64,000 nucleotides of DNA from Pristionchus mayeri (Eukaryota > Nematoda > Chromadorea > Rhabditida > Neodiplogasteridae): the NCBI GenBank assembly GCA_036245805.1, contig BTRK01000002.1:34826661-34890660 (forward strand), given 5' to 3'. Below the pieces are notes generated by a model. It saw nothing but the letters and a program-made list of their open reading frames with translations. It was not told where the DNA came from and searched no databases. Positions 1-64,000 of the stretch are shown here, piece by piece. The translations under genes and the position numbers were made by a program. Position 1 is the stretch's first letter; every line of letters starts with the position of its first letter.

Positions 1-992
1 CGAATTTTGTCCTTTTAATATATGATATATGAAAGGTATCTTGTATCTTAAAATGTCGAATCATCTATTGATACTGAAAACAAAGATGCTTCGAAAATGG
101 GCATTTACATAATCAGATATCCATGAAGTAACTGAGTTGTATAGATTTTGAAACGACTATTGCTACATGAACCAAAACGCGATTGTAAACTCAATATGGA
201 TGTAACTTCGAACATGTGTAGAATTGGTGTCCCTATGACTGTTGGTGTGAGCATGTGGTGGATTACATCGCTATCGTCATGTTAAGCAGCACTTAATATT
301 TTTACGTCGCACCAGTTTGATCCCATCCTTCACGGGAAGTCGGGGTTCAATAGTGTTTTGAAAACTACGATTACCACGCTATATAATGATGACATTATAG
401 TAGTCATATCTCAGATTTTCGTTGAGCTCAAATTGAAACAAAAGTAGCTCTATTTTCGCACTTCATAGCATTTGGCTTAACCTTGTGCTAGCAATACTGG
501 CAATATAGGCTTGGTCCAATGTAAAGAGAGTGTCGATGCGCGCACTGAATGCATCAAACTATATGAGAATCGGTTGAAAGTAAGGGCTAGTAAATCCAAA
601 AATGTTTATTTGTGGAAAAGGGAAAAGACTTCTGAACCAACCTGATATTTAACCCAATCCTTTCAAGCGTCAAAATCGAAGAAGCGGTCCTTCATTCATT
701 GGAAAGTAAAAGCTGCTGGAACATATCATTTTGAAAAACGATTTATGGTACGCATCTAATCAGTCGACAAACTCAATTGCAAAATCATTTATTTTGTGGA
801 AATGTTTCGAAAAGTGGAGTTCAAAATTTAACAAAAATTGCAGCAAGTGTGTAGTTTGAATTACTTATTCACTGCATCAAGCATAAAGAGGGAATGTTTA
901 TCCGAGGCTCATGCGATGTACTATTTCATGGAATTAAAATACGAATTTCCGAACAGTAGAAAACCGCTGAGACCATTATCAATGCGTGCATA
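1..992. other. No gene recognised; 3' flank of gene B
   Basis: I see no coding exon, RNA gene or repeat arm in this stretch. It is AT-rich and follows the stop codon of the minus-strand gene that ends at 993-995, so it should hold that gene's 3' UTR and polyadenylation site. I could not fix either. Confidence 0.4.
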
Positions 993-3900
993 TTAGGCGG
1001 CAACAGTGGCTGGAGGAGAACAGGTGGCGTTTGAGACCTGAGCGAATTCGTGTAGTGAACGGAAGTATTATTTCACATTACCTTTCCTCCCATTGACCCT
1101 GCTTGTGAGTATATCCAAATTCCAGCATAGCACTTGAAGAGGTACTGCAATTTTGGGTCACATGATATGGTACACTTCGCAAACACATTTTTAAAACACA
1201 GCAATTATCACCATAGCTGCATCGTCACGTGTTGCATACTGCGGTTCTGGCTGAAGGGCTCCCTCGTAATTCGCTGCCCAGTATCTTAAAATTCCAATTC
1301 ACAAATGAAAGAGTGCTTCCGCTTATCTAAGGCCACAATAAAACGCTTTGGAAATGTATTACTGTCCAATAAGTTATACTAACCGCAATTCAAGTGTATC
1401 GTCTGCGCATCCTCCCATAACGCCGACTTGTGCAGCGACGCCATCCGCGATTCCCCACTTCGCATCCAACATCGGAAGAGGAGCACAAGCACACGCGGGA
1501 TCAGCAGTATCTCCTACAGTAATAAATTCAAAAATTTGTATACTAAATTCTTACTAATTGTTGCGCAGCTCACAGCCACCAGCCATGTCTGCATTGCTTG
1601 CAATTCCAACAACCACATGTTGCGGGCAGTGTCGAATTTTAGTATCTGAAGAGATGTTCTTTAAATTTATCAGGCACTAGTCTGATAACAATGACGCCAT
1701 GTCATCTTTGATATACAGTCGCGAGCATAAGTCACCGGACACTTTTGGAATGGGTTTGAATTTTTTAACCAGGAAAAATCCAATTCTAATACTAAGACGT
1801 TGCACCAAATTCATCAGAGATTTTTCTTTTTGATATTGGGGTATGGCGCAATCGCCTAGTAGTTGCGTAGTGATGACGCAATCAAAATGCACTTTTTCAA
1901 AACGGCATTATTCTTACATGGATTTTTTCCAGCTCGTCAAACTTTCTGAGGTTGTCATGTCCGAGGCCTACCCAGAAAAAAAAATTGAGGTTGCTGCGCG
2001 ACGACACATTTGCTGCAGCCTTGCTGCAAAATCGAGGTCGAAAATGCAGATCTCGGTTCCTAGTCTAGCTAGAGACTTGTTGAAGGCATCAAAATGATCG
2101 CCATCATGAGTCCAGATGATCCTGAGGATGTCAAACCAATATCTCGAAAATTACCCTCAGGGCATGAAAAAAATCACTTTTTTTGCATGGACTTTTTTGG
2201 ACATTCATAACTACATGGGAAATGTAAATAAAAATCTGTTTTTTGCATAGGAATGTTAAAAATGTATTGAAGATCTGATTCCCAACTTTTTAGAGCGATT
2301 GGATAACTTTCGTGCACGCGGCGTTAGGTTTTCAGAGGTATACTTAGAGACCACAAGCCACGCCCACTTTCAGGAATATTGGTCCGACAGTTCGAATTCT
2401 TAACCAAATCTGACGATCAAAAGTGATTTCGGTAGCTCTTAGGATCCTTCACAAATGACCACTGGAGTATCATGAACAGACAGCTCTAATTAGGTCAGCA
2501 TACGCTAATTAGGGCCATGTATAGACGTAAAATGGGTCATTATACTAGTGTGCAGCTGCTCCACTCGCAGTTTCTAGTTCTTATCAGTAAGAAACATCGT
2601 ACAAAATTGGAAAACAGAAGGATGTTTTTCCGAACTGTCGGAACGTTTACCAGATTTAATAAAAAAATTGAAAAAAAGTGGAAACCTATTTCAATAGAGG
2701 GGATTCGAACCTGTTGGATCCGGGCACTAGAGGTAGACCTCTACCACCACACCAAATGGACAGTTGGCAAAGCGAGATCAAACCCGAAGCGAGATCAAAG
2801 CCCCCAAAGATGAATGAACTTGATGACTCGTTCATTTTTCACAAATTCCCGAGAGTAAGGTTTTCAGATCATAATTCTTTGCAAAGTTAAAATATAGTTC
2901 TAAATGACAAAGTATGGTCTTATTCAGACCGAAAGGGTTGCATTGGGCACACAAACTGACTGGTACGACGATTTTGGCAGAACGTCTCTAGGTATACTGG
3001 TGACGAGAAACACCCTGTTTACCCCTATGAGCGAGAGAGTACTGGCGTAAACAAGGTGTTTTCCGACCCTAGTACACCTCCGAAAAACTAGCGCCGCGGG
3101 CTGGAAAGTTGTCCAATCGCTCTAAAAAGTTGGGAATCATATCTTCAATAAATTTTGAACATTCATACGTGAAAGTCAGATTTTTACCTGCATTTTCCAC
3201 GTAGATATGAATGTCCAAATAATGGTTTTGCATAAAATTGATTTTTTCGTGCCCTGAGGGCAAATTTAGATATTTTGTTTTCATATTCTCAGGATCTTCT
3301 GGACTCACGATGGCGATCATTTTGATGCCTTCAACAAGTCTCTAGCTAGACTAGGAACCGAGATCTGCATTTTCGACCTCGATTTTGCAGCAAGGCTGCA
3401 GCAAATGTGCCGTCGCGCAGCAACCTCAATTTTTTTTTCTGGGTAGGCCTCGGACATGACAACCTCAGAAAGTTTGACGAGCTGGAAAAAATCCATGTAA
3501 GAATAATGCCGTTTTGAAAAAGTGCATTTTGATTGCGTCATCACTACGCAACGACTAGGCGATTGCGCCATACCCCAATATCAAAAAGAAAAATCTCTGA
3601 TGAATTTGGTGCATAACGTCCTACTAGCAGAATTGAAATTTTCCTGGTTAAAAAGTTTAAATCCATTCCAAAAGTGTCCGGTGACTGTATGTCAAACTCT
3701 AATATTATCCATATACGACCGTTGATATGTTATCGTTGAGAAGTAATAAGACGTATTAGTGAACTTACTTGAAAACTTGCATCGTTGTCGAATGTGAGGC
3801 GTGCGCCTGATTCATTGACTCCTCTGAAATAAATTTATCGAAAAAAATGTATCGCCATCAAAAATCGCCATCAAATTTCCCCATCCTGAAAACATCCGAA

Positions 3901-6900
3901 CATGTATTGCATAATTTGTGGAATTTATGTATTGATATAACTCACCTGATTACAAGGTTGCGAAAATCCCTTGTACACACTCGTCCCTGTGCATCAAGGA
4001 GTGTATCAGTGGGATATAGATCCAGTACGCAAGGATCCGTGCCCATCTCTTCAGTCATGTTGGTACGGGCTGTAACATTTCTCACATTTTTAGTTTTCTT
4101 GTATACACTTCAATTGTATCTGTTGTTTGAGATTTTAGTGTACGCCCTTACGCGCCGCTCCTCCAAAGTTGCTGAGTATAACAATCAAAATCTGTCTAAT
4201 ATTGAAATTCATTTTCTGTACTATAGCTTTTGCTCACCTTTGTATGGAGGTGCGCAAGTTCCATTAGTCGCCTAAAAAGTATCGAGTCAATTACACGATA
4301 ATGCAATATGTCAATGATGTTTCTCAAAATACATTAAAGGTGAATGAATCGTCAATATAATTGCTGAAATAGTTACCTGCCACGAGTTGGTTTTGTCTAG
4401 TTTTTCAACGATCCATATTCCAGCTCGACAATTGAGAGACATCTGAAACAATAAATGATTACTTTTCTAAGTGTGCTTGTTAATTAATGCATTATGATAC
4501 CGCTTGTGTTGAAAATCTTTTAAATATTTTTTTTGGATAATTTAACTCGATTGTTTTTCTCGATGATGTTCAAATCCGTTAATTATTGCCAAAGATACTC
4601 GTGTGCAGAGATATACCATTATTTTTAGAAAATGGCAAGATATTCCAGGAACAACTCACTGCAACCTGCGCCGTTGCTCCGAAGGTGTTCACAGCTTCAT
4701 ACGGAGGGATGAATTTTGGACTCCAGTAACTGAAAAATTATCTTGGTTTATGCTGAACAAATCATCTTTGTTTTGCAATGCATAACCTGAATGCTCTTAC
4801 TGGAAGTCGTGCGAGCTGTCTGCACATAGTCCTTGTCCACTGACTTGTGGCGGAACTCCGCTCATGATTGCTTTCTTTGAAGGATCCACCATGCCCAGAT
4901 CGGAACAAGTGCATACATCGTCTGCCAAATTGGATGTAACCAGATTTTGATAAAGAATCTCGCCCCCACTGATACCATCATGCGCATTATGTCACTGCCA
5001 TGAGCCAGTGGAGGTGCGTGGATACAATTTTCAACTTTTCTTGTTGTTTGTGTTCATATTATAATGTCAGCATATGTTCAAAAGCATAATTCTGCCAAAT
5101 CTCACTTGCAGTAACACAGCTGACGGCTATAAGCCACACCGTGAAGCCAGTTGGAGTGAATTTGAGGAGGTACATTTGACGTTCGGCGTCGAAGGATAAC
5201 ACCTGCATATAGGTTTTGATTACTGAATTCAGATGCAAGTATTGCAATTGTAGTAGTGGTCAGGATATTCCGCCACACTCAGGTATCTTTCTATATATGC
5301 GTTTAATTTGATGCCGTGGAAAAAGTCGAGGAGAAGAGGAAATATTTGAATTCCCGCAATTTCATATCTCGGCTTCAATTAGAGATAGCGACTTGAAAAT
5401 TCTAACATGGGGTGCAAATGGATTTTCCACCCTATTTTCCAATTTTCAAGTATTATAGCTATCTCTACTGGGAGCCAATATATGAAATTGCGGGAATTCA
5501 AATATTTCCTCTTCTCCTCGACTTTTCCACGGCATAAGACTCACGTTTCCTTTAGAGTTGTCGAATGTGACCTTCGCGAGAGACTCATTGATGGCTCTGA
5601 GAAAATAGTGCGCCATTACAAAGAAATGCAACGAAACATACAATCGGTCAGATGTAATTTGGATGTGTTTGCACATACAATGAAATATGTTTCACCTGAT
5701 CACATGGTTTCGATCATCTCGGGGACAAACTCCGTTGATTCCTCCTAATTTGGTTAGATCAGAGAACACCTCTTGGACGCAAGGATCGGGGTCTATTTCT
5801 CCTAAAATGTCAAACATATAGTGTGTAATGCATTGCAATTCGTGTCGTTGGGAGAAAGCTAATTAATGCGAACCATTAAGTCAATAATTCATATGTTTTA
5901 GGCTCACCTACTTTGGCTGGTGCACATGTCGCATTCGAAATCTGAAAAAAAAACAATATTTTGATTAATTATTTTGACTCTCGGAGGATCATACATGTCC
6001 GCCAACAGTATTTTTGCGAAGTGACGTCAACCAGATTCCAGCATGACATGTGATTGTCATCTGGAATCGTTCATTGAAATCGCACAATATATCAGATTTT
6101 AATAATCTTAATTATATCTGAAACCGTTCGCGATAGATTAGACAAAGCCTCGGAACAGCCCAAAATACGTACCACATGAAAACGTATTTTCTGGGGTAGT
6201 TTTCGATGCTGAACATCGTGGTCCACTTCATTTTGCATGAATCGCTCATTTTATGTCGGTGTGGTGCCACTTCACTTTCGGCCAAACTGACTTTCTTTGT
6301 TGTATCATCTTTGAAATACACGGTAGGAGCACGAAATCTCGCGTTCCCGAGCAGAATTTCATGGCGAATCGAATGGTGATTGGTAATGAATTTTTCACAT
6401 TATCGAGAAAAATCGACTTTTTGACTCGTTGAAGTGCGAGAAGGGAGACCTGAACCATTGGAACCGCCTTATCATGCTGATTCGAATGGTATAGGCATGT
6501 GTGGGGTTTGGAGGTGCCTCGCGAGCGCTATGCCTCTTTTTCTGATTTTTGTCACTTGTTTACTGTGGAAATGCGGAATGAGAGGGATGAATTCATCGAG
6601 AAATGATTCTCCCTCTCGTTCCTCGCCCTCTCATTCCGCTTCACAGTGAAAACGGGGGAAAAATCAGAAAAATAGGCATAGCGCTCACGAGGCACCTCCA
6701 AACCCCACACATGCCTATACCATTCGAATCAGCATGATAAGGTGGTTCGAATGGTTCAGGTCTCCCTTCTCGCACTTCAACGAGTCAAAAAGTCGATTTT
6801 TCTCGATAACGTGATAAATTCATTACCAATGAAATACACCATTCGATTCGCCATGAAATTCTGCTCGCGTACGCGAGATTTCGTGCTCCTACCGTGTATT

Positions 6901-9900
6901 TCAAAGATGATACAACAAAGAAAGTCAGTTTGGCCGAAAGTGAAGTGGCACCACACCGACATAAAATGAGCGATTCATGCAAAATGAAGTGGACCACGAT
7001 TTTCAGCATCGAAAACTACTCCAGAAAACATGTTTTTATGTGGTACATATTTTGGGCTGTTGCGAGGCATCGTTACGATTTGTTCAATCTTTCGCAAACG
7101 CTCTCATCTAGCAACATAAATACAGTCTCACTGAAGCTGTATCTTCGAAGGACATGGTGTTTCCTGCCACTGACTGTATTGAATCGGGGTAATTAGCACC
7201 CCAGAACCTGACAAGGAAACAGTTTGTATTACAGTGTAGCAAAAAAATCTAGAACGGTGACGTAATAATAAATCATCATCATTCTGTTTGATGTACAGTA
7301 AGAAGGAAAAGTTTAACAAATTCTCACGTAATACGATGCGCCTTGTTGGCGCATGCTCCCCACATGACCTCCCCATTTGCTCCGACTTGTGCGCTCACTC
7401 CGTTCGCAATTCCCCACGTGGCGTCCAGCATCGGAAGGTCTTGACACATGCACTCGCTGTTGACATTGCCACCTTCAAGAGTAGGGTTTTCTATAACAAC
7501 ACAAAACACAAGTAGTCGTCCTCACCAAACTACACCATCTAGTGTAGTCGTACGGCAGTAAAATCGCTGGAGGTGGCTGCCCATTTACCTTTTTACATTA
7601 CTTCAAAATAACAACTGCTTAACAACAATAACAACAATACAATAATTGGTCAACAATGTCTAACTATCAAACCATAATGTAATAATCTTATCTGGAATAA
7701 CTGAAGTATGAAAATCGTACTAGCGACGATGGCACAGCTGACAGCCACCAGCCAATGCTTGACTCCAGTGTATTTGTACTCGAGCATCCACATGATACGA
7801 GTGGTATCAAATGTAAGCACCTGAAGCGCACTGATCACATCTACTCGTTTTGCATTGTAAAAACAAAAGTTTATTTTCAAGAAAGACCATCATCAATACG
7901 TTGTGTAACGGTTCCTTACGTGGTTTGGATCGATTTCGAATGTGACCTTTGCGAGGGACTCGTTGATGGCTCTGAACATATTTACTTCTTAGAATGAACG
8001 CAGACATGGAAAGTATATAGTTCAAGGCTATCTCTGTCAAATCAACTGAAGGGATTTTAATAATGGTGCGATTACCCAAATATCGAATAAATAAAGTTCA
8101 CCTGATAACCAGCTGTCGCTCATCTCGTGGGCACACTCCTGCGGTGTCAAGAGATGTTTCTTCGGGTAAGGCTTGTATTAGACAAGGATCATTTTCCAAG
8201 TCACCTGTAAAAGCCCACTCCCATTTATCGATAATGCTAGAATTGTCACGATTCTAACTTGAAACCATGTTGTTCAGATTATCACTGTAGAAGTGGCTAA
8301 GTCAGCACTCCAATTATAACATGATATGAGGTTGAAGATAACGGTTTCCGATAACTGCTGTCAAATTCCGGAAATAACTCACCAATTTTCAACGGTACAC
8401 AGGTCGCATTCGACAACTGGAAAATTTGAATTTAAAAAAAATATGTATGCAGAATTTATAATCTGTAATCTGATAATACAAGTGAAAAGAGTTTTTTTAA
8501 CTAAAAAAGATGAAAATAAGTTTTAAGCAAACATACCTGGCCCCCGACTGCTACATTACCGGGCAATGTGAGCAGCCAAATTCCAGCGTAGCATGAAACT
8601 TGCAGCTAAATTTGAGACGATGTATCTAATCCCACTGTCGCGTTTGTTTAATTATCGTTTCTATGGAATGACATGAAACGGTTTTTGGATCCCACCGATC
8701 TCGTCCATGCGAACGTCATAGGGTTCGGCTTGTTCTGAGAAGTCTCCGGATAATATGAAGCCCAGAAACTGTAATTAGTCTTGTGATAGATGAACATAAG
8801 TGACCACTGTGAGCCATTGCAATTTGAAGTAAAATAGTGTTTTCTACAACTCGGAATGGAAGGAAGTGAGCTTGCCTAAGGCTGTGTGCAGGATTCTCGC
8901 ACGCTCCAAGAACGTTGATTCGTGCCGGAACCCCATTCTCGATGCCCCATACCGCATCGATCATAGGGAGAGGCTCACAAGCGCACGCATCATCTGGATA
9001 AATAACGTGATAGTTAGATTTGTGTTTAATGTATGTATGAGTGACTATCTGAGAGGACTGACCTCAGGCCGTACACAAAAAATAAAAGTTCATATAAAGA
9101 TGGTCCTAGGGGTAACTTTTCACGTAGAGTTCGAAAATCGACCTTAGGAAGCCGTATCTCTCACTCCTCATTTCTTGTTCTGCGCTTTACTTGAGCGGTC
9201 GGTTTTTGAACTTGTGAACGGCGCATACAAACCACATACATGTATAGTAATTCTGAAAGAACTCGACGATATAAGCATTTTTACCAAGTGAAAGGCTAGC
9301 TCATCATTGAAAAATGTTGAGGCCATTTGAATTATTAAAATTTTTATTGTGAAAACATATATTCCGGGGTGTATTTTTAAGTATGTTTATTGGATTCCCA
9401 GTGAAAAGTGCCCCTGGAACCAAATTCTCATTCTTATATTCGCGATGCAATGATATTTCCCGAAATTCGGAAAAGGGAAGTATTGTGAATCAGTGAATTT
9501 CGAAAATCTCGTACATTTGCGATTTCAAAATGTTATCAATTAGGAAATGTTTTCAATACTGTACTTCAACTTTTTATGCATAATTAGAAAGTGTTCTCTT
9601 CAATAAACATGACTTACGACATCAAAAAAATAATATTTTTCACTTCACAATTTCTCAAATGTACACGTTGCAAACTCAACATTTCGAGTCCGCTTGACGC
9701 TCTAGCTGTAGCCATGTTATAGCATGCCTCGGCATTTGTAAAAATTGGTGGAAGAGTCCTCCTCCAATGTCTCGGGGCTCTAGTTAATGACGCCCGATTA
9801 TGACTTTGATGAAAAGGTCCGATATATTTAAATTCATTTTGGGAGTTAATTTTGAGAATTCTGATTAGATATTGTTGTAAATAATATTTTCGTAATCTGG

Positions 9901-12900
9901 TCTATAAATTATATGCAAAAATACACACATCTTCCCCTTTCAAAATGTCCGAAATTTTCGATATTTCAAAATTTCGATTTTTGAAAAATTGTCCAAACGG
10001 ACGCTTGTCCATACGTATATGATTGCTCAGATTACGAAAATATTATTCACAACAATATGTAATCAGAATTCTCAAAATTAACTCCCAAAATGAATTTAAA
10101 TATATCGGACATTTTCATCAAAGCCATATTCGGGCGTCATTAACTAGAGCCCCGAGACATTGGAGGAGGACTCTTCCACCAATTTTTACAAATTCCGAGG
10201 CATGCTACAACATTGCTACAGCCAGAGCGTCAAGCGGACTCGAAATGTTGAGTTTGCAACGTGTAAATTTGAGAAATTGTGAAGTGAAAAAAATTATTTT
10301 TTGATGTCGTAAGTCATGTTTATTGAAGAGAACACTCTCTAATTATGCATAAAAAGTTGAAGTACAGTATTGAAAACATTTCCTAATTGATAACATTTTG
10401 AAATCGCAAATGTACGAGATTTTCGAAATTCACTGATTCACAATACTTCCGTTTTCCGAATTTCGGGAAATATCATTGCATCGCGAATTTGAGAATGAAA
10501 ATTTTGTTCCATGGACAACTTTTCACGGGAAATCCAATGAACATACTTAAAATTGCAACCCGGAATATATTGTTTCACAATAAAAATTTTAATAATTCAA
10601 ATGGCCTCAACATTTTTCAAAGATCAGCTAGCCTTTCACTTCTACAGTAAAAATGCTTATCTCGTCGAGTTCTTTCAGAATTACTATACATGTATGGGGT
10701 TTGGATGCGCCGTTCAAAAATTACAAAAACCGACCTCTCAAGTAAAGCGCAGAACAAGAAATGAGGAGTGAGAGATACTGCTTCCTAAGGTCGATTTTCA
10801 AACTCTACGTGAAAAGTTACCCCTAGGACCATCTTTATATGAACTTTCATTTTTTGCTGTACGGCTCATATGTGGAATAGCTCAATTCTCTTAGATAGTC
10901 ACTCATATTTCCATTTGGCATTATACAAATCTCACTTGTGGCAACGCAGCTCACAGCCACCAGCCATTGTTTGATGTTGAAAAATGCGTTCTCAAGCAGC
11001 CACATGTTTCGAGTTTCGTCGAACGTGAGCACCTCAACACGTATTCAAATACTCTTTAAGTTCCCATTGAATGAGAAAAAAATTATGGTTCTCCATTGCG
11101 CACTCTCTCACACACACACACTCTTTGCGACGGGAAAGTATATGAAATGAGAAGGCGGTTACTCGAAAGCTTACATAGTTTGCATTAGTGTCGAATGTCA
11201 CTCGAGCGCCGGATTCATTGACGCCTCTGAAAAATCTTCACAATATTTCTACTTTATATCGCATACCTGATCACCAGATATCGATCATCTTTCGTGCATA
11301 CTCCACCCAGATTGAGGGAAGTTTCTTCGGGATAGAGACGTTGTACGCATGGATCAGTGCCAAGTTCTTCGGTCATATTGTTGCGAGCTACAAGAGTGCA
11401 ACTGCTTGAAATGATTTATTGATCCAAGTACGTGTGTCAAATTGCAACGGTTGAGTACGATTGATTGATCCAAGTAAGTGAGTCAGGCAACGGTTGACTA
11501 CTAGTATACTCTCCACTACATCACCCTATGTAGATCCTATACCAAAGCGATTATGAGTTCGCCATCAACGTATTCGTCGTCCAAAATTGGAATTTTGAGT
11601 GGAAAGTTAGATGGTGTTAGATAAACACGAAATGTCATATCCAGCACTAACCCATGTATATGGGTTAGTGCACTAACCGGGATAATATAGTTTCGGTTGA
11701 TTACTGTATTTGTTGTTGATCTAACCATAATTTTCCACTCAAATTCCAAATTTTGGACCATGAACGTATAGGGACGTTGGTGGTGAGAGAAACTCATAAT
11801 CCTATTTGCAGGATCTAATGAGGGTGATGTAGTGGAGTCACCACTTCGACTCCAGACGGAGCAGTGATTTGTTTCTGGTTTGTCGGTTTCTGTTTTGTCG
11901 CCCCCCCCCGTTATGGCGTATCGCGGGGTTTGCTAATTGATGTGATTTCGCAGTTTACGTGCTGTCGTTTCTGGTATTTCCGGAAGTCAAATGTATAATT
12001 CGCGAACCTGTCGTTCGAGGCGTACATGTCGCATTCGACAGCTAAAATTATTGGAATTATATGAAATATAGTGACGCATATTAGTTTTTTAAAATTGCTT
12101 TTTTAATATGCGATACCTGCACTCTAACTTCTGGATTTTCAGGACTTGAGATAATCCAGATTCCAGCATGGCATGTTATGAGGTACTGGAAAAAATTTCT
12201 TTACAACTATTAAGGGGTATCATACATTTGCATAATTACAAACACAATTATAAATTCTCACCTTGCTAGTAGCCTCAACAGGAACGGTATTCGGTACATT
12301 TTGCACATCCTCACCATAATTTGTAGCCCAGAAACTGCAAAATACTGTTCTTACTAAACAAGTCCATTTATAAATCAATACAAATGGAAATTCAGCAATA
12401 TTTGTTTTCATTTGAGGTGAAATTACCTCATCTGATCCGATGGAATCGTACAAGCTCCGACCGCGTCGATTTGAGCGGGGCCTCCACTGAATCCCCATTT
12501 CGCGTCCAGCGTCGGTAGAGGAGCACAAGCGCACGCGTCATCTAGGAAAAGTGTTTTTCGACGAAAGGTGGAGATCATTCATTGAGTTGCCATCCCTGGT
12601 ATGCATGATCGATTAATTCTCCAATTTGCTCACTTGTGGTGGCGCAGCTCACAGCCACGAGCCAAGTCCGGGCGCCTGTCGACTGAAACTCCAGCATCCA
12701 CATGTTACGAGCGCCGTCGAAGGTGAGAATCTCGAAGAATATTTGCATTTCTCGATAAGTTGAACGATTTGCATGGCAATATCACAAATTCAATCAATTT
12801 ATAATTTTGTGTTTAGAAAGGTGTTGGGAATGAGCGAACACATACATGATTCTGAGGATCATTTTCGAATGTGACTCGTGCGCCGCTTTCATTGACTGCT

Positions 12901-15900
12901 CTGAACGAAAATTTGAAAAAAAATCGAATTTGTTCTCTCACCTGATCACAAGGGCCCTGTCGTCTCTCGGGCAAACACCGACTATACCAAAGACGGTTTC
13001 GGTGGGATAAAGCTGATTCACGCAAGGGTCGACTCCCATTTCTTCAGTAATGTTACTTCGAACTACAACAGGTTCTTTTGTGTATTTTTGATCACGTTTT
13101 TCAAATATAATTTAACACTTTCTCGGTTCATTTTTTTGCTGCCAGAATAGGTCAATTCAAAGGAAAGTACTATGTTTGCAATAACTTATTTACCGCCCGG
13201 AACAATGCAATACAATAAGAGGATATTGACCTACTTTTCTTTGGAGGAGCGCAAGTTGCGTTTGAGACCTAAATCAGTTCAAATTATTCTAAAAACCATA
13301 AATATAGCACATTTTGAAGACTTCGTTAAAATAACTGTTACCTTTCCCGACACTTCAGGAGCGTCCGTTTGTTGGATTATCCAAATTCCCGCATGGCATT
13401 TCACTCGATACTGAAATTGTTCATTGTGCATAATAGCTATCTTCCTGTTACCAGCGTCCCAATCAGCAATTAATGGCTATACTAGCATTCCAACTGTGTG
13501 ACTCAGTTTTCATAAGTTGGAAAATGCGAGATCTGTGGAGCACGTATGATAAATTATTGTATTAGGTTGGTGCATAAGTTTTTTTTCCAATTTTGGAGAT
13601 GAAGTTCAAAGCCACCTATGAACCGCCCCTCAAATCGTATCAGTACAAATTTGTAGCATAATGTAGTGGTATAGTTCACAATTATTATGATATGTCCGAA
13701 TTGTGTCGTGCTTTTAAATCATACTAGAACTAGAAAGGTTAACCAAAAGTTAATTTCTCACATAAATATTGAAAAAAATGGGCGCGCTCTTGTTTTGCAG
13801 GGAAAATTGGCTGGACATCTTCACACACATTATTGAGAAGCCCCTTGAATGCGCTTTCAGATAATAGGTTGAAATAGGTGCTAGCCTAATTAATCACAGA
13901 ATTAGGGAGTGACTAATCATACAAGCTGGATATAAATTCCACGTGATATCTCATTTTTCTTCCCTTATGTGCTAAAGAGATTGGCTTGTTTATAGGGGCG
14001 CTTAAATCTTGAATTATGGGGCTACTTTACTATAGGGGAAATTTGAGACATCGCATCGTCCCCTTTTCAAAAAGAGATTTTTTCCAAAATCCCATTATTG
14101 GACTATCCGATCAAAATTTTGAGATTTGTTGATTATTTTGAGAGTCCATTTTTTGAATGCACAGTAATTCCGCCACTATGTGAAGCTATTGAGTGATAGG
14201 TCAAGGGTAGCTGATGCTAAGGAGCACAAAAACGTGGGACCTCTATGTATCATCTAATCAGGAAGCTGTGAAATACATTGATTTCGATGTGCAAATTTCG
14301 GCATAAAAATGTTGATGACTGCAGCTTTTGGGTGCAGTAATGAATTTCCACAATAACGCAATTTTAAACTCCTCATGGGAGTAGCTTTTTGCTGAGATAG
14401 GTTTGGTTTCGATAAGTCAATGCGAACGGAAGCACGGTGAAGGGAAGTTAATTTGGTCACGATTAACTGAACCCAACAGTGAAATTAGCTCCTATTGTGA
14501 GCAGGTCATTTGCGCCAAACCCGATTCACGTGCATATTCGTGATGTACGTTCACCACACTTCACTATAGTGTTGATGATTTCACCTGATCACTACACACT
14601 GGAAAGCTCTAATCTGTTAAAATCATATCGAAATTCGTAGTCGAGACTACTTTGACCTCGCACTATGACCACAAGGCGATCTCAATAGGTCTGTACTAAA
14701 GTGCGCTTAAGAGAGTATCCATGCACTCATAATATATGAGAATCAAAATGAAAATCAATTGCATCCAAAGACCGTAATATGTGAAAAGCTTCACAAGTTG
14801 AAATTGGAAAAAACTTATGCACCAGCCTGATAAAACAAAAAATAATCCCACAACGCCAGTTTGCTGAAGGGACAACGTATTGTCCTGCGGCTTCTGAACA
14901 TCGTCTCCGAAATTCGCACCCCAGAACCTGATATGCAAGTAAAGCAAGCAAATCAATAACATGTGCGTTCTACAAATAATTGTTCATACGCATACTTTCT
15001 TGATCTGGTCTAAAAAAGGGTGAATTTGTTATCGACGCGCAATTGATTGATCTTTCAGTTGCGTGAATGTACTCTACATTTACAAAATACTCACGTAAAG
15101 ACATGAGTCGGATCTGCACAGGATCCCATTGTGCCGGTCTTCGCTGGTACTCCATTATCAATGCCCCACTTGGCATCGAGCATCGGAAGAGGATCGCATG
15201 GACACGCGTCGTCTGTGGAAGAAGGATTATATGAATTATGTGTATTACCGCTTGGAATACCGCTGAACAAGTTTGTTGAGCTCGGATTAATCTAAACATG
15301 ATACTTGATGTATGGAAAAGGTTGAACGCAGCATTTTCTCACGTAGTGTTAGTAGTAGAGTTTGTCGCCATCTTGAACGAAGAGCCGTATTTTGATCTAT
15401 ACTCACTAGTTGAGCAGCTTAAAGCAACCAGAAACTGAGTGAATCCTGTCATAGCGCATTCTATGACGGATGCACCATTGACGTTGGAATTGAGAAATAT
15501 ATTCGTACTAGTAATTGCGCAGCTCACGGCAACCAGCCATTGAGTGGCTCCAGTCTGGGTGAAGTTCAGCTTCCACATGTTGCGAACAGTGTCGAAAGTG
15601 AGTATCTTAAGGAAATTCATGCATTCATAAATTTGTATTGGGCAATGCTTGTACAAATCGTGAGAATTAAAATTCCAGATACATCTGCAACTTAATGAGA
15701 TGGGCGTTTATAGATAGACAGTACTTACATATTGCGGAGTGGTATCGAAAGTTACTCTCGCTCCTGACTCATTGACTCCTCTGAATGAAACGTTCGTAAT
15801 TTTGCTTCATTATCCGACCAACCTGATTACAATAGATCGGTCGTCTTTGGGGCATACTCCGCCTACATTTAGAGATGTTACATCGGGAAAGAACTCCGTC

Positions 15901-16516
15901 ACGCAAGGATCGGTGCCCATTTCAGCGGTCGTGTTGGTACGAGCCGGGTGTTCTGCTAGACAATAAGCAGAATTAATAGACCGGGACTAGGTCGATGAGA
16001 ACTATGACGCCACATCGCCTTCAATATACGAAAGTCTGCATGTTCTAATCCGATCTAGTGACAAGAGACGGTATCATCGGTTTTCCAACTCTTCTACGAA
16101 TTACGAACCCGTGGGGATATCCGATTTGGTGGGCACTTTAACAAGGGCGCTGCATGCCATTTCGGTAGCCTCTTCACCGAGAAGGGTGCAGGTGGGCGAA
16201 ACGTAGGAGATGGCCAAGCACTGTACAATTGATTCAGCTTTGCTTGGGCTTATTTGCAAAAAAAATGATGATTGCTTTTAGAAAAAAAAATACGCTTACC
16301 AATTCGATGTCCCCACAGGCCACTTGGCAAGCCCTTTCGGTCTCTTTCTCTGATGATTCCAGAACAATTCGAGCGGATTTTGTATGCGTTTGCTGAGGAT
16401 AGTACAAAGAGTCTGTCATTCCATGTATTACCTGCAATTTTTATCTCAAAAAGGTCTATAACGTATTGAAAACGTACGCCGGGAACCACAATCAGCATCA
16501 GTAGTCGTAGCCTCAT
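993..16516 (-). CDS. Gene B: secreted PAN-like protein with six tandem Cys-rich units
   Basis: Multi-exon gene read from splice sites. The ATG at 16516 opens a hydrophobic signal exon (16478-16516). Two exons (16300-16431, 16109-16220) then encode a PAN/Apple-like module with the pattern ERACQVACGD..CLAISY...CTLLGEE. Six units of about 185 residues follow, each built from the same seven exons: a (NxTEEMGxDPC...VCPRDDR.LVIR), b (NESGARVTFD), c (LTFD..RNMW...WLVAVSCA), d (CxCAPLPMLDAKWGI.NG...GACA), e (FWATNYGEDVQ), f (CHAGIWI) and g (SNATCAPP). The stop is TAA at 993-995, giving roughly 1,200 residues by my exon calls. It should be secreted and disulphide-rich; its function is unknown. Sub-units resemble nematode C6/DUF281 domains in cysteine layout only. 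Large introns carry transposable elements. One donor near 8874 is GC. Confidence 0.8.
1715..3720. mobile_element. Foldback element in gene B unit 6 intron
   Basis: The segment from about 1715 to 2345 is repeated in reverse complement at about 3065-3720. Both arms therefore read as the same pseudo-protein on opposite strands. The middle (2400-3060) has no recognisable transposase. It is a non-autonomous long-inverted-repeat element lying wholly in an intron. A tRNA-like B-box segment lies in the spacer near 2700. Confidence 0.75.
2693..2765 (-). repeat. tRNA-like segment (SINE-head-like)
   Basis: On the minus strand the segment has a B-box (GGTTCGAATCC) and an upstream A-box-like TGGTGTGGTGGTAGA at tRNA spacing. 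The putative acceptor arms do not pair, so it is more likely a tRNA-derived repeat than a working tRNA gene. Confidence 0.35.
4238..5801 (-). repeat. Gene B unit 5
   Basis: Exon a reads GEIDPDPC, d reads VCTCSDLGMVDP, e reads YWSPKF and f reads NCRAGIW..DKTNSWQ. The same special motifs mark unit 3 of gene A and the orphan half unit at 51254-51642. Exon g ends in phase 1 (..PPYK) and splices on to unit 6. Confidence 0.75.
5908..8204 (-). repeat. Gene B unit 4
   Basis: Exon a begins GDLENDPC instead of the NITEEMG motif, and exon d carries extra residues around GEVMWGACANKAH. Both peculiarities are shared with unit 2 of gene A (GDLDGDPC; GEPMWGACANKAH), so the two are direct counterparts. The e-f intron contains a near-palindromic element (about 6120-7100). 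Confidence 0.75.
6120..7100. mobile_element. Near-perfect palindromic element in gene B unit 4 intron
   Basis: The left arm (6120-6590) is matched in reverse complement by 6640-7100, including the distinctive GGCATGTGTGGGGTTTGGAG segment near 6491 and its complement near 6700. It has no coding capacity, and the apparent ORFs on both strands are mirror images. Confidence 0.75.
8383..11387 (-). repeat. Gene B unit 3
   Basis: Exon a starts at 11387 (NNMTEELGTDPC) and g ends at 8383 (SNATCVPL). The c-d intron holds a foldback element at 9068-10865. Exon d ends with a GC donor (..CTTAG|gcaag). This unit corresponds by sequence and order to unit 1 of gene A. Confidence 0.75.
9068..10865. mobile_element. 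Foldback element in gene B unit 3 intron
   Basis: Long inverted repeat with ends GGCCGTAC... (9068) and ...GTACGGC (10865). The flanks read ..CTCA before and TCAT.. after, a possible 3-bp TCA target duplication. The centre is near 9960-10000. The arms match over most of their length, with small differences. It has no protein-coding content. Confidence 0.75.
11560..11775. repeat. Short inverted repeat in the unit 2-unit 3 intron of gene B
   Basis: GTCCAAAATTGGAATTTGAG-like sequence near 11578 is mirrored near 11740-11760, giving a MITE-sized palindrome (about 200 bases) with a spacer containing CCCATGTATATGGG. Confidence 0.55.
12008..13062 (-). repeat. Gene B unit 2 (compact)
   Basis: All seven exons a-g are present in about 1.05 kb with short introns and no inserted element, so this is the cleanest example of the unit. 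Key residues are GVDPC and VCPRDDR in a, NESGARVTF in b, WLVAVSCA in c, ACACAPLP in d, FWATNYGED in e, TCHAGIWI in f and SNATC in g. Confidence 0.8.
13562..14830. mobile_element. Degenerate mariner-type element in gene B unit 1 intron
   Basis: The left end TTAGGTTGGTGCATAAGT (13562) and the right end, complementary to TCAGGCTGGTGCATAAGT (ending 14830), form terminal inverted repeats of the mariner type. Both are flanked by TA (13560-13561 and 14831-14832). The length of 1,269 bases is that of a full mariner, but I could not read a transposase, so the inside is badly decayed. Confidence 0.7.
15411..15465 (-). pseudogene. Duplicated 3' half of exon c in gene B unit 1
   Basis: On the minus strand it reads MTGFTQFLVALSCST followed by a GTGAG donor, against TGATQWLVAVSCAIT in the proper exon c at 15509-15605. 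I see no acceptor, so it looks like a partial exon duplicate in the intron. Confidence 0.5.
16109..16431 (-). other. PAN/Apple-like module of gene B
   Basis: Two exons joined in phase 0 encode about 81 residues with the spacing C-x3-C...C...C...C seen in PAN/Apple and nematode CW (PAN_3) domains: RACQVACGD, then CLAISYV, PTCTLLG and MACSAL. Homologous exon pairs, in the same place after a signal exon, occur in gene C (19591-20114) and gene A (57834-58284). PAN modules usually bind protein or carbohydrate outside the cell; no ligand can be inferred here. Confidence 0.6.
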
Positions 16517-17726
16517 GGTCTCAGACGCAAAAATGATGTTTTGACCAGAGACTTGGTGCCTCGCTAACGATGCTTGGACTCAAAACGCTAAAGCCCATGT
16601 GCTTCCGCGCGCTTTGCCATGGCAGACTTTCTTCTTTCTGCGTGCTCTCTCGCCTTTATGGCCAATGAGTAAGCAGGCAGAATGAATAGAGAGAGATGCA
16701 TTTCTTGCGAAGCCATCTCGCGTGCTTCCATTGTTACCCGTACACTCTCGACTCTCTTGCAAGAGTCGAAGGCACGAAAAATGATCACTTCGACTCTGGA
16801 GAGCTCTGGTGCTTCATGGAGAGCATATTGGGTATGTTTCCTGGAAGAAATTCAACAGACGAGCAATGATCTCGAACGAAATGACGGGGAGCTTTATCCT
16901 CCAAACTTTAGGGGCTTGTGACGAGTGGAAAATGCTGAAAGTGACACTATTATGTTTATGGAGGAAATAGCTAATATCTTTGGCACTTTTTTTTAGAAAA
17001 TTGATATATGTTCCATGTTCGTTTAGTCTAACTGTATGCATACAATGCATTTCTCTACTGCAAAGTCTGCGGTGCAAAATCTCTAAGGACCTGCATTGTC
17101 TTGAGCAGGTTCCGTGGATTTTAGCCTGATATCATGGCGAATTTTAAGTGATCGATAGGATAAAATTAGTCTGTAATGAGTGCATCTGCATTTCAATTTG
17201 ATTGAAGTCAGCTTCGGTAAGGTAGTCAATTTCCCTGCAGGTTTGCGTGAACAATCACTAAGGAATGATTCACACATTTTTTTCTCTTCAGTCAGAAATC
17301 AATGACGCTGAAGAAACACACAATAGGGTCTCGTGAGATGGAAGCCCATGTCTCTCAGAGTCTCTGAAAGGTAAGGGAGAGAGGGAGAGGAGAAAGAGAG
17401 ACAAAGAGGGATTTAGACCCAGAGAAAAAGAGGGGATAGAGGAGGCCAGTAGCTAAAAAGATGTAGCTTTGTGGTACTCTTGCACCCAACTTGATCATTC
17501 ACCGAATAGAGATGGAGTGAAGACAGACACAAATACTATATTATTCCTGCCAGAGACTCAAATTATCATCTTCGGACGCAATATTTTCACAACCACAGGT
17601 GATGCCCAAAAATATATGAACAATGATTGAATATGGCTGCATTTAAATTATAAAACAGCGATACAAATTTGTGATCTTCAGCACATGATGTTTGGATTCT
17701 TCACCAACCTACGGCAAACTAACGAG
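16517..17726. other. Region between genes C and B
   Basis: Upstream region of gene B and 3' flank of gene C. The first start-proximal bases (..GTCTGAGACC before the ATG) allow a trans-splice acceptor. A purine-rich run of GAGA/AGAGGG lies at 17365-17440. No exon was seen. Confidence 0.35.
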
Positions 17727-20328
17727 TCAGGGTGAACAAGTTGCATTTCGAATATGTAAATTTATTCCAGCTGGCTTGCTCATCAACCAGATTCCTCCAG
17801 TACACGAGACCTTGTACTGAAAAAAAATTTAATATGTAACTCAATTGTATCGTTTTTCGAATTCATTAATAATTTAATTTAATTTAATTGTTTGATGATT
17901 TAAATTTAGCAGTACTCATTCACTAGGTGGGAAGGTTCGGCACTGCTCTCTCCCCCATTGGCGCGCTTCCCTCCCCCCAGGGTGCACGCACCGCCATAGG
18001 GATTCAGAATCGTTTGTTGGAGTGGCAAATATATAGGTTTCTTGATTGTCCTTACCGCTTGAGTTTCGAAAACACAAGCGAGCTGGGAATCTCGGGGGGC
18101 GGACAAAACGGCAACATAGCATAACTCGTTTGGGAGACCTTCTCACAAGATCTGAGTACCGTATTCAGTCAATACTACAGTACCACCATCACCTACCGTA
18201 ACCAGTTCCTTGGGTGAGATTCAATTCCTTGGGTCAAATATTTTTCTAAAATTATTTAATGTTGAAATATTTTTCTAAAATTATCTACTGTTGATTGTCC
18301 TTACCGCTTGAGTTTCGAAAACACTGAGCGAGCTAGGTATCTCCGTTGGCAAGTCCGTTCCTCGCAGATACCTTGGATGCATATCATTATATTTTTAAAA
18401 AATTGTATCTGCAATTTGCGAAAACAAAAAAAAATGAAATATCGTTCACGAAGAAGTACTATTTAAAAGTACTCTTCACGGGAAAATGCAGCGAAATACT
18501 AATGGAAAGTAAGTAAAGCTTACGTGAGTGATTGAGTAAGGTCTGCGCATGCACCAACAACGCCGACCGCAGGGGAGAATCCGTTATTGAGTGAAGGGTA
18601 GATATCGTACAGGTTCTCGCAAGGGCACCTCTTATACACTAAATTGAGCTCATTATCAATGTCTCGATCACTTTTTTTATACTAGTATTCATGCTTTTCG
18701 TAATTTGAGAACCCGTTCGTATATTTCTTCCTTGGGTTCGTAGTCGGGAAATTCGGCTCCTCATTTCCCGTACAATCTCGACCTATCGAGTGAGAGAGTA
18801 CGACATAGTTGAAGGTAAATCGGGTCTTCGAGACTGGGTTCGCGGGAGAACGGTGCTAGGAGAATGTCAATATGGCAAGGGCGGATTGAGTCTGGAGTGT
18901 CCGGAGACGTTATCGCGACATAAAACCCGAGTGGGAATGGGAGGGAGCGAGTGAGATAGTACTTGAGTACGGTGGATTAACATACTGTGACGCGAATCCC
19001 AAATGGTAACTCGTTGTGATTTTATTGCCAACGGAGTAATTTTACGCTCGAATATAATATAAAGTGGAACCATACTATCAATTGCGCAGCTAACGGAAGT
19101 CAGATATTTAGTGAATCCGTTCGAGCTGGCGAACTTCCACATGTTCCTTGTCGTGTTGAAAGTCAACTTCTGCAAAAACGTATCTTCCATATCATCACTT
19201 TTCATATTACAGTAATAACGTCGGCTAACTTGCATTATTGATATCATTGTCGAAGGACACGCGAACACCGAATTCATCGATGCCCCTGCAAAACTACCCA
19301 TTCCACAATATAACCACATCTAAACTTACCTAATAATGTACTGCTTGTCCCTGGGACAGATTCCGTTCGCGATGGAGTTCAGCAAACCGGGGTAGAATGC
19401 GATGGTCGAAATGCAGGGATCAACGCCCATTCCCTGCATCGGGTCGGTGCGTGCTGAAAAGAACGTTGAATGTAGTCTAAGCCTAAGGACATAATTCGAG
19501 GCGCTGAGGTAAATTTTCTGGCAACATATTTCAATCTAAAGGGCAACATATGCATTTCAATCTTTTGTGCACGATGAATGAAATTCCTACTTTCACAGTT
19601 AGTCAGTTGCTTCACAATGATCTTGGTAGGCGCTGAGCATGTAATCAACGGGTTCTCTTTGCCGAGGAGAATGCACGTGTAGTTATCCGTCCACAGCACG
19701 CCCTCACACTGCAAATAACATACTTTGTGTTCGAAATTCGGGTAATTTTCATAAAATTTCCATCATTCGACCGACTGAGAGAGTGTCTTGAATGTCCTAG
19801 CACTGCAATAGTGCTAGGCCTAATGCGAACCAAAAAGTGCCCTTATCTAGCATAAAATCTGGAGAAGGGTAATAATTTCATGCTCGTCCTATAGATGTGT
19901 GGGAATAACAGTAAAACACTGCACTCTTTGGCATTATAACTATCGTGTTGTCGCAACCACGTAATCCAAATGAAATGATTACCCTGTCATCGGCATAGCA
20001 AGCGACCCGGCAGGAACGGGTTGTTTGCACATCTGAGGTGTTGATTCCTAGTACTTCTCGAGCGTTCGGCCCTGTGAAGGGTTCGAAGCAGACGTCATCT
20101 GCCATTCCATCGACCTGTGAGTAAATTTAATTGAAAATTGGAGATAAAAAATAGCTAAAAATATAAAAATGAAAATATAAAAAATAGATAAAAAAGATAA
20201 ATTCAAAATCGGAGATAACACACAGCATTGCTCGCTGAAGTTCGAGAAACTTGAATATTTTCGAGCTTCAATACACCCACCTTATCGATTATGGCGGCTA
20301 TTGAAATGAAAAACAAAGCTGGCCTCAT
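17727..20328 (-). CDS. Gene C: secreted PAN-like protein with one Cys-rich unit
   Basis: Exons: 20281-20328 (signal peptide MRPALFFISIAAII), 19983-20114 and 19591-19708 (PAN/Apple-like; SCRVACYADDR..CEGVLW..YTCILLG), 19330-19453 (a, GMGVDPC..GICPRDKQYIIR), 19234-19285 (b; GC donor GCAAGT), 19076-19169 (c, KLTFNTTRNMWK..LTSVSCA), 18524-18638 (d, RCPCENLYDIYPSLNNG..GACAD), 18305-18371 (e), 17727-17816 (f and g fused, ending RNATCSP stop). All phases join, giving 279 residues. This is the minimal family member: signal, PAN module and one unit. It is probably secreted; function unknown. It lies head to tail with gene B and likely arose from the same ancestor. Confidence 0.78.
18050..18125 (-). 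repeat. Second copy of the end of gene C exon e with its donor site
   Basis: The minus-strand sequence GTTTTCGAAACTCAAGCG|gtaagg at 18305-18325 recurs at about 18050-18080, together with part of the preceding exon and the following intron. The copy lacks a proper acceptor and is slightly shorter, so it is probably an intronic duplicate. Confidence 0.5.
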
Positions 20329-21086
20329 GTGCGAGCGAGGTGGAGATAAGTATCTACCTTCACGTTAGAAGCGTTGGTGGAAGCCGAAATCCCGTCACTA
20401 TGCATCGCTGCCTTGCTAGTATATAGTTTACTCTCTCCTGATCACATACTCTCTCGCAACCCATAGTCAGGCCACGGGCGGCCATAGCCTCAACACATTC
20501 CGACAACAACAGAAGCTGGACGCGAGACGTGGAAACAATGGACCCTTCTTCCTTATGACGAGCCATGGTAGGTGCACGAGCGCGTGGGCATAATGATGTT
20601 TCATGTAGTGCGTATGTAGACCTGTATTGTCCATTTGTTTAATTTTCAGAATTAAATTCGCCAGAGTGCACACTCACAGAATTTGAGAATATTCAGAAGA
20701 TGCGGACTCCCTAGTAGGGTTGCCTATTAGGGAGGGAATTGTGGAATCGTAATTTTCATATTGCCAATTTTGAAGAGGGAATATTGTAACATCGCAATAC
20801 AGTACCGAAAAGCCAACCCTACTCTCTAGCGCGACGCTCTGCATGAGGGGTTATCCGTGTTACAGACTGTATGCATTTGTTAGCGACTACATTTTAAAAT
20901 ATTGTTTCATTTTAAAATGTTATTCCAATAGTTGAGAGGAAATACATATTTAATCTAAAGCGGAACTACGACACAATAAGAACAATCCTGACACTTTTTC
21001 GAATCAATTTACTATTGTATTACTATTGAAAATATGATTCCAAATTGAAAACTCAGGGACAGTCGGAATTGCATGGACGTAGTATG
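20329..21086. other. Intergenic: gene C promoter side
   Basis: Upstream of the gene C start. A GATAAG motif lies at about 20343-20350, close to the ATG. No exon or transposon ends were recognised. Confidence 0.3.
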
Positions 21087-22807
21087 TTACTTACAGTACG
21101 GGAGACATCCGCCCAAGCAACTTGCAATTGTTAGTAGAGGAAGAATGAGGAAGATGAGAGCTGCGATTGCCTAAGTGAATAATGGTCGATTATTGAATTA
21201 ATTTGCTTATCAACCAGTACCACGTGGAAAGGCACAACAATTACTAAATTAAGTTGAATTACGCGTAACATAATTGGCAAAATTATGAACGCACAAACAA
21301 ATATGTTTCCCATTTCGAAATTTTCCAAATGTTCAGCGACAATTTTTCGAAATGTTCAGCGACAATTCCGTCACCTTCCGCGATTCAATTTGACGTGAGC
21401 CCAAGCATAACTCAACTCAAGCCTAATTTACGTTTACTGACGCAAATTTTTGACAAATAACTTGCGATATTACGAGCTTGTCAACTCTCCTAACTCTCTT
21501 GGAGAGTCTCTTGTTCTTCCTCTTTCCAATGATTCTCCTGTTTTCTCACTCCCCTTAGTGTATAGCTGACAACGAGAGCAGCGAAAGATCCGATGACCAA
21601 AGATTGCAACACAATTGAGAGGATGGAGTAGAAGGCGCCTCAATTCCAAGCGTATGCTGCCCATACAAATCCGTGTTCCGAAATCCACTCAAGACCGGGA
21701 AAGCGCTGAAAGGAAAAAAAACTAATAAGGAACATATCGCAGGGGATTACTGTGGCCAGAAGAGTAATTTGCTCCTCAAGATTCTGGTCGATGAATGCAA
21801 AAATTATGGCGTTTGCAGCGAGAGAGATGTGGAGGAGTAAAACGATGATGACCAGTTGGACGTCACTCAGTTTGAATCTCCCACTATGGATGAGCGATTG
21901 GTTGCGGAAGAGAGCGACGGTGAGAAAAGAGGTGATGCATTCATCAATGATGACGATGAGAGCAACCTGAAGTATGGATGGCTTCAATATAAACTATGTT
22001 CTTCAGTCGTCATTATTTTTCATGCGTTCCACTACACCACCTGCGAAAAGAACCTAAACATGGTGGTGTAGGAAGTGCATACTGGTAGAGCTGTAGCGAC
22101 TCAAGTCACTAAGTCAAGTCACGAGCTGTAATTTGTTTACGCTTCGTCGGACAAACATGCACAACTTTTGGATTCATCTGTTATACAACGCCTTCGCTAG
22201 TAGAGAGCATCCACAGGTGAATGAGAAACCATAAAGATGGCATACCATCTGGAAGTGGAATGAAATGTGGAGTTGAGTCCCGAGCAATCCCCTGCTGTAT
22301 GCACCGAAGAGAGGATATAATGGGAAGGGAATGAAGAGGAGAGATATATGGATATTCAGTGCGATAAACCACAACTTAATCACTCGCACATTTTAGAGCG
22401 TTCATGTCGAGGAATTATGTTTTTATTATACACACTATCTTGGCCAGTGAAGCTGTGAGAGATATGTTTGAAATGAGGGAATAGTACAATTGGAGAAACG
22501 ATACAACGATCTACTCTTCATTACCTCACCATAAAACCGTGGACATATTGTGGAAATTGAAGATGTGAAGACCCGACATATAATAAGAGAATGGTGCATG
22601 ACCTACCTCTAGGAGGAGCAGCGATTATCGATATCTCCTCGTATAGATCTGGCTAGCCTTGATCAATAGATAGACGTGTAGTGTATGCACTGAGATGGAG
22701 ATAACTCCGATGAATCGATGATACGCAGTGAAGAGATCCTCCAGATCGGCGTTAACCATGTAATTTGATAATCGATATTGGGAAATCCAATCAAGAAGCG
22801 AAGCCAT
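21087..22807 (-). pseudogene. 7TM chemoreceptor pseudogene (SRH/SRI-like)
   Basis: Membrane segments resembling nematode Str-superfamily chemoreceptors are spread over four blocks. They are 22625-22807 (AYHRFIGVISISVHTLHVYLLI), about 22190-22374 (LNIHISLLFIPFPLYPLFGAYSRGLLG, typical of SRH/SRI), 21550-21987 (several hydrophobic helices) and 21087-21170 (AIAALIFLILPLLTIASCL then stop). The reading frame of the third block crosses an in-frame TGA at 21640-21642 and then continues with good receptor-like sequence (GAFYSILSIVLQSLVIGSF). The first block also ends in a stop before any donor I can find. I therefore call it a decayed receptor gene. Confidence 0.6.
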
Positions 22808-23742
22808 CTATGAGGGGAGGGGGACAGTTAGAAATCGAGTGGAGATTGTAATTTTGCCGGCGTTTCTAGGATACCGCAAGGACACTCATTCGATTATGCC
22901 ACGTAGGCTACAAAATGCATTACATCGCACTGTAGAATGGCAATAATTGCATTGTTTTCTTCACAAGATAGTAAGGTCACCCGAGCACAACACTTTATTA
23001 TACATTCTCCAACGGTGAATTTTAAAGTGTCCCAACCAGCTTTGATCTTTGATTATAGGAATACGAAAATACATTACCTTCGGGTGTACAAAGTTGAGTA
23101 TGCCCTGCTCTTCTTTTCAATATTTCTTAACTAAAATCTTTTGCCTTTTCTTGATACCACGTGTGTTTAAGGAAAACACAATTTATGAAGGCAATGATCT
23201 TTACATTTCGCCAAACCTGAACATGTACAGTAACAATGTACTGATAATCTACAACAAAGTAAATCGAATCTCGGTGCATTTTTTGATGAGAACGGCAGTA
23301 CTATTAAGAGGTTGGTAAATAGAGCCACGTCGTACTAAAACAGAGAACAACGAAATAATTTTACTGAAAAAAATAACGAAAAATGAGCATGTCGGGATAG
23401 ACGGACCAACTCGTTAGTGAGGGAAATTGAGAGAAATTGTCAGCGATTTAGGAATCATGCTTCTACTTTTTAGTAAATTATTAGATTTGGGTGGTTATCT
23501 CCTCCCTCCGGAGCCGGTTCTTTTAGTTATTCTGATGGAATACAGCCAAGATGGTTAGTACCTATTTCATTTGAAATTTCTTTGTAGTCACGGGGCCTTT
23601 GGATATTCCTCTCTGAACACTTCTTTGCTGTACGCAACCGCATCGCGTCGCATAGACTTGCTCGTAACGATATATTCGAATAGCTGCGTCCTTTCGACGC
23701 TAGTTCCCTTTATATTGACACGTATTCACATCATTGCGCTTG
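22808..23742. other. No gene recognised
   Basis: AT-rich DNA between the chemoreceptor relic and the F-box gene. Short ORFs here have no domain-like sequence. The 5' exon(s) of the F-box gene could lie in its last part (after 23540) but could not be supported. Confidence 0.3.
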
Positions 23743-23956
23743 TTACTCGTGAATCGCGAGTAGCCCGACACGTAGCGTTTGTGGTCGGCCACGTAGCTTT
23801 TGTAGCCGGTCCGTAGCCGCCACGGACCGGCTACAAAAGCTACGTGTCCGGCTACAGAAGCTACGTGGCCGGCTACAAAAGTCCGGTAGCCCGACCACAA
23901 AAACTACGTGGCCGACAACAAAAGCTACGTGTCGGGCTACTCGCGATTCACGAGTA
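23743..23956. repeat. Palindromic element with GTAGC/CCGG subrepeats
   Basis: TTACTCGTGAATCGCGAGTA near 23743 is mirrored at the other end (TACTCGCGATTCACGAGTA). Between them, units like ACGTAGC..GTAGCCGG repeat several times on both arms. It lies directly upstream of the first supported F-box exon. Confidence 0.65.
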
Positions 23957-23989
23957 CATCCACCGCTGTTCTCTGGTCTTCTAACAAGT

Positions 23990-26771
23990 GCTACTCGATG
24001 TCCAAACTCTATGACGTAAGTCATTGAACCTTTCCACTGAGTGTCTTAATTCCCTCTATTAGGATCCGATCTCGAATCTGCCTGACGATATCATCAGGAT
24101 TATCTTCAATGAATTTGACTGGTTAGTAAATTTTAAATTATATATTATTGTCAACTCGCTAAGCCTGACTTGCCGGCATTAATTCGAGGCTAACATAGTA
24201 ACTTTTGAAATAGATTTTCTTTATTTCAGTGATGACTTGGACAATATTTCAATTGTGAGCAAAAAAATGCTACGCTTTGCTTCCTTCGCCATGCAGAAAA
24301 TCAAGAAAGATCTGGTTCACAAACTAACTATCAGACAGGTTAAATGATCCGTGTTCATCCTTATTTAATTTTTTGTTATATAATCACAGTGGTGATTTTG
24401 TCGTCGAAGCGCTTACTGACGGCGCAGGTGAAAATTATTTCGCGGTAGTGGAATTTGAGCATGGAGTGGTAAACCGCATTCGCAAGTGGAAATCTACGAA
24501 TCTCGTTCATTATGAGTTAATCGAGGAATGTGAACCACATTCGAAATCTTCGATTCCAATAGAAGTTTTCGACTGCGTGGAGTACTTCCTCAAGCGATAT
24601 GCAGTACAATCAATCTGAGTTTTCATTAAGTAAGGGAATTATTTTGTTGGATTAGTATATCTTTCCACACCTCTACTAGGGATCAAGCGAGAAAAAGAAA
24701 GGAACTATAATGTAAGTAAAAATCAAGCAACGACTGTACTTTGCATTTTCCCTCTTTATCCAGGTTCTGATTGGCAATGTTTTCCAAATCACTATGAACG
24801 ATATATTATCTGGAGTAAGGGAGACCCACTTGATATTTTCGTGCATCGAACTATTTGGAAATGAAGAGATTGACAAAAGGAAGTGAGTTGTCAATTATTT
24901 AGGTTAACAATGATTATGATATTTTTTAAGATTTCTGTCGTGGGTTATTTTCGCAAATGTAACGGGCATTGTGATTACATATGCCAATTTCAATTGGAGT
25001 AAAGAAACGTACACTTATTTTCTGCAAACAATTTCAAGGTCACCATCCATAACACATCTCGAAATTTACAATCGGCTTGTTTAATCTGTCAGAAATGTGC
25101 TAGAAAAGTTGCGTAAAAAGTTCGCGAACTTCTGATTCTCTCCTGTTCGTGTACTCTCTCTCTTTCTCTAACCAGGTCGTTGAAAAGTTCACGAACTTTT
25201 CGACGAACTGTGTTCGAAAATCATACTTTTCTTTTGTTTTACTTACTTTTATAAACTATTTTTGCTTTTAACTTATGACTTCTTATAATGACAACCTTCC
25301 CTTAGCTGGAATAGCTTCAGAATACAGCGTAGTGAAAGTAAACACGGTTGGAGTAATTTTTTCGAAAATGGGTCACCACTTTCCCCACCCTATAATGTCA
25401 AGCTATTCCATCAGAGGGAAGGTTGTTCTTATAAGCAGTCATAAGTTGAAAGCAAAAATAATTGATAAAAATAAGTAAAACAAAAGAAAAGTACGAATTT
25501 CGAACATAGTTCGTCGAAAAGTTCGTGAACTTTTCAAGGAGCTGCGTGAAAAGTTAGAGAAAGGCGAGAGAGCACGCGTTCTTGAGAGAGGGAAAAGGAA
25601 GCAGTGATTGTTTACTTCCTTTTCCCTCTCTCAAGAATGCGTGCTCTCTCGCCTTTCTCTAACTTTTCACGCAGCTCCTTGAAAAGTTCGTTAAAAACCG
25701 GCATTAATTCGTTCGAAATTCGTACTTTTCTTTTATTTTACTTATTTTTATCAATTATTTTTGCTCTTAACTTATGACTGCGTATAAGAACAACCTTCCC
25801 TCTGATGGAATAGCTTGACATTACAGGGTGGGGAAAGTGGTGACCCATTTTCGAAAAAAATACTCCAACCGTGTTTACTTTCACTACGCTGTATTCTGAA
25901 GCTATTCCAGCTAAGGGAAGGTTGTCATTATAAGAAATTATAAGTTAAAAGCAAAAATAGTTTATAAAAGTAAGTAAAACAAAAGAAAAGTATGATTTTC
26001 GAACACAGTTCGTCGAAAAGTTCGTGAACTTTTCATCGACCTGGTTAGAGAAAGAGAGAGAGCATGCGAAATGGAGAGAATCAGAAGTTCGCGAACTTTT
26101 TACGCAACTTTTTCTCGCACATTTCTGACAGATTAAACAGGCCGAATGACTTGAATTTTCAAAATGACTATGGACGATGGCTCAAAAAAGTATGCGATTG
26201 AAGGGTCTTGCATATTATGGGTCTTGCATGTCTCCATGTGAAGTTGAACATTTAACGAATCCTGCACTAGCTGTGCAAATTCAGAGATAGATAGAATATC
26301 TTGAATTGTATCATCTATTCGCATTATAATAAGCGAATTGGAATTCCCTTAGACGAGCCATTGATTTTTTCACACTTTATTTCAACAACTACACTGTTAT
26401 CTTTCTTTTTACAGGAGCCTTTCCAATTCGACGCTCAACTTCTGGTTGATTTCTTCACGAATTGCAAAGTCCTTAAATTCAATGAGCTAATTATCGAATC
26501 ACATTTTATTTTGGACATCATGAATGTGAGGTTGATCAAATGACAATTCTTTTATATCGTTCAGGAACATCTAATCCACCAAAGAGAGTGCAAGATCCAT
26601 TTGCATACCACTGAGCGTATTGATGTACCTGCCTTGAGAGCACTTGGAGATAATGTCGAGGTGGGGAGATTAGAATAGTGAAAACGGTCGCATCCATTGC
26701 AGGTCGTTGATCACTCATCTCGAGGCAGGCCCGGTTCAGGATTCATGCACGAGGATCACATTTCAGGCTAA
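23990..26771 (+). pseudogene. F-box protein gene, interrupted (F1)
   Basis: Exons parallel to the gene at 46824-48826. They are: up to 24015 (..SMSKLYD); 24063-24121 (DPISNLPDDIIRIIFNEFD, the F-box core); 24230-24338 (DDLDNISIVSKKM, ending LTIRQ); 24382-24603; 24764-24882; 24931-25072 continued at 26145-26180; 26415-26525; 26565-26660; and 26703-26771 (stop TAA). F-box proteins recruit substrates to SCF ubiquitin ligases. A palindromic element splits the exon at 25072/26145. The acceptor before the 24382 exon, AG in the paralogue, reads AT here. The gene is probably dead or yields only a truncated product. Confidence 0.7.
25073..26144. mobile_element. 1,072-bp palindromic element inside an F-box exon
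   Basis: The ends CGGCTTGTTTAATCTG (25073) and its near-complement CAGATTAAACAGGCCG (ending 26144) are the tips of two arms that mirror each other to the centre near 25600. AAT at 25070-25072 and 26145-26147 is a 3-bp target duplication. Removing the element and one AAT restores the exon alignment with the paralogue (..NDL.F.N....W). It encodes no transposase and is non-autonomous. Confidence 0.8.
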
Positions 26772-27191
26772 CAATAAGCTATGAGTATTCGGTTGGAGGG
26801 CATAATATGGCGCACATCGAATCGCGCTATAAAAATACATATTTTTGAATATGTGACAGTACAGTTTTCTATGTATAAATAATTAAGTATCGGCGTTTTA
26901 TTGTTTCCTTTATTATATTTATTTAAAATTTATGCATCTTCAAATATCTTGGTATAAACGTGTTTTTCAATCTCGAGATCCATCTCAAGTTTAAAATATC
27001 ATATATGTATAATTGTTTATTTTCTCAACTCGACGGAGTCGACGTTCGTCAAAAAATGCAAAATTGGGTGGAACAATTATTGCGAAACGATGACATACAG
27101 TTTATCCACGGATGAATTATTGATTCATTTATCGTTTGGGAGAGCAACAGTATATACGGCTCTAAATGTTGTGCAAGTTGACGAATTCTTC
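26772..27191. other. No gene recognised; convergent 3' flanks
   Basis: The F-box gene (+) and the saposin gene (-) end toward each other here. The stretch is AT-rich, as expected for 3' UTRs. No exon or repeat was found. Confidence 0.35.
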
Positions 27192-29434
27192 TTATATGGA
27201 TATCAGCACATTGTAGAGAGATACGGCATTGTTGAAGGGAAGACCGGCCTGGTTGGGGCAAAACCCGATTTGAGCGCATGCCTGTAACAACACATGTACC
27301 TGCATTTGTCTTAGATCACTAAGGAGTGTAAGTCTTGTTATTTATCATGCGATATGTTATTATATTGACAAATTTATAATACAATGAAATCGGAGATCAC
27401 AATTATGTAGATGAAACAGGGAAGCTGACTTCATGTGGTAAGAATAAGAATGTGTATGTCTGAGAGAGTGTGTGTGAGAGATCACGACCTGTTTGGGGTT
27501 GTCGAGGAGCACGTCGAGGTGATGCCACAGCTTCGGCAGCAACTCCGCTAGCACGAGATCGCACTGAGAATTTACATGATTAGCGAATCTTCAAATATAT
27601 TAAAATTGCTGAAACTTCTAGCGATTGTACTGCCGTCGAATGACGACCACATATGCATGTGTGTTTCGCAGGTAGGGATGGCTTAATGAGGAAATCAGCC
27701 TAATCGGAGAGATAGCACAATACAATTTAGATATCATCATTGCGAAATCATCCATAGTCTGATGAAGAGAAACTCACCTCATCCTGGAACCTCGGGAGCT
27801 GTCTGCAGAAATTCTCAGAGATGAATGCATGGATCTGAAATTTAATGACATATGCCTCACCATTCAGCGTGCGTTTTCGCCGGTTAGATACGCGAGATAG
27901 CAATCTAATGGAGATATTCATTTCTCCCCACGGCGGCAATGCTCATGGATCCGTTGAGTTTGCGAAATCACAAGTTTACTTACGGTAGCTCGTTCGTTCG
28001 TGTCATCGACGAACTTCTTGAACTCGATGGCAGCCATCTGGCACTCGTCACACACGAAGTCATTGGAGGAGGTCTGCAGGGAATCTACTTGGCTTGACTA
28101 TTCGACATTCAGTTTCGATATCATAATACCTCTCCCTCCTCGGATTTCGCATCATACGAGATGGATTGTGAGCAATTCAAAGTCGAATAACCTACCATAG
28201 TACACGTAATTTTCTCCTTCTGTAACACATTTCGATCGATTAGGTGAGGTATCTAGTTAACTGTTCCGTCTTTCGTGCCCTTCCATCGATGAGGGTACGA
28301 TATCTTTATCAACCATACCTTTCCATTGATTACTGCCTTCTTGAGGTAGATCATTCCAATGCTATGGAAGTTATTTAGCTTGGCATTTGCGCATAGATGC
28401 ATCCTCTTGCAGACGGTGTGATCGTCGCTCTAAAACAATCGATAAGGTAGCTATCGATAATTGCATGTTGTAGATATTCATTCTAAATTTAATTCATCTC
28501 TTTTATTATTCGATGAGGCATAGCGAATTGATATTATACAAAGTTTCACGTTTATCGCTTCAGGTTGTGCAATATGTTCAACTTACGAGATACGGCTCCA
28601 GCTTCTTGACGGCAACTTCGATCATGGATACCAATCTCTTGCATTCAACCACGTTTGAAGTCTGTAAATCCATATTAAAAAGGTGCCATAATTTTCCAAC
28701 CAAGCCTGGATGCGACACTCATATCGAATATGTTGCAACGCATGTGCATCAACAAAACAATTCCCGATCATCGACATATTGCCTTTTACGAGAAACTAAT
28801 CGATAATCTACTGTAACGTATCCAAATCGAAGCTCTACCGTACTTGAATGCAGAGGGCGTTCAAAAGAAACTTTATTTCGGCCATCTTCTCTGGGTTATC
28901 GATGGCTGCGATGATGCTGTGCACAATCTGCAAGCAGTGGATGGCTTCTGGATATCGCCGGATCTACTTCGGATGAGAAATATTGCATCATGTCTTATTT
29001 GATATATCAAAGGCGGCATCACGAAATGGCTTACACGACCTAGTGCTCGTTCCGCTACCACACTTCTCATGCTTGTCTCATGGTACCATATCTCCGTCTG
29101 CCTCGTCTACTCTTGGGACTCGGGTTGTTTGGTTCCGGCGTGGTAGTACAAGAATTATAGTGTATTGAACGAAATTATGCTTTCATGCTACAGATCCTTG
29201 AATGTTGATCGATATTAAAAATGAAGGGTAAGTGAAGATAATACGCACACTTTTGCACTCTCCGCATGTGTCCTTTAATGCCTGGACTGCTGGAATGCGA
29301 TTGGAAGATATCAGCTCATCCTGGATAAGAAGGGGATCGGAGGTCAAAGATCAAAAACCGAAAATCATTATTGCACTGACCTTGTATGCGAAGGTGCAGG
29401 CCAGGAGGGCCAAGGGAATTAGAATGGAGTGCAT
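27192..29434 (-). CDS. Saposin-like protein with two saposin B domains
   Basis: Ten exons, all phases consistent, 249 residues: 29381-29434, 29251-29320, 28844-28947, 28587-28661, 28319-28429, 28196-28219, 27984-28073, 27778-27834, 27489-27563 and 27192-27281 (stop TAA at 27192-27194). The start ATG directly follows CAG, so the mRNA is probably trans-spliced. The signal peptide is MHSILIPLALLACTFA. Domain 1 begins CGECKKAIHCLQ and runs to VCKRMHLCAN. Domain 2 begins VCDECQMAAIEFKKFVDD, with FCRQLP, CDLVLAELLP and ACAQIGFCPN completing the six-cysteine pattern. Such proteins bind or perturb lipids in lysosomes or the gut lumen. Nothing in the frame is broken. Confidence 0.88.
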
Positions 29435-30157
29435 CTGTAAAAATTGTCATGAATGTGAGAAAGTAACTTTTCGTAAACTAACTTTTTGTATGAGCAAACA
29501 AGCAATGAAGCGAGTGAATGAAGAAGAATTGTGACCCCCGAGAAAAGATAGATGTTGTCTCTAGACCTACTCTCTTCGCCTGGCTGAGAGAGAAGTAGAC
29601 TGGTAAACAAATACAACGAACAGGTGCCGCCGCGTCCAGCGAGTATTTAGTCGTTAAGATATGACAACACATGATGAGGCAGTCTGGGTAATTGTGTTGT
29701 GAGAGAGAGAAAAAAGCCAAAGACATAAGATCAGAAGGTGCTGGGGAATTGCATAATTCACTCTCATTCAATCAATGTTGTGGAGAGCGAGCATGAATTA
29801 ATGATGGAATGATGCCTGAGGGGAGACAGAGGGAAACATATGAGGGAGGAGATACGAGAGTGATTGCAATTGCAACTTGGAAAACAACAACAGAGGCCAT
29901 TGATACATAAATATATCTTGCATGGACTCGGGAATTGGAAGAATAACGACTTTGATGTATAGTATATCTTAATGAATCGTCTTGATGCAACGCGCTCTTC
30001 CGGCAGGTCAAACGATGAGATAATGTGGAAAACGAAGACACGGTGGCCCTCATTACGAGCTAAATTGTAGATAGGACAGAATCGATGAAGCACGCTTATG
30101 TAAGGATGTCGTTCAAATCCCATGGTATAGATTCAAAGTCTAGTCAACGCTAACTTA
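29435..30157. other. Upstream region of the saposin gene
   Basis: No exon seen. The region contains the promoter of the minus-strand saposin gene and extends to the TTA target site of the large transposon at 30155-30157. Confidence 0.35.
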
Positions 30158-31200
30158 TGCTGTGAAAATATCACAGGGTGGAATTCCACCCCTCTGCAAA
30201 TTTCTTCCACGGGTGGAAGAAAAAAATTCGTGTGTCGAGAATCCTGAAGCGAAAAGTCCTGTTTTTCAATTTTGGTTACTGTAAGTCAAATCGTCTGGCG
30301 ACTAGCCAAGTTTGGATCTGCGTTGCGGGGAATCGTCGAACTTGATCGATTTCTCTCGTTTCTTTTCGTATTTTATCCGCGTATTATTGATCACACTAGT
30401 CCTTACCATCATCCCACCGACTAGGACAAGTGCTGCTCCAGTTTTGATCGGCGGAAACGTAGTTACAACTTGACAACTTTTGAGTTGCGACCGATTCGGG
30501 CAGTTTCTCTCTCTTTTGCCCTATTTTCCGCTTTAAACCGTGCTGTTTTGGTTCAACCACCGTGTTTTATTGCTGGCACTTGCGTATTCTAGCCTGATAT
30601 TGGTTTTGCGCACGCACAACACGCATCTGGTAGCGACCTCACTATTCTCAACCTGCACGCATTTTATCGATCTTTTCACGTTCAATGTACTTTCGTTTAT
30701 TTTTATCATTCAAGCGCGTATTAGCTTTACTGTAGCACCGCAATCCCCTCAGCACGCTCGCATTACCCCTATACCGGGTTGACAGTCGTGATTTTCTGCT
30801 TTGGCTTCGTTAAAGGGATTTACCAGTCAAAAATCAAGTGCACTTCAAATTGCGCAGTTTTCGTCCCTCATTTCAATGCATTAACTCAAAAAAATTAAAT
30901 AAATTTTATTAAGCTTAAAAACAGGCAAAGCCGGAAAATGAAAATAATTAATTCCGGTGTAAGTCGACGTATTGTGATTACGGTATTTGAAAATAATCGA
31001 CGTTACGGCGTGATCGCCGTACCCCATCTCATCGACGCTTTTGGTTTCATTGTATTTTCGGTTAATTTTCGTTGTATTTTCATCAAATGTTTTTGCCTTG
31101 TAATGCTAAACCGTATATTCACGTGTATCATGGTAGTTAACCTGTCTAACTGTACTTAAATGATTAACGATGAATGTTACGTAAATTTCCTTCTAGTTCG

Positions 31201-34200
31201 ATGTCCAATTTTCTATGCGTTGTTTGCCTTCAAACTGCGACTGATGTGCGGAGTGTGCCGAAGAAGGATAACAAAAGGAGGGAATGGTTCATCCGACTGA
31301 ACTTGATCGACGAGGAGCTGGACGACCTGGAGAAGCGAGTGCAGGAAAAGTTCAAGGCGAAGAAGAAAGTATGGATATGCTACCGTCACTTCGATAACAA
31401 AGAAGCTGCGCTTCCGATTGATGTGAGTATCTACTGATCAATTTTGGTTTACCGATTTGTATTATATTGCCTTGTCACATGCATGGAATGTACTGGAATA
31501 GTTGCATTGTACGTCTTTACTGTTTTAGCGGCGAGAAAAAACGGATACACCGAGACTCCAAAGGGAAGACAGACCACAGGTACCGGGCATTCTAAGTTTT
31601 ATACGACGGGCAATCGCATATCTAGTACCTGGAAATTCGCACACAAAACGAGCCCTGGGGAGGCAATTCGGCCAAAGAACATGTCCTGAGGAGGCAAAAT
31701 AAGCACACGATACACAACAACCATTATAGAATGTGAGGGTGGAGGAGGAACAACCGTGCGAAGATTCAGTAGGCAGCGTCGGGGACGATATCTACGACTT
31801 TCAGTTGGATGCACCGTCGTCACAGGGAACAGATTACCTGGTAAGAAAATTACTCAGCCGAATTGGCATACTCCACAATTATAAATGTTGAAAAGTATTT
31901 TATTCATTGCAAACACAGTCATACACATAACGGAAATGAAGATGTTTGAAATGATCCTTAAAGTTACCGGACAAGGACGAAACCCTGATCTCGTCGCGTG
32001 TACGAGAGAGTATGCAAAGTGAGAGAGCGCGGGATTACGCTGATCACTTTCGATTTTCCCTTGAGGCTATTATTGATTTTTAGCATTTTTTGTATGCTCA
32101 TTCTCATCTAATTCAGTCATCGGCTATTCGACGGAGGACAAAAAATAGGGGGTCAATTTTGTCCTCGTCCGGTAACTTTAAATCGACAGCAGTAACAACA
32201 GTCATGATATAAATGAGTGATGTAAAAATGAAAGACATCTAGGTTTTTTATCACAATAGAAAACTAAATTCAGTTCGCCCCATCCCAAGGCACGTGTTCG
32301 CAAGAAACAGACAACGGCGTGCTAACGGATTCCCCGACAACAATTGATGATCACAAATTCTTCCTCGTCTCCAAGGAATCCCTAATGTCGCTCTTCTCCC
32401 GTTGCCGCGACTGCGGCACAGCCCAGATCGAAGCCGGGACCTTCCACTCGTGGACCGTAGGCTCGGCCCTCAACCTGCAATGGGTTTGCCTTGTTTGCGA
32501 TCGGATTGTGAGGTGGAGCTCTCAAGAGAAGATAGAGGGATACTATGAGGGAAACCTCAAATTCACTACATCTGTTCACATTACTGGAACGCCCGTGCCT
32601 GTTAGTTCGATATCTATAGAAGACCAGATCAGCCTAGATTAGAACGAAACATATTGTTCTCGGAAATTTAATTCAGAAAGTCCTAGCGATGGGAAAGCAA
32701 CTCGGACTGGCGCTCCCCTCCTACAGCACAATGAGGAACCATGTTGCTGATGTGATCATCCCAGCTGTGGATGTAGTGTATGAGACGCACAAGAAGCAGG
32801 CAGAGGCGACGGTTAGAGGAGCCAGCGGGGTTAGATATTTCATACTTATTTACATCTTTGACTCACTTGAAAACCTTTCCGTGCATCCGACCTCGACCGC
32901 ATACCCCGGCCTCCCCTGAAATATGTCCATGAGGGGGATACGGTAGTTTCTTATGACCCCTCCCATCCCCTCATAACCTCTGACTGCTCCTGGGCCTGCT
33001 TCAATCCATGCGGGGGACGTAGGCCTCTCATCGCAGCTGAAATAGTGTGATGTGAAAACAGAGAAGATCAAAATATCGAACGTTAAAATCCCGCAACTGT
33101 GTATACAGAAGTCACAATGATGTTTCACAAACTTCCTTCTCAATATTAGTCGAATTATCAAAGCACCAATAAAAGCTACTAGAACAATTTTTGATTTCAT
33201 CGCTCCTAATCTTCTAATGCATAGCCGTGGAATAATATAGATATCGGAAGGAAGTTTGAACATTTCAGAAACACGGGATCGACGTGGCGGTCGACGGGAG
33301 ATATGGTACTCGAGGCTTCACTTCAACCAACAACACCAACACCGTGATCGATCTTGGGACGAACTTAGTTTTAGAGGCAGTGAACATGCACAAGAACATG
33401 CGAGGGATAGGTAGTGTTAGTTGTAATTAGTTAGTATCGAGTTTTCTATTACTAGTGGAAACGTTTCCAGACGGCGTGAGTACCCGGATGGAGAAAGAAG
33501 GCATAAAGAGAGAACTCACGACATTAATTAAGAAGATGTTCACGGTCAGATATCGCAATTCGGGAACAACGAAACACCGATATTTAAATGTCGCTAATGC
33601 TAGTTAATGGTAGATAAGGAGTGTAACTTCGGACAACGACGCCAAGATAGGCAAAATGATGAGAAGCGAGCCCCTCTTCTCCCGAATTCGGCACTGTCTC
33701 GACTTTTGGCACTTGATCAAAGGAATCAACAGTGATCTACGAGAGGTTATTAGTATAGTTAGTACGATTAGCTTCAATTAGGTTCACAGTAATAAAGTAA
33801 ATGGAAACAATCGAAGTCAACATACACAAGTGAATTCAGCTAAGCAAGAAGAAGAAGTGTGCTCTGATAAAGTACTGGTGGAAGCACATTGTCAATCACT
33901 GTTATCACGTGCACTACCAGTACCGAAGGAACAGGTCAAAAGGGCTCGAGCGATGGAAGAGTCTGTTGGCTCATGTATGTGGACGGCATAAGCATCTAGA
34001 GAAAGTTAGTGCAAAAACAAAATAACAATAATATTATTTGTTATATCATGCATGCACGATACTAGAAGTTAATCATACTCAGGTGCCGTTCTTGTCGGGG
34101 ATCAGTGGATGCGTGCACAAGGAACTGCCAGAGGCTCCATCTCACAACATTGATCGGAAGAGCGAGGAGTTCCGCCAGCTCAAGAAGGTCATCCTCAAGC

Positions 34201-35246
34201 CCGCCTTCCTCGCCGGATTTGTTCGAGCTTCCCCGAAGAAGAATACCTCTCCCTGCGAGTCTTTCAACTCGCTGGTCAACTTGTACATCCCGAAAGACAT
34301 CGCATGGTATGCAAAAAATTTGACTATTGACCCCCCCCCTCCCCCTACACTTCATAACAACTTGAATCGCCATCGGCCTGTTTTATTAAGTTGCCCCGCC
34401 TTCTACCACGAGAAGATCAAGCTCGTCGTCCTACATCATAACACGATTGCGATGGCGGATCTGACCGCCTTGAGGGAGGAGAAGTCTTCGTATGTGACAA
34501 GGGTGAAAGGACGACAGACTGTTTGTGTGAAGAGGAAGATGTCAGCGGTGGATCACTACTGGAGGAGAGAAGTTAGTACCATGGACAACAGTTCCCTTCC
34601 CAAAGCATCAAAGTAAAATTAGTGTGTTCAGGTCTGGAAGGAGGTACAAGAAGTGGCACGCCAAAGGAAGCTGCACGCTTACCTCAAGAAGATCGGCGCC
34701 CCGGATTCGATCGCCTACGTCAAAGCCCTCTATGGGAAGGAGAACGATCAGCAGGAGGGGGATATGGTAGAAGATGGAGCAGAGAGTGATGTGTCCGTCG
34801 AATTGGGAGGAGGATACGGAGAAGAAGTCGACTCGGACTCGAACCCCATCATGGACCCGATCGTGTTCAGCGATGATCACGATTCGGAGTCGGATCATGA
34901 GAGGGGAGAGACGAGGGAGGAGGTACTGTCTTCTGGTTCCGAGTGGAACGAAGGAGAGGAGGAGGAGTCGAAGACTCCAGCTGGTCGTGGAAGGGGGCGA
35001 AGTGAGCAAGGGAAGGCGAGAGGAGGCACCAGAGGGAAGGGAAGAGCAGCCAAGGTGGCAGAGGAAGACGAGACATCTGAGGAAGAGGGAGAGGGCGAAG
35101 CAGGAGAGGTGAAGCAGCCAGAGAAGCCGAAGAGAGTGATGAAGACGAAGAGAGGAAGAGGGGAGGAAGCGGATGGAGAAGAGGAAGGTTACGAGGGGGA
35201 TGGGAATGAGCCAGTGAAGAGAGTCAGAGGGAAGAAGTCAGATTAG
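31201..35246 (+). CDS. THAP-domain DDE transposase (Kolobok-like)
   Basis: Exons include 31201-31422, 31529-31579, 31730-31840, 32274-32594, 32677-32829, 33269-33410, 33456-33544, then blocks near 33637-33745, 33840-33972, 34082-34304, 34392-34570 and 34633-35246. The N-terminus has the C2CH pattern of a THAP zinc finger (FLCVVCL .. WICYRHF .. ALPID). The core shows DDE candidates: VAVDGRYGTRGFTSTNN (first Asp), VTSDNDAK and HCLDFWHLIKG (second), and NTSPCESFNSLVNLYIPK (Glu). A second CxxC pair (RCRDCG..CLVCDR) precedes the core. The C-terminal 150 residues are an acidic then basic low-complexity tail (KRVRGKKSD stop). The frame is open in every exon I could check, but the phase at 33544/33637 was not reconciled. 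Confidence 0.68.
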
Positions 35247-35734
35247 TTACGAACATGCAGGGACTGAGAAATTGTTAGGGGCACATGCATATTTCCGACT
35301 GTTTGCATTATTACTCACCTATGTTAACCTCCATTTCATGATGATTAATAAATTACTTTTGAAACTACCCTTGTCTCCCAGCTCCCACTCACCCCTGCCT
35401 CCTTCAGTCGATGGGCGTAGATGGCTCCCTCATCTCGCAGCACGCCGAACTCGCACGTGGCGACAAGATCGCGCGGCAGGTCGGGCAGATCGGGCTGCAT
35501 CATCGGAGCGAAGTCCGGATTCGTCAGGAACGGCGTGACGTACTCCTACAAAACCAGTTTGTAATAGATTGTCGTAGCCAAGGCTACCGTAGAACATGGG
35601 AACCATTGATTCTAGCAGCAAAACCCTGCCGGTTTTGGATAATACTACGCCAGTTTTTTGTGCACCAACCTAATAAATGCAACAACCTAATAAATCGATA
35701 ACTAACCCTTACCATAGTTGTGCACGATACGATG

Positions 35735-36370
35735 GGGGGTGCCCATCCGGACGGGCACCTCCCATCGACGTATTGGGGTCATGGTAAAAAATCGATCGGT
35801 AGGTCAAGACTAAGTACCATAACCAATCGATAGTAAAGTACACCCTGATATTGTATATGGATACCGTAACCCGCGAATATCGCAAACTAACTTTATTTTT
35901 AAAAATGTCCTGTCACCGTGCCCAATCGATTGTACAGTACCCAAGTCACTATCGTAACCCAGTTCCTTGGGTCAGATCCAGTTACTTGGGTGAAACATTT
36001 TCATAAAATTGTCAAACATTTTTTTCTAAAACTCCTAAATCGATTATAAAATGATTCACAGTAACGAGAGATACGGTAGGATAATTAAAAATAATTTTAC
36101 TCTCGTTTTTAAATTTTTAGAAAAAAATGTTTGACCCAAGGAACTGGATCTGACCCATGGAACTGGGTTACGGTAGTGACTTGGGTACTGTACAATCGAT
36201 TGGGCATGATGCCAGGACTTTTTAAAAATAAATTTAGTTTGCGATATTCGCGGGTTACGGTATCATGTGCTGTACAATCGATTGTTTATGGTACTGTTTA
36301 TGGTCTTGACCTACTGATCGATTTTTGACCATGACCCCGTATACATCGAGGGGGGGGGGGGGCAATCCCT
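35735..36370. repeat. Palindromic repeat in place of the esterase nucleophile exon
   Basis: The arms about 35768-35990 and 36120-36345 are reverse complements (ATCGATCGGTAGGTCAAGAC.. against its complement). They contain the motif CAGTTCCTTGGGTCAGATC. A poly-G run flanks the right end. The same TTCCTTGGGTCA motif family occurs at 18205-18290 and 37600-37690. Confidence 0.65.
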
Positions 36371-37029
36371 GCACACCGATGATCCGTACCGTTTCGGGCG
36401 CAAGTCTGTAGTCGATCGAGACGAAGAGGCGTGTGCTCATCATTTTGGCCATCGTGCGCGTCACAGACTCATACCTGAGATAGGGAGATAATCAATAATT
36501 GCCAATGAATCGATAAATGATATTACTAATCGATAATTAATGCAAAACACTCACATCTCCGTATTGCCCAAAACGAATCCACCACCGTGGATGAAGATGA
36601 TGGCGCCGTCAGACTCGGTAGTCGCATTATTGCGAGGGTGATACACACGCACCTGCATTACAGTACCATATCTGCTACAGTACTCCACTACCGTACCTTG
36701 ACGCCGTCCCAGTGGGTCGTCTCCATGAGCAGATTCGGATCCCAGTCGAACATCGGCCCGATCAGTCGACTCAACGCGGTCGGCGTCCAGCGCGTCCAGT
36801 ATATCATGCAGTAGGCGTTCGAACACAGGCGCGACTGCAATCGAGAAGACTGTTTAGTATGGTAGGTCGATGGGCATGAAGAAGAGTTCCCCGTGTTACA
36901 ACCATACCTGCCCACACCGCCGGTAAACCCAGGAGCCTATATACGTCGATTGTTTTAACTACCAAAACGTTGATAGTCAAAAGTGTAACCTAGCGAACTA
37001 AAGTTGACCCACCGTACTGTGGTACGGCA

Positions 37030-37110
37030 AATATGTTTCACACTGGTTGGACTCGAACCCACTACCTTCGGTTTCCAAGCCAAACTTGTTAGCCACTCGG
37101 TCATGATTTA
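37030..37110 (-). repeat. tRNA-Ser-like repeat fragment
   Basis: The minus strand reads GACCGAGTGGCTAACA (A-box like) and GTGGGTTCGAGTCC (B-box like) at tRNA spacing. The 5' and 3' arms do not pair, so it is probably a second SINE type or a tRNA pseudogene. Confidence 0.4.
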
Positions 37111-37149
37111 ATAACGAAAAAAATAAAAATAAAATTTCCTCAGAGTTAT

Positions 37150-37446
37150 TCAATAAAAAGGTAAAGGTAAAGGTAAAGGTAGTTCCGTCTTCAGCGTATT
37201 TTTCAACGCGCGGAACGTGCGCAGGTGTCTTTTGATCGGTGTGTACGCATCCATAGCATATAGCGGCATAGGTTGTCACTCAGTTGCCAGCCGGCGACGC
37301 CGCCCCTTTACTCCTGGTTTTAGTACCAGTACCAATTGGACCAGGCTTGGTCGGCCTGATGGGGTGGTCTTGTTCCGGACGGGATTCGAACCCGGGACCC
37401 TGCGTCGCTCAGCCAGACACACTACCGGCTGAGCTATGCCCCTAGC
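37150..37446 (-). repeat. tRNA-derived SINE
   Basis: On the minus strand it starts GGGGCATAGCTCAGCCGG (A box) and has GGTTCGAATCC (B box) about 45 bases on, the RNA polymerase III promoter layout of a tRNA. A non-tRNA body follows, and it ends in a CTTTAC repeat tail at 37158-37185. It sits in an intron of the captured esterase fragment. Acceptor stems do not pair, so it is not a tRNA gene. Confidence 0.7.
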
Positions 37447-38444
37447 TATGTTATTCAATATTGAGGAACGAACTGAATTTTATGGTATCTTTTAGAAAAA
37501 AAAGTCAGTTCGTGATTGGCCAATGGGCATACGGTAGTGAGGGTTACGGTAGGTTACTGTAGAACATCAATAGTGATTGATGATTTTTTGTAAAAAAGTT
37601 TGACCCAAGGAACTCAAGTTGCTCCACGGAACCCGGGCTACGGTAATCAAGTTACTGTAATTTGGGTTACTGTAGTCCCATAGTGTAAGTTGGTACGGTA
37701 GTTGGACTAGATTACATCATGATCTACCACAACATTATCGACCATGAACGCCGATTTTTTTTGACTACCAGATTGAGCAAAATTACAACGTATAGGGAGT
37801 TGTCGATTTTTTTTTGACTACCAAAACGTCGTCAGTGCTGGACAGGTATGGTCACAACCCAAACTCACCGGATAGTAGTAGGAGATTCGAAGCACGGGCT
37901 CGATGATGTGCATCGCCACCTTGTCGATCGTAGACTTGGCCATCTGAAGTGATGCCTATGTAATCACCCCTTTGTGAACATCGTGCAGATCTCCAACTAC
38001 AAGCACTTTGCAATGATCCTCATCTACATCTACCGTACTTTCTCGGGAGGGGTCGGTAGGGAGCTGCCGCCATCAGCAGCACCAGCACGCCCACGATCGT
38101 GCCTCCGGCGACCAGATGAGATCCCTTCTTCTGCTTATCGCCAGCCATCTGAATCGACATTACAGTAAGGTGAGAGGGTGAGAGGGCGATTCGGAAAGTA
38201 ATTCAGAGACGCGCGCCGATGGAAGGGAAGCATTATGAGTACGTGCTCCCGCGAAAGGCGGGAGAGGGACGAACGGGGAAATAGTGGGGACGGGGGAGGG
38301 GTAGATCAATGCCCTCTCCTCCTCCCTTCACCTCTTCCCTCGTCAACTATCGATTGACTCAGGTCCCCTATGTGGCTGGCTAATCAAACACCGAAGTATT
38401 CCGGGTACCCGATGTTATATGTAAATGTTAGATGGGGAACGTAC

Positions 38445-38576
38445 CGGGTCTCGACCTTGACGAAGAAGTTGTCCTTCATGTAGTCGGGGTTCGTCAGCAC
38501 CGTCCGGCAGTACGGGTAGGCGTTCCAGGCCTCCTCGTGGATCGCCAGCGAGCCCTTGGGCGCGATATTGCGGGGC
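38445..38576 (-). pseudogene. Captured phosphatidylinositol transfer protein exon
   Basis: A single 132-base exon with intact acceptor (..TTTTAG) and donor (GTACGTTC) encodes [38 protein letters not shown]. This is the conserved [10 protein letters not shown] region of class I PITPs, which carry PI and PC between membranes. I find no other PITP exon in the window, so it is an isolated fragment inside the Kolobok-like element, on the same strand as the esterase exons. The frame is fully preserved. Confidence 0.75.
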
Positions 38577-39106
38577 CTAAAACAATTAAAACTTATTAAT
38601 TTACCGATTAAATTTTAATAATCAATAATAATCAATAATCTAGACAGGCGGCGGATAGGGAGCATGGCTCCCTACCCGCCGCCTGTCTAGGCCTTGCTCG
38701 CGTCGGCCGCCAGAATGCGGTTCAATAACATAAAAAAACGCATCACAGGTTCATTTGAGTGCATAAACAGAAAGCGGAACTAATCTACTTCATGTTTTAC
38801 GACCATTAAACGCAATAAATGAATGAAAACAACAGAAAACGTCGAAGAAACCGCAGAAGATACGACGCCGCCGCCGTGATTGACTCTTGCCGCTAGGTCG
38901 CAAACAACTAGATTTCTACCGTAATTTTATACCCATCGGCTGCAGAAGAATGTTTTTAAATTCGCCATTTTTAAAGTCAATTTTAACAAAAATAGTATTT
39001 TTATTATTTTTTTGTGTTTAATAAGTTGTTTTGAGTCGATTATCACAGTCGATATTCAAAATTACAGAACGTTTTAAAAATTAAACTTTGGGACTACAAG
39101 ATTCCT

Positions 39107-39840
39107 TTAAGCTCGTGTTTTGCCATTCCGTTTACAACGATTTTACTCACTTTCTTCCTTTCGCATGCTTTTTTATTTACAAATTTGATTGCTTGCAGGT
39201 AAAATTCCATGACGGCGCGCCGTCACGAACGCTTTTGTGGCGACGATTGAGGAACAAGAGCCGCGAATCAAGAATCGCTACTTCGCCGATTGATCAGGTA
39301 CCGTCTATTTATACATTTTGAGCATTAATTCTTCATTATCGACCAACGTACTAGTAGAATGTCCTTCGCTATCCTTTTCCTACCTGCATTACACCTGATT
39401 CATGAAAGATATTGTCGTTTTTAGCTCACCAATCGACGATCGTCCTGTTCACTCTCTTCGAGCGTCTTGCTGGCTCGTTCGCTTCGGTGGTTGACCAGGT
39501 ACCTGTTTATATATATACTTTGAGCACCTACTGCCAAATATTGATCAATATATCTGTACAACATCCCCGACATCATCTTTTTAATTCTAAACACCCCTGA
39601 TTCATCATGTTTATTGTCGTTTTGAGGTCACCAACGAGTGATCGAGTGTTGAGCGAGAGTGAAGAAGCGTGGGCCTTCCTTCTGGCAAGTCTCTCTCCTG
39701 CTGCCGACTACGGTAACTCTCCAGGTCGTTTTGAGGTCACCATTCGGTGATCTATTGCGCTGTTCGAATGGTCCAACTTCATACGCGTCTCTATCTCGCT
39801 TCTCTTCAACAGAGGTAGGTCGGGCATCTATTTATGTTTA
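39107..39840. repeat. Inner left arm of the Harbinger element
   Basis: The stretch is matched in reverse complement by 44588-45245. It contains imperfect tandem blocks of about 170-200 bases, each with a GGTACC or CAGGTACCTG-type motif, a TATTTATA motif and TTGAGCA. The apparent protein reading (SVYNDFTHFLPFACFF..) appears on both arms and is therefore an arm sequence, not a gene. Confidence 0.65.
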
Positions 39841-39966
39841 ATTAGTGAAACTATACTTAATATTATAGGATAGTTCAACTTTTTTTAAACCTTTAATTTG
39901 TGAAATTCATTCTGCGACAATAGTTTTGTTTTGTTATCGAATATTGAAATATATATTCCAGCCGCC

Positions 39967-41000
39967 ATGCGACGCTTGCTCGGCGTTCTCGGAGCAATAC
40001 TGCTGCTAAGAAGAAAACAAATTCTAATAGAAGCATCAAGACACATTGAACAATTGGAGCTGATCAGAAGCTGAGCTGTCTTAAGGAGAAGGCGTTGGCA
40101 AGCACTGGATCAGTTTTTGGTCGATATTAGAAATGATCCCTTAGCTTTTAAAGCGACGTTTCATATGACTATACCGCAATTCGATGTGCTCCTTTCTAAG
40201 ATATGTCCGTTACGTGGAACCAAACATTATTGTACTACCTTACCTGATTCACATATGTTATATTTGTTCCTTATTTATGCTACAGTCTTATTTAGTTTCA
40301 GACTTAGACAACTGGTATTTCCATTCGAGCAATTAGCAGATTATTCTTTGTGAATCCCACATCGTTTACGAAATGCATTCACCTTATTTCAAAATCAATT
40401 ATTCATAATATTAATAATGTTAATCTTCCTTCCACCCGAGACGAATGGCTTTTCATTCGTCAACGGTTCATTCGCCTTTATGATGCCCCGTCTTTTGGTA
40501 GTCTCGACGGAAAGCACATTAAAATTCGTTGCCCCCCTAGATCAGGCAGTTCTTTCTTTAATTACAAGTGCTTTTTTAGTTATGTTCTTATTGGTCTGTG
40601 TGACTCAGACTTGAGAATTCACTTTGTTGATATATGAGGTAGAGGCCGGTCGCATGATTCTTCTTTGTTCGAGAGAACGGAGTTAGCTAGAAAATTAGCA
40701 ATGCCCAATTTCTTGCCACCTCCCATTGTTCCCCCAAATCAAAGTGTATTTCAAGACATTTCTATTCACTCTTTCGTAACTGCAGATTGTGCCTTCAAAT
40801 CGTCCATTCATGTTGTAAAACCTATTGCATCTGCCTCATCGTCTAGGGATCGTATTTATAATTACCGTGTATCTAGGTCTCGTAGATGTATCGAGAATGT
40901 CTTCGGGGTTATGACCTCAAGATTTCGCATTTTATCAAGACGCATTTTATCATATTGGCCTGGCCAATTCAAAAAATCTCATTCTCGCCCTTTGTAACTT
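39967..41000 (+). pseudogene. PIF/Harbinger transposase relic
   Basis: From the ATG at 39967 the frame reads into Harbinger nuclease motifs: GSLDGKHIKIRCPP (first Asp), FVTADCAF (second Asp) and CIENVFGVMTSRFRIL (Glu). It is interrupted by TGA near 40072, by TGA at about 40351-40353 with a change of frame, and by TGA after HFVDI near 40637. The DDE residues are still visible but no intact product is possible. Confidence 0.75.
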
Positions 41001-41230
41001 ACATAACTTTCTCATAACGGTTCCTTCGGAACCATTAGTTCCCGTTCGTTACCTACCATGTACTATGACTGCGTCAGATCAGACACAATTTTTGATCGAT
41101 TATTTCAATGATGTATATAAAGTTGCGGGGCAGGTATCCTAGAAAAAAAACAAACAAACAACACACATCTGAAATACGCATTTTGGTATTGGTGCTAAGA
41201 CACAGAGATGTTACAGTATATTATTCATTA

Positions 41231-42731
41231 CATGAACGAGTTCTTTAGGAAAGAAAATGGATTGGGTTCTTCGGATTGTACATTTTCATTGGGAGGTGGT
41301 ACAGTAGGGAACGAAAGCGGTGAATTGAAAGGGGGGAATTGAGGGGGTACATTATAAGGTGGATAATGAGGAGGGGCAGAATATGGATGAAAGGGAGGAG
41401 GTGCGGGCGAGATATAACGATCCTCTAACGAATTTAAGAAATTGTGAATCTCTCCTACAGCACGATATCGTCTATCAGATGGTACTTTGTCTAATAATTT
41501 ATTTATTCTATGGTGAATGTCAAGATAATTAACAGACATTTTCTTATTCTCGCCACTTGTACTACTTTCATTCTCAGTGATCTTGGAGAACACAACCTGC
41601 AGCATGTCGTCCGTCTTTTTCAACTCTTCGAGGAATCGATCACTTCCCATCGCTTTTTTTATCTTCTTCTTCACAGTGACAGCTGAATCCACCTCTTCGA
41701 TTCCAGCTTCATCGACTGCAAATGCATATGTGATAGATATTCCAGTAACCTTAAATGTAACTAATTCGGGAAAATATCTGACAAAACAATATATCAACAT
41801 CCCAAATTTCATAAATTTTATAAAACGGTAAAACATACTCTTAGTCGCATCACTCCTCTCTCGTTTCACTTGAAGAGAAGGTCCAGGTTCTTCCATCAGG
41901 CCGATTGATGAACTAAAACATTTTGATGTTTTCAAATTGAATTACTTTAGTATAAAACTTAACCTTATCATATCTTATTCACATACAGCTCAAAAATCAA
42001 AGCTACTCACATCGTACTCTCCTGCGCGAGTTTGTCGAGGAACGCATATTCCTGCTCGAATTTGATTTTCTTCAGCGGAACCGCTCCACTCCCAGATTTC
42101 GTTTTCTGAACTTGCTTCAACGCGTGCTTCCTATCCATTTTCAGTTTCTTGAACGTGGATTCACACGTGCTTCCTAAAAAAAGCAATATATTTTACTGTG
42201 ATAGTAGAAAGCGTAGCAAGTTGGTGTGCCTCGGTGCACAAAGGAATCAGCAGAAGGAACGGAACGTTAAATGTACGGTAGCTGCCTGTCGTGCTGTGCC
42301 TGCACGCACAACACAAGGCACATCATGACAGGCAGCTACCGTACATTTAACGTTCCGTTCCTTCTGCTGATTCCTTTGTGCACCGAGGCACACCAACTTG
42401 CTACGCTTTCTATTCTCACAGTACCTTATTTTTATTCAAAAAAACAAGCATATTAAAAAATACCTTTCACACCGAACATAGCATCGAAATCGGACCAGCA
42501 TTTCTTACGACCTTCAGTAGATGCCTTTTTGTAGACCGGATTTGAAAAATCCCATAAACTCTTCTCCGACTGCACTAGAATGAGCAGCCGACGCTGTTCT
42601 TCAACTGATAGGGCAGTCTGGAAAAAATATGTGTTTTTTTAAGCATATAAGTAACCCTCCACCTTTAGATTCTCAGTGATGGTAATCTCATCATCTAAGT
42701 CATCAGTGGCATGAGAAGTTTTTCTCGACAT
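41231..42731 (-). CDS. MADF-domain DNA-binding partner of the Harbinger transposase
   Basis: Exons on the minus strand: 42663-42731 (MSRKTSHATDDLDDE), about 42463-42618 (MADF domain: RRLLILVQSEKSLWDFSNPVYKKA..CWSDFDAMFG, shown in part), about 42009-42176, about 41841-41912, and 41231-41718 ending NSFM then TAA. The last exon has a BESS-like helix (HHRINKLLDKVP..RAVGEIHNFLNS) and a proline-rich tail (PPPFHPYSAPPHYPPYNVPP). In PIF/Harbinger elements a Myb/MADF protein helps the transposase reach the nucleus and the ends. It stays open although its transposase is broken. An inverted repeat (42193-42425) lies in one intron. Confidence 0.72.
42193..42425. repeat. Palindromic MITE-like insertion in the MADF gene intron
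   Basis: The arms about 42200-42300 and 42320-42422 mirror each other (AAAGCGTAGCAAGTTGGTGT.. and its complement), with a short spacer near 42305. It has no coding content. Confidence 0.75.
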
Positions 42732-42739
42732 TCTTAATC

Positions 42740-44587
42740 AATCAATCAATCAATTTATCTTATCAGGCGGAAACGCTCAGAAGATGATAGGTCGGTAGTC
42801 TTCATAAGTTGCACTCCACCAATGGCTGCCAATAGCTCGGGATAGGTCGTCTCTCCATCGCGCGCGAGGCTTTCCGGGGGGACGAGTCCTATTGAATGGA
42901 GTCCAGACAGTTGTCGCACGGCTCCACTGTTCCACTCCCATTCTTCTGATCTTGAGGGCCCAGCGCGCTTTTCGTTTCAATCCTTCCTCATTCCAGTCTC
43001 TCAGCTTGGTAATCCCTCTCACGCGGTCATTCCTCCATCTGTCCCTTAGCGTGACTCCAAGCATCTTTCTTTCCATCTTCCTCTGGGTGACTCTCAGCCT
43101 CTCCTTCTCGCTAGATCTCAGAGCCCATACTTCACACCCATAGAGAACTGTAGCCGTGATGCAGCTCTCGAAGACTCTCCTCCTGATCTTGATGGACAGA
43201 ATTCGAGAAGATAGGAGGTGCGAGAGCTTACTCCAGGCCAGCCACCCTAATCGAATCCGGTGTTCTATTTCGTCGGAATGATCCAAGGGAAGAGCTATTC
43301 TTCCTCCGAGATAGAGGTGGTGAGGAGGTTGGTCTTGCTTGCATTCACTTCGAGACCAACTCGGCTGCACGCGTCCATCAGCTTCTTCAGCATTCGTTCC
43401 AGCTCGGGTCGAGATTTGGCAACGAGAGCCACGTCATCGGCATACTCCAAGTGGCAAAGGTTCCTTCCGTCGATTCTAATTCCATCTGACTCCCAGTCAA
43501 TGTTGTCCATGGCTGATCGTAGCACTGCGTTGAAGAGACGAGGGGAGAGGGTATCCCCTTGGCGGACTCCTCGACGCACAGTCACAGGAACGAGCTCCTC
43601 ATTAACTCGAATGAGTGTAGAGGAGGACTCGTAGAGACGGCGCAACATGTGGACGAGGGAGGGATGGGCTCCGAACGAGAAGAGGGCTTGCCAGCAGGCA
43701 TTCCACTCCACACAGTCGAACGCCTTCTTGAAGTCGACGAACGCCAAGTAGATTGGGATACCGTACTCGGAGGTTCTTTCAGCGAGCTGCTTGATGGCAT
43801 GCAGGTTGTCGAGAGTACTGTAGCCGCGCCGGAAGCCGGTTTGGGTCGAGGACTCTGTTTCTTCAAGCACAGTTTCGAGTCTCTGAAGAATGACGTTGGT
43901 CATTGTCTTCAGGGAAACGGTGAGGAGGGAGATGGGACGGAAGTTCCCAATGTTGGTAGGGTCTCCTTTCTTGTGCAGAAGAGTGACAATTGCTTCGGTC
44001 AGGTCGCTTGGAACAGCCTCTCCATCTACCAGATAGTTGAGTAGATCAGCGATAACGGGAGCAAGGTGGTTTCGAGAGTGGTATAGCATATCAGGGAGAA
44101 TGCCATCCGAACCGGGTGAGTGACCACACTTGAGTTGGGACATCGCTTTGCTGACCTCATCGGGTAGGAAGGGAGGAAGGGGATCCAGAGGCTGAGGAGG
44201 GACTGGGAGTGGACACGGAACTGCAGGGGTGTAGAGACCGTCAAAGAAGCTCTGGACCACTGTCTTGGTAGCTGCTTGAGAGAGAGCACCAGTTACAGGG
44301 TCGGGAACTAGAAGGCGCTTCTTTGAGGTTTGCAGACTCAGCATGCTCTTCACGATGCTCCTTCCCATGGTTGCTGCTTGCCGTGCTTGCGCCTCCTTTC
44401 GCTTCCTGATGTCATCGACGAAACTCGTCCGGGCAGCTTTGCAGGCAGCTGAGTAGGCGACAGCTTGTTGGGAGTTGGATTGCAATTCATGGCGCATCGC
44501 TAGGAGCTTCCGCGTTCCACTCGAGATCCAAGAAGGGGATTGGCGCTTCCTGAGAAGGACATTCTTAAGGATCACATTATTATGCTA
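42740..44587 (-). mobile_element. RTE-like non-LTR retrotransposon, 5' truncated
   Basis: The minus strand encodes reverse transcriptase: HSPGSDGILPDML, FRPISLLTVSLK, FVDFKKAFDCVEW, RRGVRQGDTLSPRLF and the catalytic LEYADDVAL. A C-terminal region includes YGCEVWALRSSEKERL and RPPGKPRARWRDDL, as in RTE-type elements. The frame shifts once near 43300-43370. The 3' end is an ATTG tandem tail (about 42744-42760), typical of RTE. The 5' end stops inside the polymerase ORF at about 44587, where Harbinger arm sequence begins. No endonuclease is seen, so it is a dead, 5'-truncated copy. Confidence 0.78.
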
Positions 44588-45904
44588 GAATTAAAAAGAT
44601 GATGTCGGGGATGTTGTACAGATATATTGATCAATATTTGGCAGTAGGTGCTCAAAGTATATAAATAAACAGGCACCTGGAGAGCTACCGTAGTCGGCAG
44701 CAGGTGAGAGACTTGCCAGAAGGAAGGCACACGCTCCTTCACTCTCGCTCAACACTCGATCACTCGTTGGTGACCTCAAAACGATAATAAACATGATGAA
44801 TCAGGGGTGTTTAGAATTAAAAAGATGATGTCGGGGATGTTGTACAGATATTTTGATCAATATTTGGCAGTAGAAGCGAACAAGCCAGCAAGACGCTCGA
44901 AGAGAGTGAGCAGGACGATCGTCGATTGGTGAGCTAAAAACGACAATATTTTTCATGAATCAGGTGTAATGCAGGTAGGAAAGGGATAGCGAAGGACATT
45001 CTACTAGTACGTTGATCGATAATGAAGAATTAATGCTCAATGTATAAATAGACGGTACCTGATCAATCGGCGAAGTAGCGATTCTTGATTCGCGGCTCTT
45101 GTCCCTCAATCGTCGCCACAAAAGCGTTCGTGACGGCGCGCCGTCATGGCATTTTACCTGCAAGCAATCAAATTTGTAAATAAAAAAGCACGCGAAAGGA
45201 AGAAAGTGAGTAAAATCGTTGTAAACGGAATGGCAAAACCCGAGCTTAACGAAGCCAAAGCAGAAAATCACGACTATCAACCCGGTATAGGGGTAATGCG
45301 AGCGTGCTGAGGGGATTGCGGTGCTACAGTAAAGCTAATACGCGCTTGAATGATAAAAATAAACGAAAGTACATTGAACGTGAAAAGATCGATAAAATGC
45401 GTGAAGGTTGAGAATAGTGAGGTCGCTACCAGATGCGTGTTGTGCGTGCGCAAAACCAATATCAGGCTAGAATACGCAAGTGCCAGCAATAAAACACGGT
45501 GGTTGAACCAGAGCAGCATGGTTTAAAGCGGAAAATAGGGCAAAAGAGAGAGAAACTGCCCGAATCGGTCGCAACTCAAAAGTTGTCAAGTTGTAACTAC
45601 GTTTCCGCCGATCAAAACTGGAGCAGCACTTGTCCTAGTCAGTGGGATGATGATAAGGACTAGTGTGATCAATAATACGCGGACAAAATACAAAAAGAAA
45701 CGAGAGAAATCGACCAAGTTCGACGATTCCCCGCAACCCAGATCCCAATTTGGCTAGTTGCCAGACGATTTGACTTACAGTAACAAAAATTGAAAAACAG
45801 GACTTTTCGCTTCAGGATTTTCGACACACGAATTTTTTTCTTCCACCCGTGGAAGAAATTTGCACCCCTTTCCACTTTCCACCCCTGATATTTTCACAGC
45901 ATTA

Positions 45905-46823
45905 GGCGTTAAACATTCTGTGATAATGGATTTAGAGTTCTTGACCCACCTATCGATATCATTTTAACCCAAATCCTCCCTTTAAATGGAAGCTAGCATT
46001 CTACTGAAGAGTTGGTGAAAACTTTATCCGTGTATTTGTTTTCTTGTAAGGTGTACATTACATACCATACTATAACACGCGTTTCACGAGTAAAAAAAAA
46101 TGACCCTCCGGGAACATTTTCAAAAAAAGTTGTCACCGTTTTGTCTTATATTATAGTGGTAGAATACCCTAGAGTGAAGATTTCGTAAAATATAAGTCAT
46201 TGGTACCAGATCCGGCATTTAGGAATTTTCCGGATTTGCACCTGGCTCTGCTGTAAATCAGCTCCCAGATGAGCTAGAAAGATGGCACAGGTCTCAAAAT
46301 GAATTCAAAATGAGTTTTCATATTTTTATATCATACATACCAACTTTATCTTTCATATTCTGCGTTGAAAATCTGATACGCTCTGCAGCATTGTAGGGAA
46401 AATAATTTATTTCAGATGCAAAAAGTAGTTTATATTTTTTTATCATTTTCGGTTCTGGGCCGATCCTCTCGGTGTGAACAGAAAAATTTCTCAGCATATT
46501 TTTCCGCTCATTTTGAGACATGTGCCACCTTTCTAGCTCATCAGGGAGCTGATTTACAGCAGACCCAGGTGCAAATCCGGAAAATTCCTAAATGCCGGCT
46601 CTGGTACCAATGAGTTATATTTTTCGAATTCTTCACTCTTGGGTATTCTACCACTATATTATAAGGCAAATCGGAGACAACTTTTTTGAAAATGTTCCCG
46701 CATACCTCCACTGACTCGTGAAACGCGTGATAAATCAAGATACCAGCGCGACTCGAGCGCACTGGCGCCAATACAAAATTCAGAGCGACGCGTGCTCAGT
46801 ATCCGTCGCGGATCAGCTTTATT
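45905..46823. repeat. Spacer with foldback element 46075-46730
   Basis: CACGCGTTTCACGAGT (about 46076) and its complement (ending about 46730) are the ends of a palindromic element with GGGAACATTTTCAAAAAAAG inside each arm. The rest of the spacer has no exon. The element belongs to the same family as the one at 49902-51150. Confidence 0.7.
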
Positions 46824-48826
46824 ATGAGCGTCTATACGTTTAAACTAGTATCTCTCTACCAACGTCCCCATTATATGCCACAAGCTCGAACAATGCTATC
46901 AGAGACGTCGGAATCGCTCGTCAACCTCTTCGTGGTGAGTCATGAATCATAATGATTACATTTCTACATTTTCACGTTTTATATTTTCTGTGTAGGACTG
47001 AACGCAGTCCAGACCCAAAAGAAGTATTCAAACGTAGTAAATATAGACGTGGTATATTGTCTTTCGACCTTTTGTATGACTCTTATCTTTACCAGGATCC
47101 CATCTCCAATCTTCCCGACGATATCATCCACCTTATCTTCAAGGAACTTGATTAGTAAGAAATGCTGATCGATATACATCACCACACTATTAACATTAAC
47201 TTTTCATATACGCATTCGAATCAAGTGGATTCACTTTCTATATAGTCCTATATAGCAATTTCATCTCAATTGATTACCTCTCCTGACATGTTAGTGCTAT
47301 GAATGGCCTATTTCCAGTAATGACTTGGAGAAGGCATCATCAGTGAGCAAAAAGATGTCGCAATTTGCTACTTTCGCGAAGCAGAACATCAACAAAAAAA
47401 CTATCCACAAACTTACCATCAGACAGGTTAAATGCCCCATCCGTACCCACGTGTTTACATAATATTATAGAATGACAATGGGAATTTGGTCATCGAAGCA
47501 ACTACTTACCCCGAACATTATTTCATGCTTGTGGAAAAGTTCGCGCATTGTGAAGAAACTCGGATTCGGAAGTGGAAAGATTCGAAGCACAGACAAGAAG
47601 ATCTACAAGTGGTTTATACATTTAATAATACGCTAATAATTTTGTAATCAGAACTACTCATCGAGCAGTCGATCATCCAACAAAAAACATTCAATCATCC
47701 CATATGCATTATTCGATAGCGTGGGGTATTTACTCAAACGATTCAATGTTGAAGAAATCTGCATTCAAGATATTAGTGAGCGCAAGATCATATCGCGTTC
47801 ACTTGTAAATTCAGATTTTGATTGATGGATTCTTCACAACCTCAATGCATACTCTCCTTTCTGGAGTAGACAACCTCCATTTGACATTTGATTGGATAGG
47901 ATTATCTGGTGGTGATGAGCTTAACAAAGAATGGTGAGTTTGTCTGATTTCTCATTTATATCAAATTGTGTATTTTAAGATTTCTTTCGTGGCTTATTTC
48001 CACAAATGCGAAGAGCATTGTGCTCAATTATACTAAATTCAATTGGAGTGATGAAACCTATACTTGGTTTCTCAAAGAAATTTCGAAGTCACCATCAATC
48101 TCCCACCTTGAAATAAACAACGACCTATATTTTAAAAATATCAGTGCACATTGGGTACCAAAAATTTGAGAAAATCGATTGAAACCTGTAAACAAACAGT
48201 TGCAACTATTGCGCAAGGATGTCTTGTATCATCTATAAATAATTGTTCTTTACAGAATCAGCTGATATCGATATCTGAATTACCGATTGCATTCTTCTCG
48301 AATATTGGATTGCTAAATCTCAATGAGCTTATTTTCGATCATAATGTTGTTTTGGAAATTATCAAGGTAGTGCATTATATTAATGATTTTTTTGCAATAA
48401 CGTTCAGAATCGTCTACTAAACAAAAAGGAAGGCAAGGTCACTCTGCATACCACAACACGTATCGATACCGTGGCGCAATTGCAAACACTGGGGGACAAT
48501 ATAGAGGTGGGAAATGCTTCTTTCAATACGTTGGAGAAAACAGAATCGGAGTTGTTTTGTAAATGGATAATATATTACTATGCAGCTTCTTTGGTTAAAA
48601 AAAAGAGGGGACGAAGGGAATGCGCACCTTTAATAATTTCCTCGGTTGCTATCTTTACTTGGATTCGATGAATTTTCAGGTTCTTGACTACTCGTTGCTT
48701 ACAAAGCCCAGATTCTACGTATCTGAAAGAGGATCAACCTTCAAGCTTAAAATAGTAGATATACCTTCTGTTGGTGACCATCGTATGACCCACATAGATT
48801 CGAACAAACTGGATGACTTTTCTTAA
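46824..48826 (+). CDS. F-box protein gene (F2)
   Basis: Exons: 46824-46934, 47097-47154 (DPISNLPDDIIHLIFKELD, F-box core), 47318-47426 (YNDLEKASSVSKKM..LTIRQ), 47471-47608, 47652-47747, 47815-47933, 47980-48154, 48256-48366, 48408-48506 and 48680-48826 (stop TAA). After the N-terminal F-box the protein has no clear repeats but matches the broken paralogue at 23990-26771 exon by exon. The likely role is substrate recognition in an SCF ubiquitin ligase. At the 47933/47980 junction my model gives TG plus A, a stop codon, where the paralogue has AA plus A. Either the splice site differs from my call or this copy is also damaged. Confidence 0.65.
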
Positions 48827-49901
48827 ATATCCATACTCAAATATATTATAATCATTAATCTTTGAAACGCCAGCAACTTTTTTTTGAAATTTGGTTGACA
48901 TGTTGTTTACTCACGTTGCACTAATCTTGGTTATGTATGTTCGATTTCAATCATTTTATTAACGAACTCATTTATTTAAGCTGGATACACAACTAAAGCT
49001 GATTCCACAACCTGTAAACATTAATGAATGTGAGGAACATAAGTAACATTGGTGACGGTAGCGGTTAGGGTAGAGCGAGGTAGTGTAAGTGAATGTAACA
49101 ACAGTTATAGTTGACAGAACGGTTGCAGTTAACGAACGCGAGAACAAATGAATAGAGGACGAAAGCAATAAGGAGATGATGTAGGCAATGAATACGGAGT
49201 TTCAACTCACGTTATCTGAATTCATGGCCACAACAGGAAGGCGAATTTATGGCTCGGAGGAGGGAAACAACCAATGAAGAGCTAAAATCGAGGACGTAAT
49301 GATTGGAGGAGGGGATAGAGATCTGATGTGAGATAGAGAATTCAATTATTGAAGTTGTTTTGTTCAACGTTCAAAAAATTAATGTACATCCTCTTCTGAG
49401 TCTAACGTACGCTCTTCATTTTGCTCTTCACTTCACTCTGGTAGTGAGCGCGCTGTCTTCCTTCCTCTCTCTTCCACGATATCTCTGGACGTGAAAGGCT
49501 GCGAGTCAGGTATATCTCGTCATTTCGCGTGATCTCTACTACTCCCATTCCCTACTCTCTTCAGCACACATTATATTTCGGTATCAAAGAACTCGGCATA
49601 CTACATCGTGTTACCTCCACAAACTTAAAACAAAGAAGAGACGTGCGCAATGGGGTTAGCAGTGTCATGCGTAGGGGACAAGCAAATGCTCAAAATGGGG
49701 CCAAGTGAACACTCGAAATGATGTGCCGACCTAGTGCGTAAATAATGCTGTAGTCTCATGTTATATTAACATACAAATACGTACTTGACTGCTATGTTAT
49801 GTATTATATTTCAATCAACATCCAACGTCATTCATAATGTGTGCATGTATTTATCTTTGTTTCTAATGTGCAATATAGCGAACACATTTCAGATATATTT
49901 A
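48827..49901. other. Mostly non-coding; possible short minus-strand gene
   Basis: On the minus strand an ATG at about 49226 with a GTGAG donor (MNSDN), then a Thr-rich reading and a last segment VVESALVVYPA stop followed at once by AATAAA (about 48977), could form a tiny gene. The phases were not established and nothing homologous was recognised. The remainder shows no feature. Confidence 0.25.
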
Positions 49902-51150
49902 TCACACGTATCACGAGTCAGTGGTGGTTTGCGGGAACATTTTCAAAAAAGTTGTACCGAATATCGTTCATATTGTTGTGGTAGAACACCCTAGAAGTAA
50001 GATTTCGAAAAATATGGGGCATTGCTCCCAGAGCCGGCATTTAGTAATTTCCCGGTTTTGCACCAGGCCATAGTGTATTTCTGCTCCCAGATGAGCTACA
50101 GATATGGCGATTAGCTCAAAATGCGCGGAAAATTATTTCCAGCAACATTTATGTTGCACTCGAGACAATTCGACAACAAGTAAAAATGCTCTGATTAAAA
50201 AACGAATTGTGTCAACAAAATAAAAATATTTTCTCTGGCAAGCGGTGGAGCGCAGCAGATTTTTAATGCAGATTATGAAACAACAAGTGTATGTGTATGA
50301 TATAAAAATATAAACGCCGAAATCGAAGTGTCTTATACTTGGCAATTTTCTCTCAAAATCGACACTATGAAGAAAAAGTCGAAAAATGACATTTTTCAGA
50401 AAGTCGATTTCCCTTCTTTAAATGTTTGAAAATTGTTGTTAATGTTAGGTAAAGTAAGTAAATCTCATTTAAGAGGTTGTAACTTCGCTAAATTATTAAT
50501 TTTCCCTAATAACGTGGTACCTAGGCATAAATATGGATTACATCATTAATTCGCGAATTAGCACCCTCTATAATGAGATATACCTACTTTACCTAGCACT
50601 AATAACAATTTGCGAACATTTAAAGAAGGGAAATCGACGTTCTGAAAAATGTCATTTTTCGACTTTTTCTTCATAGTGTCGATTTTGAGAGAAAATTGCC
50701 AAGTAGAAGACACTTCGAATTCGGCTTTTATGTTTTTATGTCATACACATACACTTGTTGTTTCATAATCTGCATTAAAAATCTGCTGCGCTCCACCGCT
50801 TCCCAGATAAAATATTTTTATTTTGTTGACAAAATTCTTTTTTTCAATCAGATCATTTTTACTTGTTGTCCAATCGTCTCGAGTGCAACATAAATGTTGA
50901 TGGAAATAATTTTCCGCGCATTTTGAGCTAATCGCCATATCTGTAGCTCATCTGAGAGCATATATACAGCATGGCCGATTGCAAAACCGGGAAATTACTA
51001 AAGCCGGCTCTGGGACCAATGCCCCATATTTTTCGAAATCTTACTTCTAGGGTGTTCTACCACAACAATATGAACGATATTCGGCACAACTTTTTTGAAA
51101 ATGTTCCCGAGGAGGTCATTTTTCATCCATCGACTCGTGATACGCGTGTT
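49902..51150. mobile_element. Foldback element, same family as 46075-46730
   Basis: The ends CACACGTATCACGAGTC (49903) and GACTCGTGATACGCGTGT (ending about 51149) and the arms behind them are mirror images. The centre is near 50520, with AAGAAGGGAAATCGAC-type sequence on both sides. It shares ends, the GGGAACATTTTCAAAAAA motif and the TAGGGTGTTCTACCAC-type motif with the smaller element upstream of F2. It is non-coding. Confidence 0.75.
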
Positions 51151-51253
51151 ATATAGGAGGACTAGAAGAGAGGGAAAAGCGTTATGAGATCGATCGTGAT
51201 TGGCAATACTATGAGATGATTCACATCGTATCATGCACAATTGGTACATTCAC

Positions 51254-51642
51254 CTGAAGGAGGAGCACATGTTGCGTTTGTGATCTGAAAAGGGAATTAT
51301 GCTTATTTCACTGATGTAGGTCTCGCAGTGTTGTCAGTAATACATTATTGTGTTTATTTTAGTATTAATATATAATACACCCGTAATTCGAAATCGAAAG
51401 TGATTATGAGATTACCAAACACATACTAAAGGAGAGCATACCTGCCAGGAATTGGTCTTGACGAGGTTATCGATAATCCAGACGCCAGCCCGACAATTGA
51501 GAGTCATCTGGAATTTTGAAAACGGTTTTATCGATATGCAGTTATCAATCAAACGGGGGAGATAAAACTCACTGTTTCTTGCGTCTCTGCATTAAATGTG
51601 TTCACAAAATCGTATGGTTCTGTGAATTTAGGACTCCAGTAA
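51254..51642 (-). pseudogene. Orphan half unit (exons e, f, g) downstream of gene A
   Basis: Three minus-strand exons with good splice sites: 51573-51642 (YWSPKFTEPYDFVNTFNAET), 51442-51507 (MTLNCRAGVWIIDNLVKTNSWQ, given here only as a short motif set: NCRAGVW, KTNSWQ) and 51254-51284 (ITNATCAPPS, phase 1 donor). They are near copies of exons e-g of gene A unit 3, introns included. The stop codon of gene A at 53020-53022 lies upstream of them and no further unit follows. This looks like a leftover of a longer ancestral array. Confidence 0.7.
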
Positions 51643-53019
51643 CTGAAAATAGTTTTGACCGATTTTCAACTTTTAGTTTCTCCTGCCCCGCGTTTTGTGT
51701 TGGAATTATTCACATCTGGTTCCTTGTTTTCGATGGGCTATTGGATATTCTTAAGAGGCCGGATCGGTAAGAGTCGACCACCCCCCGGACATGCGTCCTT
51801 CCGGAATGGGAACTGGGCGTCCATGCTTCAACCATGGATACCCCATGATACACCACATATAGGCTATTACTCGATTCCGCTTTTCAATGAGTAATTATAA
51901 GGTGCCAAAGTTGAAAAATCGGATTTTCATATTTTTCGAACGCGATGAGATAGACTCAAAATCTCTTTTGCGTTGTATTAGGGGTGACAAATAACCAAAA
52001 ATGAACCACCCTGATCGAATTGGTATTGGTTGGAATCTTGATTTCATGTCCGAATTTTTCAGTTTTTCCAGGCTGAAAATTCATCACGGCAGGGGGGGGG
52101 GAGTATCTCACTATGTCTATAATGTAGCCCGATGAATTCTACATTGATCTGTTTAAAAGTGAAAAGAAATGGATATTTCCGTTTTCTTCATATCGAGGTC
52201 CGAACATGCCCTGACATTTCAGAATTCTGTGAAATCACTTTTATATCCTTCAACTGAACTGTTAAACGTGCTAATTTGGTGGAGAAGGAATCTACAATAA
52301 CACTAATTAAGAATTATGCCCTGAGAATATAACTTTCATTCATTCTGGAAAAGTCGATTTTCTCGATTTCGATTTTCTCGAAATTTGAGCGATCTTAACT
52401 CAGTATTTTCAAATATAACTCGACGACCACCGAGTTCATCATAAAGTACGTTTCCATATGAGTAATAAATTCTCAAAATATAGCTTTTTTCATAACTGTA
52501 GGACTGTCTTTTATTCTGTCCAAAACGCGAAATCGCGGGTGTCGAACAACATTTTTGGACTGGAATTTGAAGAAATCGTTGGGTTTTAGTCAGTTTGAAT
52601 TATTTTACATCCAGAATTGTGAAAATCTGATTAAAAAATTTAAACACTCCAAAGTTCATCAAAAATGTCTACTGAACTTCGATTCTTGCCATGTTTGACC
52701 GTTTTCAACTCAAAATTTCACAAACTTCAGCCCAGTTATTGACTATTAATCGGTAGTATAGGGACTGTTTATTAAATTATTATTTCAAAAAGTCCCACCA
52801 ATTCATTCGTTTTCATGATATTCCTTCCCAAATCTACGTAAAAACGTGGGCGAGATGAGATGATTCTACACAAATCTGGTCCAATGTGAATGAATTTTAT
52901 TAATATGTTTATTGTTATCAGAAGTATAGAATAATATACGAAGATTAATGAGTAGAATATGTTAAATCAACGAATCACTCTTCCAATGCATTCAACGAAT
53001 ACATATATCCCATAATATA
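51643..53019. other. No gene recognised; 3' flank of gene A
   Basis: Between the stop codon of gene A and the orphan half unit I see no exon. A poly-G run lies near 52091. No inverted-repeat element was noticed. Confidence 0.35.
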
Positions 53020-54586
53020 TTAGGCTGCTTGAACCTCCGGCGGAGCGCAGGTACCGTTCGAGACCTGAGATATGATCATTTTGCTTATGTTAGTATTAAA
53101 ATACGCCCTTACTTCCAAAGATAAAGTGCTAATGAGATTATCAAACATATTCAGAAGCAAAGTGCGTCAAAGCAATTGACTAGCACTAATTTAATTTCCC
53201 CAGAGAAGAGTATACCTGCCAGGAATTGGTCTTGTCGAGGTTTTCGATAATCCAGACGCCAGCCCGACAATTGAGAGACATCTGGAATTGTAAATAATAT
53301 GCACATCTTGAAAACAAATATTGTTGTTGATAGCGCTGTATCATTTTATTTCAGGCCATTTTAGAACTCTACGGAGGGTGAAAAATACATTGTTCCAAGT
53401 TCATCACTAAGCTAAAAAAGATAAATGATACAGTTCCTTTGTCGATATGCAATTATCATTGATTCTGAAGAGACAAAACTCACCGTTGCTTGCGTTTCTT
53501 CATTATATGTGTTGACAAAATCGTATGGTGCTGTGAATCTAGGACTCCAGTAACTGAAAATGTTCTTTGGTCGTCAGTTCATGTGGCAAGTTTTCGGTGA
53601 TTGCCCAATTTCGCCTTAAAAATGAATGCACTCACTGGAAGACATGCGACCTATCCGCACACAGTCCTTGCACACTGTCTTGCGGCCGAACTCCGCCATC
53701 GAATGGAGGGTCCACCATGTCCAATTTGGCACAGGAGCAGTCAGTGTAAGTCTGTGTAACCGCATTTAAAGTATGGATACAACTCCTCATTTAGCGTTTA
53801 GCGCGCAATTCGATTCATCCTGTGTGCTTATTGCAAATATTGCCAATTCTCACTAGCAGTAACACAGCTCACAGACACCAGCCACACTTTGTAGTCGCCC
53901 ATGCCTGGCATGATGGGCATCTCGAGTAGGTGCATGCTGCGCTCAGCGTCGAATGAGAGTACTTGAATATGCGTGCCATAATTATATTGTTTCATAATCT
54001 ACCCTATTCTATTCACGCAGATTTGACAGTAATAAATACTGCTTTATTACTGGGCATGAGTCTGAACGCGGCGCACTGTTGCGATATCAATATAAGACGA
54101 CACTATGCCGGATGATAACCAAACAAGTGCCCTTTCGTTTTGAATTTTGATCTATAGGAACTATGAAGATACTGGAGAAGCGTACCATGTTTTCTCATCT
54201 GTAATTTTCTCATCGTCAGCGGACTTAGTGCCGAATTTGTAAAATATCATTTTTTCAGCATTGATTTACATTTAAAACCCCCAAGACTTACGTTCATATT
54301 ATTGTTGTCGAATGTGACCTGTGAGAGCGCCTCGTTGATGGCTCTTAACAACTCTGGGATATACTGTGAGCATATAATGCAAATCAATACAACTGTGCTC
54401 AAAAATTGGAATTCTCATCGTGGAATATTATTGTTTGTATGTTTTAATTATTTTGACGCTTATGAAATTCGTTTTTTTCTCACCTAATCACATATCCGCC
54501 TTCTCTCGGACAAACTCCGTCCTCTCCATTCAACGTAGTTAGATCGGGGTGCCTCTCGCTGACGCAACGATCGGGGTCCAATTCAC
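53020..54586 (-). repeat. Gene A unit 3 (terminal, hybrid)
   Basis: Exons a to f carry the motifs of gene B unit 5 (GELDPDRC, CSCAKLDMVDP, YWSPRF, NCRAGVW, KTNSWQ). Exon g instead ends APPEVQAA stop, like the terminal unit 6 of gene B (SPPATVAA stop). The unit thus looks like a fusion of an internal and a terminal unit. Confidence 0.7.
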
Positions 54587-57500
54587 CTAAATATATGCTC
54601 TAGAGAGAAGGGGGGATGGTTTATAATTTTAGAACCAGCCATTTTTGAACTTGTTCTTGACTTTAATGATGAATTTGGAACACTTTGTCACACTTTGTAG
54701 AGTTGTAAAATGACCAGTTCTAATATCAAATGCGGATATCGAATTCAATCCGATATGCCCATAAAATACGAGTATTATACTCACCAAATTGCGCAGGTGC
54801 ACACGTAGCGTTCAAAATCTGAAAAAAAGTCATTTACAGTGTATTTGTTCATATTGTTGTTCGGTCAGAGCAAGTTCGATGTTCTTACCTGCCCACCGAT
54901 AGTGTTTTGGCGAAGTGAAGCCAGCCAGATTCCAGTATGGCATGTGATTGTCGTCTAGAATTTATGATCTTAACGGCACAATCAGCATTGTTTATTTACA
55001 TTATTGATATTTCCCCTAGAAGCGGTCTTGGAACTGGGAGCTTCCTTTTCATTTTTATTTTTGCTATGTCGCAAACATATCGGTTCAGTAAATTGCACCT
55101 CTGCAGTATCCGCGAAGGTCATCATGGTCGGTTCATTGGCAGGCTCGGAGTAATTGACGTACCAGAACCGGAAATTGTCTATTTTTTTACAACATCTAGA
55201 ACAACTACTCGAAAACTAGCAGAACAATTACGGAAATTTTGTGTCAAATATGAGGAAATCCGGACCGTCCAGCAGAATATACCACAAGAAACCGTACCAT
55301 CATATAATACAGAATGCGATCTTGTCCAATTATAACTCACGTAAGTCGATGTGCCTTGTTTGCGCATGCTCCCCACATAGGCTCCCCGCTTTGCTCCACT
55401 TGTGCCTTTGCTCCATTCTCGATGCGCCACTTGGGGTCCATCATGGGTAGAGGGGCACAGCCGCAGTTTGCGGGATCCGTATTGTCATCTGCAGAAATAT
55501 AATTGCTGAAAAGACTTGTATATATCGCGTCGTTAAAGGTGTGTTCGTTCGTGTTATAAAATTACCATCCCAGTGTGCACTTGATCTGATTTGGATTGAA
55601 TATGTTACTTAAGAGACTACTTAAGAGGCTCGGTAAGAATCGAGGGTCCTTCTGTTACGGCCGGACATCGACCTCTTCGATTTCGATCAGGTTTTTTTTC
55701 TGGATACCCCCATGGGTCCTCATCATCAAATGGGGTACCATATGCCGGTCTCTTAAACGCTAAAACAAATAAATACTTGCTAAAAATGTTTGAACGAATT
55801 CATCAGGTATCTTATAGATTTTTGAATTCATCAGGTATCGTATATCTCTATTTGTATTTTCAATTTTTCAAAGCTTCTACATTTATCGAATCACTGAGCT
55901 TCTACATTTATCGAATCACTGAATTCTTATTTTAAAACAACACATTCGAAAACCGCACATGCAACCTCGGCACAGCTCACAGCCACGAGCCACGTCTTGA
56001 CACCTGTCGATTTGTACTCAAGCACCCACATTTTCCTTTCGTCGTCGAAGGTGAGCACCTCAATTTAGCACTTATTTGTTTGCTAATTATTAACATTTGT
56101 GAGCAACATTTTGCGCTATAGCATTTGTGTTTACTTGGAAAATACATACATAATTAAGGTCGATATCGAACGTAAGCCTCGCGAGTGACTCGTTCATTGC
56201 TCTTAACATCGTATTTGGAGGTCATCACAAGGTGCGTCTTTCGCACCTGACTACGAGCTGCCTTAGATCTCGTGGACACACTCCTGGCTGATCGAGGACG
56301 GTTTCTTCAGGGTAGGGTTTCATCAAGCAAGGATCTCCATCCAGATCTCCTGATATGTGAAAACAATATGTCCTGGGAACGATTCTCGAAATGAGTGCAA
56401 CAAATGTAGAAGGAATAATCTGCAAGAAATAAGTGGAACTCACCGATTTGCAGAGGTGTACAGGTTGCATTGGACACCTAAATGTTTTTAGTATATATTT
56501 CTGGATTTTCCTAAGGAAATTGCATGAGATTTCAATTCGTCTAAAAAAATTGACCATTGTATGACGTACCTGTGCTGCAGGATCAGGATTTCCGATTAAC
56601 GAGATCAACCATATTCCGGCGTGACAAGATATTTGCACCTAATAAAGGAACAATATATCAAATTCTAATATATTAAATATATCAAATTCTCACCAGATAA
56701 CTAACCTTTCTTGTATACTCGAAGGGCACAGTGGATGGTTCTATCTGATCAGGCATGTTCGCCACATAATACCGGAAATTTGTATTTGTTGTATTTATCA
56801 TAGTCATAATTGGAAATAATAGACTGAATTTTGTTGACAGCTGAACAGTAATCGGAAATTAAACTCGCTTTAGCTTGTGAGATTTGTATTCGCACGCTCC
56901 GGCAGCTCCGATTTGTGCGGGTACTCCATTCTCGCTTTCCAATTTCGCATCGATCATCGGCAGAGGATCGCAGGCACACACGTCATCTGCGAAAGTTGTC
57001 GATGCAAGAATTTCGTCAAAATACATTTAGAGGTGTGAGGAATCGAGCCAAAGGCCCTCAAGCATGAAACAAATTGTCTACCAAAGAGGTGCACATCGCA
57101 TATTCATCTTTGGAACGCTGCATATTCTTTGGGAGCGAACAAAAAACATTAAAAATCTCACTCGTGACTGCGCAGCTCACGGCCACCAGCCACATGCTGA
57201 TCCCAGCCATTTCATTTTGGATCAGCCACATTATGCGTTCACCATCGAACGTAAGCATCTAAAAATACATTGTACCAGTAAGAAATAGAATAACTAAATT
57301 CGATTGTTATAGGATTATAACTAAAGGAGACAACGTATAGTAAGCGCACGCGAGAACATAAACATATTTGGATAAAGCACTTCCAGCTAGAGCGGCGAGT
57401 GCTCGCGAACAACACAAATCACCGCATACACAGTTATTTACTATAAATGTCAAATCCTTGCGATCCAAGGACTATTAATAATGAACAATTACTAAGTTCT

Positions 57501-58420
57501 CGACATCATTGTAGAATGTAACTCTTCCCCCAGTTTCGTTGATGGCTCTTAAAAATTTTCTCAAAATGCCGAAAAATACTTCAATATCACACCTGAGTAC
57601 AAGTCCTCTCTCGTCCTTCGGGCACACTCCCAGCCTATCAAGGACGGTTTCAGCGGGATAGAATTTCTCCACGCACGGGTCGGCGCCCATCTCTTCAGTG
57701 ATGTTAGTACGGCCTGCAGCGGTGTTCACACTTTTTTTTCGATATCTTCGTGTTCCTAATAACATAAATGTAGCAATGCGCGCACGAAGTCAAATCGGTG
57801 CAACCATTTGACGTACTGGATTCGATTTCCTACTTGGTTGAGACTGTGACCTAAGTGCTGCAAGCCTTCTCCGCAATTTCTTCTCCGAGCAGTATGCACT
57901 TCGGGAAAGTGTAGGAGATGGCTAAGCACTGAATGAGTGTTTTATGCCGAAAAAAACTGAACCTTTCCATGTTTTTTTGTTTTCGTATACATTTGAGAGG
58001 TTTTCGATCATCAAAATCGCGTAGAAAAATTCAAAAATTGATCAACATTGTCCTAAAAACGTGTGTTTGATGTATGCATTGGGAATTATTGCATGATGAT
58101 TATTTCTTTCCAGGAATATGATAAAAGATTCGAACAATCGGTTTTTACTGACCATTTTGCTGTCTCCACAGGCTACTTGACACGCTCTTTCAGTATCTTT
58201 GTCGGGTGTCTCCAGAATAATTCTTGCGGAATTAGTATGTGTCACTTTGGGAAATGAGACGGAATCCAGCATGCCATTCACAACCTATAAGCAAAAGTAA
58301 ATTTAATTGAATGCGAAATTTATATAATGTATTTGTATGCTCGAAGTCATATATTGAACAAATAAATTAACAGTAACTAACTTGACATGGCATAACCACC
58401 ATCAGGAGGCACAACCACAT
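53020..58420 (-). CDS. Gene A: secreted PAN-like protein with three Cys-rich units; premature stop
   Basis: The signal exon 58382-58420 (MWLCLLMVVMPCQ) starts five bases after a TTTCAG acceptor, so it is probably trans-spliced; TATTTATA lies about 50 bases upstream. The PAN/Apple-like exons are 58153-58284 (RACQVACGD) and about 57834-57928 (CLAISYTFPKCILLGEE). Three seven-exon units follow (56444-57713, 54785-56349, 53020-54586), ending NGTCAPPEVQAA and TAA. That gives about 650 residues if read through. The third exon contains an in-frame TAG (AGC ACT TAG) exactly where gene B has CTT, without any indel. As read here, the product would stop after about 80 residues, leaving only the PAN module. 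All downstream exons are well preserved, so the loss is recent, polymorphic or a sequence error. Confidence 0.72.
54785..56349 (-). repeat. Gene A unit 2
   Basis: Exon a is GDLDGDPC..VCPRDLRQLVVR, d includes NCGCAPLPMMDPKW and GACANKAHRLT, e FWYVNYSEP, f TCHTGIWLA and g LNATCAPA. Special motifs identify it as the counterpart of gene B unit 4. Confidence 0.72.
56444..57713 (-). repeat. Gene A unit 1
   Basis: Exon a has NITEEMGADPC and VCPKDERGLVLR, c has WLVAVSCA, d has VCACDPLPMIDAK, e has YYVANMPDQ, f has SCHAGIWLI and g has SNATCTPL. Exon e has no acceptor directly before its conserved start. The nearest in-frame solution begins further upstream (..ATTCAG near 56827), making this exon longer than in other units. 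Counterpart of gene B unit 3. Confidence 0.7.
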
Positions 58421-60255
58421 GGATGCTGAAACGTGAAGATGGAGATGTGAGGTGAGGGTGGCCCCTCTATAAATACGCACAAGGGACTGAAACACTAAAG
58501 AACTGGAGTTTTCTTTGTTGTTTTCACTTCCTTGCCTCTAGCATGAGCCCACACGAAGCCAAATGATCATGTCTTCTGAAGAGAGAGGTGATGCTTCAAA
58601 CCGTTGAGCAAACCTTTGCATGTTTCTAAAGAATTTGTATAGGGGATAAAATATCGCAAACTTTAAAAAATTGAGCTGAATCCCGTTTAACTAAAAATCC
58701 ACTAAGTGTATACCTTGTTCATGCTCCCTGATTTTGGCGGTTCAAGTGGTATTTGAGGAGCGTTAATGCCCCCCCCCCCCCCGAAATCTTGATCGGCTTC
58801 TCCAAACCTGATGAGTTCTCTCAAACGGTACATACCATTGTCCACAGTATCACTGCATAGCGAACTAAGCCTCAGAAAATCTGCGCTGAATCGAGAATAG
58901 CCTGGATATCCCTCTCCTAAAGACCCAACTTTTCGAAGTAATCTTTGATTTTGTGATTCTCATGCTTCGGGGATTTCCTGGGAGACGGCGACGCGTTTGC
59001 CTCACGTACATCCATTGTTTTCTCAACTTCCTTGCTTCTAGCATGGGTCCACAGCATGCCACATGGCCATTATTGGTGAGCGTTGATGTCTCCAAGAATT
59101 GAACAAGCGTTGCGTGCCTTCTAAGAGCCTGCCAGAGGGGAAGAAACATGTGGAAACTACATGCAAAAGGGAGGTGCTGCGTATTTGAAATTCTCATAAA
59201 ATTATTCAAACGAGGTGTTCGAATAGGGCGAACTTCCAGTTCGACTTTGCATATGCAATCCTACGCTATGCATAGATTCTAACAAAAAGCTTCTCGAGAA
59301 AAATTCAAATGGAAACTATACCGTTTGCAATATGAAATTTGAACTTCCAGAGTCAATTGTATTCTGAAAAAAAACGAATTCAATAATATTCCCTGACATT
59401 TATGTCTACGTGTGTATCGAGGGGGGGAGGAAAGGGAATTTAACAAGCAAGAGTGATTAATCCCCATGTGAGAGATATTTCGGGAAAGGAATCTCCTGAA
59501 TCATTCCAATTCCCCAATTTCTATGGTGACAGCGTCAATATAAAAGAGTGCTCAACTGATGACAAAGCATCTTCAATCGAATTCGACCTTCGTTTATTAC
59601 AATGTATATCTGTTTAAAACATATCATATTTCCTTCAAATTTCCCATGATCGCTATAACAGGATATAATGTTGTGATTTTGGTCCTCAATAAGTGGTTGT
59701 AAGCCTGATTAATAAATGCATGATCACTTAATGTTGATCAACGTGCCATCGCTCAATTCGCGTCATTCTTGTCTTATCGAAGCTTCGAAACTACGATCTG
59801 CGTGAGGGGTCCTCAATTCGGATAACTGCGCACACTGCGCACGATAACTGCGCACGGATAACTTCTTCACTGCGCACACTCTCTAACCCGGTCGAATGGT
59901 GAATGAGTGCGGGAAATTAAGAGACTATTATCAGAATTGTGGACCCCTGAGTGTTCCCGATCTAATGCAGTCTCGTGACCATCGCTCTTCTTATCTAACA
60001 TTGCTCTTATCAGACAGAAGCCGAGTAGAGAATCCAGTCTGCTCTCAAGACTCCTCGGAGAATGGTGAGTGAGCTCTAGGGATGGCTTATCAACGAAAAT
60101 TATCATTTTGTGCTTACAATTAGCGTTGTGGCGCACTGTGGCAGTTATTCAGAACCCAATTGACTGTAGGGAAAGTGGATAGGATGGCTTCAAAATTCCT
60201 TGCGAAGCCCTCCCCTGCTAATCCTAGTTCACCCTCTCAAATTACTCCTTCAAAG
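58421..60255. promoter_or_regulatory. Divergent upstream region between gene A and the cathepsin gene
   Basis: Both genes start outward from here. About 59820-59880 has short repeats of ACTGCGCAC alternating with GATAAC (three GATAAC copies), and TTATCAGA lies near 60008. GATA sites of the TGATAA type drive gut protease genes in Caenorhabditis through ELT-2, so a gut promoter is plausible. Segments 58510-58640 and 59015-59150 are imperfect direct copies (both with TTCCTTGC.TCTAGCATG). The first coding exon of the cathepsin gene may also lie here. Confidence 0.4.
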
Positions 60256-63200
60256 ATCGACCCTCTTCCTCGCCCTGGTGACTGTCGTAAGCGGCAGTCA
60301 CGTACTCAGTGAGATCATTTTCCTTACTATCTACCTCTCCCTCCATATCGCCTCATCTCCCTATCCCTCCATTCTAGGTTTTCATTTTTGGATGATTTTA
60401 TTAGAACAATACCCCGAAAGGGAAAGCCAATCGCCTCCCTCCGTTAACTTTGCATTCAGATGAGCTGCGTGATCGCGTCATCTCTGCTGAGGCGGAACAG
60501 CTGACTGGCCAGGTGCTAATCGACTACGTAAACTCGGCACAGCCCTTCTTCAAGGTTCGATTCCTCCCTTCCATTTCAACTCGCTGGGACCACAGTATAT
60601 TAGGTTGAACAGAAAGTCTTTATAAACTGTTTTGCTCGATCACTGCTCAGTGCACGAGACCTTTGGTGTTCCCTCGCCTCTAGTGAATAACTCATGACAA
60701 AGGGACTATGTGGTCAACAACTCCCCATTCCACGCCTTTCATTCTGCCACTAGTAAGACCACGATGTTTGTTCCCACGGCCTTGCACATCCGCAACGTTC
60801 TGTTATTCGTATTCCTCTCTCACACTACAATGAAGGAATAGGAACGTCAGTTGGCTGAAGTGTACGATTCATATGCCACTCACTACCAGACCATGCGCAA
60901 TTGGTACCAACTCTTCGAGAAGGGGAACTTTTCCATGGATGATCATGACCGGTCTGGGAGGCCACCCGAGCTGGATTTGGATGCGCTACGGATCGTAGTG
61001 GAATTGGATCCTTCCCAAATACCCGCGACATGGCAGCCACACTTGGGGTATCGCAAAGCACCATCGTAAAATGATTGGTCTCCATTGGCAAGAAGAAGAA
61101 GCTAGACCGTTTCATACCTCACAAATTGACCCAAGACCAGTTTGGCCACCGTGTCGACGATTCCCTTTTCTCTACTCACTCTTCACGCTGGAGATCGATG
61201 GTTGAACCGTCTCATAACAGGGGTCGAGAAGTGGGTCTGCTATGAGAATCACCATAGGAGGGCACAGTGGGTGGATGCCAATGAGACCCCACAGGACGTC
61301 GCAAAGCCTGACCTTCACCCTATGAAAATCTTGCTCTCTGCCTGGTGGGGGGTGGATGGCCCGATTTACTGGGAGCTCCTACCCGAGAAGCGGATAATTA
61401 CTGAATATGTCTACACTAAACAACTACGGAATCTCAAGAAGAAATTCGCACAATCTGCCCTGAACGGCAAGAAAGTGTACTATCAACACGATAACGCCCG
61501 ACCCCATGTTGCACGGCAGGTCAAGCAGGAGCTGTCCAAATAAGGCTGGATGGTTCTCCCTCAAAAAAAGTATTCTCCTGACTTGGCCCCTTCGGATTAT
61601 TGGTTGTTCTCGGATCTGACCCGTCATCTCGATCAGAGATCCTTCATTTCCCGTGGGGCGATCGAGGCCGCACTCAAGCAATATTTTGATTCGCGCCGAG
61701 ATGGGTTCTATAAGGAGGGAATCCATAAGTTGCCCGAACGTTGGAGATTTGTCATAGATAACAATGGTGCATACGTTTGATTTCGCTCTTGCGCTTTATT
61801 GTCAGAAGAAGGGAAATAAAAAGTTTATAAAGACTTTCTGTTCAACCTAATATTTCTCACACTCTCTAACCCATTGAGTTGGAAGGGAGTGCGTAGATCG
61901 TGTAGTGTCTTATCGTGAAAAGTGAAGAAACTAGCCTGCAATATACGACACTGAATTCTGGGTGGAAAACACCATTGTAATGCCTCATTACTTGTCTCTC
62001 AGACCGGCCTAAACAAGCGATTCGCGCTCATGTCCGAGAGTGCGAAGATCAAAGTCATCAATGGAGTGGCGCCGTCGATGGAGGAACTATCCGCTCAGAT
62101 TGACAAGGAGGGACGAGTGTCGCACGAGTGAGAACACAATGCAAATAGCTTCGTAAGAAATATCGAGAGAGAGAGAGAGATAGAGAGTGTGTGTGATAGA
62201 GATAGTGTGAGAGAGAGAAAGATGCCACAAAGAGAGAGCATTTATTGCAAAGCCATCCTTTGAGAATGCTCCCTCTATTGAGATATCAATGATCCTCCTT
62301 GAGGACTCTTGATGCCGACATTCCTGAGTCGTTCGACGCTCGTCAGGCGTGGCCTGCTTGCGGAGAGATCGGCATCATCAGAGATCAGTCGTCTTGCGGT
62401 GAGAGAGATGCACCTCATTGGCCTCACGAATTGTTTTTTCTCGGTTTTTGGGTTTTTGGGTAGTTTTTGTTTTAACGCAAAATAGATGTTGCGTTGCTGA
62501 GATAGTTATAGCTCCTAACAATTAGAAAATTATCAAAAAAACCTAAAAAAGCTCCGGTTCGACTTCTGATCTGTTGATAAGGGCATCACGTTGTTTCGCG
62601 TGACGCAAGAACGTCCGATAAGGTCCGATAAGGGACACGTCAAGGGTCAACGACGTGCTAAAGGGCTAGACTCCAGGACAGCATGAACGCTGAATAGGAT
62701 GGCGAACGCGGTACTCGTGGATGCCTTAACATAAATTATACTCTTAGGCTCTTGCTGGGCGATGTCTATGTCGAGCCTAGAAATCAGTTAGAATATGATA
62801 CAAAATTCCCAAAATGAACCTATATAGTATATTCAGTATACACAGTACAGTATATACAGTATACAGTACAATATAGCTACAGTACTGTACATCATCACAA
62901 ACTGTACAGTATCACAAACTGACTATTTCTTCCCCTCTCAGGTTCCTGCTGGGCGATGGCCACTGGTGAGATCATCTCCGACAGAATCTGCATCGCTTCG
63001 GGAGGAGCTCAGCAGTTCAACATCTCCTCCGATGACATCATGTCCTGCTGCGGACTCACCTGCAGATCAGGGTAAGGATTTAACTCTGATCATCAGGGTA
63101 ATATTAGCGTTCTAAATATGTGATCAACTCATCGACTTATTAGTGAACCTATTACCCGAAAATTGTGTAAAGTTAATAAATGTACATCTAGTGAAGATGA

Positions 63201-63327
63201 AGTATTTCCCGTATTTCAGATGCGGCGGAGGAAATCCACTCGCTGCTATGAAGTTCTTCGTCTCGCACGGAGTTGTCACTGGACCGAACTACGAGGACCA
63301 TGTGAGGAGAGAGAGAGAGAGAGAGAG

Positions 63328-63376
<49 letters not shown>

Positions 63377-64000
63377 GTCATCATTGCAGCAAGGCTGCAT
63401 GCCCTATCCCTTCCCTCCCTGCGAGCACCACAACACGGAGACCCACTTCGACAACTGCGACAATGAGCCCGACTACAAGACGCCCAAGTGCGATAAGGTA
63501 TCTAGAAGATTTTGCCATCAACGGCCGATGACCTTTGAGGAAGGAAAAGGAGAGGGTAGGAGGGAGAGGCATGGAGAAGGAGAGCGATTACCGACCGATA
63601 TTGAAAAGATTTGTTGGGTCGAGTAGGGATTAGTCCTCAAGAATGTATTCTATTAGTTATAATGTTGTCCACGAAATCCGCAAGTCGTTGCAGAGCTCTT
63701 TAGGAAAATACAATATTGATTATACGTTCTCTTTCCGTAGCCAGACCGCCGAGAGAGCTCGCGGAATGAAGAGAGCCTATTATTACAAATGCGCCCCGAT
63801 TTTCAATCCCAAGAGTGACTTCATGGCTCAGAATAAGGTATCATTTGCAGGCTTGCGTCGCTGGATACCCTCTGACGTACACTCAGGACAAGCACTTCGG
63901 AACGATCTGTGATCTACTGATAAGAATATTAAACAACCATGGTCCCAACTAGGGTAGCTGAAATGGATCACGGTTAACCGTCTTGTTTACTCTCTCATAC
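60256..64000 (+). CDS. Cathepsin B-like cysteine protease (runs off window)
   Basis: Exons: 60256-60308 (signal, STLFLALVTVVSGSHVLS), 60460-60554 and 62003-62127 (propeptide, with LIDYVNSAQPFFK), 62304-62398 (DIPESFDARQAW..CGEIGIIRDQSSCG), 62942-63071 (GSCWAMATGE with the catalytic Cys; ISSDDIMSCCG), 63220-63301 (CGGGNPLAAMKFFVSHGVVTG), 63390-63497 (GCMPYPFPPCEHH), 63745-63837 (YKCAPIFNPKSDF) and from 63851 (ACVAGYPLTYTQDKHFG). These are peptidase family C1A motifs; such nematode enzymes are usually gut digestive proteases. The initiator exon was not found. The introns hold a mariner copy, a GA tract and a partial duplicate of the catalytic exon. The last visible intron is only 13 bases. The catalytic His and Asn lie beyond the window. 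Confidence 0.82.
60600..61850 (+). mobile_element. mariner element in a cathepsin gene intron
   Basis: The ends TTAGGTTGAACAGAAAGTCT (60600) and its complement (ending 61850) are flanked by TA (60598-60599, 61851-61852). The length, 1,251 bases, and the transposase inside are those of a mariner. It is contained in the 60555-62002 intron on the same strand as the host gene. Confidence 0.9.
60830..61780 (+). pseudogene. Mariner transposase, inactivated
   Basis: The ATG at 60830 is followed by a TAG at 60839, and further frame breaks lie near 61067-61140. Recognisable motifs are MRNWYQLFEKGNFSMDD, GRPPELD, WWGVDGPIYWELLP, YYQHDNARPHVA and KYSPDLAPSDYWLF. The last two hold the second and third acidic residues of the DD34D triad. 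A stop (TAA) separates them after KQELSK at 61541-61543. The first Asp, in the usual TGDEKW context, is Val here (TGVEKW). The copy cannot be active. Confidence 0.85.
62166..62220. repeat. GA/GT microsatellite
   Basis: Runs of GAGAGA with TGTGTG interruptions lie in the intron after cathepsin exon 62003-62127. Confidence 0.8.
62748..62779 (+). pseudogene. Partial duplicate of the catalytic-Cys exon start
   Basis: After a CTCTTAG acceptor-like sequence the DNA reads GCTCTTGCTGGGCGATG, which joined in the phase used by the true exon gives GSCWAM. The true exon at 62942 reads GTTCCTGCTGGGCGATGGCC. Similarity stops after about 25 bases and a TAG follows. It is an exon fragment in the intron 160-190 bases before the real exon. 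Confidence 0.55.
63303..63372. repeat. (GA)n tract filling a cathepsin intron
   Basis: The intron 63302-63389 is almost wholly GAGAGA after its GTGAG donor. Only the last 17 or so bases (..TGACGTCATCATTGCAG) are different. The apparent poly-Arg/Glu ORFs over it are an artefact of the repeat. Confidence 0.85.

Follow-up and report, generated by a model that had tools for sequence, protein, structure and literature searches.

The window, the 64,000-nt stretch of Pristionchus mayeri DNA that we analysed (on contig C2), contains one copy of a DNA transposon that carries, antisense to its transposase, parts of two unlinked host genes, a PITP gene and the esterase gene trcs-1. We hold with good confidence that a young Kolobok-like family captured the two genes, and that the cargo then decayed and was exchanged between transposon families.

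The element and its surroundings comprise the following features:

30810–39110: whole transposon, 8301 bp, TTAA to TTAA, delimited by recurrent left and right ends and by an empty site
30810–30828, plus strand: left TTAA and imperfect terminal inverted repeat (AGGGATTTACCAGTC)
39092–39110, minus strand: right terminal inverted repeat (AGGAATCTTGTAGTC on the minus strand) and TTAA
31201–35246, plus strand: transposase gene of several exons (limits by eye), with a THAP-like first exon, a PF20700 core and an acidic C-terminal tail
44952–45409, minus strand: empty site, in a further copy of the target repeat that has a single TTAA

The flanks of the element are part of another repeat, whose second copy at 44952–45409 matches both flanks, joined at a single TTAA, with 97.8% identity over 460 positions. 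The two terminal inverted repeats agree at 10/15 positions in a by-eye count. We searched the genome (290.8 Mb, 73 contigs) by scoring the best candidates for each query, and the copy counts are lower bounds. The left end has 36 other near-full matches, 26 of which start exactly at 30810 and the other 10 at 30806–30822; two diverged left ends (84% and 81%) likewise start at 30810. Among 20 fetched loci, 19 (all but L014) share the TTAA at which the right end terminates, and the flanks of the fetched loci differ, save in one tandem pair. The whole segment 35393–38576 recurs at 98–100% identity in at least 17 places, the window included, and copies occur on all six large contigs. Mean pairwise divergence among family copies is 0.3–1.3%, depending on the region, indicating that the family is young. 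The preliminary description had allowed that the TTAA ends might be coincidental and had called for a search for other copies; the recurrent exact ends and the empty site inside the window establish the ends as real, and the exons recur in copy after copy. Chance is excluded for both the ends and the recurring exons.

Locus L019 (C4:145460-155440) contains the right half of the element twice in tandem with the same flank, and L026 (C3:34370150-34380130) is a rearranged copy with its right end inverted relative to the remaining element. Other features lie to the right of the element in the window: open pieces at 40075–41142 that by eye resemble a Harbinger-type transposase (SLDGKHIKIRCPP), an inverted repeat at 42185–42432 with 117-nt arms, 93% complementary and 14 nt apart, and a minus-strand open frame at 42777–43433, similar by eye to the C-terminal region of a non-LTR reverse transcriptase.

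The joined transposase pieces match Pfam PF20700, "Mutator-like transposase", with an E value of 6.9e-9, and the THAP match in the first exon falls below its cut-off. All 29 of the 29 protein matches at E up to 0.001 are Pristionchus proteins. A DFWH motif near 33705–33716, a candidate for the C/DxxH of Kolobok transposases, was picked out by eye in the translation. Mutator (MuDR) elements have target duplications of about 8–10 bp. For a MULE-like element, 9–10 bp is given (PMC8277862). Membership in Mutator was rejected despite the PF20700 match, the target duplication being TTAA and not a long one. piggyBac elements are defined by the piggyBac transposase domain. No such domain was found in the joined transposase pieces at E up to 0.1, and the ends are RR/YY, unlike piggyBac ends as described in PMC9587614; piggyBac membership was rejected as well. 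The same paper characterises the Kolobok superfamily by a 4-bp TTAA target site duplication, ends with 5'-RR and YY-3', and a DDD/E transposase with C/DxxH between the second D and the E (PMC9587614). Our element is bounded by TTAA on each side, the empty site has TTAA once, and the ends inside the TTAA read 5'-AGG and CCT-3'. The TTAA target and RR/YY ends fit Kolobok, and on these features we call the element Kolobok-like.

The cargo lies behind the plus-strand transposase, on the minus strand:

35380–35392: junction between the transposase 3' flank and truncated trcs-1, homologous in the window, L031 and L032
35393–35545, minus strand: trcs-1 exon EA, then GTGAGT; a later exon with the catalytic His is absent
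35758–36356: imperfect hairpin repeat of about 600 bp inside a cargo intron, present elsewhere in the genome at 86–90%
36390–36476, minus strand: trcs-1 exon E5
36553–36655, minus strand: trcs-1 exon E4 (HGGG)
36703–36836, minus strand: trcs-1 exon E3
37868–37943, minus strand: trcs-1 exon E2
38032–38160, minus strand: trcs-1 exon E1, for the membrane anchor, lacking 1 nt that the host has
38447–38576, minus strand: piece of PITP exon 3; 38447–38566 is identical to the host over 120 nt

The PITP exon matches Pfam IP_trans (E 3.2e-17) and the esterase exon at 35393–35545 matches Abhydrolase_3 (E 1.2e-7). Two other esterase exons score weakly on their own, and all of the esterase exons align to trcs-1. 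The best protein match of the esterase is P. pacificus trcs-1, with 88% identity over 47% of the X-padded query. Pfam and the trcs-1 alignment thus bear out the earlier reading of AADAC-like exons and one PITP exon at 35393–38576, and similarity identifies the AADAC-like esterase as trcs-1. One of the other genomic copies of the hairpin repeat is at C2:28015912-28016542 (90%). A 0.9 kb insertion in the cargo contains a stretch, 37143–37450, that by eye looks tRNA-derived (SINE-like); near 37380–37445, where it looks tRNA-like by eye, ARAGORN calls no tRNA.

Both parental genes, whose existence the preliminary description had left to be checked, are present and complete on two other contigs: trcs-1 on C1 at about 1896500–1898960, and the PITP gene on C3, where its exons span 45602334–45604968. 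Element and host trcs-1 align through introns as well (36382–36909, 92%; 37851–38182, 84%; 35385–35591, 89%), and PITP introns are kept in L036 and other loci. Because the cargo keeps host introns, genomic DNA was captured, and capture from spliced RNA is ruled out for both genes. Host gene fragments between transposon ends, parents elsewhere and retained introns, the features of capture of the Pack-TIR type, are all seen here. With exons travelling in dozens of exactly bounded copies and parents on other contigs, transduplication by a TTAA-target Kolobok-like element, as first proposed, is upheld.

Two further observations concern the neighbourhood of trcs-1 and its relatives. Capture of a promoter was considered for 38199–38369, which matches DNA lying 1.1 kb upstream of the host gene trcs-1 at 79%, but was rejected since the segment lies between two PITP copies in L034; the match may be a dispersed repeat. 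Four loci (C4:11534926-11544055, C4:12093621-12096138, C4:42415557-42421324 and C6:40424403-40427179) hold trcs-1-related esterase genes that match the Ser and His parts and are apparently host paralogs.

The cargo in the window is the decayed remnant of a larger capture comprising nearly all of PITP and a 3'-truncated trcs-1. In L035, L036 and L038, nearly all PITP exons with their introns are followed by trcs-1 exons in the same orientation, at a distance of 0.3 kb in L036. L037 has PITP exons and no trcs-1 within its 4 kb. L034 carries two diverged copies of the PITP exon, and loss of E4–E5 is common to L030, L035, L036 and L038. A 3.55 kb query of L036 cargo gave at least 115 matching stretches when the best 40 of 318 candidates were scored; the PITP exon gave 94, the host exon included, with all 135 of 135 candidates scored. 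The segments L031 and L032 match the far end of L029, which looks like another repeat.

We then related cargo to transposase divergence, using 109 listed transposase matches of 224 and counting EA or PITP exon 3 downstream on the opposite strand as cargo. At transposase identities of 90% or more, cargo accompanies 37/37 listed places (EA in 34, PITP in 32). EA is present in 7/8 listed places at 82–86% (the 85% class) and in 15/20 at 78–81% (the 80% class); with PITP exon 5 added, cargo is found in 8/8 and 18/20 of these, and both genes in 6/8 and 13/20, respectively. At 64–66%, cargo occurs in 26/35 listed places, with PITP in 25 and EA in 1, and at 63% or less in two of the nine listed, both with PITP. 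The simplest order of events is no cargo, then PITP, then trcs-1.

The window and the 80% family, represented by the single locus L032, differ unevenly along their length. Over three transposase exons, dS is 1.37, 2.03 and 0.61 and dN 0.13–0.15, and in 100-base windows over the introns identity falls to 0.42–0.57. From 34791 through the transposase tail identity is 0.86–0.96, and in the cargo 0.88–0.95. For cargo exon EA, dS is 0.085 and dN 0.073, and the adjoining intron differs at 10/108 positions. The best change point is:

34766–34790: transition, in the comparison of window and L032, from a diverged transposase core to the portion in common with the 80% family

Within the transposase exons, identity is 0.76 before and 0.92 after the change point at 34766, and 0/500 shuffles gave one as strong. 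In a control within the family, window against L034, identity is 0.97–1.00 over 35175–35624. In the well-aligned parts of the L032 transposase stretch, the 85% family matches the 80% family at 89–92%, and window-family copies match at 75–81%. The change point and the higher identity of tail and cargo argue that, in one of the families, these parts have a more recent origin than the divergence of the transposase cores. From these alignments we infer that the cargo module was probably exchanged between families, which suggests that jumping elements can hand captured host genes to one another. The stretch 35241–35390 between tail and cargo, where identity dips to 0.71–0.74, is unexplained by one recent exchange and counts against this best explanation.

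Several distances fit a simple exchange poorly. Over the whole pieces around E3, host trcs-1 differs from the window at 16/216 positions and from four other loci at 18/211 to 26/215, and the window differs from those four loci at 26/210 to 34/214; that is, they are farther from it than the host is. Separate captures or gene conversion with the host could possibly account for this. EA differs from the host at 10/153 positions, while the window PITP exon is identical over 120 nt. Between L036 and L037, the PITP exons differ at 55/456 positions and the introns and upstream DNA at 176/737 (not counting the short fourth intron), a hint of past constraint or of repeated capture. The misfits are compatible with host genes having been contacted repeatedly, with captures made separately or with a phase of constraint. 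They could all be read to mean that no exchange occurred, and that each family captured PITP and trcs-1 itself or that host and element copies keep converting one another: the distances around E3 are star-like with the host in the middle, the PITP stretch equals the host where EA does not, and PITP exons are less diverged between families than introns. However, the junction of transposase flank and trcs-1 and the non-host intron beside EA are common to the window, L031 and L032, and L035, L036, L037 and L038 have similar sequences of PITP intron 3 that the host does not share. The same joints in several families argue against independent captures, and we consider a history with no exchange unlikely. 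No capture intermediate was seen in this genome.

Whether or not it was exchanged, the cargo shows decay. Exon E1 is one base short relative to host trcs-1 and has the same length in 20/20 further copies, and no copy varies at the deleted base; copy lengths and the list of variants thus point to a shared deletion, around which the window copy has private bases. The PITP exon has lost 11 nt behind its acceptor and is cut on its 3' side. Since the host exon runs on past the cut, the GT at that point does not correspond to the host donor. At E2–E5 and EA, most acceptor and donor sites survive in nearly all of the 20 copies compared. The description of "intact splice sites and frames" therefore holds for most E2–E5 and EA sites and fails at the E1 deletion and the cut PITP exon. 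The exons with the catalytic Ser are absent from the window copy and present in a variant subfamily, for example in L034. The last part of trcs-1, with the catalytic His, was found at none of the cargo places when 116/116 candidates were scored; it matched host trcs-1 and less similar places, taken for paralogs. EA contains a stop codon in four copies. Among up to 21 copies, the ratio of nonsynonymous to synonymous changes per site is 0.54 for the cargo and 0.53 for the transposase, a test of low power because most variants among the copies are singletons; coding constraint on the cargo was rejected with this reservation. The cargo is most likely now a pseudogene and a passive passenger.

Selection might instead keep the cargo if identity to germline-expressed genes blocked germline small-RNA silencing of the element or made silencing costly to the host. 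Several families retain cargo, the longest perfect matches to the host loci are 120 nt for PITP and 78 nt for trcs-1, and the transposase part shares no 21-mer with either host locus. trcs-1 is essential, with oocyte and embryo defects in C. elegans (PMC8664450), and Turmoil-1 likewise took pieces of two host genes (PMC2572040). In contrast, the changes look neutral, with EA dN close to dS between families and the ratio among copies equal to that of the transposase, and many of the listed transposase relatives have no cargo. We judge selection on the cargo to be improbable, and it is similarly doubtful that a PITP–trcs-1 module passing between distantly related families is kept because its identity to germline-expressed genes makes the elements count as "self" in small-RNA surveillance or holds those genes hostage.

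The remaining alternative, raised at the outset, of a rearranged host segment in which exons came to lie beside a transposase by accident and form no mobile unit, could draw on the shared strand of the two genes' exons and on some kept splice sites, but is practically untenable in view of the exact ends, the empty site, dozens of copies with unrelated flanks on six large contigs, and complete, unlinked parents. A host gene pair was rejected too: with the 48-residue PITP exon as the only query, a search of 10.4 kb around host trcs-1, reaching 6.2 kb upstream and 1.7 kb downstream of the gene, did not find that exon, which also speaks against the rearranged segment.

We favor a history of capture, decay and exchange. 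The window holds one copy of a young cut-and-paste, TTAA-target (Kolobok-like) family of Pristionchus mayeri. Its ancestors took up copies of genomic DNA from two unlinked genes: PITP almost in full, and trcs-1 minus its final exons. Template switching, while an excision gap or a broken fork was being repaired, could account for the capture. The pieces ended up in tandem, antisense to the transposase, and subsequently lost exons; later, cargo and transposase tail may have passed between families by template switching or gene conversion. Apparent stages coexist in one genome, from no cargo detected through PITP only and PITP plus trcs-1 to decayed cargo. They offer a natural series for testing the route of capture and the effect of captured germline sequence on silencing. 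They also call for caution in annotation: many PITP and trcs-1 exons in the P. mayeri genome are transposon cargo.

Plant Pack-MULEs typically lack a transposase and have longer target duplications, whereas the present element has a transposase and a TTAA target. Like it, they are multi-copy transposons with captured gene fragments, as noted in PMC8277862. The same paper reports 370 Pack-TIRs in 100 animal genomes, in which host sequence is copied between terminal inverted repeats, with gap filling or fork switching as the explanation; these are mostly single-copy, with a median duplicated size of 224 bp, whereas our element is multi-copy and has its own transposase. The words "Kolobok" and "nematode" are absent from that text (PMC8277862), as are "Kolobok" and "transduplicat" from the main text of a P. 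pacificus repeat survey (PMC9297572). Within the open-access literature that we searched, neither this element nor a nematode Kolobok element that captured genes was reported.

The expectation that such a capture would be notable for a Kolobok-type element in a nematode needs qualification for nematodes, where Turmoil-1, a C. elegans Harbinger element, is a precedent (PMC2572040). Turmoil-1 resembles our element in that a DNA transposon of a nematode has a transposase together with fragments of two host genes (rsp-2 and cpg-3), with introns kept and splice sites damaged (PMC2572040). Its pieces of 205 bp and 131 bp lie in long inverted repeats, and it is present as one full-length copy and 8 fragments (PMC2572040). 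In contrast, in the present element the DNA from the two genes amounts to about 3 kb and sits between the transposase and the right end, and the element has many near-full copies, a TTAA target and a cargo shared by several families. Among Kolobok elements, KolobokE, KolobokH and KolobokP share the TTAA target, the RR/YY ends and an extra gene beside that for the transposase, which in one instance lies on the opposite strand as here; their extra genes are nucleases or helicases taken as element genes, whereas ours are decayed host lipid genes (PMC9587614). Gene capture by animal cut-and-paste elements has been reported mostly as single-copy events (PMC8277862). What is unusual about the present system is that the carrier occurs in many copies, has a transposase gene of its own and bears a cargo common to diverged families.
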